This document shows positions 1 through 64,000 of a stretch of DNA of 64,000 nt, piece after piece (position 1 is the first letter of the stretch; the number at the start of each line of letters is the position of its first letter). Position numbers and translations under genes: made by a program. This DNA is from Dysidea avara (Eukaryota; Porifera; Demospongiae; Dictyoceratida; Dysideidae): the NCBI RefSeq assembly GCF_963678975.1, contig NC_089274.1:18679633-18743632 (forward strand), written 5' to 3'. A model generated the notes under the pieces. That model ran no database searches. It saw only the letters and a program-made list of their open reading frames with translations, and was not told the origin of the DNA.

Positions 1-226
1 AGTACAAAAATCTTTGTTTCATCTCCATACACGAAAAGATTCCAAAGTTACAGACGTTTGTTTACGTTGCGGTGACGAAAGAATTTACCGACAATCGTTT
101 TTCAGTGAATTTGCCTTCCTTTTCGAACAAAGAAGCATGCCTGGGGAAAAAACTATACCTTGGTGGATGCACAAATTCATGGCGAACACAATGAGCCACG
201 ATTCAATTCTGTACGTCGTTGTATCA
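1..226 (+). other. possible upstream exon of the left-edge gene
   Basis: A long open stretch on the plus strand ends at a strong donor-like GTAAGT (227-232). Two frames are open for much of it, so the reading frame is unclear, and neither joins the exon at 505 in the required phase 2; at least one more small exon between 227 and 504 would be needed. It lies directly upstream of the exon chain, which makes it a candidate upstream exon, not a proven one. Confidence 0.3.
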
Positions 227-504
227 GTAAGTTATGATGGTTTATGTAAGCGCCTGTAGATACTTTTCTCGATAGCTTCTGTACATATCAAATTATTTGC
301 TCGTCCGGTTGTCTAGTGCTGTATTTCCAACGCTGCTTAACTTAGGAAGCTGAAACTTGGCTAGTCCATTCCTCTGTCCCTGTAGAAAACAAAGAACAAA
401 TAAAATGCATTTTGAAAATTGTGCAGATATCGACGGTTTTCTAAAATTAGGTCACATATGTCAATCAAGATGTGTACAGTGCTGTTTTTTTGCTATTACA
501 TCAG

Positions 505-1646
505 ATTAGGAACCAGTGGTCCAATAGCAGGTAAAACGAGACTATCTACTGGTGGGGGTTATCTCATACCTCATCCACCACTCACTAAGGTATGGGTTAT
601 GATGGTAATGTTGACATAGTTACATGTGGTATATTGGCAGCCTGCAGTGAGGAAATTTAGCAGACATGAAAGACCAATGGGTGGTAGGAAAGACAAAGAG
701 AAGAGAGAAAAGGCACTGGAAGACCAAAGAGCAGTAAGATATTAATTCAGTCATTTGTAATAGTCAAAAGTGGTATTTTCAGGATTCAGTTATTGGTGCA
801 ACGATAATTCAAAAAAACAGAATACGAACAAAGCCAACACCTCTTTCAACATCATCGCAGCCACTGCACAATCGCAAATTAGAAACTGATGGTTCACACC
901 ATACAAGTACACTGCCACAGAGCACGATAGCAGAGAACACTACAGTACCTGACAGTAGCCCAGTAGCAGAGAGCACATTGCTGCAGTCTACAGCTGACAG
1001 CAGTGAAGTACATATGGGCACATCCCCTGTAACATCTACACACCAAACAATGTTTCATGCATCAGAAAAGAATAATGAGAGTCCTACCAAAGCTTTTGAG
1101 GAAGAGCCAAGTATGTGAATTCTGTTAATGGCTAATCACCTTGTTATATTTTATTGTCAAATCAGCAAATGGAGTCTTCAAATCAAAACTAGAGATACAC
1201 AATGCTGAAGGTGTACATGAAGCACAAGGTACAGTGTATGTCATAGTTATTTGATTTAGTTGATTTCATAAATGTCAGATATTGAGGTGGAGCAACCGAT
1301 AGATCATGAACAAGCACAAGAGGTAGAGGAACCATCACAAACAGATGCAGCCACTGTGGAGAGCAGTAACAAAGTTGTGTCAACCCATGGGACACCTGTC
1401 ACCACAGCTCAACAACAATCTCCTCTTAAATCAGACTCTGGACAGTTATCCCCACCTAAACGATCAAATCCCCATTCTCGTTCTGGTAACAATTCAAAAC
1501 TCAGTTCCAAGTCTGGTGATAGTTTGGAAGCAGGTCATAACTCTCCCACAAAAAGTAATCAACCTAGTAGAACTGGTCATGTGGACTCTAAGAGAAGTAA
1601 AGAGCGGACACCAATAAGCAGAACATCACACCATGAAGATACATAA
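505..1646 (+). CDS. 3' exons of an unrecognised multi-exon gene (partial)
   Basis: I do not recognise the product. Five exons chain with consistent phase: 505-589, 641-733, 783-1110, 1166-1228 and 1279-1646 (stop TAA at 1644-1646). The introns are 51, 49, 55 and 50 bp, each with GT and AG ends; coding phase carries across all four junctions (0, 0, 1, 1), which chance would rarely give. The encoded part starts with a Gly/Pro-rich stretch (STGGGYLIPHPPLTK), then a charged segment (RKDKEKREKALEDQR), then about 230 residues rich in Ser, Thr, Pro and Gln without predicted fold, ending in a basic Ser/Lys tail (TPISRTSHHEDT). No domain or membrane segment is visible. The gene is cut by the left edge; the exon before 505 must end in phase 2 and I could not fix it. 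AATAAA at 1646-1651 overlaps the stop and may be the poly(A) signal. Confidence 0.7.
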
Positions 1647-1810
1647 ATAAATACAGTCATTTTATTTGATGTACACTGGAATCTCTGAGTAAAACATGCA
1701 GCTCCCAACTCTTGGGTGCTGTGAGACTATCCACTCTACAACTAAGTTTCCGAATTATCCTTTAACCATATACTTGCAACTAACATTACAAAGTTTTAAC
1801 AACACTTCTC

Positions 1811-1905
1811 AGGGGCGGATCCAGGATTTTGCTAAGGGGGGGAGCACACAAGTAGAAGTCACACCACAGTGTGTAAAGCACACTCCACAAAATGTGAAGC
1901 ATGAG
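1811..1905. repeat. GGCGGATCC-type repeat end
   Basis: The segment opens with GGGGCGGATCCAGGATTTT followed by a G-run. The same GGATCCGCC/GGCGGATCC core beside a C- or G-run recurs near 10165 and 53950, with variants near 2735, 46456, 47103 and 51790. That points to a dispersed family with GC-rich termini in an AT-rich genome. Only the end is defined here; the other end was not paired with confidence, though the G-run at 2729-2737 with CCCCCCGCCTCC at 2750-2761 is a candidate. Confidence 0.4.
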
Positions 1906-1929
1906 CTCCCTAGGTGAATCTGGGGGAAT

Positions 1930-2225
1930 GTCCCTCCAGGAAATTTAGAAAATTAACATTCTGAGATTGAATTTGGTAGAAATTTGTTGATAGTTCAAAC
2001 ACTGGAAGATACTGAGTTAAAAACCAGAATTAGTGTAAAGGTCTAGGCTGCTCCCTAAGGAAATTTTGAAAAATTAACATTCTGAGATTGAATTTGGTGA
2101 CAACTTTTGAATATAATTTTGTTGATAGTTCAAACACTGGAAAATACTGAGTTAAAAACTATGCAGAATTAGTTTAAACTGCTGCCTAATGAAATTTTGA
2201 AAACTTAACATTGTGAGATAATTTT
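1930..2225. repeat. tandem repeat, about 125-130 bp unit, 2.3 copies
   Basis: The block GGAAATTT..GAAAATTAACATTCTGAGATTGAATTTGGT, TTGTTGATAGTTCAAACACTGG, AATACTGAGTTAAAAAC and CTGCTCCCTAA recurs in the same order at about 1938, 2062 and (partly) 2192. The copies are diverged by small indels. No coding content. Confidence 0.7.
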
Positions 2226-3277
2226 GACTTTTTAAAAATGCTTATGAAAGTTCAATGCGGAGGCATGAACGCTACTGAGCTGTAGTAGCTATAAAGTCTA
2301 TAAAGAAATTGACTTTGAGAATGATTTTGGTGCTAATTTTGGCTGAAATTAAGTAGAAACTTTTAGAATTAGAATAACTGAGGTCCCCTGCACAAGCATC
2401 ACAAAAATTTTAAGCATATAGATAATCCTGTGTGCAGCTGCATCTCCACTATAGCCACTAGGGTGTGGATAGAGTCATTAACTCAATTTAGAACAGATGA
2501 CACATTGTTTTATAATTATGTTACTCTTGACTGTTTTATTAGAGTAAATTACTGTTCTAAACATATAGAAGGTGCTCTATCCCACCTACTGTTCCCCTTG
2601 TGCTGCATATGGGTAACAATTTGCTACAGACACATTTATTATATTACACATAGTCATAAACTGCATAAAAATATTTGAATTATGTCTGAGGTGCCTAGCT
2701 ATGTTGAATGAGCAACAGTTAAAAAATTCTGAGGGGGGGCGGCACTGACCCCCCGCCTCCGATACATAACTAGTAAGTATGCACTAGTGGTATGGAATGG
2801 TTATTGAGTAATTATATTACAGTGGAACCTCTCTGTTATGGACACCCAGAATTTTTGGCCACTTTTTGCTGTAATGTAGAGGTTTTCTCTTTCAGAGGTA
2901 AAATATGTAAGAAGTCAGACCTGTTGGGACCTGGAGGTTTTTTCTATTGTGTCCTTAATTCGGGGAGTTTGTTAAACTGTAGACATGTAATTAAGGCTGT
3001 AAAATGGGTAAATCAATGTGTATGGTTTTATCACTATAGATGTGCTCTGTTTATTTACAATTTGACTGAAATATATACGCAGGGAAGTAATTATATACCT
3101 ATGTATATCCTTATAAGGAAATTTTATTCCAGTAAAGTGTACTGAAGGTTAATGACAATAAAATGTATACTTATTATGAACTCTTGCTAATAGCTATTAA
3201 TATTGGCAAAAAAAAAAAAAAAAAGCCGACCAGTTGAAACGATTGAGATTTACGTAAGCGGTTGACCATTTAATCAC
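2226..3277. other. intergenic, repeat fragments and A18 tract
   Basis: No gene seen. It contains a GC-rich repeat end (about 2729-2765), a segment starting CAGTGGAACCTCTCTG at 2820 that resembles one terminus of the CAGTGGAAC MITE family seen near 10.35, 28.4 and 29.2 kb, and an A18 run at about 3209-3226, some 145 bp upstream of the likely start of the next gene. The promoter of NRF-6-like gene 1 should lie in its last few hundred bases, but I see no TATA element I would call. Confidence 0.4.
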
Positions 3278-3370
3278 GTGGTGTATATTGTCACGAGGTT
3301 GGCCGACCACTTGCTGACAGGGCGTGATCAAGAAAGGTCACTCGTTTTCGTGTTGAAGTTCCCAGCTATT

Positions 3371-5605
3371 ATGTTCAAGCTACTCGTGTTCGTTGTTTTG
3401 CTATGGAGTTTTCCGGCTACGCTATGCAATGACTTGGAAGAGACTTCACGTGCCAGGGTGCGTGCCGCAGGAGCAGAATTGGTCGGCCAATACTTCTACC
3501 CTCGTCTCATTCAAAGTGTAAAAAGTTTCAAGCTATCCGACACAGTAACCCTAGGACAGTATCAAAATCTTGCTAACAGTGACAGTGTAATAAAGTGCGG
3601 AGAGCATTTCAGTAAATTCATTGCCAGTTTAAATACGAGCCATCAACTTCAATATTACATGGATTCATTTGGAAAACCAGAGGCTGGAATTTTGTATGGT
3701 AACTATATATTCCTTGGCAATTATGACGAGTGCATTCTGATCGGAGACACTGACTTTTGTCTCTTCCCTTATAATGTAACTGTGTACGATCCTTTGAATC
3801 ATAAAAATATCAGCGAAGTGTTTGATTTAGGGATGTGTTATCCAGAACTATGTAGTGCACAGGATTTTTATGCATTAGTTAACTATTATGTTTTTACTGA
3901 ACTTCACAATTTGAACTTTTCTGCTATTGGCATCAACGCCACCATCGAGTCAGTCTTAACTGGACCATCATGTCCCTGGAGAAATCTTAAATGGACTGCA
4001 AGTTCCATTATAATGTTATTTGTATGTTGTTTAATGGCAAGTCTTGTGCTGCTTGGAACTCTAGTGGACATACTAATTTGGGCATTTGACATCTTGCACA
4101 AACACCGGCAATGTAATGAAATGAAGGCACCAATTACACTGGCTGAGTCAGTATCTGGTGATGAAAAGGAATCAATAAACGACGAAGAGCCGCTGATTAA
4201 TTCACAGCCTAAGAGGCAAGAGTACGGTTACAAAAGGAGTGATTTGCAGCATAGGCTAATGGAATTTGGAAAGGATCTAATTTTGTCATTTTCTCTTTAC
4301 AAGACTATTCCAACTATCATGGCAACATTCCAGCCTCCAAATGCGATCACAAGCATTAATGGAATACGTGTGATTAGTATGTTCTGGGTGATCCTGGGTC
4401 ACACATTCCTGTGGGGTTTGTTCTACCGGGTCACAGACGATGCTGTCTATGCTATTGAAAATGTCCCCAAGAAATTTGCTTTCCAGCCAGTAGCTAATTC
4501 ATACTTATCTGTAGATAGTTTCTTTGTGATGAGTGGTCTACTTTTATCCTATTTGGGGATCAAGGAGATGGAACGTCGCAAAGGAAAGTTTCCGTATTTA
4601 TTTTTCTATGTTCACCGTGTATTGCGTCTTTCGCCAGCATACTATTTTGTGTTATTTGCATACTACAAAATCCTTCCCCATGTTGGGTCCGGTCCCCTGT
4701 GGATCATAGAAGACATTGCTCGCTGTGACAAGTATTGGTGGACAAATATTCTCTACATCAACAACTTTTATCCAACAAAATTTTCAGATCAGTGTTATGG
4801 GGTAACATGGTACTTGGCAAATGATATGCAGTTCTTCATCATTTCTCCGATATTTCTGGTGCTTCTCTACCACTTTTGGTATGTTGGTCTTGCTGCTATT
4901 GGAGGCACCATGATGCTCAGTTTCATCACAATAGGCACACTGGCTGGGATTAAGAATCCTAATGCTAATTTACTACAAGGAAGTCTCCCCATTAATGGTA
5001 CTTCAGCAGATATTTCAGACTTCGCCTACTCTAACATTTATGAGAAACCTTATTGTCGTATCAATGCATACCTGATTGGAGTACTACTTGGCTTTGTACT
5101 GTACAAGAAGTGGAAGGTACCAGGTAATTTTTGGGTACGTCTTGGTATCCATGGAGCATTGTGGGTAGCAGCTGCAATATTTTGTTCACTGATTGCATAT
5201 GGCCAATACCAGACTTGGAATGACCACCCATTCAATAAGGCTGAGAATGTGCTATTTTTTATGTTCAACCGTACTGTCTGGAGTACTGGCATTGCTGTAG
5301 TGATATACTTGTGTCATAATAACTTTGGTGGTGCTATTAATACTTTCCTGTCATGGGGCGTGTGGGTACCCCTGAGTCGTCTGACATTTATGGCTTATCT
5401 TTCCCACCCCATTATACTGACTGTCATTTATAGTACCATGAGGTCTCAATTCTTATATACCCACTACTATCTGTCAATGCTGGTGGTCGCTGCTGTGGTA
5501 TTGTCTTATTCCTTAGCATTAGCTTTTGCTTCTTTCGTTGAATACCCACTAGCTAATGTGGAGAGTGCAGTTTACAAGTTTGCTGGAATAAAGAGAAGGA
5601 AATGA
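3371..5605 (+). CDS. NRF-6-like membrane acyltransferase, gene 1
   Basis: Multi-pass membrane protein of the nose resistant to fluoxetine / acyltransferase_3 family. Relatives move acyl groups in membranes or affect lipid and drug handling; the substrate here is unknown. The open frame begins at 3278, but I prefer the ATG at 3371 because it starts a signal peptide (MFKLLVFVVLLWSFPA), giving 744 residues. The secreted NRF domain (residues about 20-205) carries family cysteines in YDEC, DTDFC, GMCYPELC and SCPW and N-glycosylation sites. A membrane segment follows at about 210-240, then a cytosolic acidic/basic linker, then the acyltransferase domain from about 325: INGIRVISMFWVILGH, VDSFFVMSG, HRVLRLSPAYY and SRLTFMAYLSHP, about ten membrane helices in all, with a basic tail KRRK. 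Single exon. The closest relative in the window is the minus-strand gene at 40.4-42.6 kb; both end alike. Confidence 0.9.
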   Translation: MFKLLVFVVLLWSFPATLCNDLEETSRARVRAAGAELVGQYFYPRLIQSVKSFKLSDTVTLGQYQNLANSDSVIKCGEHFSKFIASLNTSHQLQYYMDSFGKPEAGILYGNYIFLGNYDECILIGDTDFCLFPYNVTVYDPLNHKNISEVFDLGMCYPELCSAQDFYALVNYYVFTELHNLNFSAIGINATIESVLTGPSCPWRNLKWTASSIIMLFVCCLMASLVLLGTLVDILIWAFDILHKHRQCNEMKAPITLAESVSGDEKESINDEEPLINSQPKRQEYGYKRSDLQHRLMEFGKDLILSFSLYKTIPTIMATFQPPNAITSINGIRVISMFWVILGHTFLWGLFYRVTDDAVYAIENVPKKFAFQPVANSYLSVDSFFVMSGLLLSYLGIKEMERRKGKFPYLFFYVHRVLRLSPAYYFVLFAYYKILPHVGSGPLWIIEDIARCDKYWWTNILYINNFYPTKFSDQCYGVTWYLANDMQFFIISPIFLVLLYHFWYVGLAAIGGTMMLSFITIGTLAGIKNPNANLLQGSLPINGTSADISDFAYSNIYEKPYCRINAYLIGVLLGFVLYKKWKVPGNFWVRLGIHGALWVAAAIFCSLIAYGQYQTWNDHPFNKAENVLFFMFNRTVWSTGIAVVIYLCHNNFGGAINTFLSWGVWVPLSRLTFMAYLSHPIILTVIYSTMRSQFLYTHYYLSMLVVAAVVLSYSLALAFASFVEYPLANVESAVYKFAGIKRRK

Positions 5606-6109
5606 TGTGACAGATGATATATCACTCATTGTGGTATTGTGTAATAATGTGTGTTTATTTGTTGTCATTTAGAAGTATTTATATTTGTAACATCTTAACA
5701 CTGTTCTTGCTGTTACACTATAATTATTTCAGTATTCTTATTACATGTAAGTTAATTAGCACTGGACAAAACACTGATCTATATTGATACTCATTCAATG
5801 TCTGTCATGCTGGCTATATAGACACAGTGTAGTATGCAAACACACTTGCAACTGCATAAGTTGTGTACGTACTGTAAGCATGCCTATGCTGCACTGTACC
5901 TAAAAGCAACAATAATACATGTGGGATTTCATTGCCTTATTAGCATCCCATCATAATGGTTATGGGTGATGGGTGTCATGGCAGCTCTGGTTGGTCAACT
6001 GACGTTTACTTGGCAATGTCTAAAACACTGCTTGGGATCAATAAAAAATTATGTTATCATTCTGTGCATCCTTCATGCACACATTATCATCACTAGCAAT
6101 GGTAGGCAC
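5606..6109. other. 3' flank of gene 1, no gene
   Basis: AT-rich sequence downstream of the stop. No canonical AATAAA lies close to the stop; the first good candidate is AATAAAAAA near 6040. The plus strand 5960-6010 has weak similarity to the SRLTF region of the NRF-6 genes, which I do not regard as reliable. Confidence 0.4.
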
Positions 6110-6190
6110 ATACACTGTGTACATGTTTGCCATACACGAGAGACCAATACTATATCCTGTAGCACTAAACAAGCAGTGAATGATTCTATC
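6110..6190 (-). pseudogene. NRF-6-like gene fragment
   Basis: On the minus strand this stretch encodes FSATGYSIGLSC flanked by stops. It matches the FSATGYSIGLSCVIYACHN segment of NRF-6-like gene 2 (about 11820-11880); the DNA is also similar over about 42 bases (GAGAGACCAATACT.TATCCTGTAGCACT). The rest of the gene is not recognisable, so this is a fragment of a former family member or a copy moved by a repeat. It sits just downstream of gene 1 in the opposite orientation. Confidence 0.6.
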
Positions 6191-6479
6191 TCAATAAAAA
6201 AACTAGGAGTATACTATGGAATATAGCTAGTTAAACCCCCAGAATGGAAGTTAAACCTCAATGGTAAATATGAAAGATGACATGATTTACACATTCAGTT
6301 GCAACATAAGCCATTATTATATCCTCAAAATTTTGATTTGAAACCATACAAAATACTTGTCACATTGTCTACAGTGAAGTCACAGAAAACATGTCATAAT
6401 GGACAATTGGAAAAAATTACTCAAACTGGCTACTAGTGGTCACCTCATTTATTTTTGTTATTAATGCTTTACAGCACAA

Positions 6480-6720
6480 GTGCTGAAGGTCTGTAGGGCA
6501 CCTGGTCCTACAGCCTGCTCAAAGACTTTAGCTACTTAAGGTGTGTTTGAAAAGTTGGAGAAAGGAGAAAAAATCCATGACTGGACCTAGGTGGCCTCGA
6601 ACCTGCAGCCATCCGATTTACGCTCGAACACTTACAGGAGTCTACCAGGTGGTCAGGATGTTTTCTCCTTGTTATTTTCATGTAACTATATCCATAGGAA
6701 TTCTAGAGAGTCCTCATTAC
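6480..6720 (-). repeat. tRNA-derived SINE, copy 1 (minus strand)
   Basis: This is an inverted copy of the segment at 17630-17885, similar along the whole length. Read on the minus strand it has an A-box-like TGGTAGACTCCTG and a B-box GGTTCGAGGCC about 32 bases further on, the RNA polymerase III promoter of tRNA-derived SINEs. The shared 3' part ends GCACTTGTGCTGTAAAGCATTAA, with no long poly(A). The flank at 6720 differs from the second copy, so the end lies near there. Confidence 0.7.
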
Positions 6721-7979
6721 AAAGGCTACCTCATAATCACGTCAATAAGGTTTCAAATATACTTCATAACCATGTCAAGTACATCTCAGGTATACATAAG
6801 GCTTGGTCTCGCCAGCCAGACTATATTTTTTTCTTTTGTCATTTGGTCAAGAACAACCGCCAAATGACAGAAGAAAAATACAGGTGACTACTGGCAAGCT
6901 TCATATTCTCATTATTACAACCACTTTGTTATAGTGACCATTTCAATTAAAAGATCCCCAAAATGCTGTGGTGTATTTTATGACTTTGTGTAGGAGAGTT
7001 TGAGACTATAACTTCTTGTCTCATTTCACTATAGTGAACTAATGTGTGGTACAATGTAACGTAAGTTAATTGAGACACATATGAGGCTAACAAAATAATG
7101 ATTTGGTATTAACAAGATCTTCATGCATATAGAGCTTTTGGGGCCAAAGTCTGTACATATAATGAAGTTAATAATAAGGTTACGTAGTTAGCTAGCCAGA
7201 CTGCTTTGTTTATCGTTGAGCAGAGGAATGACTTGCACCACCATACTCTTTCCCCCTACAAAAAAGCCACATAGCAACCATGTACAGTGATTAGCTAGCT
7301 AACAATAAAACAGTCTAAACTGAAATGGTGTACTTTATTATCTGGTAAATTGTGACTGTATGTAAACATCTGTTCATTAATTGAGGGATGTCATGAATAA
7401 TGAGAACCAATTATTGAGGTTTATATGAGCTATTTTTGGACAACTTCATGCTCATGTCCACTATTCTGAAAACGGTCTTATTTTATAGGTGGTCTTTGTA
7501 AAGAGGTGCTATTATATTTGAAAGTTTCAGTTTTCAATTTCATGCAGTTTCAGTTCTCAATGCCCACTGTTTCCAATATCCCAAGTCAGTGCAAGGTTGA
7601 AGTTACATCTGCACCTGTAGGACATCATTATTATCACACCTCGGCCTCAGCTTCAAGTTGATAACAATGATATCCTACTCATGGTAGGTCCCAGGTTTAA
7701 CAATAACATAATAAACAACATGATAATGAATCAAATCAGTTGCAATTTTTGCTGTGCTTGCAGTTTATATAATATGGCTTCATGTTGTCACACAGCTTGA
7801 AAGAAAATGTTATCAAGTTTAAGCAGAAGATGCAACACAAGTAGCTCAGCCCACAATAGGAATAAAATTTGTTAGATACAATCATTTGTGAGACTGTAAT
7901 ACAGCATTGTTATACTTCATTGAATATTAGCTGATTGCTTTGTTAGAGTATTTCACCATGTCTGGAGTGATATAGTTAT
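6721..7979. other. intergenic, no gene
   Basis: AT-rich sequence with no supported gene. Near 7600-7700 lies a small fold-back-like segment (CACCTGTAGGACATC.. to GATATCCTAC) related to the palindromic element at about 58732-58851. Confidence 0.4.
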
Positions 7980-8250
7980 TGATAATAAACATCGTTTACA
8001 AAGTACAAAATACTAAATGATTAATAAATCATGTTTATAAAGTATGTTAATAATTTACAAACTACGTGTATGATTTATAAAGTATATGTATGATTTATAA
8101 AGTATATGCATGATTTGTAAAGTACAAGTATGATTTATAAAGTATATATCTATGATTTATAAAGTATGTGTATGATTTATAAAGTATATGTCTATACTTT
8201 ATAAAGTAGTGTATTGATTTATAAAGTATGGTTATAGTTTATAAATAAGG
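7980..8250. repeat. AT-rich minisatellite, unit about 20 bp
   Basis: About ten imperfect copies of TATGATTTATAAAGTATATG, with units of 18-25 bp, densest at 8050-8245. Some units appear inverted (CTATACTTTATAAAGTAGTG), so the array can fold. No coding content. Confidence 0.85.
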
Positions 8251-8446
8251 TGTTTTTGTACTATTTTGGCACAAATGGCACCCCATAGTTTTTTGCATAC
8301 CTTTTCAGACTTTTGTGGACTTATCGTATCTATACCTGAAGTTCTGTATGCATGTTTGAAAACACCAGATGCTTCTGAAAACTACTGAGAGATAGCTAGC
8401 AGCCAAGATGTGTTTGGCTACATAAATTATTTCAGTACAGTATACC

Positions 8447-8824
8447 TATAGTACGTTAACGTTGAGCTGAATCCTCAAAGACATTTAATAACTCATGGAT
8501 GCAATTACACATGATCTTGAAATTTGGCTCATTTGTAGTACTGCTTGACCCACTAAAAATATTTCAAAATCTTTTTGTTCAAATGTTTGACATAGTATTT
8601 ACGGCCAATCAAAACTTTCACAATACACTTCCTATGGGGAAGCCATATAAGTATAATGTCCATTACAGCCCTTTCCTGAACTTGTAATGGAGCCAAACCG
8701 TACCTGTCTGTTGTTGATACCTTTTCTGTTACCAATAATTATCTGATTGGCTGAAATGTTGACTCTGTTGAGAAAAAATCCACTTTTAATTTTTCAGGAT
8801 TCAGCTCAACGTGAACATACTATA
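8447..8824. mobile_element. MITE with 29-bp inverted repeats, TA ends
   Basis: The left terminus TATAGTACGTTAACGTTGAG (continuing CTGAATCCT) is matched inverted by AGGATTCAGCTCAACGTGAA (continuing CATACTATA) at 8796-8824, with a single mismatch or so. The element is 378 bp and has no coding capacity. Ends in TA/TA suit a Tc1/mariner-type TA target, but I cannot separate the target duplication from the repeat itself. Confidence 0.75.
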
Positions 8825-10079
8825 GAAACTGAAATGTTCACCATGAATGCAGCCAACCATAGTGTTAACCCGTAACAAGCTAGATATTTATAATAACCAT
8901 GATTTTGAACAACTTTTTTCATGATGGTATCTGTAACACAGGGACACCACCATGGGTAGTAATGGGGGTGGTCGGTAGGCAATTGGTATATATCAACAGA
9001 AAAAGGCCGAGCAGGCCATATGGAGTCTCCAGCCTAAATAAAGGGCTCTAAAGATTGCCTGTGCCACCAGTTAAAGAAATTACATGTAGAAATCATCTGG
9101 GCAACTGTCCAAGGGTGTCCGTGCCTACCATGATAGCCTTCTGGCCAGTGGCATTTCAAGGTGCCAGAGAGTGGCTGGCACATGTCTCTAGAAATCCACT
9201 AGTGAAAAGTAGCCAAACCAATCAGTGGCATGGCAGTGGTGTGAATGTGTAGTGTATTGTTACCCATTCATGGTAAAAAGTCAAATTCAATAGTGTGTGC
9301 ATACATTGTCGATTTTCAAAATTTTGGTGACATATCTGCAAGATTGCAGGTGGGTTTCTATGTCAGTGGGTAGCAACAGTGACTTGTTTTCAATTCTGGG
9401 AGGATGATCATTGATGACCTGTCGAAATAAAATTCAACCCACAGTTATTATTATATACTAAGAAGAGTTATTTCAGTTTGAGTTTCAGCAAAGCTGCAAC
9501 CTGGACCATAACTGATAATTGGCTTTGTGCAAATTATTTCTCAAGAAATTAAAAATGTCACTGTGCTTTTCATCAAATCAATTAACCAAAATACATTCAG
9601 GTACAATGTTATATATTACAAGGGCCGCTCTGAAGTTGCCACAAATGGAAACTTCTATTATACACTTGGATGCCAATCCATATTTTTCAATTCACACATA
9701 GTTCACTCTCAATTTACATACAGTTGCATGTTCATCCAGGTTATAGCTAGGTATATGGAGCAGAAGGGTCTGGGGGCTGTGCCCCAGTATTTTATATGTT
9801 TCTATACTGAAATATTTAGAGAACATAATATCTAATCATAGTAATGCTTTTTAAAGTTGTGCAAGAGTTGTAGGGATCTGTGACAATAATGAGTAGTTCA
9901 TGCAGTTATGATCTTAAAGTAAATTGTTGGAACAGAGAATGACATGCAAATAACCACATGCATTTCATTTGCTAGCAGGCTAAATGTGCCCACAGTCATG
10001 GGATGGTGTTGCTGATGTAAAAAAAAAAAAATTCATACTCAGCAGCTGTGGAGGATCCTTAATAGTGTTACATGTGGTG
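8825..10079. other. intergenic, no gene
   Basis: No gene supported. The area near 9765 has GGTCTGGGGGCTGTGCCCCAG, a short GC-rich palindrome of repeat origin. Confidence 0.4.
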
Positions 10080-10190
10080 ACTGTTCTATTAGAGTATTTG
10101 ACTGACTGCTCTATTAGAATATCTTGATCTTGTATATAGTTTTTTTTAGGGGAGCCCCCCTCTTGGATCCGCCACCACACTTAGAACCGA
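10080..10190. repeat. short dispersed repeat pair and GGATCCGCC end
   Basis: 10080-10131 contains two head-to-tail copies of GACTGYTCTATTAGARTAT ending TTGATCT, the motif found at least eight more times in the window and forming the ends of the MITE at 25055-25261. It is followed at about 10150-10180 by GGAGCCCCCCTCTTGGATCC, an end of the GGCGGATCC family. Confidence 0.55.
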
Positions 10191-10347
10191 AAGTTCATGA
10201 AGTAATCTGGTAGCAATGTCATCCATACATATTTGACAGATTCAAATATAGCCTTCAATTCAATTTCAAAGCTATAATATTCAGCACATGTGTAGCTGAT
10301 CTGGAAGTCTCTTATGTCTCTTCTTTGGCAGGAAAAAAGGTGAGTAC

Positions 10348-10528
10348 AGTGAAACGTGTGTATTAAGGACACCTCGGGACCAACCGAAGTGTCCTGATTC
10401 TTAAGGTGTCCTTATTTTTCAGGTCAGTTCACATGCTAAGAGATACTTTGGGACTATTGCTAAGTATTCAGATTGCACAGGTGTCCTCATTTTCAAATGT
10501 TCTGATTAACAGGTTCCATAACACTGTA
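10348..10528. mobile_element. CAGTGRAAC-family MITE, degenerate
   Basis: Starts TACAGTGAAACGTGTGTATT and contains three GTGTCC(T) blocks with an inverted GGACACCT. The right end GTTCCATAACACTGTA is a degenerate match to the inverted start. Related to elements at 28412-28579 and 29155-29292. Confidence 0.45.
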
Positions 10529-11479
10529 TAGTATATCGTATGTTACATAGTTATCTCATGGTATATTATTACTACCCACACACATGATCATGACAGATGT
10601 GTGTTTATATTGTATGCAGGAATGGCAATCTATAGCTGTAGATATATAGGTCAGCCAATTGTATGTAGCTGTCTGGAGTAAAGAAGTAGAGAAAGTTAGA
10701 CACTGGCGGACATACACAAAACCTATGCAGCCCTGGCATCTTGCATGCCATGAACTAAATGTTTTAATGATAACAAGTGGAGAATATCTATTGCATACCA
10801 TGTTAAGTCTGGAGGGCTCTTGGTAAGCTCACCTTTTGATCAAATTAATGAACTGCTTATTGGTGTGTTATGATCAGTCATAATAAACGAGTCAGAATAT
10901 TTCAGATGTAATTTCACTGCACAGATATACAAGTAGCAGTAAGCTTATATAGCTGAACCATTAGTCAAAAAAGGTAATATTTTTCCTAAAGTTACTATTC
11001 TGGAGTTGAGTCATCATTAATGATTTGTGCATTTTAACAAGTTGTCAGGCACAATTTATTTTGCAATATCTTTTACACTGTAAACTAAATGCTGTGGTAT
11101 TCTGGAAAAGCATGATACCAAGACCTAAGCCTATATTATTGCACTAAAAACTGCATGAAGTATCACACAGAACATTCACATACAAACAATACAAGGTTAT
11201 TATACACCACAGCACTAAATGTACATACTTCATGGCATGTAGACTGCTTGCCCTGTTAACATTATCAGTGTAACACTATTATAATACAGAAAGTTAGAAA
11301 AATGTGGCAACCACTTGCATATCCTACCATCTGTATTTAACAATATGAATGTTTTGACATAAATTAAAGTTCTGTATGCATGTATGATACAGAACAAAGC
11401 AAATTCAGTAGTATCAATGACATGCAAGTGTATTGAAAAACTTAAAGAATTATTTATGTTAATCAACTGGCTACAAATG
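10529..11479. other. intergenic, 3' side of NRF-6-like gene 2
   Basis: No gene supported. The 3' untranslated region of the minus-strand gene at 11480 should occupy its right part; no strong poly(A) signal is evident. Confidence 0.4.
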
Positions 11480-13774
11480 TTAGTTTGTTGACAAAGCTTT
11501 CTTCTTCTTTTGATTTTTCCTTTCTTTTCCAAAATCAAATCCAAATACCTTGTATACAAACAGCACTAAATAAGTAAAAGGATACTCAACCAAAGCCACA
11601 ATGACTAGCGCCACTGAATAGCTTAATCCTACATTTGCAACAAATGCCAGTATGGTCAAGTAATCAGTCATCAAAACTCTTGTTTGCAGAGTGGCAAAGT
11701 AAAAGATGTACAATGGCACATGGATGAGGTAAGCTGCAAACGTCAATCGACCAAGGGGGACCCAGAGCTTCCATGACAAGATGGTGTTAATGATAAACCC
11801 ATAACCATTATGACATGCATAGATCACACATGAGAGACCAATACTGTATCCTGTAGCACTGAACATGAAGTAAGTGATATTCTCAAAATCTGAAAATTCA
11901 TGACCATTGAAACTCCCATACAGTCCATACACAGGTGTAATGCACAACACTACTGCTAATATCCACATGACTCCATAAAATGGTATTCGAACTCGTAGAT
12001 TCTTTGTAGGCTCCCATTTCTTGTGCAAAACAAATCCAAGCAGCATACCCACCAAATATGCACCAGCTCGGCAGTATGGTTTCTCATAAATGTCTGTCCG
12101 AGAATCAGGATACTCTAACACACCAGTGCCGTAGATTCCGCTAAAACCATCTTTAATCGCATTAGCATTATACTCGTTGACACCAGCAATTATTCCAGTA
12201 GTAGTCCAACTAGCACACAAAGTAGCTAATAATGCTGCCACTCCAGCTGGCCAATAGTAGTACAGCAAATAAAGAAATATTGGAACAAAGATGAACAATT
12301 GTGTGTCTACTGCCAAGTACCATGATATGATGAAGCAGATGTTATTATAGTCAGGGTGAAAGTTGTTTATGTATAACACATTGGTCCACCAATATTTGTC
12401 ACAGCTGTGACGATCAGTATAGAGCCAATTTGGTCCATGCCCAAGATGAGGGACTACTTTAAACCACAGGAACAACACAAAGTAATAAAGAGGAGAAATA
12501 CGAACATATCGGTGCAAATAAAAAAAGACCATTGGTATCTTTCCTTTACGACGGTCCATCTCTCTTAGCATCAAATAAGTAATTAACATTCCACTCAGTA
12601 ACAGAAAATTGTCAACAGCAAGAAATCCATTAGAGATTACTTGAAATGTAAACCGTGTATATGAATGTTCTCTTACATATATGGGATTATTAGCTATTTG
12701 AAAGTTAGTCCCATTCACAAAAGCATGAGATAGTATAATCCAAAACATGCCAATAACTCTTATCCCATTGAGACAAGTGATGGCTCCTTCTGGCTGATGA
12801 GTAGCCAAAATTGCAGGAACATTTTTGTACAAAGAAAAACATCGCAGAAAATCTCTAGTTAAACTGAGTGGATTACATTTTGTTGTCTTGGTATGCAAGT
12901 CTTTTTTATCTTTACTTTCATCTGATACTCCTTTATACGTATTCTCCTCAGAGTTCTCATCACCCACAATACTTGAATAACCACTTGTTTGGCCATTAGC
13001 TACATTGTCTGTAATACTGGAGTCATCGCTGCTATTTGGTTTGACCCACCATTCCTCATAATACCAATCTACTCCATCAACTAGACTACCTAACAAAGCC
13101 AGAACAACCAACAAACCACACACCACCAACATGATGATGGTACCAGCATCATAATCTAAGTCACGCCAAGGACAATAAACTGGAATGGTAGGGTCCACAG
13201 TAAAATAAACTGATGCTGGAAATAGACCACTACTATTAATATATTCATTAATTTGAATCAGTGAATCGTTTATGATCTTACTGAATTCACCAGGTGAACA
13301 TTGCCATGGATAACACAATCCTGCTTCAAGTGGTATTGACTGCTTAGAAATATTTAATGTAGCAATAATTTTAAATCGGCAATACCCAGTTTTGTTTATT
13401 GCAGTATCCTGCAGGTTGATACACTCATCATAATAGCCCCAGTAGGTGGTGCTGCCTTGAAGAAGTGCAGTACCTGGTTTACCCCAAGAGTCAAAATATT
13501 TAGTAGCATCAGTGTCATTGTTTTTAAAGGCCGTCACAATACGATACAATCCCATCAAACAACTATCTTGATCCAGTGGTTCAGTGGTTTGTTCGATCAT
13601 TCTCCTCCACACATTGATCAACAAATCAGAATCAAAGTATTCTGACCACTGGTTGACAATAGAATACAGGTGATTAGCTCTGTAATATTTCACTGATGCA
13701 TCATCATCATCTTGACTGCACACCACACCAGTCAACCCCCACAACATCATCATCAATAACATCATTACCTTCAT
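11480..13774 (-). CDS. NRF-6-like membrane acyltransferase, gene 2
   Basis: Divergent paralogue of the other two NRF-6-like genes, 764 residues from the preferred ATG at 13774-13772. The open frame continues upstream to 13849, but TATATTGCAG just before position 13785 is a good 3' splice site, and the ATG ten bases later starts a signal peptide (MKVMMLLMMMLWGLTGVVC). I infer a non-coding first exon further upstream. The NRF domain keeps paired cysteines (DSCLMG, YDEC, TGYC, LCYPWQC, VYCPW). A membrane segment (TIIMLVVCGLLVVLALLGSL) and a Ser/Glu/Lys-rich linker come next, then the acyltransferase domain: INGIR-type LNGIRVIGMFWIILSH, VDNFLLLSGML, HRYVRISPLYY, DKYWWTNVLYINNFHPD and GRLTFAAYLIH. 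The tail is very basic (KERKNQKKKKA). The active-site-like His of SHAF is kept. The substrate is unknown. Confidence 0.9.
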   Translation of the reverse strand: MKVMMLLMMMLWGLTGVVCSQDDDDASVKYYRANHLYSIVNQWSEYFDSDLLINVWRRMIEQTTEPLDQDSCLMGLYRIVTAFKNNDTDATKYFDSWGKPGTALLQGSTTYWGYYDECINLQDTAINKTGYCRFKIIATLNISKQSIPLEAGLCYPWQCSPGEFSKIINDSLIQINEYINSSGLFPASVYFTVDPTIPVYCPWRDLDYDAGTIIMLVVCGLLVVLALLGSLVDGVDWYYEEWWVKPNSSDDSSITDNVANGQTSGYSSIVGDENSEENTYKGVSDESKDKKDLHTKTTKCNPLSLTRDFLRCFSLYKNVPAILATHQPEGAITCLNGIRVIGMFWIILSHAFVNGTNFQIANNPIYVREHSYTRFTFQVISNGFLAVDNFLLLSGMLITYLMLREMDRRKGKIPMVFFYLHRYVRISPLYYFVLFLWFKVVPHLGHGPNWLYTDRHSCDKYWWTNVLYINNFHPDYNNICFIISWYLAVDTQLFIFVPIFLYLLYYYWPAGVAALLATLCASWTTTGIIAGVNEYNANAIKDGFSGIYGTGVLEYPDSRTDIYEKPYCRAGAYLVGMLLGFVLHKKWEPTKNLRVRIPFYGVMWILAVVLCITPVYGLYGSFNGHEFSDFENITYFMFSATGYSIGLSCVIYACHNGYGFIINTILSWKLWVPLGRLTFAAYLIHVPLYIFYFATLQTRVLMTDYLTILAFVANVGLSYSVALVIVALVEYPFTYLVLFVYKVFGFDFGKERKNQKKKKALSTN

Positions 13775-13784
13775 CTTTGTGGTG

Positions 13785-13800
13785 CCTGCAATATAAGGGA
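13785..13800 (-). other. probable 3' splice site in the 5' UTR of gene 2
   Basis: On the minus strand CTTATATTGCAG precedes GCACCACAAAGATG. A pyrimidine/T-rich tract and AG lie directly upstream of the ATG that starts the signal peptide. This favours the shorter protein start and implies an upstream leader exon. Confidence 0.5.
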
Positions 13801-14029
13801 TTATTGTAAAGAAGTACAGTCTCTGTTTACAAGTGATCGCTAAATTCATCCTTATTCTTTTGTTGGATTGAATTTGCTTATGATTTTGAGTATTAGACAG
13901 TATTTTAAATCAGCGGTGTCCAGTTGCCGGAGTGACATTTTTGACATGTAAGAACTAAACAAGTACTTGGTATTGTGCTGTTTTAAAAGCCAGGCACCCA
14001 GTCAATAAATCCTTGCTAACTAAATAAGA

Positions 14030-15905
14030 AATTTTAATACACAAAATTCTATCATAACATACACCAAATTAATTATACCGTATAGCTGGTAATTTTCGAA
14101 AGGTTTTTATTTTCGGATATTTCGAAGAGGTCCTTCTCTTCGAAAATAAATTCCCACGTTCGGTTGTTCTTCAAAAATAAATTCCCACAAGTGAAAGCAA
14201 CGATTCAACTTTCGGTGATTCGCTTGTGTATTCCTCGAGTTTTAGCTCAGTATTACTGATGATAATGTATCATTACTGTGCCAATAACCAGAAAACAGGT
14301 GATCCAGAATAGGAATTGATGCCGTCTGCTCTAGAATCTATGCTAGCTACGATCGAGCATGATCGAGCCAGTGAATTTACTCTACTCGAAACTCCCTCAG
14401 TCTTCTCTCCAGTGCACAGGGATAGGTTATTCCATCAGTAAGTCAGTTTTTGCCGACATTCACGCATTTTCATAATTTGTGATACGAATTTCCGTTTATT
14501 TGAAATCCATCCGGACTTTGAAATATACACTCTTCGAAATTAAAATCCTTTGAAATTCAGATTTTGCTTCTTGTGCGAAATTTTCTGTTTTGAAAATAAC
14601 CCGCTATACGGTATGTATTTTTGTAAATCATTAAATATTATTTTTGTAATTGATTATTTGCATTGCTTTGCACTACTAAAGAGGTGCAATTGGAACAAAC
14701 CACTTTAAACCATAAATTATGCACAGTAGTATCTTCTCTACTGTTTTATAGTTGTCTTTCACATTTTCTTGAGAGAAAGTTTATCATATGGTACAGCAGT
14801 ACTGTATAGTAGGGATCATGGAAGTTTGGACGTTCTTGTCTGCCTACGCCTATTGGCTATCCCTAACCAATACTGCCAAGCTGTCATGAAGGAAAAGTAA
14901 AGCTGGTTTTTGGGTGGGAAGGGTGGGCACGAGCAGGCATTTGCCTAACCATCACAGTTTCTTGCTCAACTTTTGCCCAACCATCTCAAGTAGCTAGCTC
15001 AATGCTAGTTACGCTACACTAGTATAGATTCATGGCAGTGCACAAACAACCCTCTGACAGTCTATACTATAGTAATGCACTGATAAGAGATTTTGCCGAC
15101 TATCTGATTAGCCAATATAGAAATTCACATAAGATCTGATGTATATGTTTACCAAATTTCACACATATTTTGTAAAATTGTACTTTTTTTTTGTCTTATG
15201 AAAACAATAAGGTAAAGTTAATCAGCTAAATAATCTGCTAATAATTACTGATACCAATATTGTTGAAATTTGGTCAATAAGCCGATTTCTATTGAATCGG
15301 TGCAATCGACTATATACCCATTAATCGGTGCATCACTACTTATAATAGTGCACACAACACATTGTTGAGCCATGACTACAAACAAGTTTGACAAAGACCT
15401 GACTCCAAGTGATTGGCATCATGTAATGTATTGAGGGGAAATCCATTGGAAAGTCCCTTACACATATCAAGTAGACGCATGTGACACGCTGTTTAAATTT
15501 CTTTTGAATTTTTAAAATGGAGTCGAAGTCTTGTGCCACAGTAGAGCACAGATATTAAATGTCTGAGTCAGTCGGATTCTATTTCATTCTATGATATTTT
15601 AGTTCCAGTGTGTTCTAGTCTACTACCATGCACCCAAAGTGCGTATACTGTCGATGAAGTTGAGTGAAAAAGAAACAAATGCTGTTCTAGAAGGTCAAGT
15701 CATTGTGAAGTATCACATGTATCACATACTGATTAACTGCTTTTACTAAATCTTTGCAAAGCGTACATTTGTTATATATAATTCAATAAGACCAAACTGA
15801 ATTCATTACTAAGCAGCCTGCTACATAAGGCATATGCCATGTTTGCCAGGTTAATACATTAGTGCCCCTGACCTTCATTTAGGGCATGATGTATATTTGA
15901 GTATA
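14030..15905 (+). repeat. segmental duplication, copy A
   Basis: Direct repeat of about 22020-23410. Shared blocks in the same order: CATAACA.ACACCAAATTAATT, TGCATTGCTTTGCACT.CTAAAG, the GCACAGTAGTATCTTCTCTAC block, AATCGGTGCAT near 15325, and AAGCAGCCTGCTACATAAGG near 15815. Copy A carries the MITE at 14078-14611, absent from copy B; copy B carries a 313-bp insertion near 23.1-23.4 kb, absent here. No gene content. Confidence 0.8.
14078..14611. mobile_element. pogo/Tigger-type MITE, TA target, TIR CCGTATAGC
   Basis: The termini are CCGTATAGCTGGTAATTTTC on the left and GAAAATAACCCGCTATACGG on the right, flanked by TA on both sides. Copy B of the surrounding duplication shows the uninterrupted site (AATTAATTCTATGTATTGTT), so this is a real 534-bp insertion with TA duplication, as for the Tc1/mariner/pogo superfamily. 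Subterminal TTTCGAA blocks recur. The same right end occurs at 28185-28252. Inside, 14319-14437 is an open stretch of 40 codons from an ATG to a GTAAGT donor, which looks like a first exon. Confidence 0.85.
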
Positions 15906-16834
15906 TCACAGGAGCTAATTGTAGCTTGCAATTCAGATATGGTGAATTGTTTTTATACTTCGTTCTTGTCTCAGGCTCATTTTGATGTCATGTGATGTTC
16001 AACTACGATGATTGTTGCCAATGGATACTGTAGCTACCTGTGAAGAAGACCAGAGCTACAAGTTATAGAATAGCATGTAGTTAGGTGTATCAATTTGCAT
16101 GCCATGCAAGCAGCATTGTTTACACTATAGCACATTGTGTGTATACACTTTTCACATATTTTTTTAACAATGCTTTTTTTCATTACAGAGCCGCTTCTTG
16201 TACTGTTCTTTGTTTGTAATGCTGTATCATGAACCATGATAGTGGGTTCATAATAAGGATAGTTTGTGTTTTTGCAAAATTCCTAATAGAACACACACCA
16301 CCTTGAAAAGCATCCTTCAACTCAAAACAACCCTCTGGTGGTTCTTTACAATGAGTATAGGCTCACAAGTAAGTATCAAGTGAAAAGGAAACAAGCATAC
16401 CATAGAGTCGGGTTGTTAAGTGCATGTGCTTATAATTTTTGGAGAAAAAATTATACAATCTGTTAGGTGCATATGCCTAATATGGTGTGCTTAACAGGGA
16501 AACACTACGTTGCAATAGAGTAGTTCGTGCCGGTCACCACGTCATGTATAAGGATATTTGATTCCATTTCTGGGTGAAATCCTTCATGATGAACAAGTAG
16601 AATATTGCAATCCAGAAGGCTGTTTGCTGTATACATAGTGAAGGGAGACCTCAAGGGAGACGTAATTGTGTGATTGAGATACTCTAATAGAACAGTCACC
16701 ATAACTTACTACAGCAATACAGTCATGGGACTGTAAGTGAAGTAAATGCATGTAGCTGCACATTGTATGTTCTGATCACATGCTCACAAAAAATATTCAT
16801 GCCTTCATGGGTCATGGCACCTTGGCAGTATATT
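15906..16834. other. intergenic, no gene
   Basis: AT-rich with no supported gene. One copy of the ATACTCTAATAGAACAGTCA motif lies at 16678-16701. Confidence 0.4.
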
Positions 16835-17420
16835 GGTTAGGTATAATCAAGCCCAAAAGTGCCTTCAGTATGACCCAATAGGTCGTAAAAGACTTGTTCA
16901 GTGGAATTTTCTGCTGATGACTGACTAGTACTGATTGACTGACTGAATGATGCCTTCAGGCAAGCATATGGCTGAGGCTACAGGCTTGATTTTTCACTGT
17001 TGGACAACACTTCAACCTGACAGGTATCTTTTGGACGTACAGTGCAAGCATCATAGACTTACTCTTGTCTTCTTTTATCTTTGCTGCCAGCCCAAGGTGT
17101 CAATTCATGGTAACATGCAATGGCTTCCATTTGTATATAATAGAAATCATCCATATTTTCGGTAGTGACTGGACTGATTGCAAAGATGCTCTCATATTGT
17201 TCTTCTTTTGTAATGCTGTGAAATGGGCTGAGCATTGCTGAAAACGAAGCATAGTGGCCACTTCATGTAGTTGGTAGTTGGGGCATGCGTTCAAATGAAA
17301 CATTAAGTGTAACGCCATTCTTCTGCTTGATGTGGTATGCACAGGTTCACCAGTCATAATATGTTTTAAAAGTAAACAAACAAGTACAAGAAAAATAAGA
17401 ATTTAAGTAGGGATCATGGG
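16835..17420 (+). repeat. dispersed repeat family R, copy 1
   Basis: Related over hundreds of bases to 21297-21997 (inverted) and 31486-32226 (same strand). Shared landmarks: TATTGGTTAGGTATAA, TGACTGACTG with ATGCCTTCAGGCAAGC, GCTACAGGCTTGATTTTTCA, and a block near 17100-17357 that on the minus strand reads MTG.P.HTTS.R.MA in copies 1 and 2. It ends at TAGGGATCATGG (17410-17421), a motif that borders the other copies too. The short conserved reading frame suggests descent from a coding element, but I do not recognise a protein. Confidence 0.6.
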
Positions 17421-17429
17421 CATAAAACA

Positions 17430-17580
17430 ATAGGAAAACAAGGGAGGTTGCCTACACCTGCAGATATACTAGTGAACATTTAATCCTTACTTCTTATGAC
17501 TGGCGAACCTCTGCATATTGCATCAAACAGAAGAATGTTGTAATGTACTAGTAGACATTTAATCCCTAATCCGGTCATGT
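17430..17580. repeat. degenerate copy of the 21.0-kb fold-back
   Basis: ACAAGGGAGGT.GCCTACACCT and GCAGATATACTAGTGAACAT match one arm of the palindrome at 20962-21132. A second, degraded arm (GTAGACATTTAATCCCTAAT) follows. Confidence 0.5.
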
Positions 17581-17629
17581 ATAGACAGTCACCAATAGAG
17601 TATAGCTGCATGGAGTACTTAGAGATAAT

Positions 17630-17890
17630 GAGTCACTCTCTAGAATTCCTATGGATATAATTACATGAAAATAACAAGGAGAAAACATCCTGATCACCTG
17701 GTAGACTCCTGTAAGCGTTCGAGCGTAAATCGGATGGCTGCAGGTTCGAGGCCACCCAGGTCCAGTCATGGATTTTTTCTCCTTTCTGCAACTTTTCAAA
17801 CACACCTTATGTAGCTAATGTCTTTGAGCAGGCTGTAGGACCAGGTGCCCTACAGACCTTCAGCACTTGTGCTGTAAAGCATTAATGTGT
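17630..17890 (+). repeat. tRNA-derived SINE, copy 2 (plus strand)
   Basis: Internal RNA polymerase III promoter: A-box-like TGGTAGACTCCTG at 17699-17711 and B-box GGTTCGAGGCC at 17743-17753. A non-tRNA body follows, with the 3' end CTTCAGCACTTGTGCTGTAA AGCATTAA. It matches 6480-6720 in inverted orientation; the last 45 bases also match a fragment at about 53545-53595. No poly(A) tail; copies end near TAAT-rich sequence. Confidence 0.7.
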
Positions 17891-18014
17891 AGATAACCCT
17901 CCCTTGTTTTATTGCCGCTTTTATTTCTAAGATCTCTGCTAAGATTTAGGAATTCCTTAGACTTGTTTAATTTTTTTACCAGTGAACTATTGCATACCAC
18001 ATCAAAGAATAAGA

Positions 18015-18245
18015 TCAGTGTGTCATGCAGCCAAGTACAGCTAGTGCGGATGCACGACAGACAAGTGTGTATTTACAGGAACCAAGAGTTTTCACACATT
18101 TGTAGCTCAATAGTGCCCGAACGAATATGAACCAGTTTAGCTGAGGAAATTTCCCTGAGGTAGGGCACCTCCTATTCCAAATTTGAGTTGAAAAGCCAAG
18201 CCATCACTGAGATATGCGTCTTCAAAGTTCATCTTATATTCTTCG
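18015..18245 (+). repeat. dispersed repeat pair S, copy 1
   Basis: Shares GTGTCATGCAGCCAAGTACAG at its start with 20240-20460, followed by further homology (GGAACCAAGA, TAGCTC.ATAGTGC, GAGTCGAATC-like and CTTCAAA.TTCA blocks) in the same order. Direct orientation. No coding content recognised. Confidence 0.6.
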
Positions 18246-18600
18246 TATTTTTCTTCATCTTCTACTTCTTTTTTCTTCTTGTCTCTCCACTCACTATAAC
18301 TCGCACATACTTTAGTCGATTGACTTCAAATTTGGAGGGCAGTAAGAGCAAAATGCAGCACATTTACAGCCCAATTTTAAGAACAATGGAATGATGCACA
18401 GTTTTGTTGTCACGACTACAGGGTAATCCGCTTGACAGAATAACTTGACAATTGGTCTGTACATGAAGTTACTATCGTAGTGCAAACCTTTTGTGGTTTG
18501 AGAGCATTAGCTAAGGAGATATACAGCAAAATCAAACATGTGAAAAAGTACGATCGAGACACTGTAATAGAATAGTCAATGAGATGTAAAAAAAACGTGT
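18246..18600. other. T-rich intergenic, no gene
   Basis: Pyrimidine-rich sequence, no supported gene. Confidence 0.4.
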
Positions 18601-18617
18601 GCAAAAAACGTCAGAAA

Positions 18618-18702
18618 AAAAATTCTCCAGGTTTCGAACCAGGGACCTCCACACCTATATACCCAAACCCTTACCACTCTGCCACTGCTGTCAGCTACTC
18701 AC
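18618..18702 (-). repeat. tRNA-like SINE head, degenerate
   Basis: On the minus strand: A-box-like TGGCAGAGTGGTAAGGG and B-box GGTTCGAAACC about 36 bases later. The T-arm and acceptor stems do not pair, so this is a tRNA-derived repeat head rather than a functional tRNA. It is followed on that strand by AGAATTTTTTTTCTGA. Confidence 0.5.
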
Positions 18703-19290
18703 TAGGGATGCGCTGATTTTGCCAGCAAAATTTTTGGAAAAATACGTTGGTAAAAGCAAAGAGCAAAATGCGGGAAAATTGGAAAATAGGTGGAAAATTG
18801 GAAAAATGGGCACCAACTTGGCACATTTTGCATGAAAAAATCAAGATACTCTAATAGAACAGTCACGCATAGTATCAGGACAAAATATGCTCATAGGAAA
18901 TGGTGGCTAAAGATCAAGATACTCTAATAGAGCAGTCACACATGCTTGTAAACTTGAGATACTGCAATTAAATTTTACTGATGCTCAGCAAAATATAAAA
19001 ATTTCGAGCAAAATATTGAGCAAAATAGGTAAGAAATAAAAGAATTGCTGAAAAGAAAAATAGGTGGGAAAAAATAGACTACTCACCTCATTTAATTTGT
19101 ACCTTATAAATGAAAGCTCCAGTTTAGTACACTAGAATGATTATAACTCATAGATGGAAATTTGAACATTCTATATGCATTGTATTGAAGTGCTCAATGC
19201 ACAGTGTCTTATAAGGATGGTTGTGAATTGCATTAATGTACTAGTATGGTTTCATTGGTTATTACACTTAGCTGGTGTCTTTGTATTTTA
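18703..19290. repeat. A-rich, low-complexity sequence with two ATACTCTAATAG motifs
   Basis: Repeated AAAATTGGAAAA and GAGCAAAAT words (18720-18840, 18985-19070), with TCAAGATACTCTAATAGAAC and AGTCAC at 18840-18866 and again at 18913-18940, about 73 bp apart. No gene. Confidence 0.5.
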
Positions 19291-19928
19291 GGCATGTCCA
19301 CACGACAAAAATAATGCGAGTTGAATCCGCATTGATTCGAATTATTCGCGTCCACACGGAATGCGTATTAGGGTGATTCGAATTGAAAGTGGATTACACG
19401 AATCCACCTCCACAGGTGGTTTGAATACGAATTGGCTGCGAATCGGGATTTGCTATGTCATAATAATGCTACACGTGAGGGCTTGACACGTTTGCGCGTG
19501 ACCTTTGTAAACAACACAGGATAGAAATGCAGAAGCGCTCGGTGTGATAAAAGCGCAGGGACGTATGGAAGCAGTGTTTCATCATCGTATCTAGCTCTTA
19601 GAGTTTGAAAGAACAATGGTCCCATACCCATCACGCACCATCAGCAGTTTTTCGTATTCTATTCGTAGAAATCCTTCCGGTACGTTATAAACAAAAGTAT
19701 AAGCGTTACTAGGAGCTATTCCTTTCAGTCTATCATTAAACTCACTGTTCTCTTGGTTGGCGCAAATGAGTGTTTTCTTAACCGTTTAATTATCCGTTTA
19801 TCACACTAGTAAATTCAATAATGCGCATTACGCGATAATGCGTGTGGACACGTTCAATTCGGATTCAATACGCATTGCCTGAATTCGTTTTGCATCCGGT
19901 TCCTAATTCGAATTCGTGTGGACATGCC
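19291..19928. mobile_element. 638-bp TIR element, ends GGCATGTCCACACGA
   Basis: GGCATGTCCACACGA at 19291 is matched inverted by TCGTGTGGACATGCC ending at 19928 (one base apart in the flank of the core). Further subterminal inverted matches use the words GTCCACACG and GAATTCGAATT. The interior has no transposase. CTTTGTAT lies just left and TTTTGTAT just right, a possible target duplication offset by a few bases. The termini resemble those of hAT-like elements but the family assignment is open. Confidence 0.75.
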
Positions 19929-20236
19929 TTTTGTATCATCTGTAAGCGCAACTCCACAGTGACTTCAGAGCATTTCAAAATGTAGCATTCTTCATCACTG
20001 TATCCACCCCATTGTTACTAGTGGATTTGTTTGACAAAATCATGCACAATTGTGACGATTGGCTCACAATTTTATCAAGAAGCCATAACATACTTTGGTC
20101 ATTGAAGCCAATAAAAATGCACTAGATTCAATTATTGGTTTGCTAATTAAGGTAATGCTGGTTACAAAAAATCACCAAAGGTGTGTTTTAATGCTCCTTT
20201 GCACCTTGTGGCTCTTTGGGGCTCCTGCCTATATCA

Positions 20237-20460
20237 AGTGTGTCATGCAGCCAAGTACAGCCAGCGCAGGCGGGTGACATATACTCGTTTTATGGAACCA
20301 AGAAAATGCCATTTCCGTGCATTCATAGCTCCATAGTGCTTGAACGGGAATTGATCATTTCTGCTGTGAGAACTTAGGGCATCTCCCATGAGTCGAATCT
20401 GCCCAGCTATCTTCATGCTTTCAAAATTCAGTTCTTTGTAAATACATATAGCCACGCAGT
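20237..20460 (+). repeat. dispersed repeat pair S, copy 2
   Basis: Second direct copy of the segment at 18015-18245; starts GTGTCATGCAGCCAAGTACA. An open minus-strand frame through it (20596-20243) is not conserved in the other copy. Confidence 0.6.
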
Positions 20461-20961
20461 CTTTGATGATTCCTGTAGTAAAGGGGAAAATTAACAAGTT
20501 TAAAGGCGAGTTAAAAGGGAGTGTCAAGGCCAACCATAGGCTGACTTTGGAACTTGCAACTACAAAAAGAAGTGATATCCACACATAAACAGCCAAGCTG
20601 TGAAAAAAGGTGTGGTCTTAAAAAGCCTGGGTAAAACTAGTGGCACATATAATCAAACAGTACGGTAGTATTGTTTAAGTAGGGATCAACCCTAAAATGA
20701 TGCAAGCCACCTAAAATGCTGTCTATAAAATTACCCTAGAGACATCTTACAGAATGAAAATCACTTTTAATGAATAATATTAGACCATCTAACATCAAAT
20801 ACAGCATTAAAATAAGAAAACACCTACAAGCGGCTGGATATACAATTTTAAAAGGATTGCCGAAACTCAAATTTTGATATCCAGCCAGTTGACCAGTTAC
20901 AAAGCTGCAGGCCAAATGCATGGCCACCATTATATGTCACAATAACAAACTCGCTAGACCT
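20461..20961. other. intergenic, no gene
   Basis: No supported gene. An AAGTAGGGATCA word at 20676 marks another border of the R-family or fold-back repeats. Confidence 0.4.
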
Positions 20962-21132
20962 AAAAAAAGTAAGGAAACAAGGGAGGTCACCTACACCTGC
21001 AGATATACTAGTGAACATTTAATCCCAAATTCAGTCTATACCCAAGACCAAGACTGGATTAGGGATTAAATGTTTACTAGTATATATCTGCAGGTGTAGG
21101 GGATCTCCCTTGTTTCCTTACTACTTTTTTTT
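20962..21132. repeat. fold-back palindrome, arms about 65 bp
   Basis: Left arm 20962-21028 (AAAAAAAGTAAGGAAACAAG, then GGAGGTCACCTACACCTGCA and onward) is matched inverted by the right arm ending at 21132, with a spacer of about 35 bases that itself contains GATTAGGGAT. The arms are close to 90% alike by eye. A degraded relative is at 17430-17580. Confidence 0.8.
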
Positions 21133-21296
21133 CTATGATCCCTAATCGAACTTAAAACAATTTTTCTTTAAACTTGTTATATAGAAACTTTGTATATAGT
21201 TGATTGAAAATTCTTATTTAGTTATTTAGTTAGCAAGGATTTATTTACTGAGTGCCTGGCTTTTAAAACAGCACAACACCAAGTACTTGTTTACTT

Positions 21297-21997
21297 TTTT
21301 GTAACATTATTATGACTGGTAAACCCATGCATACCACATCAAAAGAATGGATGGCACCAGAATTAATGTTTTTGTCTGAACATGCACCCCACCTATTAAA
21401 TACTGCTTTGAAAGTGAAGTGGCCATTACACTTCGCTTTCAGCTATGTTCAGCGAGATGTTCAGCCCGTTACACAGCGTTACAAACAAAGAACAATGTTA
21501 GAATCGTCTCTGCAATCAATCCAGTCACCACGGAAAATACGGACAATTCCCATTTACAAACATACGTATTGTAGGGAAGCCATGCATTGTGCTACTGTGA
21601 ATTGACACCTTGGGCTGTCAGCAATAAGAAATGGGACACAAAGGAGGACAAAGGTAAGTCCATGATGCATGCATTGTATGTACTGCGGGATGCTAAAAGG
21701 CATGTCTCAGGATGACGCGGCATCGAACAGTGAAAAATCAAGCCCATAGCCTTAGCCGTTATCGAGTTACGATTGCATGAAGGCATCAGGCAGGCAGTTA
21801 GTCAGTAGAAAATTCCATTGAATAAATTCTTTTTTAAATTTAATAACAATTTATTGGAAGCCTTTAGGATCGTACTGAAGGTACTTTTGGGCTTGGTTAT
21901 ACCTAACCAATACTACCAAGATGCCAGGATGGAGTTGTGAAGCTGGTTTTTGGGTGAATTTTATGGCTAGGAAAACCCAAATCTCCATGATCCCTAA
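21297..21997 (-). repeat. dispersed repeat family R, copy 2 (inverted)
   Basis: Inverted relative of 16835-17420 and 31486-32226. It shows the same landmarks: CTTGGGCTGTCAGCA, GAACAGTGAAAAATCAAGCC, ATGAAGGCATCAGGC, TACCTAACCAATACT, and the border CCATGATCCCTA at 21984-21995. The plus-strand frame starting MTGKPMHTTSKEWMA (21312) parallels the minus-strand frame MTGEPVHTTSSRRMA in copy 1. Confidence 0.6.
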
Positions 21998-22019
21998 TAT
22001 ACAGTACTACTGTACTGTA

Positions 22020-23410
22020 TGATAATATCATAACACACATCAAATTAATTCTATGTATTGTTATAAATCATTAAATATTTTGTAATTGAATACTTGCATT
22101 GCTTTGCACTGCTAAAGAGGTGCAATTGGAACAAACCACTTTAAACCATAAATTATGCACAGTAGTATCTTCTCTACTGTTTTATAGTTTGTCTTTCACA
22201 TTTTCTTATGTAAATTTTTGAGAGAAAGTTCATCATATGGTACAGTAGTACTGTATAGTAGGAATCATGGAAGTGTGGGCGTTCTTGCTTGCCTATGCCT
22301 ATGATGGGCTTGGCTATCCCTAACCAATACTGCCAAGCTGTCATGAAGGAAAAGTGAGGCTGGTTTTTGGGTGATATTTTTGGGAAGGGTGGGCACAAGT
22401 GGGCATTTGCCCAACCATCACAGTTTCTTGCTGTGCCATCAACTTTTGCCCAACCATCACAAGTAGCTAGCTCAATGCTATATAGTTATGCTGCACTAGA
22501 TTTGTGGCAGTGCACAAACAACTCCCTGACAGACTATACTATAGTGATGCACTGATAATAGATTTTGCTGACTATCCGATTAGCCCATATTGAAATTCAC
22601 ATAATGGCCAATAGATCCAATGTTTATGTTTACCAAAATTTCACACATATTTTGTAAAATTGTCATTTAAAAATGTTTGTCTTATTGTTATGAAAACAAT
22701 AACATCAGGGTTAATCAGCTAAATAATCTGCTGCTAACAATTACTGATACCAATATTGCTGAAATTTGCTGATTTTCACTTAATCGGTGTAATCGATTAT
22801 ATACCCATTAATCGGTGCATAACTACTACACTAGCCGTGCACCTAAAGTGTGCACACTGCCAATGAAGTCGAGTGGAACAAATGCTGTTCTAGAATACAC
22901 TTGATGATACATACCATGAAACAGAGAATGGAAAGAAGGTTAAGCTTTTACTAAATCTTTGCAAAACGTACATTTGTTGTATATAATTCAATGAGAGACC
23001 AAACTGAATTCATTACTAAGCAGCCTGCTACATAAGGCATATGCCACATTTGCCAGGTTAATACATTAGTGCCCCTGACCTTCATTTAAAGTACTTTGCA
23101 TTGAAAGCGAAAAGAGTGCTCTATTTTCCGTAACACATTCAAGTGTGCTATATTTTCCATTTGCGTCACAATAAAGTACAGTTATGGAAAATAAACAACA
23201 GTTATGCTCCAAGCAAGATGACAAGACAGCACTCTAAACCAGTTAAAGCACTGCTACGCTTGTATAATATGAAAGTAAAAGCACTCGGGCATGGTCTCGA
23301 GCCTAATATAGCACTCAGCTTCGCCTCGTGCTATATTAGTCTCTCGCCCACGCCCTCGTGCTTTTATTTCCATATTGTACGCGCGGTGGTGCTTTAACTA
23401 GCATTTAGGA
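22020..23410 (+). repeat. segmental duplication, copy B
   Basis: Direct copy of 14030-15905. It lacks the TIR element at 14078-14611 and shows its empty site at about 22046-22066. It carries a 313-bp insertion at 23089-23401 bordered by CATTTA on both sides (23083-23088 and 23402-23407); copy A has a single CATTTA at the corresponding place (near 15882). Confidence 0.8.
23241..23399. mobile_element. TAAAGCAC fold-back MITE, copy 1
   Basis: Nested palindromes: outer arms AGTTAAAGCAC and GTGCTTTAACT, then AAAGCACTCGGG and CCCTCGTGCTTT-type arms, then a central hairpin TATAGCACTCAGC / TCGCCTCGTGCTATA. The same three-level design occurs at 24005-24169 and 31282-31438. A (TA)n run follows at 23413-23431. 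It lies inside the insertion that distinguishes duplication copy B. Confidence 0.75.
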
Positions 23411-24004
23411 CATGATGTATATATATATATATAAAGAACTTTTAGGATCAAAGCAAAAAAGTGTTTTATATTCGCCATACAAGCACAAGTGTTCTATATT
23501 GGGTAGTTATAGAACACTTTAATAGACCACACTTCTATATCAGGTTGCCAGGTCTTTTTTGCAGGCTGATAGCCTACTTTGAGTGAGTAATCACTCATTT
23601 TGGCCAGTACAACCAATAAACCAAGCCAGTGTAGGCTGATAGCCTGGCTGACCAGTCAACCCAACTAGTAAGAGCAAAACCACTGGATTTAATTTATAGA
23701 CACACTTGAACATTTCGATGATGGTTGCTTGTGGTCAGCAGCAGTGAATGTTCTTAGTACGTTTTGCTCACATAAACGGATAAGTCCTAGGAATATCACG
23801 GAAATATGCTTATTAAAGTACCACAATCGAAAATTTTTAGTGAAGACGGACTAGACTCACAAAACGACTAATGAAGGCACAGCACAGTGCAACGCAGGTG
23901 AAACACAGGCGCAATGCCTATTCTACCGATGATAACACTCCTCCGTGAGTTTCTAATTGTTTCGTGTGTCTTGTGTGTACCTCAAGTTGACAGTTCTCTA
24001 TACC
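23411..24004. other. intergenic, repeat fragments
   Basis: (TA)n at 23413-23431, and a stretch at 23450-23560 with TGTTCTATATT and AGAACACTTTA words related to the TAAAGCAC elements. No gene. Confidence 0.4.
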
Positions 24005-24169
24005 AGATAAAGCACTGCCTTTCGCTCATGCTATACAGGAAATATAGCACTCAAAGAGTGGTCTCGAGACAAAATATAGCACTCGGCTTCACCTTGTGCT
24101 ATATTTGTCTCTTGCCCACTCTTTCCGTGCTATATTTCCCGTATAGCACTCGCGGCAGTGCTTTATCTA
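24005..24169. mobile_element. TAAAGCAC fold-back MITE, copy 2
   Basis: Outer arms AGATAAAGCACTGC and GCAGTGCTTTATCT; inner arms GAAATATAGCACTC.AAGAG and CTCTTTCCGTGCTATATTTC; central TATAGCACTCGGCTTC hairpin. A (TA)n run at 24173-24192 separates it from the large palindrome that follows. Confidence 0.8.
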
Positions 24170-24191
24170 GTACATATATATATATATATAT

Positions 24192-24793
24192 ATCCCATCC
24201 AAAACAGCTAATAGCTGTAAAAAAAGGCACGTCCAAGTAAAGCAGAGTTAACTGCAACAAAAAGTAGTGATATGCCGTAGTGCGGCCATGTGTGAGGTAT
24301 GCAAGTTGTGAATATTAATCAGATAGTACAATTGTAACAGTATTAATGAGAACAAACTGATACTGATAGTTTTTAAGTCCTGCAAGCATCTTCATAAATG
24401 TCACTCAAATTTGATTCTCAATAAAGCAAAGTGCACATGTATAGATTCCAATAAATAGTTTGAGTTTGGCCGCCTTTCCTTTGTTCATAGCATTGTCGTA
24501 TACAGGAAAGGTGGCCAAACTCAAACTATTTATTGCTATCAGAGAATCTATACACGTGCACTTTGCTTTATTGAGAATCAAATTTGAGTGTCATTTATGA
24601 AGACGCTTGCAGGACTTAAAAACTATCAGCATCAGTTTGTTCTCATTAATACTGTTACAATTGTACTATCTGATTAATATTCACAACTTGCATACCTCAC
24701 ACATGGCCGCACTACAGTACATCACTACTTTTTGTCGCAGTTAACTTGGACGCGCCCTTTTTTTTACAGCTATTAGCTGTTTTGGATGGGATT
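24192..24793. repeat. 602-bp fold-back palindrome, arms about 290 bp
   Basis: Left arm 24192-24481 and right arm 24504-24793 are inverted copies, about 95% alike by eye, around a spacer of about 22 bases (centre near 24492). The arms start ATCCCATCCAAAACAGCTAA. No coding frame. This is a fold-back (Foldback/MITE-like) element or the product of a recent inverted duplication; high arm identity means it is young or homogenised. Confidence 0.9.
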
Positions 24794-25054
24794 TCAAACT
24801 TTTTTGTTAGAATAAACATACTCTCAATGTTGGAAAGAGTAGCAGATCTAGGTGGGTTTCAATGGTTTTGACAGAAACCCCTTTTAAATTTAGATTACAG
24901 TGAAAGAATATTGCTGTAGACAATTTATCATAGTGCAACACTGTTTTAAATATAACTGTAATTTTAGTGGCATGCAACTGCAGTCAACTAACATCCATTT
25001 TAACTTTTAAACCCTTAGTAACACTTTACTTTTCATCTCACACTGCAGTAAAAC
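24794..25054. other. intergenic, no gene
   Basis: No supported gene; spacer between the large palindrome and the next MITE. Confidence 0.35.
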
Positions 25055-25261
25055 GATCAAGATACTCTAATAGAGCAGTCACAAAGCAACTCTAATAAAG
25101 AAGTCGAAGTTACAGCTTAGATACAACTTTTGCCTAGCATTGCATTGTGATGTTACGTTGCTAGCTACTTATGGACTTTACAATATAAAAACACAGCACT
25201 TGTAGAAAAGTGACTGTTCTATTAGAGTGAGGATTGACTGCTCTATTAGAGTGTCTCGATC
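25055..25261. mobile_element. MITE ending GATCAAGATACTCTAATAG
   Basis: Left end GATCAAGATACTCTAATAGA GCAGTCAC with a second weaker copy (CAACTCTAATAAAGAAGTCG) inside it. The right end holds two inverted copies, GTGACTGTTCTATTAGAGTG and GACTGCTCTATTAGAGTG, then TCTCGATC. The element is about 207 bp. The repeat end is also found alone near 10080, 16678, 18841, 18913, 46845 and 50385. Confidence 0.75.
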
Positions 25262-25909
25262 TACTCAACTAATTGAAGCAGAAGAGCCACGCCACTGCCC
25301 ATCTACAGTACGAGCTCTTGTGAAGAATTGAAGGGTGAGTAAGTCCAGAGATAATAGAGAGGTGCGTAATTATCTGTCTTAAGTAAACGCCTTTAAAAAT
25401 TTATATTACTTATAAATAAGCGCACCAGAATATGCTGTTATCTTTCAGTCACGTTCAGAGTATCTTTGGCTGTTACGAAGATTGTCGTTTCGTGTTGCAG
25501 AGATTGAGACACAATTGGTGAGTTGCCGTGCATGTATTTGTCTTGTAAAAATTAAATTGCAAAACCACAGGCAAAACGTAAGCGAAGTTCATTTAATTAG
25601 CGCATACCAAGACAGCATCAGGTTGAAAATTTTACTGCTATATAAGATGTTGTCTGGAGATGACACTATAGTATCCTAGTGTTATCTTGATAATCCTTCA
25701 CTAGTACAGTGAAAACACGTCATTGTAGGGAAAAAATTTCTTCTGACCTTATTAACCCATAGATAATATATACCATAGATAATATATACCTTATATTATC
25801 TATGATTAACCCATAAACCCAGAAAGAACTTTTGGGGAATGCGTGTTTACACAACATGGGCATGCGTGGCAACACTAGGTGGGGTAACTTAATTCTTATA
25901 TCCCACAAC
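25262..25909. other. intergenic with splice-like signals and a small palindrome
   Basis: TTTCAG/TCACGTTC to ACACAATTG/GTGAGT (25449-25518) is an open, splice-bounded stretch that could be an exon of the element next door, but I recognise no protein. At 25745-25812 CATAGATAATATATAC occurs twice in direct order and once inverted (TATATTATCTATG), next to TTAACCCATA on each side. Confidence 0.35.
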
Positions 25910-26428
25910 TACACATTGGTTAAAAGTCTGTTCAATGTGACTTTCACACCAAACCATTGGTCTAACGAGCAGAAGACAAAAGAGTACATAGAAAAGATTA
26001 TTCTGCCATATGTCTCAGAGAAGCGCAAAGCACATGGAAAACCTAATCAGACTGCATTAATCATTTTCGATGAATTTAAAGGCCAGGTAACAGATGACGT
26101 TTACAACATGTTAGATTCCAACAACATACAAGTTGTAAAAGTTCCTCCAAATTGTACAGACCGCCTTCAGCCTATGGACCTGAGCATAAACAAACCAGTA
26201 AAGGACTTTTTACGGGACAAATTTCAAAAGTGGTATTCAGAGGAGGTCAAGAAAGGCTATGGTCAATCGGGCAATGTCATGCCTGTTGATCTGAGAATGT
26301 CCACAATGAAACCGCTGGGAGCTGGTTGGCTTGTTGGTGCCTACAATTACATCAAGGGAAAAGATTCCATGGTGAAGAACGGCTTCAAAGCTGCAGGCAT
26401 AACTGATATAATTAGCAAAGTTTTGTAG
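25910..26428 (+). pseudogene. pogo/Tigger-type DDE transposase, C-terminal part
   Basis: Encodes the C-terminal half of a DDE_1 (pogo/Tigger/jerky) transposase, which cuts and joins transposon ends at TA sites. Landmarks: FTPNHWSNEQKTKEYIEK, the second catalytic Asp in ALIIFDEFKGQ, KVPPNCTDRLQPMDLSINK with the third Asp, and KDFLRDKFQKWY. Homology starts abruptly near VKSLFNVTF; the DNA-binding N-terminal half and first catalytic Asp are missing upstream, so this is a 5'-truncated copy or the last exon of a gene whose earlier exons are lost. The frame is open to the stop at 26426-26428. It converges with the HIRAN-ULP1 gene 480 bp away. Confidence 0.8.
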
Positions 26429-26905
26429 TTTTTTACAAATGATGTACCTTTGCATTATAGACTATAGCTAAACTCTTTTACAACCTGAGTGTGTGTATAA
26501 ATATACGCCTGACTGTTTTATACCCACATATTGTTAATTCTAGTGTCAAGTTTATTATTTGAACTGTGTCTTATAATTAACTGATCACTGACTACATGTA
26601 CAAGGGAACTTTCTGCAATTAATTATAAGCCTAGTGTATTCATCTCCTCTCCTACAATACTTTTGCACTGTAAGAATGTACCACTCCTAGCAACTAAGAT
26701 AAGGCAAATGCAACCTTTATCTTCTGTCACTATAATTGTCTGACAGTGCATTACACTTGACTTGATTATGGCATAGTCTTTAAATCATATAATTGTCTCT
26801 GCACGCATACTTTGGTACTATAATTAAGATGAACTTATTTTGCAAAAATGTAGATGAAATCACAATAATAACAATACCAAGTGGTTTACACCATCAGAAA
26901 GTTGC
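26429..26905. other. spacer between convergent transposase and HIRAN-ULP1 genes
   Basis: AT-rich, no frame conserved. It probably holds the two 3' untranslated regions. Confidence 0.4.
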
Positions 26906-28017
26906 CTAATAATGTGGAAGTTCTTTCGTCAATGGAAATGGTGTACAAGTACCACTTTTCATGCACTGAACAAGGTGTAGCCTCATTAAATCTTGCTTAA
27001 AATGGGTATCGGCAGGATTCATTCTGAAACAGAGAGCTATCAGATTAGCTAATGCAAAAACACCACAATCTTTGATGCCAGCTTGCCTAGAAACAACTAT
27101 TATTTCAGGGTTAGCAGCTGATCCAAAGAGATTAGATATAACAGTTTTTGTTTGACTATCTATGGTGTCAAACAGGGAATCATAAATTTGCACCTTTGCA
27201 GTTGGACCACTGTGCATAGTCGAAGCAACCATCCAGTGATCATGACGGCAATGGATAACTTGTAAACGGGAAGCAAAGCTGTTATCTGATGGTTTCAGTG
27301 GCTTGCTTTGCAGTAATGTAGACTGTAACCCCTTCACAAATGGAAACTGTTTCTTCAGCAGCAACTTTTGAACAAAGTTGATGACCAGATCATTTAATTA
27401 GTCTCCCCTAAGAATATCGTACTTGTTTTGCTGTGTTAAACGAATGCCTCCAAATCTACACCAGTCTGCATCGTTTTCATCGCTTGGAAACACACTAGGT
27501 GCATCACTGCCCATTGTCAAGTCAACCACATTGTTACTGGCACTGCAAACAGACTCATCATTTATCGCCAAATCATTGCCATCGTTATTACTATCACCAC
27601 CATCACCGATTAGTGCTTCTTCCGAGGCTTCTTCACAGCTATCATCTGTGACTTCTCTCTTTACTCTATCAAGAAACTCCCCATGATGACTAAATTCGTC
27701 AATCACGAAGGAAAGAGCATGTTCGATTAGCTTCTTAACTTTTTCCAGGTGATCGAGGTCTTTGGCACGAGTAAATTTTAGCGTGCAGGGAATTTCGAGT
27801 CCCCCTTGTGGTAAATCACTAGAGTACTGTCTTGGCCCAGTGACACAACAGCTGATCTTGCCAGACTGCCACAGAAACAAGGAACAAATAGCTGATATTT
27901 TCCTAGGTACGTGCCCACAATACTAGAATCTTTGGTAACTGCTACAGCAAATCGATCTTCTCTGTTGGTAGGTTCTCGCTTACACGACAATTCCTCACCA
28001 ATCACAGCAATCCACAT
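26906..28017 (-). pseudogene. HIRAN-like plus ULP1 (C48) cysteine protease gene, two frame breaks
   Basis: Read as one gene of about 370 codons from the ATG at 28017. Residues about 1-85 look like a HIRAN-type domain (WIAVIGEEL, REDRFAVAVTKDSSIVG, then HVPRKISAICSLF in the next frame, SSDLPQGGLEIPC). A long acidic, Ser/Asp/Glu-rich linker follows. The C-terminal part (27364-26906) is a ULP1/SUMO-protease-like C48 peptidase with all catalytic residues visible: His in HDHWMVA, Asp in QIYDSLFD, Gln in SRQAG and Cys in KDCGVFA. Single-base breaks near 27913-27916 and 27396-27398 separate the three frames; otherwise the frames are clean, so decay is recent or the assembly has errors. Its 5' end points to a pogo-type terminus at 28252. 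ULP1-like genes often ride on DNA transposons. Confidence 0.7.
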
Positions 28018-28184
28018 ATCCTTGTATTCGTGATATCTCGTATCACCGACTGCATTGTGAAAGACATTGCGGCGTGAAGACTCAATTGCACTGAGCTAGC
28101 TGCATACACGTGAGCACACGTGAGCCAGATCTATACGAAGACTGAGGAATTTATTTTCGTAATATTGTAGCTGTTTGAATTTAA

Positions 28185-28252
28185 TTTCTCCGAAATTTAA
28201 ATTTTCGGCTCTTGTTCGAAATTTTGTTCTTCGAAAATAACCCGCTATACGG
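28185..28252. mobile_element. right terminus of a pogo-type element, TIR CCGTATAGCGGG
   Basis: TTCGAAAATAACCCGCTATA CGG followed by TA (28253-28254), preceded by TCCGAAATTT and TTGTTCGAAATTTTGTTCTT blocks. This matches the right end of the element at 14078-14611 over about 70 bases. No left partner was found upstream of the transposase remnant, so the left end is deleted or diverged. It may be the end of the element that carried the transposase and HIRAN-ULP1 genes. Confidence 0.7.
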
Positions 28253-28411
28253 TAGTAGCCAAGGCATAAGACAAAAAAGTAACACCATTTACTTCCAGCA
28301 TTCCAGTGGTTTAGTGGTGACCACATAGTCTGAGTAAATTGTGGTGGGTTTTCAGACTACAGAAGCCTTTAACACATGAAATGCCAAATATCTAAAGCCC
28401 TAAGTCTTACA

Positions 28412-28579
28412 CAGTGGAAACTGCCTTGGTGGCCACTTGTACAGAAGTCACCTCTCTAAGAGACCAACTTTTAAATTCCCCCGTGAAACATCTATATGAA
28501 TGCCTTGCTAAAGCAGCTACCTGCTTATTAAGCCAAGAAAATTTGGCCTAAAAGTAACCATCTTAAACAAGTTCCACTG
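28412..28579. mobile_element. CAGTGGAA MITE, 168 bp
   Basis: Left end CAGTGGAAACTGCCTTGGTG; right end CAAGTTCCACTG inverted. No coding capacity. Related ends at 2820, 10348 and 29155. Confidence 0.6.
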
Positions 28580-29154
28580 CACCTACTTAGCTGATTTACT
28601 ACTCAGGTCTATATGGTAGCCATATCAGTATACTGTCTAGCAGTGACACTTCGTATACCTCATACTATGTTATGGTATTTATGTTACAATGTGTCTAATC
28701 AAGTCACCTTGTCACCTGTCTAAACACAGTCCCTGAATGTGTCGTTTTGTGTACACAGCATATCTGCTCCCTGCTTAAAATTTTTGACCGTAAAGTGACC
28801 AGAGTAATGTTTCAGTGTATATTGCTACTGTTCACAATTGTTATCCGTACGTATCCAATTTTACTTCTTCGTGACTTTTCCTCTTCAGGTTTACTGATAG
28901 GCACTATGCACATTTGTGTTGATTAGTCCATGCATAATGTGGTGATTTGGAATACTAAGAAGGTACATAGCGTTTCTTGCATGTACATGCTGTAATGTGC
29001 ACACACATCTTAGACATATTGTCCCCTATAAATAGTCGGTTCCATTTTGCCACTAGGTTGTAAGTGGGTTGAGTCCAGACATTTGGATCACATTTTGTCC
29101 TGGCCAAGTGGATCTCATTCACTCACAGAATTTACAGGATCAGATCACATGTTA
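28580..29154. other. intergenic, no gene
   Basis: No supported gene. Confidence 0.4.
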
Positions 29155-29292
29155 CAGTGGAACCTGTCCATTGCCACCTTTGCTGAATATATGTAGGTGG
29201 CAGTGTATAAATTCTCACTAAAGGGATTTGGAATTGGCCTTTCTATAAGGTTGTCTTTCTATGCTGGTGGCCATTAAGACAGGTTTCACTAA
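29155..29292. mobile_element. CAGTGGAACCTGTC MITE
   Basis: CAGTGGAACCTGTCCATTG at the left and TAAGACAGGTTTCACT at the right form inverted ends, with inner inverted GGTGGCA / TGGCCACC-like blocks. The left flank is TA. Non-coding. Confidence 0.65.
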
Positions 29293-29316
29293 CAAGCATG
29301 ATTGTACTGATGGAGT

Positions 29317-29432
29317 GTATGTACTAGAATTGTAACAGTATGTTGCTCTTTGTGTCGTTTGATATAATGCTGTATCGTGATGCAATGTCTGAATGGAGAC
29401 TATGTATCGATACTGTTACAACTCTAGTACAT
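29317..29432. repeat. small inverted-repeat element, 25-bp arms
   Basis: GTATGTACTAGAATTGTAAC AGTAT at 29317-29341 is matched inverted by ATACTGTTACAACTCTAGTA CATAC at 29408-29432. The spacer is about 66 bases. Confidence 0.65.
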
Positions 29433-29829
29433 ACAGTACTTATGTGAACCACACCCAGTTATCAAGAATGTATGTTAATTGTCTAGACATACTGGAGCCA
29501 CACCCACTCATCTGGATTCTGCAAATGCAGTCACACATTGTTGTCAGTAGGCTATTGATCATTGCTTATCTGTGTTTGGAGAAGCACCATGAATATGGCA
29601 TCATATGAGACCTGCTACCGTGCAGAATCTACTGGGCCAAACTGGAGAAATGGAGACATATTTGCATTGTTTTGATAGCAATTACATCACAGACAATCTG
29701 TTGAGTATTCATGTATCCTGTGTATGTTGTAACTGCATGTGTATACATACATGATTGTATCCATATCATTTCTGTGTGGTGCCTTTACAGGCTATAAATG
29801 ATTTGCACTGCGCCGGACGGTTCTAAATA
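29433..29829. other. intergenic, no gene
   Basis: No supported gene. Confidence 0.35.
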
Positions 29830-30195
29830 CTTGGTGTCGATGGCATAGTTTTTTGCTTTATGGCTACATGCACTGATTAACTACACTAACAATAACCCAG
29901 TTGTGCTCTTTGTCAATCTTTAAATTCTTCAAGCTGCGCCCTTAGAGAACAAATTACGTGGGGCGACTAAATTCAAGTTTCAAAACTATAGCCATTCTCG
30001 AACGATGGCATAGTTTTTTGCACACTTCTTTTATGGCTACATGCACTGATTATATTTACTACACTTACCATTCACAGCCCAATAACCAGTGACCGTAGTT
30101 GTGCTGTGCGTTATTCTTTAGATTCTTCAGCTGCACCCTTAGAGAGCAAATTACGTAGGGGCGACTAAATTCAAATTTCAAACTAGCCATCTCGA
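29830..30195. repeat. tandem duplication, about 170-190 bp unit, two copies
   Basis: CGATGGCATAGTTTTTTGC, TATGGCTACATGCACTGATT, GTTGTGCT, CTTCA.GCTGC.CCCTTAGAG and GGGGCGACTAAATTCAA recur in order at 29838-30004 and 30005-30190. The second copy has an extra 20 bases in the middle. Confidence 0.75.
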
Positions 30196-30974
30196 AAACA
30201 TATGTAACAATCTCAACGAAACTTTTAGAACAGTTTAAAGACACATTGCCCTACATGCCAAGCGACAAAAAACAACAATATGGGTTTTGTATATGGCCTC
30301 TAGGTTGACTGAGGACGACTGAAACTTCGTTTGGTGCTGAAATTACAACTGTAGGGTAATGATGTATGGCAAAATCGATGATGTGAATCTTGAAGCGATT
30401 GAGAGAATATGGAAGCGATAGCAGGGCAATCAATGTTCGGAATGCACAAAGGAACGCAAGGAACTACACCTGCGGTTGCGTCTAACCGCATGCGAAAAAA
30501 ATAAAAATAAAAACGAAACCTCCCCTTTGATGTTGGCAATCTCGATTTTGAAACAGTCAACATGGATTTACTTCACCGCTTGTGTGGTAGTTACTAGTGA
30601 CATGATGAGTTCAACTCTAGAGTTTCAGAGAGATAGCATAAATGATGGGTGAGTTACAGGCAAGCCGAATTTGACAACGTTCGTTCCTGTAAAATCCTCA
30701 CGTGTAGTGGTCACATCATTTATTGTCTGCGGCGTGCATTTCTGCTTTACTGGCCGCACGACTCACTACCGTGAGTCTTGGTATATATATATATTGTACT
30801 TTGCATGGGAGAATCAAAGCGATGCTGCATATTGTATTGTCCATACAGTACTAATCAGCTGTGTAAGAGTCATACAGGACAGTTATGCGCTTAATTGGGC
30901 AAATACAGCACACTTGGGCAAATACAGTACAGTTATGTGGAGAATTTATTTAAGGAATGTTACGTAAACAACAC
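30196..30974. other. intergenic, no convincing gene
   Basis: Slightly higher GC at 30400-30760 with overlapping open stretches on the minus strand, none recognised. (TA)n at 30781-30793. ACGTGTAGTGGTCACATCAT and similar words suggest repeat or promoter sequence, but nothing firm. Confidence 0.3.
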
Positions 30975-31215
30975 ACTGTAAATCACTAAAACCAGCCAAA
31001 CTAATCCTACAAGTTCATTCTACAGCTAGAAATAGATTGTATAAACACTTACTGATCGTCTGATCATGAAGCTTTTTAAACATGCCTCCACTAAGAGATT
31101 GATCACGTGCGTGACATTGTAAATTGCACTAAAACTAGCCAAACTAATCCTATTAGCTCGTTCTACGACTAGAAATAGATTATTTGAACACTTACTGATA
31201 TCCTGATCACCGAAA
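30975..31215. repeat. tandem duplication, about 140 bp unit
   Basis: CTAGCCAAACTAATCCTA, CTAGAAATAGATT and AACACTTACTGAT occur twice in the same order (30998-31055 and 31135-31195). On the minus strand each copy contains a donor-like GTAAGTGTT; the right-hand one follows an open 26-codon stretch starting ATG at 31274, which might be a first exon. No protein recognised. Confidence 0.6.
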
Positions 31216-31281
31216 ATCGCAGCAGTTTGTGTACTAGAGAAAATCACTCTGAGCCAGATGACCACGAAGTACAATATAATA

Positions 31282-31438
31282 CTTAAAGCACCGCCTTGCT
31301 TGTGTGTACGAAAAATACAGCACTCGGGGGATGTCTTGAGGTAAATACAGCACTCAGCTTCACCTCGTGCTGTATTAGCCTCTCAAAACACCCCCTCATA
31401 CTATATTTTCCGTACACACACGTGGCGGTGCTTTACCT
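31282..31438. mobile_element. TAAAGCAC fold-back MITE, copy 3
   Basis: Outer arms CTTAAAGCACCGCC and GGCGGTGCTTTACC; second-level arms TGTGTGTACGAAAAATA and TTTTCCGTACACACA; central TACAGCACTCAGC hairpin. Followed by a long (TA)n at 31445-31471. Same design as at 23241-23399 and 24005-24169. Confidence 0.75.
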
Positions 31439-31440
31439 AT

Positions 31441-31472
<32 letters not shown>

Positions 31473-31485
31473 CTATCGTACTGTA

Positions 31486-32226
31486 TAGTAGGGACCACAA
31501 AGGAGTAGGCGTGGTCCACGAAATAACTTCACCCAAAAACCAGCCTCAATTTTCCCTGATGACGATAAGACAGTATTGGTTAGGTAAAACTAAAGCTTTC
31601 AGATCGACCTAGTTGCTATGGAATTTTAAAAATAGTTTATTTAACAGAATTTTCTACTGACTGCCTGACTGCCTGACTGACTGATGCCTTCAGACAAGCG
31701 TAACTCAATAATGGCTAAGGCTACGGGCTTGATTTTTTCACTGTCGCTTCGGCCCGAGTGGTGCCTTTTGGCATACCGCAGTACGTACAATGCATCTTTC
31801 ATGGACTTACCAGTGTCCTCCTTAATTGTGTCCCATTCATCTTTGCTGACAACGATAAGTGTTGATTCGGTGTCGCTTCGGCGGTGATGGATTCCCTTCG
31901 TAACAGAAATCGTCCATACTTTTCATAATAGCTATTTTGATTGCAGAGGTGCTTTTCAAACAGTTCTTGATTTGTATTGCTGTGCAACGGGTTGAACATA
32001 GCCAACAACGAAGCGTAATGGATACTTCACTTTTCAGACGATAATTGATATAACTGGGGCGTACGGCACCATTTCTTCTTTCAGTATGCATGGATTGCAG
32101 AGGCACTTTTCGAACAGTTCTTGATCCGAAATGCTGTGTAACGGGTTGAACATAGCTGACAACGAAGCGTAATGGATACTTCACTTTCCAGATGATATAG
32201 CTGGGGCGAGCGGCGCCATATACAAA
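31486..32226 (+). repeat. dispersed repeat family R, copy 3, with internal duplication
   Basis: Starts at TAGTAGGGACCACAAAGG and shares TATTGGTTAGGTAAAA, TGCCTGACTGACTGATGCCT and GGCTTGATTTTTTCACTG with copies 1 and 2. Inside, a block of about 150 bp (CAGTTCTTGAT..GCTGTG, AACGGGTTGAACATAGC and CAACGAAGCGTAATGGATAC) is duplicated in tandem at about 31955-32095 and 32100-32220. A minus-strand frame of about 130 codons crosses both units and repeats its own residues, so it is repeat-derived. It joins the palindrome at 32227. Confidence 0.6.
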
Positions 32227-32525
32227 CAAGTACACAGAAAAATGTGGAATTTTTAACTAGAGTAGGGACCATACCACATCGATACAAAGTGCTGAAACAA
32301 GCTGGAGTAGTGCACGATATTAAATCACAGTATAAAACAATAAGAAGTGTTATATCCCTGCTGTGCTCTAGATACCATAATGGAAATGCACATTAGGGAT
32401 ATAACACTTCTTATTGTTTTACCATGATTTAATATCGTGCACTACTCCAGCTTGTTTTAGTCCTTTTTATCGATGTGCTATGGTCCCTACTCTAGTTGAA
32501 AATTCCAAATTTTTCTGTGTACTTG
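32227..32525. repeat. fold-back palindrome, arms about 130 bp
   Basis: Left arm from CAAGTACACAGAAAAATG to ATATCCCT (32359); right arm from AGGGATATAACAC to CTGTGTACTTG (32525). The spacer is about 35 bases. Each arm contains TAGAGTAGGGACCAT, the border motif of family R. Arms are about 93% alike by eye. Confidence 0.85.
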
Positions 32526-33529
32526 TATATTTAAAAATCGCCAACCCAAAATCTGGGGCTGCCTGACCACAGTTGCAAGGCTAGAAGCCAAATAAAGCAG
32601 TGTGTGGGCTACCAATGCCACAATAACAAATTCAATGGTGACATGTGCCTCTTCTAGTTCCAACGAGTGTCTGCCTTCTTCACTTTCCATTTATCTGGTC
32701 TCAAAAGACAAGATATATCTATACCAAACACTAAAGGCAGATTGGATTAGTACCATCAGGAGCTTATAGGCGCCGAAGGCGCGTAACACTCAGGATATAG
32801 TGGTGTTCTATCTTTTATGAAATGCCTTTATGAAATGCCTTTGCAGCCACATGTCTTTATATGGAGGGTGTTAATTAGCTGGGTTGTCGCTGCTGTGTTC
32901 CTGCAGAAGGCGCTTATAAGCTCCTGGTACCATCCATATACTGCTATGCTTATTGGAAGCCAGCAAATGTTTTAATTGAGGAACTAACTTGACTCTATGT
33001 ATTCATTATAAGCACCTTAGGCATTTTAGGAGCTTCAGTTATTATTGACCAAAAGCAATATTATTGACCAAAACATTACCAATTAACAATGATCTTTGTT
33101 TCACCATTGTTTGTGGTGTACTACTAAACTACTATAATGTTGCACTCCAAATTTACCATTACCATTACATTCTAAGCTACTTTGACACAACGTCACAGGC
33201 TTCATTCAGCTGTTCAGGCAAGTCTATCTGCAAGTAATCACCTTCACAACTATACAATTTTTTTTTGCTACTTGAAGGATATCACAGCAGATCATACTAG
33301 CTATTATGAATAGACTTTTTGTTCCTAGCTACTACAACAGGTACTGCAACTGGAACTCCAGCTTGTCATTATATACTCTTGTGGCAAGGACACTTGGCAC
33401 CTTATTCTAAGGCTTCAGATAGTGACAATACTATTTGTGGTTGTTATGACAACACCAACTAGTCTGAGTGGCTACACTACTGGTAAGTGATCCATGACCT
33501 GACCAGTGTCAAAGTCTCTCGGTGCTGAG
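32526..33529. other. intergenic with small repeats
   Basis: No supported gene. AGGAGCTTATAGGCGCC near 32757 and GGCGCTTATAAGCTCCTGGT near 32909 are inverted to each other (about 170 bp apart), a small TIR-like pair. Confidence 0.4.
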
Positions 33530-34235
33530 TAGGTAAAAACAGTGGATCCGGGGACCAAGGACCTGGGGACCAGCAGAAATCCAATTCTGCTTGGAATTTT
33601 ATACACTTCACAGTATTCTATACTTGTACTAGGTACCTCTGCAAGTAGTCTTGCATGGCAAATCCACTTTTTCCCCACTTGCGGCGTTTCACACAATGTT
33701 TACACCAATTAGAAATTATAAGCGTCTCTGAAAAAGTGTCTGAAGCTGACTGCATTTATAGGCCACTGCCTGCTGCACAGTAAGTGTACTAGTCTATTAT
33801 GCCGCCTAGCTACTAGAGTAGTTTAGGAACATTGTGCAAATGCACCATGATGTATGAAGAGCTGCTGGAACTCGCTTAGCTTGGCTTAGCTAGTAATTGC
33901 TCGCCTGCTGTACAATGAGCATGCTAGTCCATTATGTCACCTAGCTACTAAAGTTTAGAAACATTGCGCAAACAAATATTCTAGGGAAATAACAAGTGAC
34001 CTATAATTAATGCAGTCAGCTTCAGACACTTTTTCAGAGGCGTCCATAATTTCTAATTGGTGTAAACATTGTGCGAGATGCCACAAGGGGGAAAACATGG
34101 ATTGGCCATGCAAGACTACTTGCAAAGGTACCTAGTACAAGTATAGAATACTGTGAAGTGTATAAAATCCCAAGAGTTGGATTTCCACGGGTCCCCGGAT
34201 CCACTGTTTTTACCTACCCTTCAGTGCTAGGGCAT
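33530..34235. repeat. inverted repeat, arms about 230 bp, 240-bp spacer
   Basis: 33530-33760 (AGGTAAAAACAGTGGATCCG ... CTGAAGCTGACTGCAT) is matched inverted by 34007-34220. The spacer holds a direct repeat, CCTGCTG.ACA...AGTCTATTATGCC.CCTAGC at 33768-33845 and 33903-33970. Each arm has a small open frame with HARLLA.VPSTSIEYCEVYK in both copies; because it is kept in both arms it may descend from a coding exon, but I cannot name it. Confidence 0.75.
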
Positions 34236-35404
34236 TTTTCAGAAAGATTGTATGTTCAATGAATTATTTGATATGTTCAATGAATGCTTTAAATGAAGGC
34301 AACAACTTGATGGCTTAATTTGCCATGGTTCATGAAATAGTGGTCTTGGTTAATCTCTTTCTGGTACTCTCTTTCTGGTACAAGACGGGCTCATTAGCAT
34401 TGTAGATGGATAAGAACACCAATGTAATGCTGACATTGCTGAGGTGGTAAATATGAAGTTAGCGAAGACGGGTTTGCCAATTCTCTCACCTTTTTTTCAT
34501 CTGGAAAGTTTCTAACACACTTAAAACATTAACAAGGCTTCTGGAGTCCCTGTGATGATGTGGGCTTGGCTACCCACATCATCCTCGGGTCACTATATAC
34601 TTGTTGGAACAATCAAACTATTTTAGTGACTGTGACATATTTCTCAGAAACCCATAATGTCAACTATTGCTAAATTCCTGCTACTTCTTTCTGGGTTGCT
34701 TTCTTTTACAGTATGTTCTGATTAACTAAGGCAACTGGTAAAACGACATGTGGTAATGAATGATTATTGCTGGATGATGATTAGTAACCAGATTATGGTT
34801 TCTTACTAATAACATTAGGGCTTAGTAAGCGCATTTGATTGGCATATTTAGGTGTGGTCACTAACCAACTTAGATAATAGGGATGATGGGGTCATCGTGG
34901 GATTGGATTATTTGTCGTTTTAAGATCATCACACAATGCGAAATAAGTTCGGATGCTTTTGTCGAAATTGAACTTGTCACCTTGCTTCAAAACAGTTTGA
35001 TTTGCAAATGCAATGCTTGAGGGTTTTCTGTTAGCAGGTCTCTAACCATAATATCCCTTCGAGGACCGGATTAATTTTCAAGCATGGAGGAACGCGTAAC
35101 TTTATGTTATAAAGAAGGCAGTGGTCTTCTGTAAAACAAAGACAGATTATTGTTTGGCATTGACTTAATGGTAATTTCATACACAACAATAATATCTTAA
35201 CAGTTTTGTTCTACACAAAATAGTACTTGTGATATGAAGCGATGAACAGGCGATGTCGTCTCCACCGAACGTCCACTTTGTTATTTCTTTATCGCGAATT
35301 CATGAGGTAATCACGTGATCTTTTGTATACAAATCGAATCGCCATCACGTGCTGAGTCTAATGGCGTTTAGTTTGATACACTAGGACTAAGTACCATCGA
35401 GATA
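34236..35404. other. intergenic, no gene
   Basis: No supported gene. GTGGGCTTGGCTACCCACAT near 34559 is a short hairpin. Three CACGTGA/TCACGTG-type words at 35310-35350 precede the possible exon below. Confidence 0.4.
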
Positions 35405-35509
35405 TGGCCGATCAAAGTAGCAGGTGTAGAGTAATGGTGGACGATAATGGAAGAGCTACTTTTTCTTGGAGGCCTAGCAGTAGAGATTCTCTTCAAACAA
35501 AGCGATACT
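35405..35509 (+). CDS. possible first coding exon of an unrecognised gene
   Basis: ATG at 35405 opens a frame of 35 codons (starting MADQSSRCRVMVDDNGR) that ends at a donor-like TTG/GTATGA. A plausible acceptor is TTGTTGCTAG at about 35850 with an open stretch after it, but the phase there is not settled and I cannot follow the gene further. A second, overlapping frame (ATG 35447) is also open. No domain recognised. Confidence 0.25.
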
Positions 35510-36604
35510 TGGTATGATTTTGTCAGGAATTTCATGGTGAGTATCGTGGTATTAGCGAATTCTTTCTATTGTGTAGTGATAAGTAGTTATAACGGCTTAT
35601 ACCAGCCCATGTACTTACGTCTAATATATTGGACTTTGGTCCTCGAAGGGTTAAAGACCTTATTGGATTTCAAATGCCTCATTATCTTCCAAATATCAAA
35701 TGCATACCATTATCCAGGCAACTTGTACACAATTGACCGACAAAATGAAACATTATAGACAGGTTACGTTACTATGCAGGAACAAACCTGATTAGCAATA
35801 ATTTGGTATGTTAGTAAGTCTACTATTATGAGTTTTAGTGTTTGTTGCTAGATTTAAAGTTCGATGTTGTCCAGATCTTCGCGTGGGAGGCTGCAGTGAT
35901 CTCGAGGGCGTGGGTGGCTGGGTATATCGACTAGGAATCTGGAAGAATTTTCCTTGGGATCAGGAAATCACAGTATGGAATCTCGGAATACACGTCGACC
36001 AAATTCGAATTCTGGAGTGGCATACAATACAGTGACACAAAAAGCGCACATACAGTTGACAGTTTGTGTACAATTCACACTAGTTTCGCACAGCCAAACC
36101 ACTTTTTCTTCTTTTGTACTGGGTTGGGAAAAGGGTCTAGTTTTTGTTCTGGCACTCAGATTTTGGGGAGGAAACATGCGAAAGGCTTTTAGTTGCTGAT
36201 TAGTCGTGTTAACCACGCACAATGGCTAAGTCATCTCGCCAATGGCAAAGTCATCTCGCCAATCAACAAGCATTCTACACTGAGAAACTGATCCCCAAAA
36301 TTGGGGAGTGTCAGAACAAAACTACTACACTGAGTTCGCCAAATACTTTTTCTTCCCGACCCAGAAGATTTGATTTGGACAGCGGCTAATTCCGGACACT
36401 TAGATCGTTCTTAACAGTGGTAGAATCCCTGGGCCTATAATTTGGTATGCTACTACAGTGTCCTATGGCCTATCTACAAACCAAAATTGAAACGAATCCG
36501 TTATTCCACCGCGAAGTTTGACACGAATTTGTACCACAATCACGGGTAATTTTGTTCAAAAACTTTGAAAATGTAATCTAACCAGGCAGCCCAAGCTCAT
36601 ATTT
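35510..36604. other. intergenic or intronic, inverted and tandem fragments
   Basis: AAGTCATCTCGCCAATGGC is duplicated in tandem at 36225-36262. GTTCTGGCACTCAG..TTTTGGGGA (36148) faces TCCCCAAAATTGGGGAGTGT (36291) in inverted order. CCACTTTTTCTTCTT at 36099 is inverted at about 37420. These look like remains of a TIR or fold-back element. Confidence 0.35.
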
Positions 36605-36905
36605 TCGATTTTCAAAGATTTATAGAGATCATACCCTTGGCTAATTTTAACCTCCTATCATTGCAAGCATCAAAGACCTCATATCAGTCCTCATTTTTTC
36701 CAGCAACAATTTCACTTTGGAATGATTTACCTAACCTAGCTAAAGACTCTAATTCACTTGAAGTATTTAAATCTATAATTAAATTATAATTTACTTATTG
36801 TATTGAATTTTTTTTTTTTTTTTGTGATTTGTCTGTACATTTTTCTTCATTTCTGAAGTTGTACAGTATAGGTAAATAATAAAAATAATAAATAATAATT
36901 GTATA
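36605..36905 (+). mobile_element. 3' end of a non-LTR retrotransposon
   Basis: The frame ending TAA at 36787-36789 reads FPATISLWNDLPNLAKDSNS and continues LEVFKSIIKL, the usual C-terminus of the CR1/Jockey-type reverse transcriptase ORF. A stop interrupts the frame upstream (near 36625). A T-run (36809-36825), a short 3' UTR and a tail of (AATAA)n repeats (36875-36902) follow. Strongly 5'-truncated. Confidence 0.75.
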
Positions 36906-38291
36906 TACCAAAAATCATAAGAATTCATGCAGCACAGGCGGAGTGGCAGTCGACTTTTCAGCATCTGTTCAGTTGAAATACAAAGAAAATGTTCGCGAAT
37001 TAGACTACATAGACTTTTAAAAATACGCACTGCTGCTTTCTCCCAAATGGTATGAACTTTCTACTTGATTTATAAGCTGCAGATGAGTGGTACTTTAGTC
37101 TCCATACTTTTAAAGAGGATTGGTAACCTGTGGAAGGCTCCACTTGCTCGTTATTCGAAGTGTCTGGAATGCTGCATTTTTACACGCTGTTAAATTTCGA
37201 CTCATAACTCCTCAGTAGTTGATTGTATCGAAATGAAATTTGTACTATAGATGCACCATAAGATAGGCTTTAAAACGATCCTAGAGTTTGTAATGTTAGA
37301 GCGATTTTATCAGTGTCCGGAAATACCTTCATTTAGCTTATTTGTTTAACTTCATGGTAGTCGGCAAAAGCCGTTCCCTACCAGAGCACATACAGCAATA
37401 CAAAACACAACTACTACAAAGAAAAAGTGGTCTGGTTGTATGGGAATAGTTATACAGTCGCGTACCTTTAGAAACTTTCACTGGTCACAGCACGCTGAGT
37501 TCCGACTGATGAACATGTGCGCGAGCATAGGTGGGGGTGTCTATTATCTATTGTGCGAGTATAATGTGGTGAGGGGCGTGGCAACACGGCAGGGCGCGCT
37601 TATATTATCGATTGGAAATGAATTGTGACCGGATTTGCGAAAAGGTACCTTTTTCACACACAAAATTTGACCCATTTTTTGAACTTTGATAGGGTCCGCA
37701 ATGCGAAAAATCGATATCCTCCAATCAACTTCCTAACTATTGTCATGTGTTAGGCTAAGTGTAACTTGATTAACACCAGCGTGGCAGCCAAGTTTGTCAC
37801 TTTCTTCTGGTAGAAAACGATACAAATGTCTTAAAAATCACGTGATTTTTCGTTGCAGCAGTTCGTAGGGTTCTTCGTATGCCACGATATTCACTCTCAA
37901 CATTGTTCAAGTAGTCTACCATCAACTCAAAGTATTGGTGGTTTGATTTTATTGGTCAGTTTCCGGTGGCAGCACGATATGTGCAGCTTTTTGGCGACAG
38001 ACAAAATGTTTCTTGCTCTGGAGCACAGGACAATTAAGCAGAGCAGTAACTGCGCCGTGGATCAGCAATGACCAGTACTAGGTAAAGTACCTGCATGCGG
38101 AGTATGGTTATAATTGAAGCTTGTTAGCCATCTATATGCTGAAATTCGGCCAAAATGACACGATTTTTGCAAACAAATACCAGAATGGTTGATACATCAG
38201 TGAGACAGTCTCCAACAGCAAGGATGTGAAGCTTATAAACACCTAACAATACGGCTATCTCGTCCAGTAAACGCATAAAGCAATCCAATGC
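36906..38291. other. intergenic, no convincing gene
   Basis: No supported gene. A mildly GC-richer stretch at 37450-37620 and a CACGTGATTTTTCG word near 37840 are seen. The tract at 37400-37440 is inverted to 36095 (see the previous entry). Confidence 0.35.
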
Positions 38292-38633
38292 TTGAAATAG
38301 GCACTCACGTGATCGAAATTCAAATCGCGGAAATACCCATGAAATCGCTTTCATTTCTGAATAGGAACCATGCAGTGTACTCCTTTTGTAAATATTCGTG
38401 TTAATTGTTCTCTCAGACGTGATCTGGGCCAGTGCAGGTGTGTTTTATGCTGTGATGGCATAATAGGGAGAGTCTCAGACTGCTGGGCTAATCGAGATGC
38501 TGAACCTAATGTACACAAACTGATTGCCACTTGATTCCAAGTGATTTTAAGGTCATTGGAATAGATTATGGTTGTATTTTCCGCGATTTGAATTTCGATC
38601 ACGTGAGCGCTTATTTCATGGAGCGCTTATTTC
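38292..38633. mobile_element. TIR element, about 330 bp, ends TGAAATARGCRCTCACGTGA
   Basis: Left TIR 38293-38336 (TGAAATAGGCACTCACGTGA, then TCGAAATTCAAATCGCGGAAATAC) is matched inverted at 38573-38617. GAGCGCTTATTTCA is duplicated in tandem at the right end (38604-38633). No transposase inside. The Ty3/gypsy remnant begins directly beyond it. Confidence 0.75.
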
Positions 38634-38639
38634 AAAGTC

Positions 38640-39555
38640 CGTTAGGAGAGACTGAGCTGGTGACACATGACACTGATGCAGGTGATGCTAGACCAGCAAG
38701 AGCCATGCCTCTGAGGCTGCTGTATGCAGTGAGGAAAGAACTGGAGGATGAATTGAAACAATTGCTAGACATTGGTTGTATTGAACCTAGTAACAGCTCG
38801 TATGCTTCTCCCCTAGTGTTGGTCCGACTAAATCGGACTTTGAAAGCCATGTTGACTAAGGTAATGAACAAGAAGGGGAGTGACTGGGACACAAAATTAG
38901 GTCCAGTGTTAATGGCATACATAACAACTCCACAGTCCTCTACAGGAGTTTCATTATTATTGTATGGGCGTGATGCCAAGTTACCTTCTGCACTAGACTT
39001 TATGCACCTAAGCCACCAGCAGTGACAGGGGAATCAGAATTTGGCAGAAAACTATTTCAAGAGCTCAAGAAGGCAAGAGAGCTGGCAAGACAGAGCATTA
39101 AGAATTCACAAGCTTCACAGAAGAAGCAGTGTGACAAGCATGCCAAGCAAGGTGGGTGATCTGGTGATGTTGAAGGTTGACCTCAACTAGATCGGGCTTT
39201 TCATGGTCCATACAGAGTTCACCAAGTCACTTCAACATGTGCTTGTATTCAGCCAGTCAACCGACCAGATCAGGAGAAGATTTTTGTGTCCCAGCAGACT
39301 GTCGTGTTGTGAAGGAGGAGCCTCACTGGACAAAGTGCAGCCGTGGTTTGGCCATGGATTGACTAGGAAGCGACGCCAAGTTAGGGCAAGGAGAGCAACA
39401 CAGTCAACTGAAGCTACCCAAGGGACTATGGGAACAGTAAGTACAAGTGATGACCGTGAGATTATGACAAGAAAAGGACAACGTGTGGTGAAGCCAGTTC
39501 AATACCAAGACCCTGGTAGCTTCCCAGAAGGTTCAGCTTTTCAACAGGGGGGAGG
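38640..39555 (+). pseudogene. Ty3/gypsy pol remnant with internal deletion
   Basis: The start of a Ty3/gypsy reverse transcriptase (ARAMPLRLLYAVRKELEDEL, LLDIGCIEPSNSSYASPLV) is fused in frame near 38826 to the end of the integrase core (LNRTLKAMLTKVMNKK, DWDTKLGPVLMAY, STGVSLLLYGRDAKLP). The catalytic half of reverse transcriptase, RNase H and most of the integrase are gone. Downstream, in other frames and with stops, come a coiled basic segment (39030-39150) and the SH3-like integrase tail (GDLVMLKV, HGPYRVHQVT). At least two frameshifts and two stops. A dead internal-deletion copy. Confidence 0.8.
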
Positions 39556-40000
39556 TTGTAAGGCACCTGATCTGAAGAAAAGGAGTGACACGTGATCCAC
39601 CACATTGTAACTTTGACACTTTTTATGCTGAACTTATTAATTGTATTAGGCTATGTTTTTGAAGTCAATATTGTTTGAAGTAGTTCCTGTACTCCTCCCC
39701 TGCAATAGTTGTCTCCTATCATTTCAGTGTATGGCTATGTCATATAATTGTTCTTGTAAAATTATAAACACTAAACATGGGAATCAAAATTAAGTCCTAG
39801 GAGAACAATGTACTTAATAAACTTTAATTTAATATTTGGACTTAAATATAACTTATATTTACATAGGAAATAATCGAAGTCTCTCTTTTTAAGTGTGGTG
39901 TTAGTGGGAACAAATGTCACTGATTTGGTCACTTACCCCTTCATTAGTTTTTGTCTTGCATGTGGAAGAACACATCTACTCTGATCTCTTAATATAGTGG
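39545..40000 (+). mobile_element. polypurine tract and start of a probable 3' LTR
   Basis: CAGGGGGGAGG at 39545-39555 is a typical polypurine primer for plus-strand synthesis and is directly followed by TTGTAAGGCACCTG, so an LTR starting TGTAAGG is likely at 39557. The LTR's right end is not defined because no 5' copy is seen in the window. Confidence 0.5.
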
Positions 40001-40404
40001 ACTACATTACAAAACAAGAGTCCTAGGAACTGTTATCTATAGTAACAAGCTACAATTGAAATATTTGTACCCCTGAAAGAAAAGTTGAGGTCCAAATATT
40101 TCGCACGGTAAGACGGAACTCTTCAAGCCTTTTGGTTGTATCTTGTGATTGCATTGTCTTGTCTGTCAGCACATAGACTTGTACATATGTGTACAACAAC
40201 AAAACATGCTGTGAGTACAAGCTGGTGTCATGCAAACTACAAAATCATATCAGTGGTGTCACTTGCTAATACATGCTGACTTGTATATTGTGATAAAATA
40301 ATTATTTACAGTGGAATAAAATAAGTAATACACAAAAAATACTCTGTATCACACAACACTAAAAACTACTAGAATGAGAGCAACAATGCCATTGTCATGT
40401 CATG
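40001..40404. other. 3' flank of NRF-6-like gene 3, no gene
   Basis: AT-rich; should hold the 3' untranslated region of the minus-strand gene ending at 40405. Confidence 0.4.
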
Positions 40405-42585
40405 TTAATTCCTTCTCTTTACTCCAGTATACTTGTAAACTGCACTCTCTACATTGGCCAGTGGATACTCAATGAAGGAAGCGAAAGCTAATGCTAAGGA
40501 GTAAGACAGTACAACAGCAGCAACCACCAGTATTGACAGATAATACTGGGTATATGTAAACTGTGATCTCATGGTATTGTACATGACAGTCAGTATAATG
40601 GGATGGGAAAGATAAGCCATAAATGTCAGACGACTCAGGGGTACCCACACGCCCCATGACAGAAAAGTATTAATAGCACCACCAAAGTTATTATGACACA
40701 AGTATATCACTACAGCGATGCCAGTACTCCAGACAGTACGATGGAACATGAAATACAACACGTTCTCAGTCTTATTGAATGGATGGTCATGCCAAGTCTG
40801 GTATTGGCCATATACCACCAGAAAACAAAATATTACAGCTGATGCCCATAATGCTCCATGGATACCAAGACGTACCCAAAAAGTACCTGGTACCTTCCAC
40901 TTCTTGTACAGCACAAAGCCAAGTACTACTCCAACCAGGTATGCATTGATTCGACAATAAGGTCTCGCATAAATGTTATTAAGGGCAAATTCTGTATCTT
41001 CTATTAAGCCATTGCTGGAAACAAATTCTTCTGCATAATTTGCATTTAGATCCTTAACCCCAGCCAGTGTGCCTATTGTGATGAAACTGAGTACCATGGT
41101 GCCTCCGATAACAGCTAGACCAACATACCAAAAGTGGTAGAGAAGCATCAGAAATAATGGAGATATGATGAAGAACTGCATATCATTTGCTAAGTACCAA
41201 CTTACAGCAAAACACTGATCTACAAATTTTGGATAAAAGTTGTTGATGTAGAGAATATTCGTCCACCAATACTTGTCACAGTATGCAATGTCTTGTATAA
41301 TCCACAGGGGACCAGATCCAACATAGGGAAGGATTTTGTAGTAAGCAAATAACACAAAATAGTATCCTGGTGAAAGACGCAGTAGACGGTGAAAGTAGAA
41401 AACTAAATATGGAAACTTTCCTTTGCGACTTTGTATCTCCTTGATCCCCAAATATGATAAAAGTAAACCACTCAACATAAAGAAGCTATCCACAGCCAGA
41501 AACGAGTTTGAAATTGGCTGGAAAGTAAATTTCTGGGGCACAGTATGAATAGTGTAAAGAGTATTATCTGTGGCCTGGAATGATAAAGCCCACAGAAATG
41601 TATGCCCCAAGATTACCCAAAACATACTAATGACACGTACACCATTGATGCTTGTGATTGCATTTGGAGGCTGGAATGTCGCCATGATAGTTGGAATAGT
41701 CTTGTAAAGAGAAAATGACAAAATTAGGTCCTTTCCTAAATCCATCAGTCTTTGCTTCTTGCTTTGGCCATCCTCTTGCTTCTTACGTTGTGCATTAATC
41801 ATTGGTTCTTCCTCACTAATTGTCTCCTTGGCATCACTATCAGATAAATCATCAAATGTAACTGGTGACTTCAATTCAATACACTGCCAGTGGTTGTGCA
41901 AGATATAATACGCCCATATCAAAATATCCACCAGTGTTCCGAGCAGCACAAGACTTGCCAATAAACAGCATACAATCAACATTAAAATAGAACTTGTTGT
42001 CCATGGAAGATGCCTCCACGGACACAGTGGTGCACTCATGACTGGTTCAATGGTGCCATTAGACAGATTTAGATAGTTAATGTAGGAGAAACTTAACGAG
42101 TAAAAATCCTGTGCACTGCAGATTGATGGAAAACACATCCCTAAATCAATTATCGCGCTGACTGATTCATTATTCAAATACACTGTCAAATTATAAGGAA
42201 AGAGACAATAGTCAGTGTTCCCGACGTTAAGACACTCGTCATAACTGCCAAGGTACATATAGTTCCCGTACAAAAGACCAGCTTCTGGTTTTCCAAACGA
42301 GTCAAGGTACTGTACTTGCTGGAGTAGACTTAAGCTGTCTATGAATTCCATATAGTTGCGTTGACAGTCTGCTGCACTGTACGTGAGATTTGGAAACCTG
42401 ACTGGGATTCGTACATCAGACAGTTTTAAACTTTTGACACTCTGAATGAGACCAGTATACAATTGTTCGCTCACCATAGATGCTCTGAGTTCTGCGGCAT
42501 ACGAGACCCCTTCCAAGTAGTTTTCGCACAGCGTAACAGCCGGAAACCTCCACAACAAAACTGCGAAAATGAGTAGTCTGGGCAT
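40405..42585 (-). CDS. NRF-6-like membrane acyltransferase, gene 3
   Basis: Close paralogue of the gene at 3371-5605. The frame opens at 42624, but the ATG at 42585 starts the signal peptide (MPRLLIFAVLLWRFPAVTLC), giving 726 residues; the same position is used by gene 1. The NRF domain has YDEC, NTDYC, GMCFPSIC and LCPW cysteine motifs. A membrane segment (SSILMLIVCCLLASLVLLGT), a Glu/Lys-rich linker, and the acyltransferase domain follow: INGVRVISMFWVILGH, VDSFFMLSG, HRLLRLSPGYY, YWWTNILYINNFYP and SRLTFMAYLSHP. The tail is KRRN. Single exon, no breaks. By eye most residues of the acyltransferase domain are identical to gene 1, and a 138-bp stretch (about 40603-40740) differs at only two or three bases, far less than its flanks. 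Substrate unknown. Confidence 0.9.
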   Translation of the reverse strand: MPRLLIFAVLLWRFPAVTLCENYLEGVSYAAELRASMVSEQLYTGLIQSVKSLKLSDVRIPVRFPNLTYSAADCQRNYMEFIDSLSLLQQVQYLDSFGKPEAGLLYGNYMYLGSYDECLNVGNTDYCLFPYNLTVYLNNESVSAIIDLGMCFPSICSAQDFYSLSFSYINYLNLSNGTIEPVMSAPLCPWRHLPWTTSSILMLIVCCLLASLVLLGTLVDILIWAYYILHNHWQCIELKSPVTFDDLSDSDAKETISEEEPMINAQRKKQEDGQSKKQRLMDLGKDLILSFSLYKTIPTIMATFQPPNAITSINGVRVISMFWVILGHTFLWALSFQATDNTLYTIHTVPQKFTFQPISNSFLAVDSFFMLSGLLLSYLGIKEIQSRKGKFPYLVFYFHRLLRLSPGYYFVLFAYYKILPYVGSGPLWIIQDIAYCDKYWWTNILYINNFYPKFVDQCFAVSWYLANDMQFFIISPLFLMLLYHFWYVGLAVIGGTMVLSFITIGTLAGVKDLNANYAEEFVSSNGLIEDTEFALNNIYARPYCRINAYLVGVVLGFVLYKKWKVPGTFWVRLGIHGALWASAVIFCFLVVYGQYQTWHDHPFNKTENVLYFMFHRTVWSTGIAVVIYLCHNNFGGAINTFLSWGVWVPLSRLTFMAYLSHPIILTVMYNTMRSQFTYTQYYLSILVVAAVVLSYSLALAFASFIEYPLANVESAVYKYTGVKRRN

Positions 42586-42766
42586 GTGTTTATATACGGA
42601 CGTAGGCAGTACAACACGAAACAAGGAGGTAGCTACTCTATTTTGATAGTCGACCCTCGCATCAACTTCACCATAGATAGGTAGGCGATAAATACAAGTA
42701 ATAAAATATCGATACCGAACCAGAATGTCCGATACTTTGGTATCGATTACTTTTTCGGATACTTTT

Positions 42767-42825
42767 TAAACCAGGCGCACGCCCACAGCCGGCCGAAGGC
42801 CGGCTGTGGGCGTGCGCCTGGTTTA
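42767..42825. repeat. perfect 28-bp hairpin, GAA loop
   Basis: 42767-42794 and 42798-42825 are exact inverted copies around GAA (42795-42797). The arm is GC-rich (CCAGGCGCACGCCCACAGCC inside) in AT-rich surroundings and lies about 180 bp upstream of the start of NRF-6-like gene 3. It may be a fold-back remnant; GCGCCTGGTTTTTAG near 43505 shares the outer words. Confidence 0.9.
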
Positions 42826-44340
42826 CTGTAATTGTTTCCGCAAAAGTGTGTGTGTGTACCTATCTATCTACCTATGTACCTATCTACCTATGTTTGTCCG
42901 TACGCACCCACGTGAGCAAAATCGTTTAATAACGGTAAAAGCAGCTTTTACGTAAGAAGTAAAAGTGAAATGAAGTCTGTATTAAACTTCTGCACAGGTG
43001 AACTTTGCTCTGAGGTGGTTTCTTTTCGGCGGACTGAAATACGGGTGTGGTGACTTTCCTCAGACTACCTTCCCCTTGAGGTTTTCAGGCATTTAGCAAC
43101 TGAAAAACAACGGTGCAGGCCTCGTACACTGCCAGGAATAGCCTATCGCTTCGAGTTGAAAGGGGGCGTATCCCTTACGTACGCGAACGAAAAATGAAGA
43201 GCAGCTTTGAGGCTTTGTCGAGAGAATTTGTGGGAAAAAACACGTTAGTCACACTATAAAACAGTTTAGAAGATAGTTTTGTGCGTAATATGTTGGTTAA
43301 AGCGGTTTATTTAACAAACGCTTCCTTAGCAGTGCATAGCAACGTAATTGAACGAATTACGAATATTTCATGAATTACGAAATATGAGAAATAGCTAATT
43401 ATATTATCAAACTACCCTATTGTAAAGTAGTAATACATAGTTGGTTAATTCATAGTAGTATATACTGTCTATAGTTATTCCAGATGAGTTAGCTAGCTGC
43501 TTGGCGCCTGGTTTTTAGAAGTAGCACAACATCAACTTGTTTATGAAGAATCGGAAATTTCAATCTCGATTTCAATACTTGATATTTTGCTTACATTGCG
43601 CATGTGTTACGGATGCAAAACTATAAAATGGAATGTTTCAGCCATTACTGTACTATAATGCAAGCTTTATTCAACCCACCAGTCATCACTGAGAAATTTT
43701 CAGCACTGAGGTTCACTAATTGGCTAAGCACAAAAACCACAAGTACTCGGTATCGATCTCATCAATACCATGACAAAAGTACTTGGAATCGTATCGAAGC
43801 TGGTATTATCCACCCCTAAATTATTCTACTTACTAGAATATACTATCTATGACTTCACAAACTATCCACTGCGGCGCCTGCTTATGCAAATTAACGGGCG
43901 CCCCAGACTTTACTGTAAGAAACCTCCGTACGGAGTAAACAACAATTACATAAATGGTTGACTCAACAGCACTTGCTGGATGGGTAATCTTATTCCGCGC
44001 ACTGTAGCGCTGTTCAAAAATAATTATTTTGCTTGCTATAGCTGCCGTAAATAAGTCAATATATTTCTATTTATCCAAGTAATTTAACTGTGCGGCGAGA
44101 CGAGATCTCGGACGAGATACCAGCAGAGATACTGGCTATATAGTAGCAGCAGTACATGACACTACTAGCTTTGGTGAGTTTATAAGCTTAGTCATACCAT
44201 AGATATTAATATACGTAACATGGATTGGAAACGCGCATAAATAATTTCGTCTATCCTCGTTACGGTGCGCTAGTTTTGAAGATGTTGACAGCCTGTTCAC
44301 AGACCTTTTCTCTTGGTTATGTAGTAGTGTAGCCGTTAAA
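42826..44340. other. intergenic upstream of NRF-6-like gene 3
   Basis: A (TG)n/(ACCTATCT)n microsatellite at 42846-42893 follows the hairpin. A stretch near 43120-43260 has higher GC. No gene supported. 43500-43545 (GCCTGGTTTTTAGAAGTAGC, ACAACATCAACTTGTTTA) resembles 13945-14000 and 21240-21300, another dispersed repeat. Confidence 0.4.
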
Positions 44341-44344
44341 TTTA

Positions 44345-45480
44345 CATTGTCGGTGTGTTATATTATTATATTATTATTTGGGGGAAAAGGGCAGACAGCA
44401 AAGCTGATTAAGCCCAAACAATCACAAATTATAAGTGCTGTTCAATCAAGTTTGAAAATGTAGCTAGAGTGTTCAGTTCAATTAGGTGTGGTGGCAGTGA
44501 ATTCCATTCCCAGATAGTTCTTGGAAAGTAGCTTGTCATGTAGGTGGTGGTGTTTGTTGGTGGTACAATCAAGTGAAACGGATGATGATGTCTAGTGTGT
44601 CTGGTGGTGAAATGAATGTATTCTGGTAAAGATAAGCCAATTCCTCCATGCATTATTTGATAGAAGAAATTAAGCCTCTGTTGTTTCCTTCTCTTCATTA
44701 GGGGTAACCAGTTGAGCTGTTCCAGCATGGCACTAACACTACTGTGATAACTATAGTCAGATAGAATCCATCTAGCTGCACGCCTCTGAACCTTTTCTAA
44801 GATTGATATCTGAGTCTGATAGTATGGGTCCCAGACAACACTTGCATACTCCATTACTGGTCGAACCATAAGTAGATAAGCAGATGCCTTGACATGTGAT
44901 GAACACTTACTAAGATGACGTTTAAGGAAGTTCAACATCCTTGTAGCCTTGTTAGCAACGTTTGTAACATGGGTGGACCATGAGAGGTGGTCATCTAGCA
45001 TAACTCCAAGATATAAATGATTATGTGATAGAGATAAAATGGATCCATGAAGGGAATAATCTGCAATCATAGGATTCTGGGACCTTGTACATCTCATAAC
45101 AGTGCATTTACTAGGATTGAACATCATCTGCCAAGTGACTGCCCATTGGGACAGAGTGTCTAAATCCTGTTGGAGTAGGATAGAATCTTGTTCTGTTTTA
45201 ATAGCACGATACAATAAACAGTCATTTGCAAAAAGTCTTAGCTGAGATGAAATATTTTCTGTAATGTCATTGATATAAATCAAGAACATCAGCGGACCCA
45301 ACACTGTACCCTGAGGTACTCCAGATGACACAGGGACATAGTCAGATGATTCTCCATCCAGTAAAACTCGTTGTTTACGTACTGTGAGCCATTTTTCAAT
45401 CCAGTGGATAACTTCGTTTTCAATATAGTAAAACTTCAGTTTCTTTAACAGGTGACAATGTGGCACGTTATGTTGTGTAC
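44345..45480 (-). pseudogene. 5'-truncated non-LTR retrotransposon, reverse transcriptase
   Basis: Minus-strand frame (stop at 44429) encoding the C-terminal two thirds of a CR1/Jockey-type reverse transcriptase. Visible motifs: SGVPQGTVLGPLMFLIYIND, then FANDCLLY where FADD is expected, so a catalytic Asp is Asn and the copy is dead. NPSKCTVM, YLGVMLDDHLSW, RPVMEYASVVWDP and QRRAARWI follow, then the C-terminal WNSLPPHLIELNTLATFSN. The endonuclease and fingers are missing, as in usual 5' truncation; homology starts at HNVPHCHLLKKL. The 3' UTR ends in CCCCCAAATAATAATATAAT, a short A/T-rich tail like those of this group. Confidence 0.85.
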
Positions 45481-45481
45481 T

Positions 45482-45597
45482 GAACAAGAACACGTTGTGT
45501 ACTGAACAAGAACACGGGCGTGTTTGCTGATTTATTTATTTATTATTACTAAACAAGAACACGGGCGTGTTTGCTGATTTATTTATTTATTATTACT
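45482..45597. repeat. two nested tandem duplications
   Basis: GTACTGAACAAGAACACG occurs twice at 45476-45515, and a 47-bp unit (AACAAGAACACGGGCGTGTT, TGCTGATTTATTTATTTATT, ATTACTA) occurs twice at 45504-45597. It sits exactly at the 5' break point of the truncated retrotransposon. Confidence 0.8.
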
Positions 45598-46335
45598 GGG
45601 CAGGCAGCTCTGCTGATGTGCCCAGGAAAAAAAAAAGAATTTACAAGTATTAGCTAGCTACAATGATTTAAGGGTCTATAGTAAATATTGGAGGCAATAC
45701 CACTGGCGACTGGTGGATAGTGGCAGGTGAGTATCAGCTTGTATCTCAGCAGCGCTGCTATTAATTATCACCAACTAGTGATGGTCGTATTTGCATTGCC
45801 TATTAATACTTGGTACGTTACAATAAAGCTTTAACTGAAGTCTCACTCTGTTAGGGTAAAATAATTACAAAATGTAGCGCCTGTTTTGGCTTTGTTTTAT
45901 CGAAGCGGAAAAGCTATACAGCAATACAATTATATCTAAGTAGTCTATTTACATCGTACCTGTTATAAGTGGTGCAAGCAACAGAATAGAAGCGGTGCTG
46001 AACATTTAGTTTCTTCAGGAAAATTACAAAACTGTTCCGTAGCACCATAATTCAATTTAACAACAATAATTTTGCCACCCTACTGTTCGCCAAGAGCCAA
46101 TGTGTCAACCAGGCTACCCTCCAGTTAATGTAGGTGGTAATTTACCCAGCTGTAAATGACAAACACCACTTAGTAGCTTACAAGAGAGCAAAATACTCCA
46201 GCTGTAATAACCTAATTATATTTCGCACACTGTAACAAGGATAGGAAACATTTATTAACATGCATTTATATGCACGTTTCCAATCCATGTTACGTATAAT
46301 ATCTATGGTCGTACATTGTGCCCTCACATGCATAA
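45598..46335. other. intergenic, no gene
   Basis: GGGCAGGCAGCTCTGCTGAT GTGCCC hairpin and an A10 run at 45598-45640, otherwise nothing recognised. Confidence 0.4.
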
Positions 46336-46337
46336 TT

Positions 46338-47168
46338 TCGTGTGGCCTGACCGCTTTTTTCCGTGTATTGGGTGGAGAAAAAAGGGTCTGGTGCAACTCC
46401 AATAGCTGTTTACTTCTGAGCCGTAGCGTCCCCAGTGTCCGGGGATGGCTCAGGACATAGGCGGATATAAGAGACACTGTCAGGGGGGGGGGGCAAGAAG
46501 TTTTAGTGCACTACAGTGTTTATTCCACTAAGAGGATAAGAATGGAATTCTAGTACACAGGTTATATTCATTTGCATAACTTTATTCAGCATATAGCTGG
46601 ATGAATGATGGATATACAGTTTTTAGACTGTAGTTGGAGAAATTTTTTAAACATTAGACCTAGTGTAGGGTTGAATTTGAGAGAATTTTTGATAGCACTT
46701 AGCTAACAAACTTTGCAATGCATGCAAAGATTGGTTAGCCTGTCTGAGATGAACCTGTTTGATGGTAAAGTGTATACTAAATCAAAATAAGGAGTAGCTA
46801 GTTTTGTTATGATTTGTAAAAAATTGTATTAGAATTGTAACTGTTCTGTTAGAGTAGTGACTCCTCTATTAGAGTACCTTGATCTTTGCACAAAAATTCT
46901 AGTGCCTCACTTTCTTTACAGTGTACAGTTTAGCTATAGCATACATTTATAACCGTTGGCTTCAATTTTGCCCATTGAATTTCTATACTTCTGAATACAG
47001 TGTGAATGCATGACTCTAGTTTCTGGTATCAATATGTACTGTAGTCCAAGGGGGGGCAAGAGAAGGGCCAGGTGGGCACATCACCCCTTGACTCCCCCTC
47101 AGATCCGCCTATGGAGCGAAGTTACACCAGACCCTCCCAATACACGGAAAAAGCGGTCTGGCCATGCG
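46338..47168. mobile_element. inverted-repeat element, interrupted by a GGCGGAT-ended element
   Basis: 46338-46395 (GGCCTGACCGCTTTTTTCCG, TGTATTGGGTGG, GGGTCTGGTG) is matched inverted at 47120-47168. Between them, CATAGGCGGATATAAG at 46455 and CAGATCCGCCTATG at 47101-47114 form a second, inner pair of ends, with G-runs just inside (46483-46494 and 47049-47055). I read this as one TIR element inserted in another, the inner one belonging to the GGCGGATC family. CTGTTAGAGTAGTGACTCCT at about 46850 is a copy of the ATACTCTAATAG motif. Confidence 0.6.
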
Positions 47169-48441
47169 AGACTTTATGCACCCGAGGATTGCCTGGGGGT
47201 CTCTTGATAGTCGTTCTCGGGTATTGAAGTAGAGACTCAAGATGGGAACTTACAGTATGTACCCTTTATGCTATTACAAAGAGTTTGGCAGTACTGTGAT
47301 GCAGTGGCAAAAACAGCACATTGGAGGGGCACAGCCATCACCTTGCAATCCTTCCAAGGACAACAACAACAGCAGAACTTAAACAATTATTTTTCCAGCA
47401 TACATTTTAGGAGCCCATATTCTGGGTTCTATCAAATGTGCCAACTACTTATTTTATGCTAGCCGCTGTTAACTACATCTATATTGCTATCCAAGGTTCC
47501 TTCAATCCTCAGCTAAGGCCAGGAAAACTTGACTACTTGTTTCTCATCCAGAAATTCAGATTTCCATGTGGAAGGGAGGTCATTATTCATTATTAGAAAA
47601 TACTCCAAATCAAGCTGTCTGTTACTACAAAGGTTAGCTAAAGCCTTTTAAGAACTAGTACTTATGTTTTACCACCATTTCTGAGGTGCAAGTGACATTT
47701 GGTGTGATAGCCAGCCTTCTTAGTATCAAAATACGTGCAGTGATTGATAATAGCAATAATGAAATTAGAGGCGGTGAGATAAAAAGGGATGCGGGTGGGG
47801 ACGAATCAAGTTTGCCTGGCCTAAAGGTTGTTGCTTAAAATGAGGACTTTGCTACCACTCCTTTGATTTCGGAAAAACCGTGAAGCTTTTTTTCCAGGAT
47901 TCCTGAATTCATTGCACTGTAAAACCATTCGCGTATATAGACCTCTACTTTAGTTGAGTGATCAGCGAGGTCATGTGATTTCATTGTCTGCATCACACTT
48001 TAGTGACCATCCATGTGGGTTACCTCCTTCAATATTGATCATTTCACACAACTCTACGTACTTGGTAGTATTCAACAGTATTGCATAACTTCTAAAGAAA
48101 CAGGTGCACAGTTAATTAGTGTTATCCCATATCTAAGTGTTAAATGTAGAGGTGTAATATATCAAGGCTATCTTGGTTTTCTATTAGTTGCTGTATACAT
48201 ATTGTAATTCCATGTATTTTATGATTCATTATTTACAGCAATTTTGTTGCCAAGGTCAAAGAAGCCGCTTACACCACAAACAGCATCCAAAACTGTTTAG
48301 TTCATGTACAAGAGGGACTTCAACTTGTAATTTCTGGTAGCCTACAAAGGCCCACACTGTTGTTCTTTGGTTGTTACAACACCCGTATAGCCTATCGCTG
48401 TTCAGACTGCATTCAAAAATCAGTTTTGTCCATATTTTGAA
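47169..48441. other. intergenic, no gene
   Basis: No supported gene and no clear repeat. Confidence 0.4.
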
Positions 48442-48449
48442 CTGATACA

Positions 48450-48972
48450 CAGTGTTGGGCAAGTTACTTTGTAAAAGTAACTAGTTACATATTACATATT
48501 ACTTGCAACTGAACTATTTAGTTACAGTTACATATTACCCATAAAATAAAGTAACTGTAATGATATTACATATTATATTACTTTGTGTCCACAGCCTTAA
48601 GCTGTCACGTGTGAAACTACCACTTTATCACGTGACATGATTGCGTTGTTGGACAATGTGCAAATCTTGGTTATAAGTAAGAAACTGGTGAATAAGCTTC
48701 CTTCAATAGGCTTTGTTACTTCGTTGTGGTTAGGCGTTACTCCGAGGCTAACTAACGAGATTAGTAACTTCGTTACTTGTAGTAATAATATTACGTAATA
48801 TTAGACTCGTTACAGTAACTATATTACTTAGGTAACGCGTTACATTTGTAAGTAAAGTAACTTGAGTTATATTACCTGTTTTTATAGCATATTTCGTTAT
48901 ATTACTTAGTTACCACAAAAGTAATAATATTACGTAACGCGTTACTTATGTAACGCGTTACTCCCAACACTG
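48450..48972. mobile_element. hAT-type MITE with exact 8-bp target duplication
   Basis: Left end CAGTGTTGGGCAAGTTACTT, right end GTTACTCCCAACACTG. The element is 523 bp and flanked on both sides by CTGATACA (48442-48449 and 48973-48980). An 8-bp duplication and CA..TG ends fit the hAT superfamily. The interior is full of GTTACATATTAC and GTAACGCGTTAC palindromes, no coding frame. Confidence 0.9.
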
Positions 48973-48980
48973 CTGATACA

Positions 48981-49460
48981 AGTGTGTGGAATGCCTTAGA
49001 GTATAGTCTACCTACCTTTAAGTGAGTGCTCACACCGGCTACTTTTAACATAAAACTTCTTTGCTGCGCAAATGTGGGTGTGGGTCACACACAATTCCAA
49101 TTTCAGGAATAGCCCAGTATGCATATCCAACAGTTACATAGTAGCATCTCAAATTCTTCCTTCTGTTATTGTTTGTATGTAAAAAGTTGAAGTTCATCTT
49201 AAACATGTAAAGCATGTGGTAGAACTACATTCCTACGTACTATTAACTATATGACTTTACTTGTACAGATTTGTAGGTTATATCCCACTGTGGGGGTATT
49301 GCTGGGATATAATTTACTTATCACCCACATCATTCCCACACAAATGATATTGTAACCAATAGTGGTCAAGTTATTATTTCTATAAAATGTGAAGCCATAG
49401 ATCTGCCACAAGAATTCATTGGTTGCATTATTTGATTAGTATATATGCTAGAAAGACAGC
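48981..49460. other. intergenic, no gene
   Basis: No supported gene. Confidence 0.35.
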
Positions 49461-49650
49461 TGTTGGGGTGAGCCTTAGCAAGCCACACCATATGAAAATA
49501 ACTACTGGCTTCCTATATATTATACCATATAACGGGTTTTTGTGGCGAGGAATTAATTTTAGCGTTTGGGGTCATTCGCTAAAATTTAACTTTGTGAGAA
49601 TTTTGGCACTGTGATAACATTATCGTATGGTTTAGTATAAGGTCACAGCT
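49461..49650. repeat. repeat ends: GGGGYGAGCC copy and small CCATATAACGGG MITE
   Basis: TGTTGGGGTGAGCCTTAGCA AGCCACACC at 49461 is a copy of the end seen at 52151. Just inside, TACCATATAACGGGTTTTTG at about 49523 and CGTATGGTTTAGTATA near 49625 are inverted ends of an element of about 115 bp whose terminus is a variant of the CCGTATAGCGGG family. Confidence 0.5.
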
Positions 49651-50415
49651 TCATCACTAAGCACTCTGGAATAATCAATTTGAAATGGAGTGATCTAATT
49701 GGAGTCGCCAACATTCCGGCAGCACCAAATTTTTGTACACAGTTTCACCAGACCCTGGGGCTGCAAGACTAATGTTTCACCAGACCCTTACTTTTTGCGA
49801 ATGGGTGGAACTTCTTGCTTGCTGTTGCTTGTTTTGTGGTAGTACTGTTTAGTAGGGTGGGTCCCCATGGGCATTGCCCAAATGCTGTTATTAAAAGCCA
49901 TCATAGAAACATGATACATAAAGAAAATCACTTTGACAGAAAAGTTTTACTTCAAATCCACAAGAAAACACTCACAGATGGGAGGATATTGAATTTTAAT
50001 TTCCAAAACCCAATTTTTGAACTGCCTGCCCTTCCTGCCTGCCTGACCACAGTCGCAAAGCTAGAGGCCAAATGAAGCAGCACCACAATAACAAACTTGC
50101 TTGTGGAATGTGCCTTTTGAACTGGTTTCAAAGATTATTCTTCTATTACTTGATCGTCTTCTTCTTCATGCAAGGAAACCAAACCAAGGCATTAATTTTC
50201 CACATTGAAACTTTCCTTAGAGGAGCATATTTAGATGCCACAAAACTATTTGAAGAGGTATAGGTGGAGTAGATGCATGTAGCTGTACTTGTATCACCAT
50301 GCCCCTAAATAATCAGAGCACACTGACTTGCACTTAACAGTTAGAACACGCTGTGACCACACTATACTTGAGACAATCAGGAAGATCAAGATACTCCAAT
50401 AAAACAGTACAGCCA
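49651..50415. other. intergenic, no gene
   Basis: TTTCACCAGACCCT occurs twice (49743 and 49774), the same word that ends the inverted repeats near 46.4 and 47.1 kb. TCAAGATACTCCAATAAAAC at 50386 is a diverged copy of the ATACTCTAATAG motif. No gene. Confidence 0.4.
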
Positions 50416-50419
50416 CACA

Positions 50420-50680
50420 TATATAACCAGTAATGCATTACTTTTGTAACGTGTTACATATTATTATTACTTAATGCAGTAATGAAGTAATATAACGCGC
50501 CATGTTTCTTATGCTAGTAATATAGAAATGCTAGTGATATCTAACTGATAGTTACTTAACATAAGTAATGCATTCAGTGTGCATTACTATATACTGGTTA
50601 CTGTAATATTATTACCTAACGAACCCATTACTGTAATATTATTACCTAATGAAGTACCTGTTTCTAGCATGTCCTATTTG
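50420..50680. repeat. GTAACG/TTAC-rich repeat, relative of the 48.5-kb element
   Basis: AGTAATGCATTACTTTTGTA ACGTGTTAC and CTGTAATATTATTACCTAA (twice in tandem, 50602-50660) resemble the interior of 48450-48972, but no defined ends were found. Confidence 0.5.
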
Positions 50681-52150
50681 CTGTACAGCGCCAAAAAATC
50701 GCCATTACCGCAATTTTGTAACAGGTATTTCGAGCACAGCTACTTTCCACTACATGGAATGGTGATTGCAGCCCTACACTGTTGATTTACGTTATAATAC
50801 ACACCCTTTGGTGGTAGTTACATTGTGAATTCTACCACTATGGTGTCACTATGGAATAAAAGTCTGTGTTTAACATAGCTATACTATAGCAAAAAAGTTA
50901 ACAAACTAGTCACTAGATTCATTTGTAGACATATATACCTCACGACTTCAATAATGGGTGGAAGCAGGTAACATTGCTCCCACATTAATTTTTGGTTATA
51001 TGAATGGACAAATCCTTTCTAAATGCTACAATCAATTGTGCTTTATTAGCAAACTCAATCGCAAGCGCGAAACCTACAGGCAAGTCTACTATGCCAAACT
51101 AAAGCAAATGGCGTGTGAGCTAGTTAGTTCGTGTGCATACGGTGTATTGTTTTTTCGTGTAGTGCATGAGATGTACTCTCATCCTCAGTGACTGTTGATA
51201 AATCCCCTTGCTTTCAGCTCAGGGTTCATCGACAGTAAATTACCTCAACTTCAGGATGTATGTGAGTGCAGTGCACCTGGTTTATGTATGGATTATTCTG
51301 TATCTATGACTGTGGATATGCAATCCACTATCATAAACAGTAGGGATCACCCATGATTTGGCACAAAACACATGCTACCTTGGAAATCATCCTTGATTAT
51401 CCCGAACATGTGCAAGGGGTGAAGTAATCGAGTTGTGTCTGTTGTTGTCCACACAAAAATGCCTTGTTTACAAAAACCTACACTACTAGCACACTTGTAT
51501 ATTTTGCAGTGAATACCTTTCCAAAAAGAAAAAGTTTTGCCATCTCTCAGAATCCTCAGCGTCTTCTACAAACAATGTAGGTTTATTTGTTCTACCATGA
51601 TGCAGCAGCACTATAAAGTTTAAATAAACAAATAATGATTGACTAAACTTCACCGACGTTAAATATTTGTGAATCAAAATCACATAATTGCCAACATAAT
51701 TATTATGTTTGCTTTCCTCCATGCACTAGTCTGTTTTAGATTTCCTGTTCGAGGTTCAACCTGAAGGGGAGATCTCGAGACCCCAAAGACCCCCCTTCCC
51801 CCTGGATCTGCCCCTGACTCCCATCAGAGGCATCTCCAATACTGCTTGGATGGAATGCACTTCTACAGTGTATTAATCTCTGCTTGCGATCAATTGACAT
51901 CAGCTGAAGTTGTCATAAAAGCACAAAGTGTTGTTTACAACCTTACAATATTAAAGATGAAGAATTGGCCACTCTGACACAAATTCCAAGTGACCAGATA
52001 ACAGAAGTAGCGCTGCTGGCAAGTTTGTACAACAACAAATGGCAAATAACTAAAATCTGTTGTTAAACATAGCAGGCATATGAGTATATTCTACCATCAC
52101 AGCCCTACATGGTTAAATTCAAACAACTCACTGTACAGCAGCTAAATAAT
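50681..52150. other. intergenic, no gene
   Basis: No supported gene. CCCCTGGATCTGCCCCTGAC at 51800 is an end of the GGCGGATCC family. Confidence 0.35.
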
Positions 52151-52814
52151 TGTTGGGGCGAGCCTGAGCGAACCCCACAAATGGCAGTAGTCACTCGTAC
52201 GTCCAACCGTACATCTGACCATTCCCGAGAGTTTATGTAACGAACACGGAAAAAAGCGCCATGTGGCTTAGAATTTGTCACTTGGCTCACAACTTATTTT
52301 TATCTACATTGACATGGACAAAGAAGACCGTCTTGGAAGAAGGCCGGGAGAGAACAAGACAGAGCGAGGAGGGAACACTGGCTGGTGAATGCCCGAGTGA
52401 ATGGTACGTGCGTCACGTTCACAAGAACTTCCTGTATGAAAAAGGCTGTATTTGCACCACTTGGCTTAGAATTTGTCACGTGAGTTACAACTTCTTATCT
52501 ACATAGACATGGACAAAGAAGACCGTCTTAGAAGAAGGCAGAGAGAGAATGAGACAGGGTGAGGACAGCAGCAGAAATGCCAGATGAAGCAGAAGCAAGT
52601 AGACACCTGATAGATGCCATGCACACTCGCAGAAGAGAGCATACAGTTGGCCAATGAAACTGCAGAAGACAGGGAGATAAGTCCTAGCTGACTATGCTTC
52701 CACACAGTTATGTAGCTATATACTGGCAGGCCACTGAGCCTCCCAACTTGAGCTTCTTTCACCTTCCTTCAGCTACCTCTAGAGTAGCCTGAGAATTTCT
52801 GTATGTATAGCTAC

Positions 52815-52873
<59 letters not shown>

Positions 52874-52940
52874 TAAACGCTATTCACGGAAATACAGTTG
52901 ATGCCACATCACTTTTTACACAACTCAGGCTCGCCCCATC
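52151..52940 (+). pseudogene. relict of a repeat-encoded Arg-rich ORF, possibly Helitron-related
   Basis: GGGGCGAGCCTGAG at 52155-52168 and CTCAGGCTCGCCCC at 52924-52937 are exact inverted ends. Inside, a block of about 195 bp is duplicated in tandem, each with GGCTTAGAATTTGTCAC and the coding-like start MDKEDRLGRR / MDKEDRLRRRQREN (ATGs at 52314 and 52509). Both frames soon stop. The downstream sequence in shifting frames gives RTAAEMPDEAEASR and a NETAEDREI-like string. Arg-rich RRRER..RRAAET repeats of this sort head some invertebrate Helitron proteins, so a Helitron origin is a guess from pattern. A (CA)n run sits at 52813-52871. Confidence 0.4.
52813..52871. repeat. (CA)n microsatellite
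   Basis: Uninterrupted CA dinucleotides for about 59 bases. Confidence 0.95.
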
Positions 52941-53540
52941 ATGCTTTAACATCTGTCTAGTTTAAATAACATGATAGCAAGAGTTTATAATGGTGTAGGG
53001 AGAGTGTCAACTATGCTATACCCTGTGAATAATGAGCCCGTACAGTCCTATGGCATCCTTCAAACAACTAGTGATTTGTGTTGATTGGTGACTAATTATA
53101 AGTACAGTGGGCGTGTGCATACATGTTGAGAAACTGAAGCTACAGAGTGAAAGAACAGTAATAATATTTCATGAGTTTTATATCCAGAAACAGCCTAACA
53201 GTATGGCACAGCGTGCTGAGGAACTCAGTACAAAGAGAAAGACTCAGCCAACTAACCTCAAAAGCCATAGATATCAACTTTGCCTGTGATGTCTTAGTGT
53301 GAGATTTCATTATGGTTGCCATTCCATGCCTTCCATGCCTTGACAGTTCTGATAGTGAAAGTGACATGTCTAGATGGGGTTTTAGCCATAGAGATTCAAT
53401 GCAGACCACCCATGGGGTTTTGGCCATAGGGATTCAATGCAGACCACCGGACCAAACTAAGAAGGTGTTAAATCTGGGCAATCAACAGCGGTCAGATTTA
53501 GAGAGGACGCAATAGGTAATCCAAAGGCTGCAGCATATGT
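52941..53540. other. intergenic, no gene
   Basis: No supported gene. A GGGGTTTTAGCCATAG / GGGGTTTTGGCCATAG direct repeat with GATTCAATGCAGACCACC lies at 53375-53447. Confidence 0.4.
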
Positions 53541-53596
53541 TGCTGTCAGACCTTCAGTGCTGGTCACTGTAAAGTGCTAATAATAATAACAAAGGT
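53541..53596 (+). repeat. 3' fragment of the tRNA-derived SINE
   Basis: CAGACCTTCAGTGCTGGTCA CTGTAAAGTGCTAATAATAATAA matches the last 45 bases of the SINE at 17630-17890 and suggests that the family ends in a short TAATAA repeat. Confidence 0.55.
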
Positions 53597-53612
53597 ATGC
53601 AGGTATGTGGGC

Positions 53613-54131
53613 CAGCGTTAAAACCGGGTCGGGTGAACCGGGTCACATTTTCTCTGGGTCATCCGAGTCCGACCCGGTTTACAAATTATCCGGGTCTGAC
53701 CCGGATTGGATCACATGAGAAACGAAATTGTTTGTTTGACGACGTGGAAATTTATAAACGCTATCGTGTAGCTCTTTCGCATTACAAACATACGCTCGGC
53801 CACGCCCATTTATTAGTAAATGCAGTATGTAGCACGAAACTGAGGGTATGTATGGTGAGGGGTAGCTTTTTTTTTTTTTTTTTTTGGTCTTCAACCTACA
53901 GCTAGGCTGAAGTTGCAATTCCAAAGTGGAACCCCCTTTTTAAAAGTCTGGATCCGCCCCTGTTTACTCAACACGAACTGAACACTCAAAATGTAGTCTC
54001 GCTCATTCGAGACTAGCCGAAACATAGCTCTTATCGCATGCCTCGGCTTTAATTAATCTGAGTCTGACCCGGATTGCTATCCAGGTCAGTGGGTCATCCG
54101 GGTCAGTAGTAGTGACCCGGTTTCAACGCTG
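53613..54131. mobile_element. hAT-type MITE, TIR CAGCGTTNAAACCGGGTC, 8-bp target duplication
   Basis: Left end CAGCGTTAAAACCGGGTCGG, right end GTGACCCGGTTTCAACGCTG. The element is 519 bp, flanked on both sides by ATGTGGGC (53605-53612 and 54132-54139). Many internal CCGGGTC/GACCCGG words. Inside it, 53864-53960 holds a T20-type run and TCTGGATCCGCCCCTG, an end of the GGCGGATCC family, so another repeat has inserted. No coding frame. Confidence 0.9.
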
Positions 54132-54429
54132 ATGTGGGCTACTTTATGGGCTCATTTTTCATTGGGTATAGCGAAGTTTGATACTCTCCCTAACACATTA
54201 TAAACTCTTGATGATTGTTAATTCAATAAGTACATTAATATAGCGAGCTATTATATAACAGAACTCAATAGTCATTATAGATTGGTGACTTAATAATTAT
54301 AATCTACATAAACAAGTGTGATCTACGTTAAGGCTCAGTAGAGTGATGTTCTAGCCGGTGTGTTACTTGCACTAGTCATAGAGTAGTATCAATCTAAACC
54401 TAATATAATCCATGTCGCAAACTGCAGCT

Positions 54430-55150
54430 AGACATCTAAATGTGATCCATTACTTCTGTTTGGAGCTTGCTGTCAGTAACATTATCGTCCATGTAAATTA
54501 CTAGTCGAATACCCTGAGATCCACTGATGGCTTGAGAATCTTTGTACTCTTGGGGCTATGCATAGACCGAAGGGAAGCCAGTTAAATTGGAAAGTCTTCC
54601 TTGAAGTGTAGGAGATGACAAAATTGAGGGGCTATTGGGACAATAAAGATGACATCCTTCAGGTCCACTTTGGCCATCCAGTCGCTTCTCCTTAGGAGAG
54701 CTTTCACTCTGTATAGCACCTTCATCTTAAAATGCTCATCTTTCTTTGGTACTACTAGGAACACATTCAAGTAGAATCCCTGAAATTTGATGTATGGCCT
54801 GCTTCTGCAGAGGGACTGAATCTCCTTCTGCAGTATTGCTGCATCCTCTGATGGTTGCAGGGTGGAAGATTGTGGACAAGCTAAGAAGGGAATGTGATGA
54901 CACATGGCTCCTGGGCTAGGTCTTTCCTGAATAGGCTGATTCTGCCAGCAAAGATCTGACTGGCCTTGACAAAATTTAATGGTCTCTGCCATTTTGGCAA
55001 TGTGCTTCTCTGAGACAGCTGAATCCATGGTGGAGCCTCTATCCAAAATTTACAATTACAAATTACAAATTCTCTAGTGCAAGAGATAGGTCCATTATGG
55101 TTTGAGTGAAGCTGGATTGGCTTCTCTGAAGCCTTTTGTGTACACATTCA
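54430..55150 (-). pseudogene. DIRS-type reverse transcriptase remnant
   Basis: Minus strand. Frame 55046-54582 reads FLVVPKKDEHFKMKVLYRVK, then SDWMAKVDLKDVIFIVPI; after a frame change come GFPSVYA and IRLVIYMDDN near 54485. The order (VPKKD, DLKD, PFG-like, YMDD) and wording match the reverse transcriptase of the DIRS element at 60.1-62.3 kb, including the EHFKM string. At least two frame breaks and several stops; RNase H and recombinase are absent. Older than the neighbour copy. Upstream sequence to 55150 keeps weak similarity to the linker before the reverse transcriptase. Confidence 0.75.
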
Positions 55151-55236
55151 GAACAATCAGTGGTGTGACCTCTGACACTTGCTGATTGTATTCTCTGACA
55201 CCCTTTGTCTTGGTGTGTACTTTTGCACCTTTGGGG

Positions 55237-55716
55237 TTACCCTGTTGAGTGTATTGACACCCTGGTGGTGGTCACTAGACACTGCTTTGAGTGTCTTTTA
55301 CAGCCCTTTGAACATTCATACTGTTTATATAGTTCAAATAACATACAGTTAAGGTTTCCAGTCTTGTTAAGTTTTTTGTGACCCTGCCCCTGCATAGCCA
55401 CTTCCCTTGCTCCTGTTGTCATCCATATAGGGAGGAAGAAGATTGTTTTTAAGTTCCTTATCTCCTCCATGTGGTCTTTCAGTTTGCATTGAAAAGAAAA
55501 ATAGAAAGAAAGAAAAAACAAACAGAAATGGAGCGGCATCCTTGATTGTGTCTTCATCATCAACAAGGGTATTTCTCTGTTCAGATGCATTGAGACTTTT
55601 TGATGTTGCTGTGGTGCATTGCCAGTCAGTTTAAAGAGCTGGCTCTGCTGATAAAATTTATCTTTGTGGCTTTCTTTGATCTGAAGTGTCAAGTGGTATA
55701 TATATAACAACCACAA
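55237..55716 (-). pseudogene. unassigned frame upstream of the DIRS remnant
   Basis: An open frame of 159 codons directly upstream (on the minus strand) of the reverse transcriptase remnant. Its position suits a gag region, but composition is mixed (Phe-rich in the middle, Lys/Gln-rich ends) and I find no motif in common with the gag-like ORF at 62.2-63.3 kb. It could be a chance frame. Confidence 0.25.
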
Positions 55717-56014
55717 ATACCATTGCCATATGAAGCCTTAAATGAGATACCAAGCATCACACTGCCACTAAAATCTATATATATATATAAAGCTGTCTGT
55801 CTGTCTGTCTGTCTGTCTGACGGTCACGCTGCTTACTCACCAGACTTGGCGTGAATCGACACAGTCTGCGCTGATAATGAATCGCTCATCATCCGCCTGC
55901 TCTAAGATTGTTATCACGAGTTCACGCGTGCTTCCGTTCATTCTCTACAGCGCGTAGAAGGCCAAGGTGTAGAGAAAACTTGAGCAACATTCCTTTGAAA
56001 ACCACAGCACATAC

Positions 56015-56082
56015 TGTTCAAGTGGTAGAACGCCTGACTAGCGTGTAAGAGTTCGTGGGTTCGAATCCATGTGTTGACAGAT
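56015..56082 (+). repeat. tRNA-like SINE head
   Basis: A-box AGTGGTAGAACG at 56021-56032 and B-box GGTTCGAATCC at 56058-56068, followed by a T-run at 56082. The D-arm can form (GTTC/GAAC), but the anticodon and T stems pair poorly, so I treat it as a SINE or pseudo-tRNA rather than a tRNA gene. Confidence 0.5.
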
Positions 56083-56616
56083 TTTTTTTTCTTTCTACTC
56101 AGTACCTTTTTGTGAACACCTTTTTAAAACACGACTTTTAGCTCGTCGTATCTTGGCATGCAAAGCACGTATGGAGGCGGGACTTTAGCGAAATTAAATG
56201 CCCATCATCTGGCAACTCGAGATGTGCTTTTGTTCGCTCTTTATAGGGCGATGAAGGCACTGGTGTAGGGAAGGATCACTGAAAAGTTGAGCTACATCCC
56301 TGTCAAAACCACTGATAAACAACTGTGGCTATTTGTGCACCTCCCTTAAAGTTACGGAATAGTTTAAAATGTGTGGGCGGAACAAACTACGAAACCTGCT
56401 TTAAACCAAGCAGGGATAAATAATTTCAACAACTGTGTTGTGTTAGCAATACAACTAATTGTGCTTGTTTGTTTTTACTGTAGAACAACGACTGTTCCTG
56501 GGTGTGTGGTCCACAATAGAGCGATGTTTTATAAAAACGCACCGCCAAAAACCAGACTAACAGATTACTGAATCCTTATAATTTCAACACAGGTGACTAA
56601 ACAACTAAAATATCTA

Positions 56617-56762
56617 GGTCCTGTGGAAGCCATTTTTTAAGTTACTGGTTGTATAGACGTTTTATTGAACTTTTAGTGGTTTTTTCGAGTGAAACAAGCT
56701 CTTTGAAGGCTTGTATCTGAGTCACTGGGAAGAAACACGCCAAAAACGCTTCCACAGGACCT
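56617..56762. mobile_element. small TIR element with TA target
   Basis: GGTCCTGTGGAAGC and GCTTCCACAGGACC are exact inverted ends, flanked by TA on each side (56615-56616, 56763-56764). 146 bp, non-coding, nested in the putative Helitron. Confidence 0.8.
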
Positions 56763-58370
56763 AATAAATTTAAAATAAAGCGTCACTATGCCCCAGAAAT
56801 GCCAATAGAGCCTACAGCTTTTGCTGTATTTGGCGGCGAAAAAACATGGTAGTGACAGCTGGAGCTGGGCTTACTTGTGTTACTACAACAAATTGTAGTG
56901 TTCCACCTGCCTCAAACTACACTGTAGCTACATAAAAACATTAAATATGAAGAGCTTCACCTTCATTTAAACCTTTTCATGCTGCTAGACTGGTTTTATG
57001 GGCTTCTCAAAAAGTATCGATAGGCATTCAAAATTTTGAATGATTGCCCGTGACTATACCGTAACCTTAACCCCAAGTTATTATAACCAGCCAGGGTTCA
57101 ATCCCCACCTAGGTCATAACTTTTTTTTTTCGCTTTTGGGACCTTTTGATGCACCTTTTTGTTCTATCTGAAGTCTTCGTCTACAAATTCTTATGCTCAG
57201 TTTTTCAGCACTGGCACTTAACTGCCTCACATCATAGGGACTCTTATAGCACTTTTGGGATAGGGCAGGCAAATTGCCAACATGTTTGTCCATCTGTATG
57301 TTGGTTCAGTGTGTTGTATTAGAGTAGGTAAAAGCTTCTTTCATCAGTATCCAGAATATCTGCATCTTTGTTTTAAGCACATAGGTGTGCACTGACATGA
57401 AAAACTGTTTATTCAGACTTACCTCAATACTGCTGTAGTAAATAGGCAGCTTGCATGATTGGACACTAAAATACTACTGTGCATCTGAAAAATGATAATA
57501 CTGGAACCATGCAGATCCATAGTTTACATCAAGGAACTGCATCTGACCTAGCACAACTGTTTCACTATAATCCTGCTTACATGCTTTCACTCTAAAGATT
57601 CGTACATTACCTTAATGGTCAATTACACTGCAGGTGTTTCAAAACTGGGTTTTTGTATGGCAAGAGGTATATGTGTCACTGCAACATCAGAACTGAAAGT
57701 GCATAGCATAGGACAAGTTCTGAATCTTTGTGCTTGCCATGCAGTAACTATAACTGCAAATTGTGTTGGCTTTAAATTATGCCCAAGTTCATTTCTCTTT
57801 GTGACAGTCAGCAAGGTAAACATCATAATGTAGAAACTGAAACTGTACCATGTGTACACAACCTGTATGTAATGTAGGGTATACTGTATACAATTGCCTT
57901 AGCTCACATGCAGTTTAACTAATTAGACCTGCATGCTCATTATTTTGCTATATTATGTACTGCATAAGGATCATGTACTTTAAAGCACTATCGACATACA
58001 TGCTACACAGCAAATATAGGACACTGATATTTATGCTTGGTTCCCAATATATTAATTATTGTTGCAATAGTTGTCCTGCATGTAAAGCAGCAAAGGTTTT
58101 GTTTGTTCTTTACAGCACATTAAAGTCACTGGTAGGGAAGACGCATTGAACAATTGAACTACATTCCTGTAAAAACCACAAACAATAAACTTTAGTGTTT
58201 TGCATCATTAATGACATAAGGAAACCTCATGCTCTTTAAAAATGTGACATCACCATGTACTCTACATAGCTACATGAGCAGTGTTGGTATTTAATGCTTG
58301 ATCCCTCTTCCTGGCATTAAAATGTTTAATGTGGAGATGGTCCTGCACGTAGGGCAGGTACCAATGCTAG

Positions 58371-58960
58371 TGTATAATATAATGACAATTAGTTAAGTCT
58401 CTTGTAAACAATGGTGAAACAAAAGCAGAATATAGTAAAAAAAAATATTGACATTCCATGATACATTACCAATGTTTAATGGGTCAATAACAACAGAAGC
58501 TCCTAAGTGCCTCTAGGCATAAATAAGCTCCTGATAATACCACTCCAATAGAGTCAACTTGGTTCAAACTTGTATCTATCATTGAGCTTTTAATTTCTTA
58601 GTTGACTTCCAATAATCATAGCAGCAGACTTCAGCATTCTAACATGAACAAGAACTACTAATCCATGATTATTTCATCCTGGCTTTTGTTTTGAAGGCCG
58701 CACCTTTTTACAGCTAGGTGTTTAGTTATAGTTAAACCCCACCAGGAGTATGATATTGTAGTTGTAGTTATCAACCTGAGGCCAAGGCAAAGTGAGGTTG
58801 AGATGTTGATAACTAGATATCCTAGGATTGCAGGTGGGATTTAACTGGCTTCTATCCCACCCTTTGAAGCAGTCAAGTTCATAAACAATGTGTCAATAAG
58901 CTAGACAAGCATGTCAGCTGTGTGTGGCTTCAATTTTTGCTGAACTTGTAGTTTTACTAT
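58371..58960. other. intergenic with a small fold-back
   Basis: 58732-58851: AGTTAAACCCCACCAGGAG and AGGTGGGATTTAACT form outer inverted ends, with GATATTGTAG / ATATCCTAGG and TTATCAACCTGAGGCC / GTGAGGTTGAGATGTTGATA inside. The flank before 58961 is unique sequence next to the DIRS 3' terminus. Confidence 0.5.
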
Positions 58961-59036
58961 ATAATTCATAAATGGTTCAGACCATGGAGTGATTGCCAGC
59001 TATTTGGAATTATATGAAGAAGGTGAAGTTGAGCAT

Positions 59037-59142
59037 ATCAACAGTGTTTGGCCAGTTCTCTCATTTGAACAGCTTTTCGCAGTAAAAAATATCCTCCGGA
59101 TAAAAAATAAAAACCCACAATCGAACCACCCACTTCGGCCTT
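59037..59142. repeat. DIRS 3' inverted terminal repeat
   Basis: Inverted match to 63365-63470 over 106 bases with about three differences. It contains GCAGTAAAAAATATCCTCCG and ACCCACAATCGAACCACCCA. Confidence 0.9.
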
Positions 59143-59191
59143 TTGAATAGCTGCAACCATTCCCTACGGGATGGGTGGGTGGGTGGGACCG

Positions 59192-59306
59192 TTGATATGC
59201 TCGACTTCACCTTCTTCATATAATTCCAAATAGCTGGCAACCACTCCGTGGTCTGAGCCATTTATGAATTATAATTCAGAAGGCTCAGTCTCACATATCA
59301 ACAGTG
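59192..59306. repeat. DIRS internal complementary region
   Basis: 59192-59272 is inverted to the 3' end piece at 58961-59045. 59271-59306 is inverted to the 5' end piece at 63466-63500. The two halves meet at GAATTATAATTC. It overlaps the end of the recombinase ORF (stop at 59291), as in other DIRS elements. Confidence 0.85.
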
Positions 59307-60295
59307 TTGTTTGTAGCTGGTTGACTGTGTTGGCTGAGCACCACTCTGCCGAATGATGGGTTGTCTGTCGGTCTATAGTAAAATCGTTGAAAAGTTGACT
59401 CAGAACTCCAACCTGCAGCTTTGAGGATATCTGAGGTTGAAATCCCTGCTGATGCCGCTGCAGACGAGGAGGCTCCTCTTACAGAGTGAGCACCAAATAT
59501 TGAAGTATCAATGCCTGAAGCTTCCAGTAAGGACTTGAGCCATCTAGCCACAGTACTTGAAGACACCGCCTTATGTGGCTTGATGATTGCTACCAACAGC
59601 TTGGTTTCCCTTTCCCGAAGGGGTTGTGTTCTACCCTCATATTCCTTCAAGGTTGACACTGGACACAATCTACTCCCTCCTGGAAGAGGGGGAAAAAAGA
59701 AATTTGTAATCTGTGATGTGGACCTTGACTGCTTGGCCAAGGTGCTTGGATAAAAACAGACTCCGTCTGGCTTGTACACCCGTTTAGATATATCCAGTTT
59801 TGACAGATCAGCTGATCTTGATGGGCGAGACAATGCAAGCAGCATTGTCACTTTCCGTGATAGGTGTTTCAAGGACAACGTCTGATTGTCCCCTAGTGTG
59901 TCAATGTAGTTTAGCACTTTCTGAACATCCCAGGTCTGTGAAAAACGTGGCAGTGGAGGTCTGGCATGAAAGACTCCCTTTTCAAGCCTGCAGACCAAGG
60001 GGTGTTGGCCAACTGTGTAGCCATCGATCTTCTCATGAACTGAGGAAATTGCCGACCGATAGGCATTTACAGAGCTGTATTGGTACCCCTCCTTGTAGAG
60101 GTATGCCAGGAAGTTTGCCACCTGGGCTATAGGGCTACGAAAGGGATCTGAACCCCGTTCAGAACACCAGCAGTGCCACTTAGTGAATAATGAGTCATAG
60201 GACTTGTTTGTTTTAGTCCTCCAGGAACTAAGCATAAGTTCTGTAGCTTCCTCCGAAAGCTGCTGACCTCTGTATCTCTCCCTGAGATATGCCAT
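59291..60295 (-). CDS. DIRS tyrosine recombinase
   Basis: 334-residue tyrosine recombinase (phage-integrase fold) that inserts the circular DNA of the element. I start at the ATG at 60295 (MAYLRERYRGQQLSEEATEL); the frame is open up to 61024, but that part is the other-frame shadow of the RNase H/methyltransferase ORF. The SAM-like core-binding domain spans about residues 15-110 (SWRTKTNKSYDSLFTKWHCW, VANFLAYLYKEG). The catalytic domain holds the first Arg in SRPSRSADL, the His-x-x-Arg box in AHSVRGAS (about H270 and R273) and the Tyr nucleophile in FQRFYYRP (about Y306/307). All key residues are visible and the frame is intact to the stop. It overlaps the polymerase ORF by about 170 bp, which is usual for DIRS. 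Confidence 0.88.
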   Translation of the reverse strand: MAYLRERYRGQQLSEEATELMLSSWRTKTNKSYDSLFTKWHCWCSERGSDPFRSPIAQVANFLAYLYKEGYQYSSVNAYRSAISSVHEKIDGYTVGQHPLVCRLEKGVFHARPPLPRFSQTWDVQKVLNYIDTLGDNQTLSLKHLSRKVTMLLALSRPSRSADLSKLDISKRVYKPDGVCFYPSTLAKQSRSTSQITNFFFPPLPGGSRLCPVSTLKEYEGRTQPLRERETKLLVAIIKPHKAVSSSTVARWLKSLLEASGIDTSIFGAHSVRGASSSAAASAGISTSDILKAAGWSSESTFQRFYYRPTDNPSFGRVVLSQHSQPATNNTVDM

Positions 60296-62285
60296 ACGGC
60301 TAGTTGTGGGAGCATCAGTGAGTTGTCCCTGTTGACCATTATCTCGGTTTCTGTTGTTATTAGTTTGGGATAATCCACCAACATGTATAGGAGTGTGGGA
60401 TACCATGGTTGGGATCTCCACACTGGTGCTACCAGCACTATGTTGGCTTGTTGAGTCTGGACCTGAGAAAGTGTCCGGCCTATCAGATTCCATGGTGGGT
60501 TGGCATACCCCTTGATGTGGGTCCACACTTGGAGAAATGCGTCTGTTGCTTCTGCAGATGGATCTGGCCGCCAACTGAAGTAGCGTGGGCACTGGGCAGA
60601 CAGACGAGTCGCAAAGAGATCCACTTCCAGTGGACCAAAGTTTTCCTGTATTTTGTGGAATATGGAGGGAGACAGCTTCCAGTCTGTCCTGTCTGTCTGG
60701 GCTCGTGATTCTGCATCTGTGATAGTGTTCTGGATTCCGGGGAGGTGTTGAGCTGTGATGTGTATATTCCTCTCCAGACACCACATCCACAGATCCTTTG
60801 TCAGATTGACCAGGTCTCTTGAGACTGTCCCCCCCAGATGGTTGATGTAAGCAACTGCTGTGGTATTGTCGATCCTCAGCAGGATGTTTAGTTTGGACTT
60901 GTTTTTTGCAAATGACTGTACTGCTAGTGTTGCTGCCAGCAACTCCAAGCAGTTGATGTGGAGGGTTACCTCCTTTTGTGACCATGCTCCCCTTGTGGTT
61001 TGTATTCCACAGCGAGCTCCCCATCCCTGCAGTGATGTATCGGAGTCAATAATCATGTCTATCTCCATCTTGAGGAGAGTCTTCCCATTCCATTTGGACA
61101 TCTCCGTGTCCCACCATTTCAGCTCTTCCAAGCTGGCTGGCGAGAGGGTCAGTGTACCCTCGTAATCCTGGGAGTTGGTCTCCAGGGCATTGGAGAGAGC
61201 CATCTGCAGGTTTCTGTAGAAGAGGGGTGCAGGGGGAATTATGCATGTCGTTGAATTCATTTTGCCCAATAGGCGTGCTAGTATTCAGGCTGAGGTTGGC
61301 CCCACCATCCTCCTTATCTGTCGAGACTCTGCTCGAATCTGTTTTATCTTGGCAGGAGGAAGTCGTAGCTCCATATTGATGGAGTTGACTATGAGACCCA
61401 AGAACTCTATGGTCTGATCTGGGGTGAGCACAGATTTCTCTGTGTTGATGATGAATCCCAGACACTCTAGTAGGTATACTACAGCTTGAGACTGATCCAG
61501 AGCTTGCTCCTTGGACTCTGCCATAAGGAGTATGTTGTCTATGTAGACAATCATCCGAATCCCTCTCTGGCGTAACACAGCCAGGGCTGGTTTCAGAGTC
61601 TTTGTGAACACCCATGGGGTGGAGCAGAGGCCAAAAGGAAGGCAGGTGAAGCAGAAGGTTTTCCCTTGGAATTGAAACTGCAGGTATATCTGATGTGATT
61701 GGTGTATCGGAATTGTAAAGTATGCGTCCTCAGGTCGATCTTTGCCAGCCAGTCTCCCTGCTCCAGTAGGTCCTTCAGGGTGTGAATGCCCTCCATCTTG
61801 AAGTGCTCTGGGTGAACAAAGCTGTTTAGTGCTTTGAGGTTGATGACGGGTCTTTGCCCCCCATCCTTTTTGGGTACCAGAAATATTTTTGAGTAGAAGT
61901 CCCTCTCCGAGGGGCACTCCACAGGTTGTATCACCTGTTTCTGTAGGAGCTTGAATATTTCCTCCTGTATTAGTGTGACCTGCTCCGAGGTATAGTGTGG
62001 AGTTGGCCGTGACTCTTGGCGTGGCATTGCCACAAAGTCTATCCGGTATCCCCGTACCGTACTTAGTACCCACTGGTCCTGCGTTATGGCAGACCAGTTT
62101 GCCAAATAATGAGCCAACCTGCCTGCCTGCGGCAGGTCTGGTTGATGGCAATGTTCTACTCCGAGACATGCAATCTGATTCAATAGGATACTTTTCCAAT
62201 TCATTATCACACTTTTTGTAAAGGTGTGTGCATGAGTCACTTGTTCCAAGTGTTCTTCTGGAATAATTTTCCTTGGCTTGGCCAT
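60127..62285 (-). pseudogene. DIRS reverse transcriptase-RNase H-methyltransferase ORF
   Basis: Reverse transcriptase with FLVVPKKD-type IFLVPKKDGGQRPVINLKA, WLAKIDL, TCLPFGLCSTPWVF and MIVYIDNILLM; the expected YxDD has Asn for the second Asp, which should abolish activity. RNase H follows with all four acids: DSDTSLQGWGA, NCLELLAA, RIDNTTAVAY, TDAESR. After it comes a DNA N6-adenine methyltransferase-like domain, characteristic of DIRS, with DLFATRLSAQC and the NPPW motif in GYANPPWNLI. Two lesions: a one-base loss near 61731 splits DLKD from the following residues, and an in-frame TGA lies at 61287-61285 between reverse transcriptase and RNase H. Otherwise one continuous ORF, so decay is recent. 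Confidence 0.88.
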
Positions 62286-63321
62286 CCTCTCTGGGCTCCT
62301 CCCCCTCCTCGTGTTGGCTTGCGAGAGTAACCCCCGGCTGTTGGGGGGCCTGGTCGAAAAAACGGCTTGGACGTGCCAAGGGTGGACCTCATTGCCTTCA
62401 CTTGATCCACATGCTGCTTCGACTTTTGGGCAAACTCTGGCCCAAATAAAGAGGGCGATGCTTTTTTCTCTGAAGTTTGAGTCCTCCGAAGTTTGAGTCC
62501 TCCTCGACCAGTGGGAGCAGTGCCTTATTCATCTGTGAGATGACCTTTGTACGTCGGAGGTGACTGATTCGGGCACTGTCCAGTAGCTTAACTGCATCTG
62601 TGGCAGTGCTAACAGTTTCCTTTGGGACGTCCTGCTTTGTTTCCAGGATGGCACTAAGTGGGGCAAGGGCATCAAGCACATGGGATTGGATTGTAGCCAA
62701 CTCCTTGTCCACAGCCTTGGTTGCTGGTGGTATCTCAGTTTTGAGGTAGCTATCCAGCTGAGGTGTCCGGGATGCTGTCACTTTAGGAAGAGAGTACACA
62801 TTCCTTACTTTCAGGCAGTCTGCATACTCCAGTCTACTGGTACAGGCTTGTGAGATAATAGACCCCGTATCCTCAGACACTGCGGCTACGTTGGTGGGGG
62901 CAGCTTGGTGCTTACCCGGTCCCATGGGCTCGATATCAGAGTTGTACTCCCACTCAACTACCTCGTTGTATTGAGGTGTATCAGGAATGTCCTCCCAGGA
63001 TTGGGTCCTCTCACAAGTGGGGCTCCTCGAGTTTCTGTCATGGCGGCCACGTGTTTCTCCCCGAGGTGGCGACACCGATCTACTCCGAGATCGCTCAGGT
63101 AAGGAGCTGGTGTTCTCTCTCCGAGAGTGTGACCCGCCTCTGTGGTCCGAACTACTCCGAGATCGTGACCTCGAGGGTGAGTGACGTCTATGGCACCGGC
63201 GAGAGTGCCGCTTGCCATGCTTCTTCCGCTTCTCCGAGCGATACTTCAGCTTATTCAAGTCATTCTGTAAGCCGTCAAACTTGTCTGAAAGGTTTTTAAC
63301 TAGAGACTCTAGTTCAGACAT
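62237..63321 (-). pseudogene. DIRS gag-like ORF
   Basis: First ORF of the element. It starts 44 bp inside the 5' inverted terminal repeat (MSELESLVKNLSDKFDGLQN, a heptad-like coil), then an Arg/Ser-rich stretch (HSRRCHRRHSPSRSRSRSSS) resembling SR proteins and suited to RNA binding, an acidic stretch, and an alpha-helical part to 62510. The direct duplication GAAGTTTGAGTCCTCC at 62472-62487 and 62488-62503 (16 bp) shifts the frame; the frame with FGPEFAQKSKQHVDQVKAM then runs to a TGA at 62239-62237, overlapping the start of the polymerase ORF. A structural protein of the retroelement particle by analogy; no zinc knuckle seen. Confidence 0.75.
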
Positions 63322-63364
63322 GACCGTTCAAAATTAACTGCGAACACGTGTTTCAGCTAAGAAA

Positions 63365-63470
63365 AAGGCCGAACTGGGTGGTTCGATTGTGGGTTTTTAT
63401 TTTTTATCCGGAGGATATTTTTTACTACGAAAAGCTGTTCAACTGAGAGAACTGGCCAAACACTGTTGAT
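63365..63470. repeat. DIRS 5' inverted terminal repeat
   Basis: Inverted partner of 59037-59142. The gag ATG lies 44 bp further in on the minus strand, so the repeat probably carries the element's promoter. Confidence 0.9.
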
Positions 63471-63493
63471 ATGTGAGACTGAGCCTTCTGAAT

Positions 63494-64000
63494 TATAATT
63501 CATAAATGGCTCAGACCACAAAGTGGTTGCAAGCTATTTAGAATTATATGAAGAGGGTGAGGTCGAGCATATCAATGGTGTATGGCCAGTTTCCATTCTC
63601 AAACAGCTATTTCGCAGCTCTAATTATTGCACACTCCTGTGTGTTAGTTTAAAAGGAACCCACAATCGATCCCACCTCGGTCTTTGAGTAGCTTGAACTC
63701 ATGCATTACTCCGGGTGGGAGGGTGGGACCATTGATATGCTCGACCTCACCCTCTTCATATAATTCTAAATAGCTTGCAACCACTTCGTGGTCTGAGCCA
63801 TTTATGAATTACATTTCAGAGGGCTCAGTCTCACATATCAGTGGTGAGGTTTGTAGCTGCAGCCAAATTCAAATGAGAGCACTGCTCTACCCTAGACTGA
63901 GGCCTCTGATAACTCTTTGGAGAGCTGATTCTGAGGACTAGTTAGTTGGCTGCTTACAGGGCGTCGATTATGACTGCCCATATATTCAGATCATTGGATG
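63494..64000 (-). mobile_element. 3' end of a second, older DIRS copy (cut by the window edge)
   Basis: Repeats the 3' end plan of the first copy in the same order: end piece 63494-63585, diverged inverted repeat region 63586-63730, internal complementary region 63731-63845 (CCATTGATATGCTCGACCTC ... GGCTCAGTCTCACATATCA), then the last codons of a recombinase. From about 63940 the minus strand reads SSESALQRVIRGLSLG then a stop, aligned to WSSESTFQRFYYRPTDNPS of the first copy, so the Tyr nucleophile is lost. The inner repeat region is clearly more diverged than that of the first copy. Head-to-tail with the first copy and continuing beyond the window. Confidence 0.8.

Follow-up and report, generated by a model that had tools for sequence, protein, structure and literature searches.

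Two DIRS1-like elements abutting head to tail at a shared 3-bp core in the genome of Dysidea avara

The analysed stretch of Dysidea avara DNA (the window, 64,000 nucleotides; G000:C3:18679633-18743632) ends within two paired DIRS1-like elements that lie on the minus strand (Table 1). An earlier note on this DNA had described two DIRS elements abutting head to tail without a gap, and this was confirmed: copies 1 and 2 have the same orientation, with zero bases between them, and no base intervenes at the palindrome GAATTATAATTC where they meet. The ends of copy 1 were corrected to 58963 and 63499 when the element was taken from core to core.

Table 1. Features of the paired elements and their flank, in window coordinates
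Feature	Position	Strand	Basis or remark
Host flank X, lying within a dispersed repeat	58720-58962	.	Other repeat copies run straight into far flank Y
Copy 1, complete DIRS1-like element	58963-63499	-	4,537 nt, core to core; repeats and aligned termini
Outer core AAT, right (3') end of copy 1	58963-58965	.	Comparison of element ends
Copy 1 right terminus (right extension and inverted terminal repeat)	58963-59157	-	Self-comparison repeats
Copy 1 internal complementary region (ICR)	59188-59308	-	94% complementary to tandem junction 63459-63579
Copy 1 tyrosine recombinase frame, 584 aa stop to stop	59291-61045	-	Pfam Phage_integrase 7.6e-07
Copy 1 reverse transcriptase (RT) region	61285-62388	-	Pfam RVT_1 4.2e-16
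Copy 1 gag-like frame, N-terminal part RS-rich	62398-63327	-	tblastn/frame comparison
Copy 1 left (5') terminus	63350-63499	-	Self-comparison repeats
Junction palindrome GAATTATAATTC	63490-63501	.	Read in the sequence
Common core AAT, copy 1 left end to copy 2 right end	63497-63499	.	Aligned element ends
Copy 2, right part within the window	63497-64000	-	Goes on past the window to C3:18746551
Copy 2 ICR	63728-63840	-	Inverted repeat 63467-63579/63728-63840, 96%

Copy 1 carried an RT domain, a tyrosine recombinase, inverted terminal repeats and an ICR complementary to both ends, as DIRS1-like elements do. In its recombinase frame an HSVR motif was found at residue 520 and an FYY motif at residue 555, which we take to be the HxxR and Tyr motifs of tyrosine recombinases. 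The RT/RNase H region was broken and spread over several frames. The Pfam scan gave no match for the gag-like frame (62398-63327), and no methyltransferase domain was found in the four copy 1 frames scanned, a set to which frame 60127-61284 did not belong. Self-comparison of the window yielded inverted repeats at 59018-59157/63350-63489 (90%) and 59188-59308/63459-63579 (94%), and direct repeats at 58960-59077/63494-63611 (81%) and 59173-59319/63713-63859 (90%). A 3-bp circular junction, AAT on the plus strand and ATT in the sense direction, fitted both termini, and target-site duplication was absent, as judged from the empty site of the pair described below. In the relevant passages of Piednoel et al. 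(2011, PMC3266345), animal DIRS1-like elements have inverted terminal repeats, an ICR near the 3' end with a right extension, and a 3-bp circular junction (AAT, the elements starting and ending with ATT, which is the terminus seen most often), and they insert with no target-site duplication. Copy 1 has this architecture without any difference from that account, whereas copy 2 differs from it in lacking RT and recombinase.

Extension of the contig to the right, which the earlier note had proposed, completed copy 2, reached the far flank and recovered the empty site. The complete copy 2 is 3,423 nt long (L009:30-3452, ending at C3:18746551) and has both termini, the ICR, the core and gag-like sequence. 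Frames of 150 aa or longer, taken from copy 1, L015 and L014, were compared with it by tblastn; they matched gag and, briefly, the first part of the L014 frame that follows and overlaps it, and no recombinase and no further RT were detected. The same structure was present in L010 (94%), in L012 (87% alike over two long parts) and partially in L011. A query with the copy 2 interior, for which 40 of 274 candidates were scored, found it at three other loci, on C13 (94%), C3 at 13.7 Mb (87%) and C5 (78%), while the remaining matches were confined to smaller portions of the query, mostly to a dispersed repeat of 200 nt. This repeat, of ∼200 nt, lies in the non-coding part of copy 2 (L009:1000-1211) and occurs at many other loci at 79-87% identity. 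Copy 2 had been thought to have lost the Tyr of its recombinase. Because a structure free of RT and recombinase sequence is common to other loci, copy 2 belongs to a small non-autonomous family and does not represent a decayed recombinase-bearing copy; it is a non-autonomous derivative and not an autonomous DIRS1-like member.

It was found that AAT cores are present at the junction and at both outer ends of the pair (58963, 63497 and L009:3450). The junction itself is chimeric. Junctions of the copy 1 and copy 2 types differ at 63493, at 63495 and, on the other side, at 63521; the present one is of the copy 1 type up to 63495 and of the copy 2 type from 63521, which places the switch within about 63496-63520, and the solo copies described below narrow the crossover position further. 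The self-comparison showed the ICRs to be complementary to the left and right ends combined. Since 63459-63579, which spans the junction, shows 94% complementarity to the copy 1 ICR, the genomic junction has the shape expected of a DIRS circle junction. A 401-nt junction query was matched from end to end at the present locus only, among the 40 of 354 candidates scored.

The host site was examined with an empty-site query composed of the flank to the left of copy 1 (X), AAT and the flank past copy 2 (Y, L009:3453 onward), which was searched genome-wide. Of 48 matches listed (40 of 242 candidates scored), 24 crossed the X-Y join, extending from query base 17 or less to base 270 or more. Alignment of ten of these revealed that L036, L039 and L041 carry TATAATCTA exactly, and L034, L035 and L038 have the same length at the join with 1-2 changes; at this point L042-L044 contain gaps and L037 an insertion. 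Thirteen further listed matches ended at query 120-125, just short of the join, indicating that the host repeat is variable close to it. Nevertheless, X and Y are the two halves of one host repeat copy. Since the joined flanks recreate a stretch of the dispersed repeat, both elements occupy a single target; nothing was duplicated and host DNA is absent between the copies, as insertion of circles by a tyrosine recombinase would predict.

The ends of other copies were inspected for target preference. The boundary at 41 right ends was flank–A(A/T/C)T–TCAT, apart from a single GAT; at 22 left ends it was TAA–n; all 18 elements with both ends located (at other loci, or copy 2) started as flank–A.T–TCAT and ended as TAA–n. 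The count of 41 was made after nine of 30 fetched right-end loci had been dropped: L049 because its flank is that of L048, L065-L069 and L072 because they share one common flank, L074 because it has no clean end, and L057 because its end was not found. On the right side of the core, T occupied position -1 in 31/41 (P = 3e-9) and A position -2 in 25/41 (P = 5e-5); on the left side, T followed the core in 14/22 (P = 0.002). At the solo copies, then, a 3-bp core stands in a weakly preferred (A)T-AAT-T context. It had been suggested that the palindrome or a 3-base core within it is the shared crossover site. A 3-bp core was indeed seen at the solo ends; the 12-mer GAATTATAATTC was rejected as a target site, as the 41 right and 22 left ends have the short core and weak preference in its place. 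This flank preference resembles the circle junction, so an existing DIRS end would make a good target. The right ends of L048 (C9:9971449) and L049 (C9:9952265) lie 19 kb apart; their common host flank suggests that a DIRS locus was duplicated. L065-L069 and L072 are six right-end-like stretches whose flanks are almost the same, as though another repeat had taken up a DIRS end.

Taken as a whole, the locus was probably formed by the setting of two DIRS1-like elements in one host site through tyrosine-recombinase recombination at the 3-bp circle-junction core. We infer a circle, an enzyme and a succession of two events. One element would have inserted at AAT in the dispersed repeat, giving X-AAT-element-AAT-Y. 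A circle of the other element, with a right-end–AAT–left-end junction, would then have recombined with the AAT at the terminus of the resident, whose end would offer a ready half-site, and the product would be X-AAT-[R1 copy1 L1]-AAT-[R2 copy2 L2]-AAT-Y. Because copy 2 codes for no recombinase, any recombinase acting on a copy 2 circle would have come from an autonomous relative. Three histories could have given this product: copy 2 joined a resident copy 1 at its left end, a resident copy 2 received copy 1 at its right end, or a single circle brought in both.

The earlier note had proposed that a circle was inserted by its tyrosine recombinase into the terminus of a resident, older and Tyr-less DIRS copy. 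Insertion of a circle at a resident terminus agrees with tyrosine-recombinase integration; the order of arrival was not borne out. Under the DIRS model the ICR serves as the template for the termini, and a newly inserted copy should therefore show agreement between the two. The untrimmed termini differed from their own ICR at 5/113 positions in copy 1 and 2/113 in copy 2 (P = 0.45), and after trimming at 4/110 and 1/110, respectively. In five sisters of copy 1 the count was 0/565, from which copy 1 (P = 1e-4) and copy 2 (P = 0.03) both differed; the ICR counts of L021, L023 and L028 were not used, their ICR-bearing stretch being missing or shifted. Private substitutions, which are upper bounds on age since they include changes prior to insertion and since copy 2 has one close sister only, numbered 76/4484 in copy 1 and 41/2900 in copy 2 (P = 0.39), compared with 21-47 of 4484 in the copy 1 sisters. 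Of the 76 in copy 1, 42 were C>T or G>A. Copy 1 is thus older than its five sisters and not a recent insertion, and these counts do not show a greater age for copy 2 than for copy 1. That a copy 1 circle entered a clearly older copy 2 is one of the two orders within the two-event explanation, takes its share of that explanation and is allowed by the structure; with copy 1 older than its sisters by both measures and no greater age visible in copy 2, we regard it as somewhat doubtful.

The indistinguishable ages would agree just as well with both copies arriving together. Two circles, one from each copy, could have recombined with each other through the AAT junction that each carries, and the resulting dimer could have entered X-AAT-Y in one insertion. 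The product would be identical, and the two copies have compatible junctions; but two circles of different families would be required in one nucleus, and the copy 2 family is small (copy 2 and three loci), so this route is unlikely. It is with the same reserve that the pair might be viewed as the fossil of such a heterodimer circle, in which an autonomous and a recombinase-less DIRS were fused via their 3-bp junctions, with one recombinase acting in trans.

Compared with these routes, it is very improbable that the pair reflects a mistake in the assembly or an unequal recombination of two DIRS loci. The sequence is repetitive and was read from the assembly, but the outer flanks are halves of one host repeat that join at the core, whereas unequal recombination would leave unrelated flanks, and the collapse of two alleles would require two insertions at the identical base. 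A recent tandem duplication of a single element, for which the common orientation speaks, can be dismissed almost outright, because the copies belong to different families, their compared 3' ends being 81% identical, and differ in length and coding content, and the host flank is not duplicated; the empty site together with the 81% identity also excludes the duplication including host flanks that the earlier note had named as the result that would overturn its reading.

To return to the two-event explanation, the frequency of such tandems was determined with end patterns. A 45-nt left-end pattern (≤3 mismatches) had 29 matches genome-wide, and a 56-nt pattern of left end running into right end (≤3 mismatches) had one match in 550.8 Mb, the present locus; the reversed controls gave 0 in both cases. 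The terminus-to-terminus tandem thus occurs at 1/29 left ends of the copy 1 type, a figure to be read with the fact that 10 of the 29 already have three mismatches, so that the 56-nt pattern would miss their junctions upon any further change. A copy-2-type left end running into a right end had 0 matches genome-wide, and no further tandem was found among the listed 41 right and 22 left ends. By chance landing on an existing end, 1e-4 to 3e-3 pairs would be expected with 50 copies and 4e-4 to 0.012 with 100, where copy numbers were assumed, site densities were taken from the window and the calculation followed the sighting of the tandem. Because this expectation is low, termini look favoured as insertion sites in a sample of one; a single case is too few to measure a preference.

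Such behaviour has precedents. DIRS-1 of Dictyostelium was reportedly seen to insert into DIRS-1 by Cappello in 1984. In passages of later papers (PMC5006619, PMC5633606), DIRS-1 prefers existing DIRS-1 copies, which is attributed to the recombinase, with no apparent sequence preference and with centromeric clusters. The placing of one DIRS in another is shared with the present locus; unlike those clusters, a tandem occurs here at one of 29 left ends, and its two termini meet exactly. The present family is without the strong clustering described for Dictyostelium, tandems being rare. Danio rerio DIRS1 likewise shows 'homing' into pre-existing copies, in a passage (PMC5941688) that gives no junction sequence, whereas junction and empty site could both be read here. 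No base-resolved DIRS pair was described among the listed titles and abstract openings on tandem, head-to-tail or non-autonomous DIRS, which included few subscription journals, and we claim no priority for one. The pair fits the known DIRS insertion model well and is a well-resolved case of known behaviour, nothing new in kind.

That model rests mostly on the ends of solo copies; the present locus alone resolves, at the level of single bases, the empty site, three cores and a junction between two families. The locus supports insertion at the 3-bp core and suggests that a recombinase tolerates termini from another family that has no recombinase. It also yields a rate of terminus-to-terminus insertion in an animal genome (the 1/29 above). 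If the heterodimer circle were true, DIRS circles would recombine with each other prior to insertion.

Several other features were observed in the window. A DIRS-like reverse transcriptase remnant, recognised by tblastx against copy 1 and L014, lies at 54439-54737 (minus strand), an RVT_1 frame at 44429-45535 and a DDE_1 transposase frame at 25817-26428. Three frames of ∼780-810 aa with NRF and Acyl_transf_3 domains, at 3266-5605, 11480-13909 and 40405-42765, have no interrupting stop.
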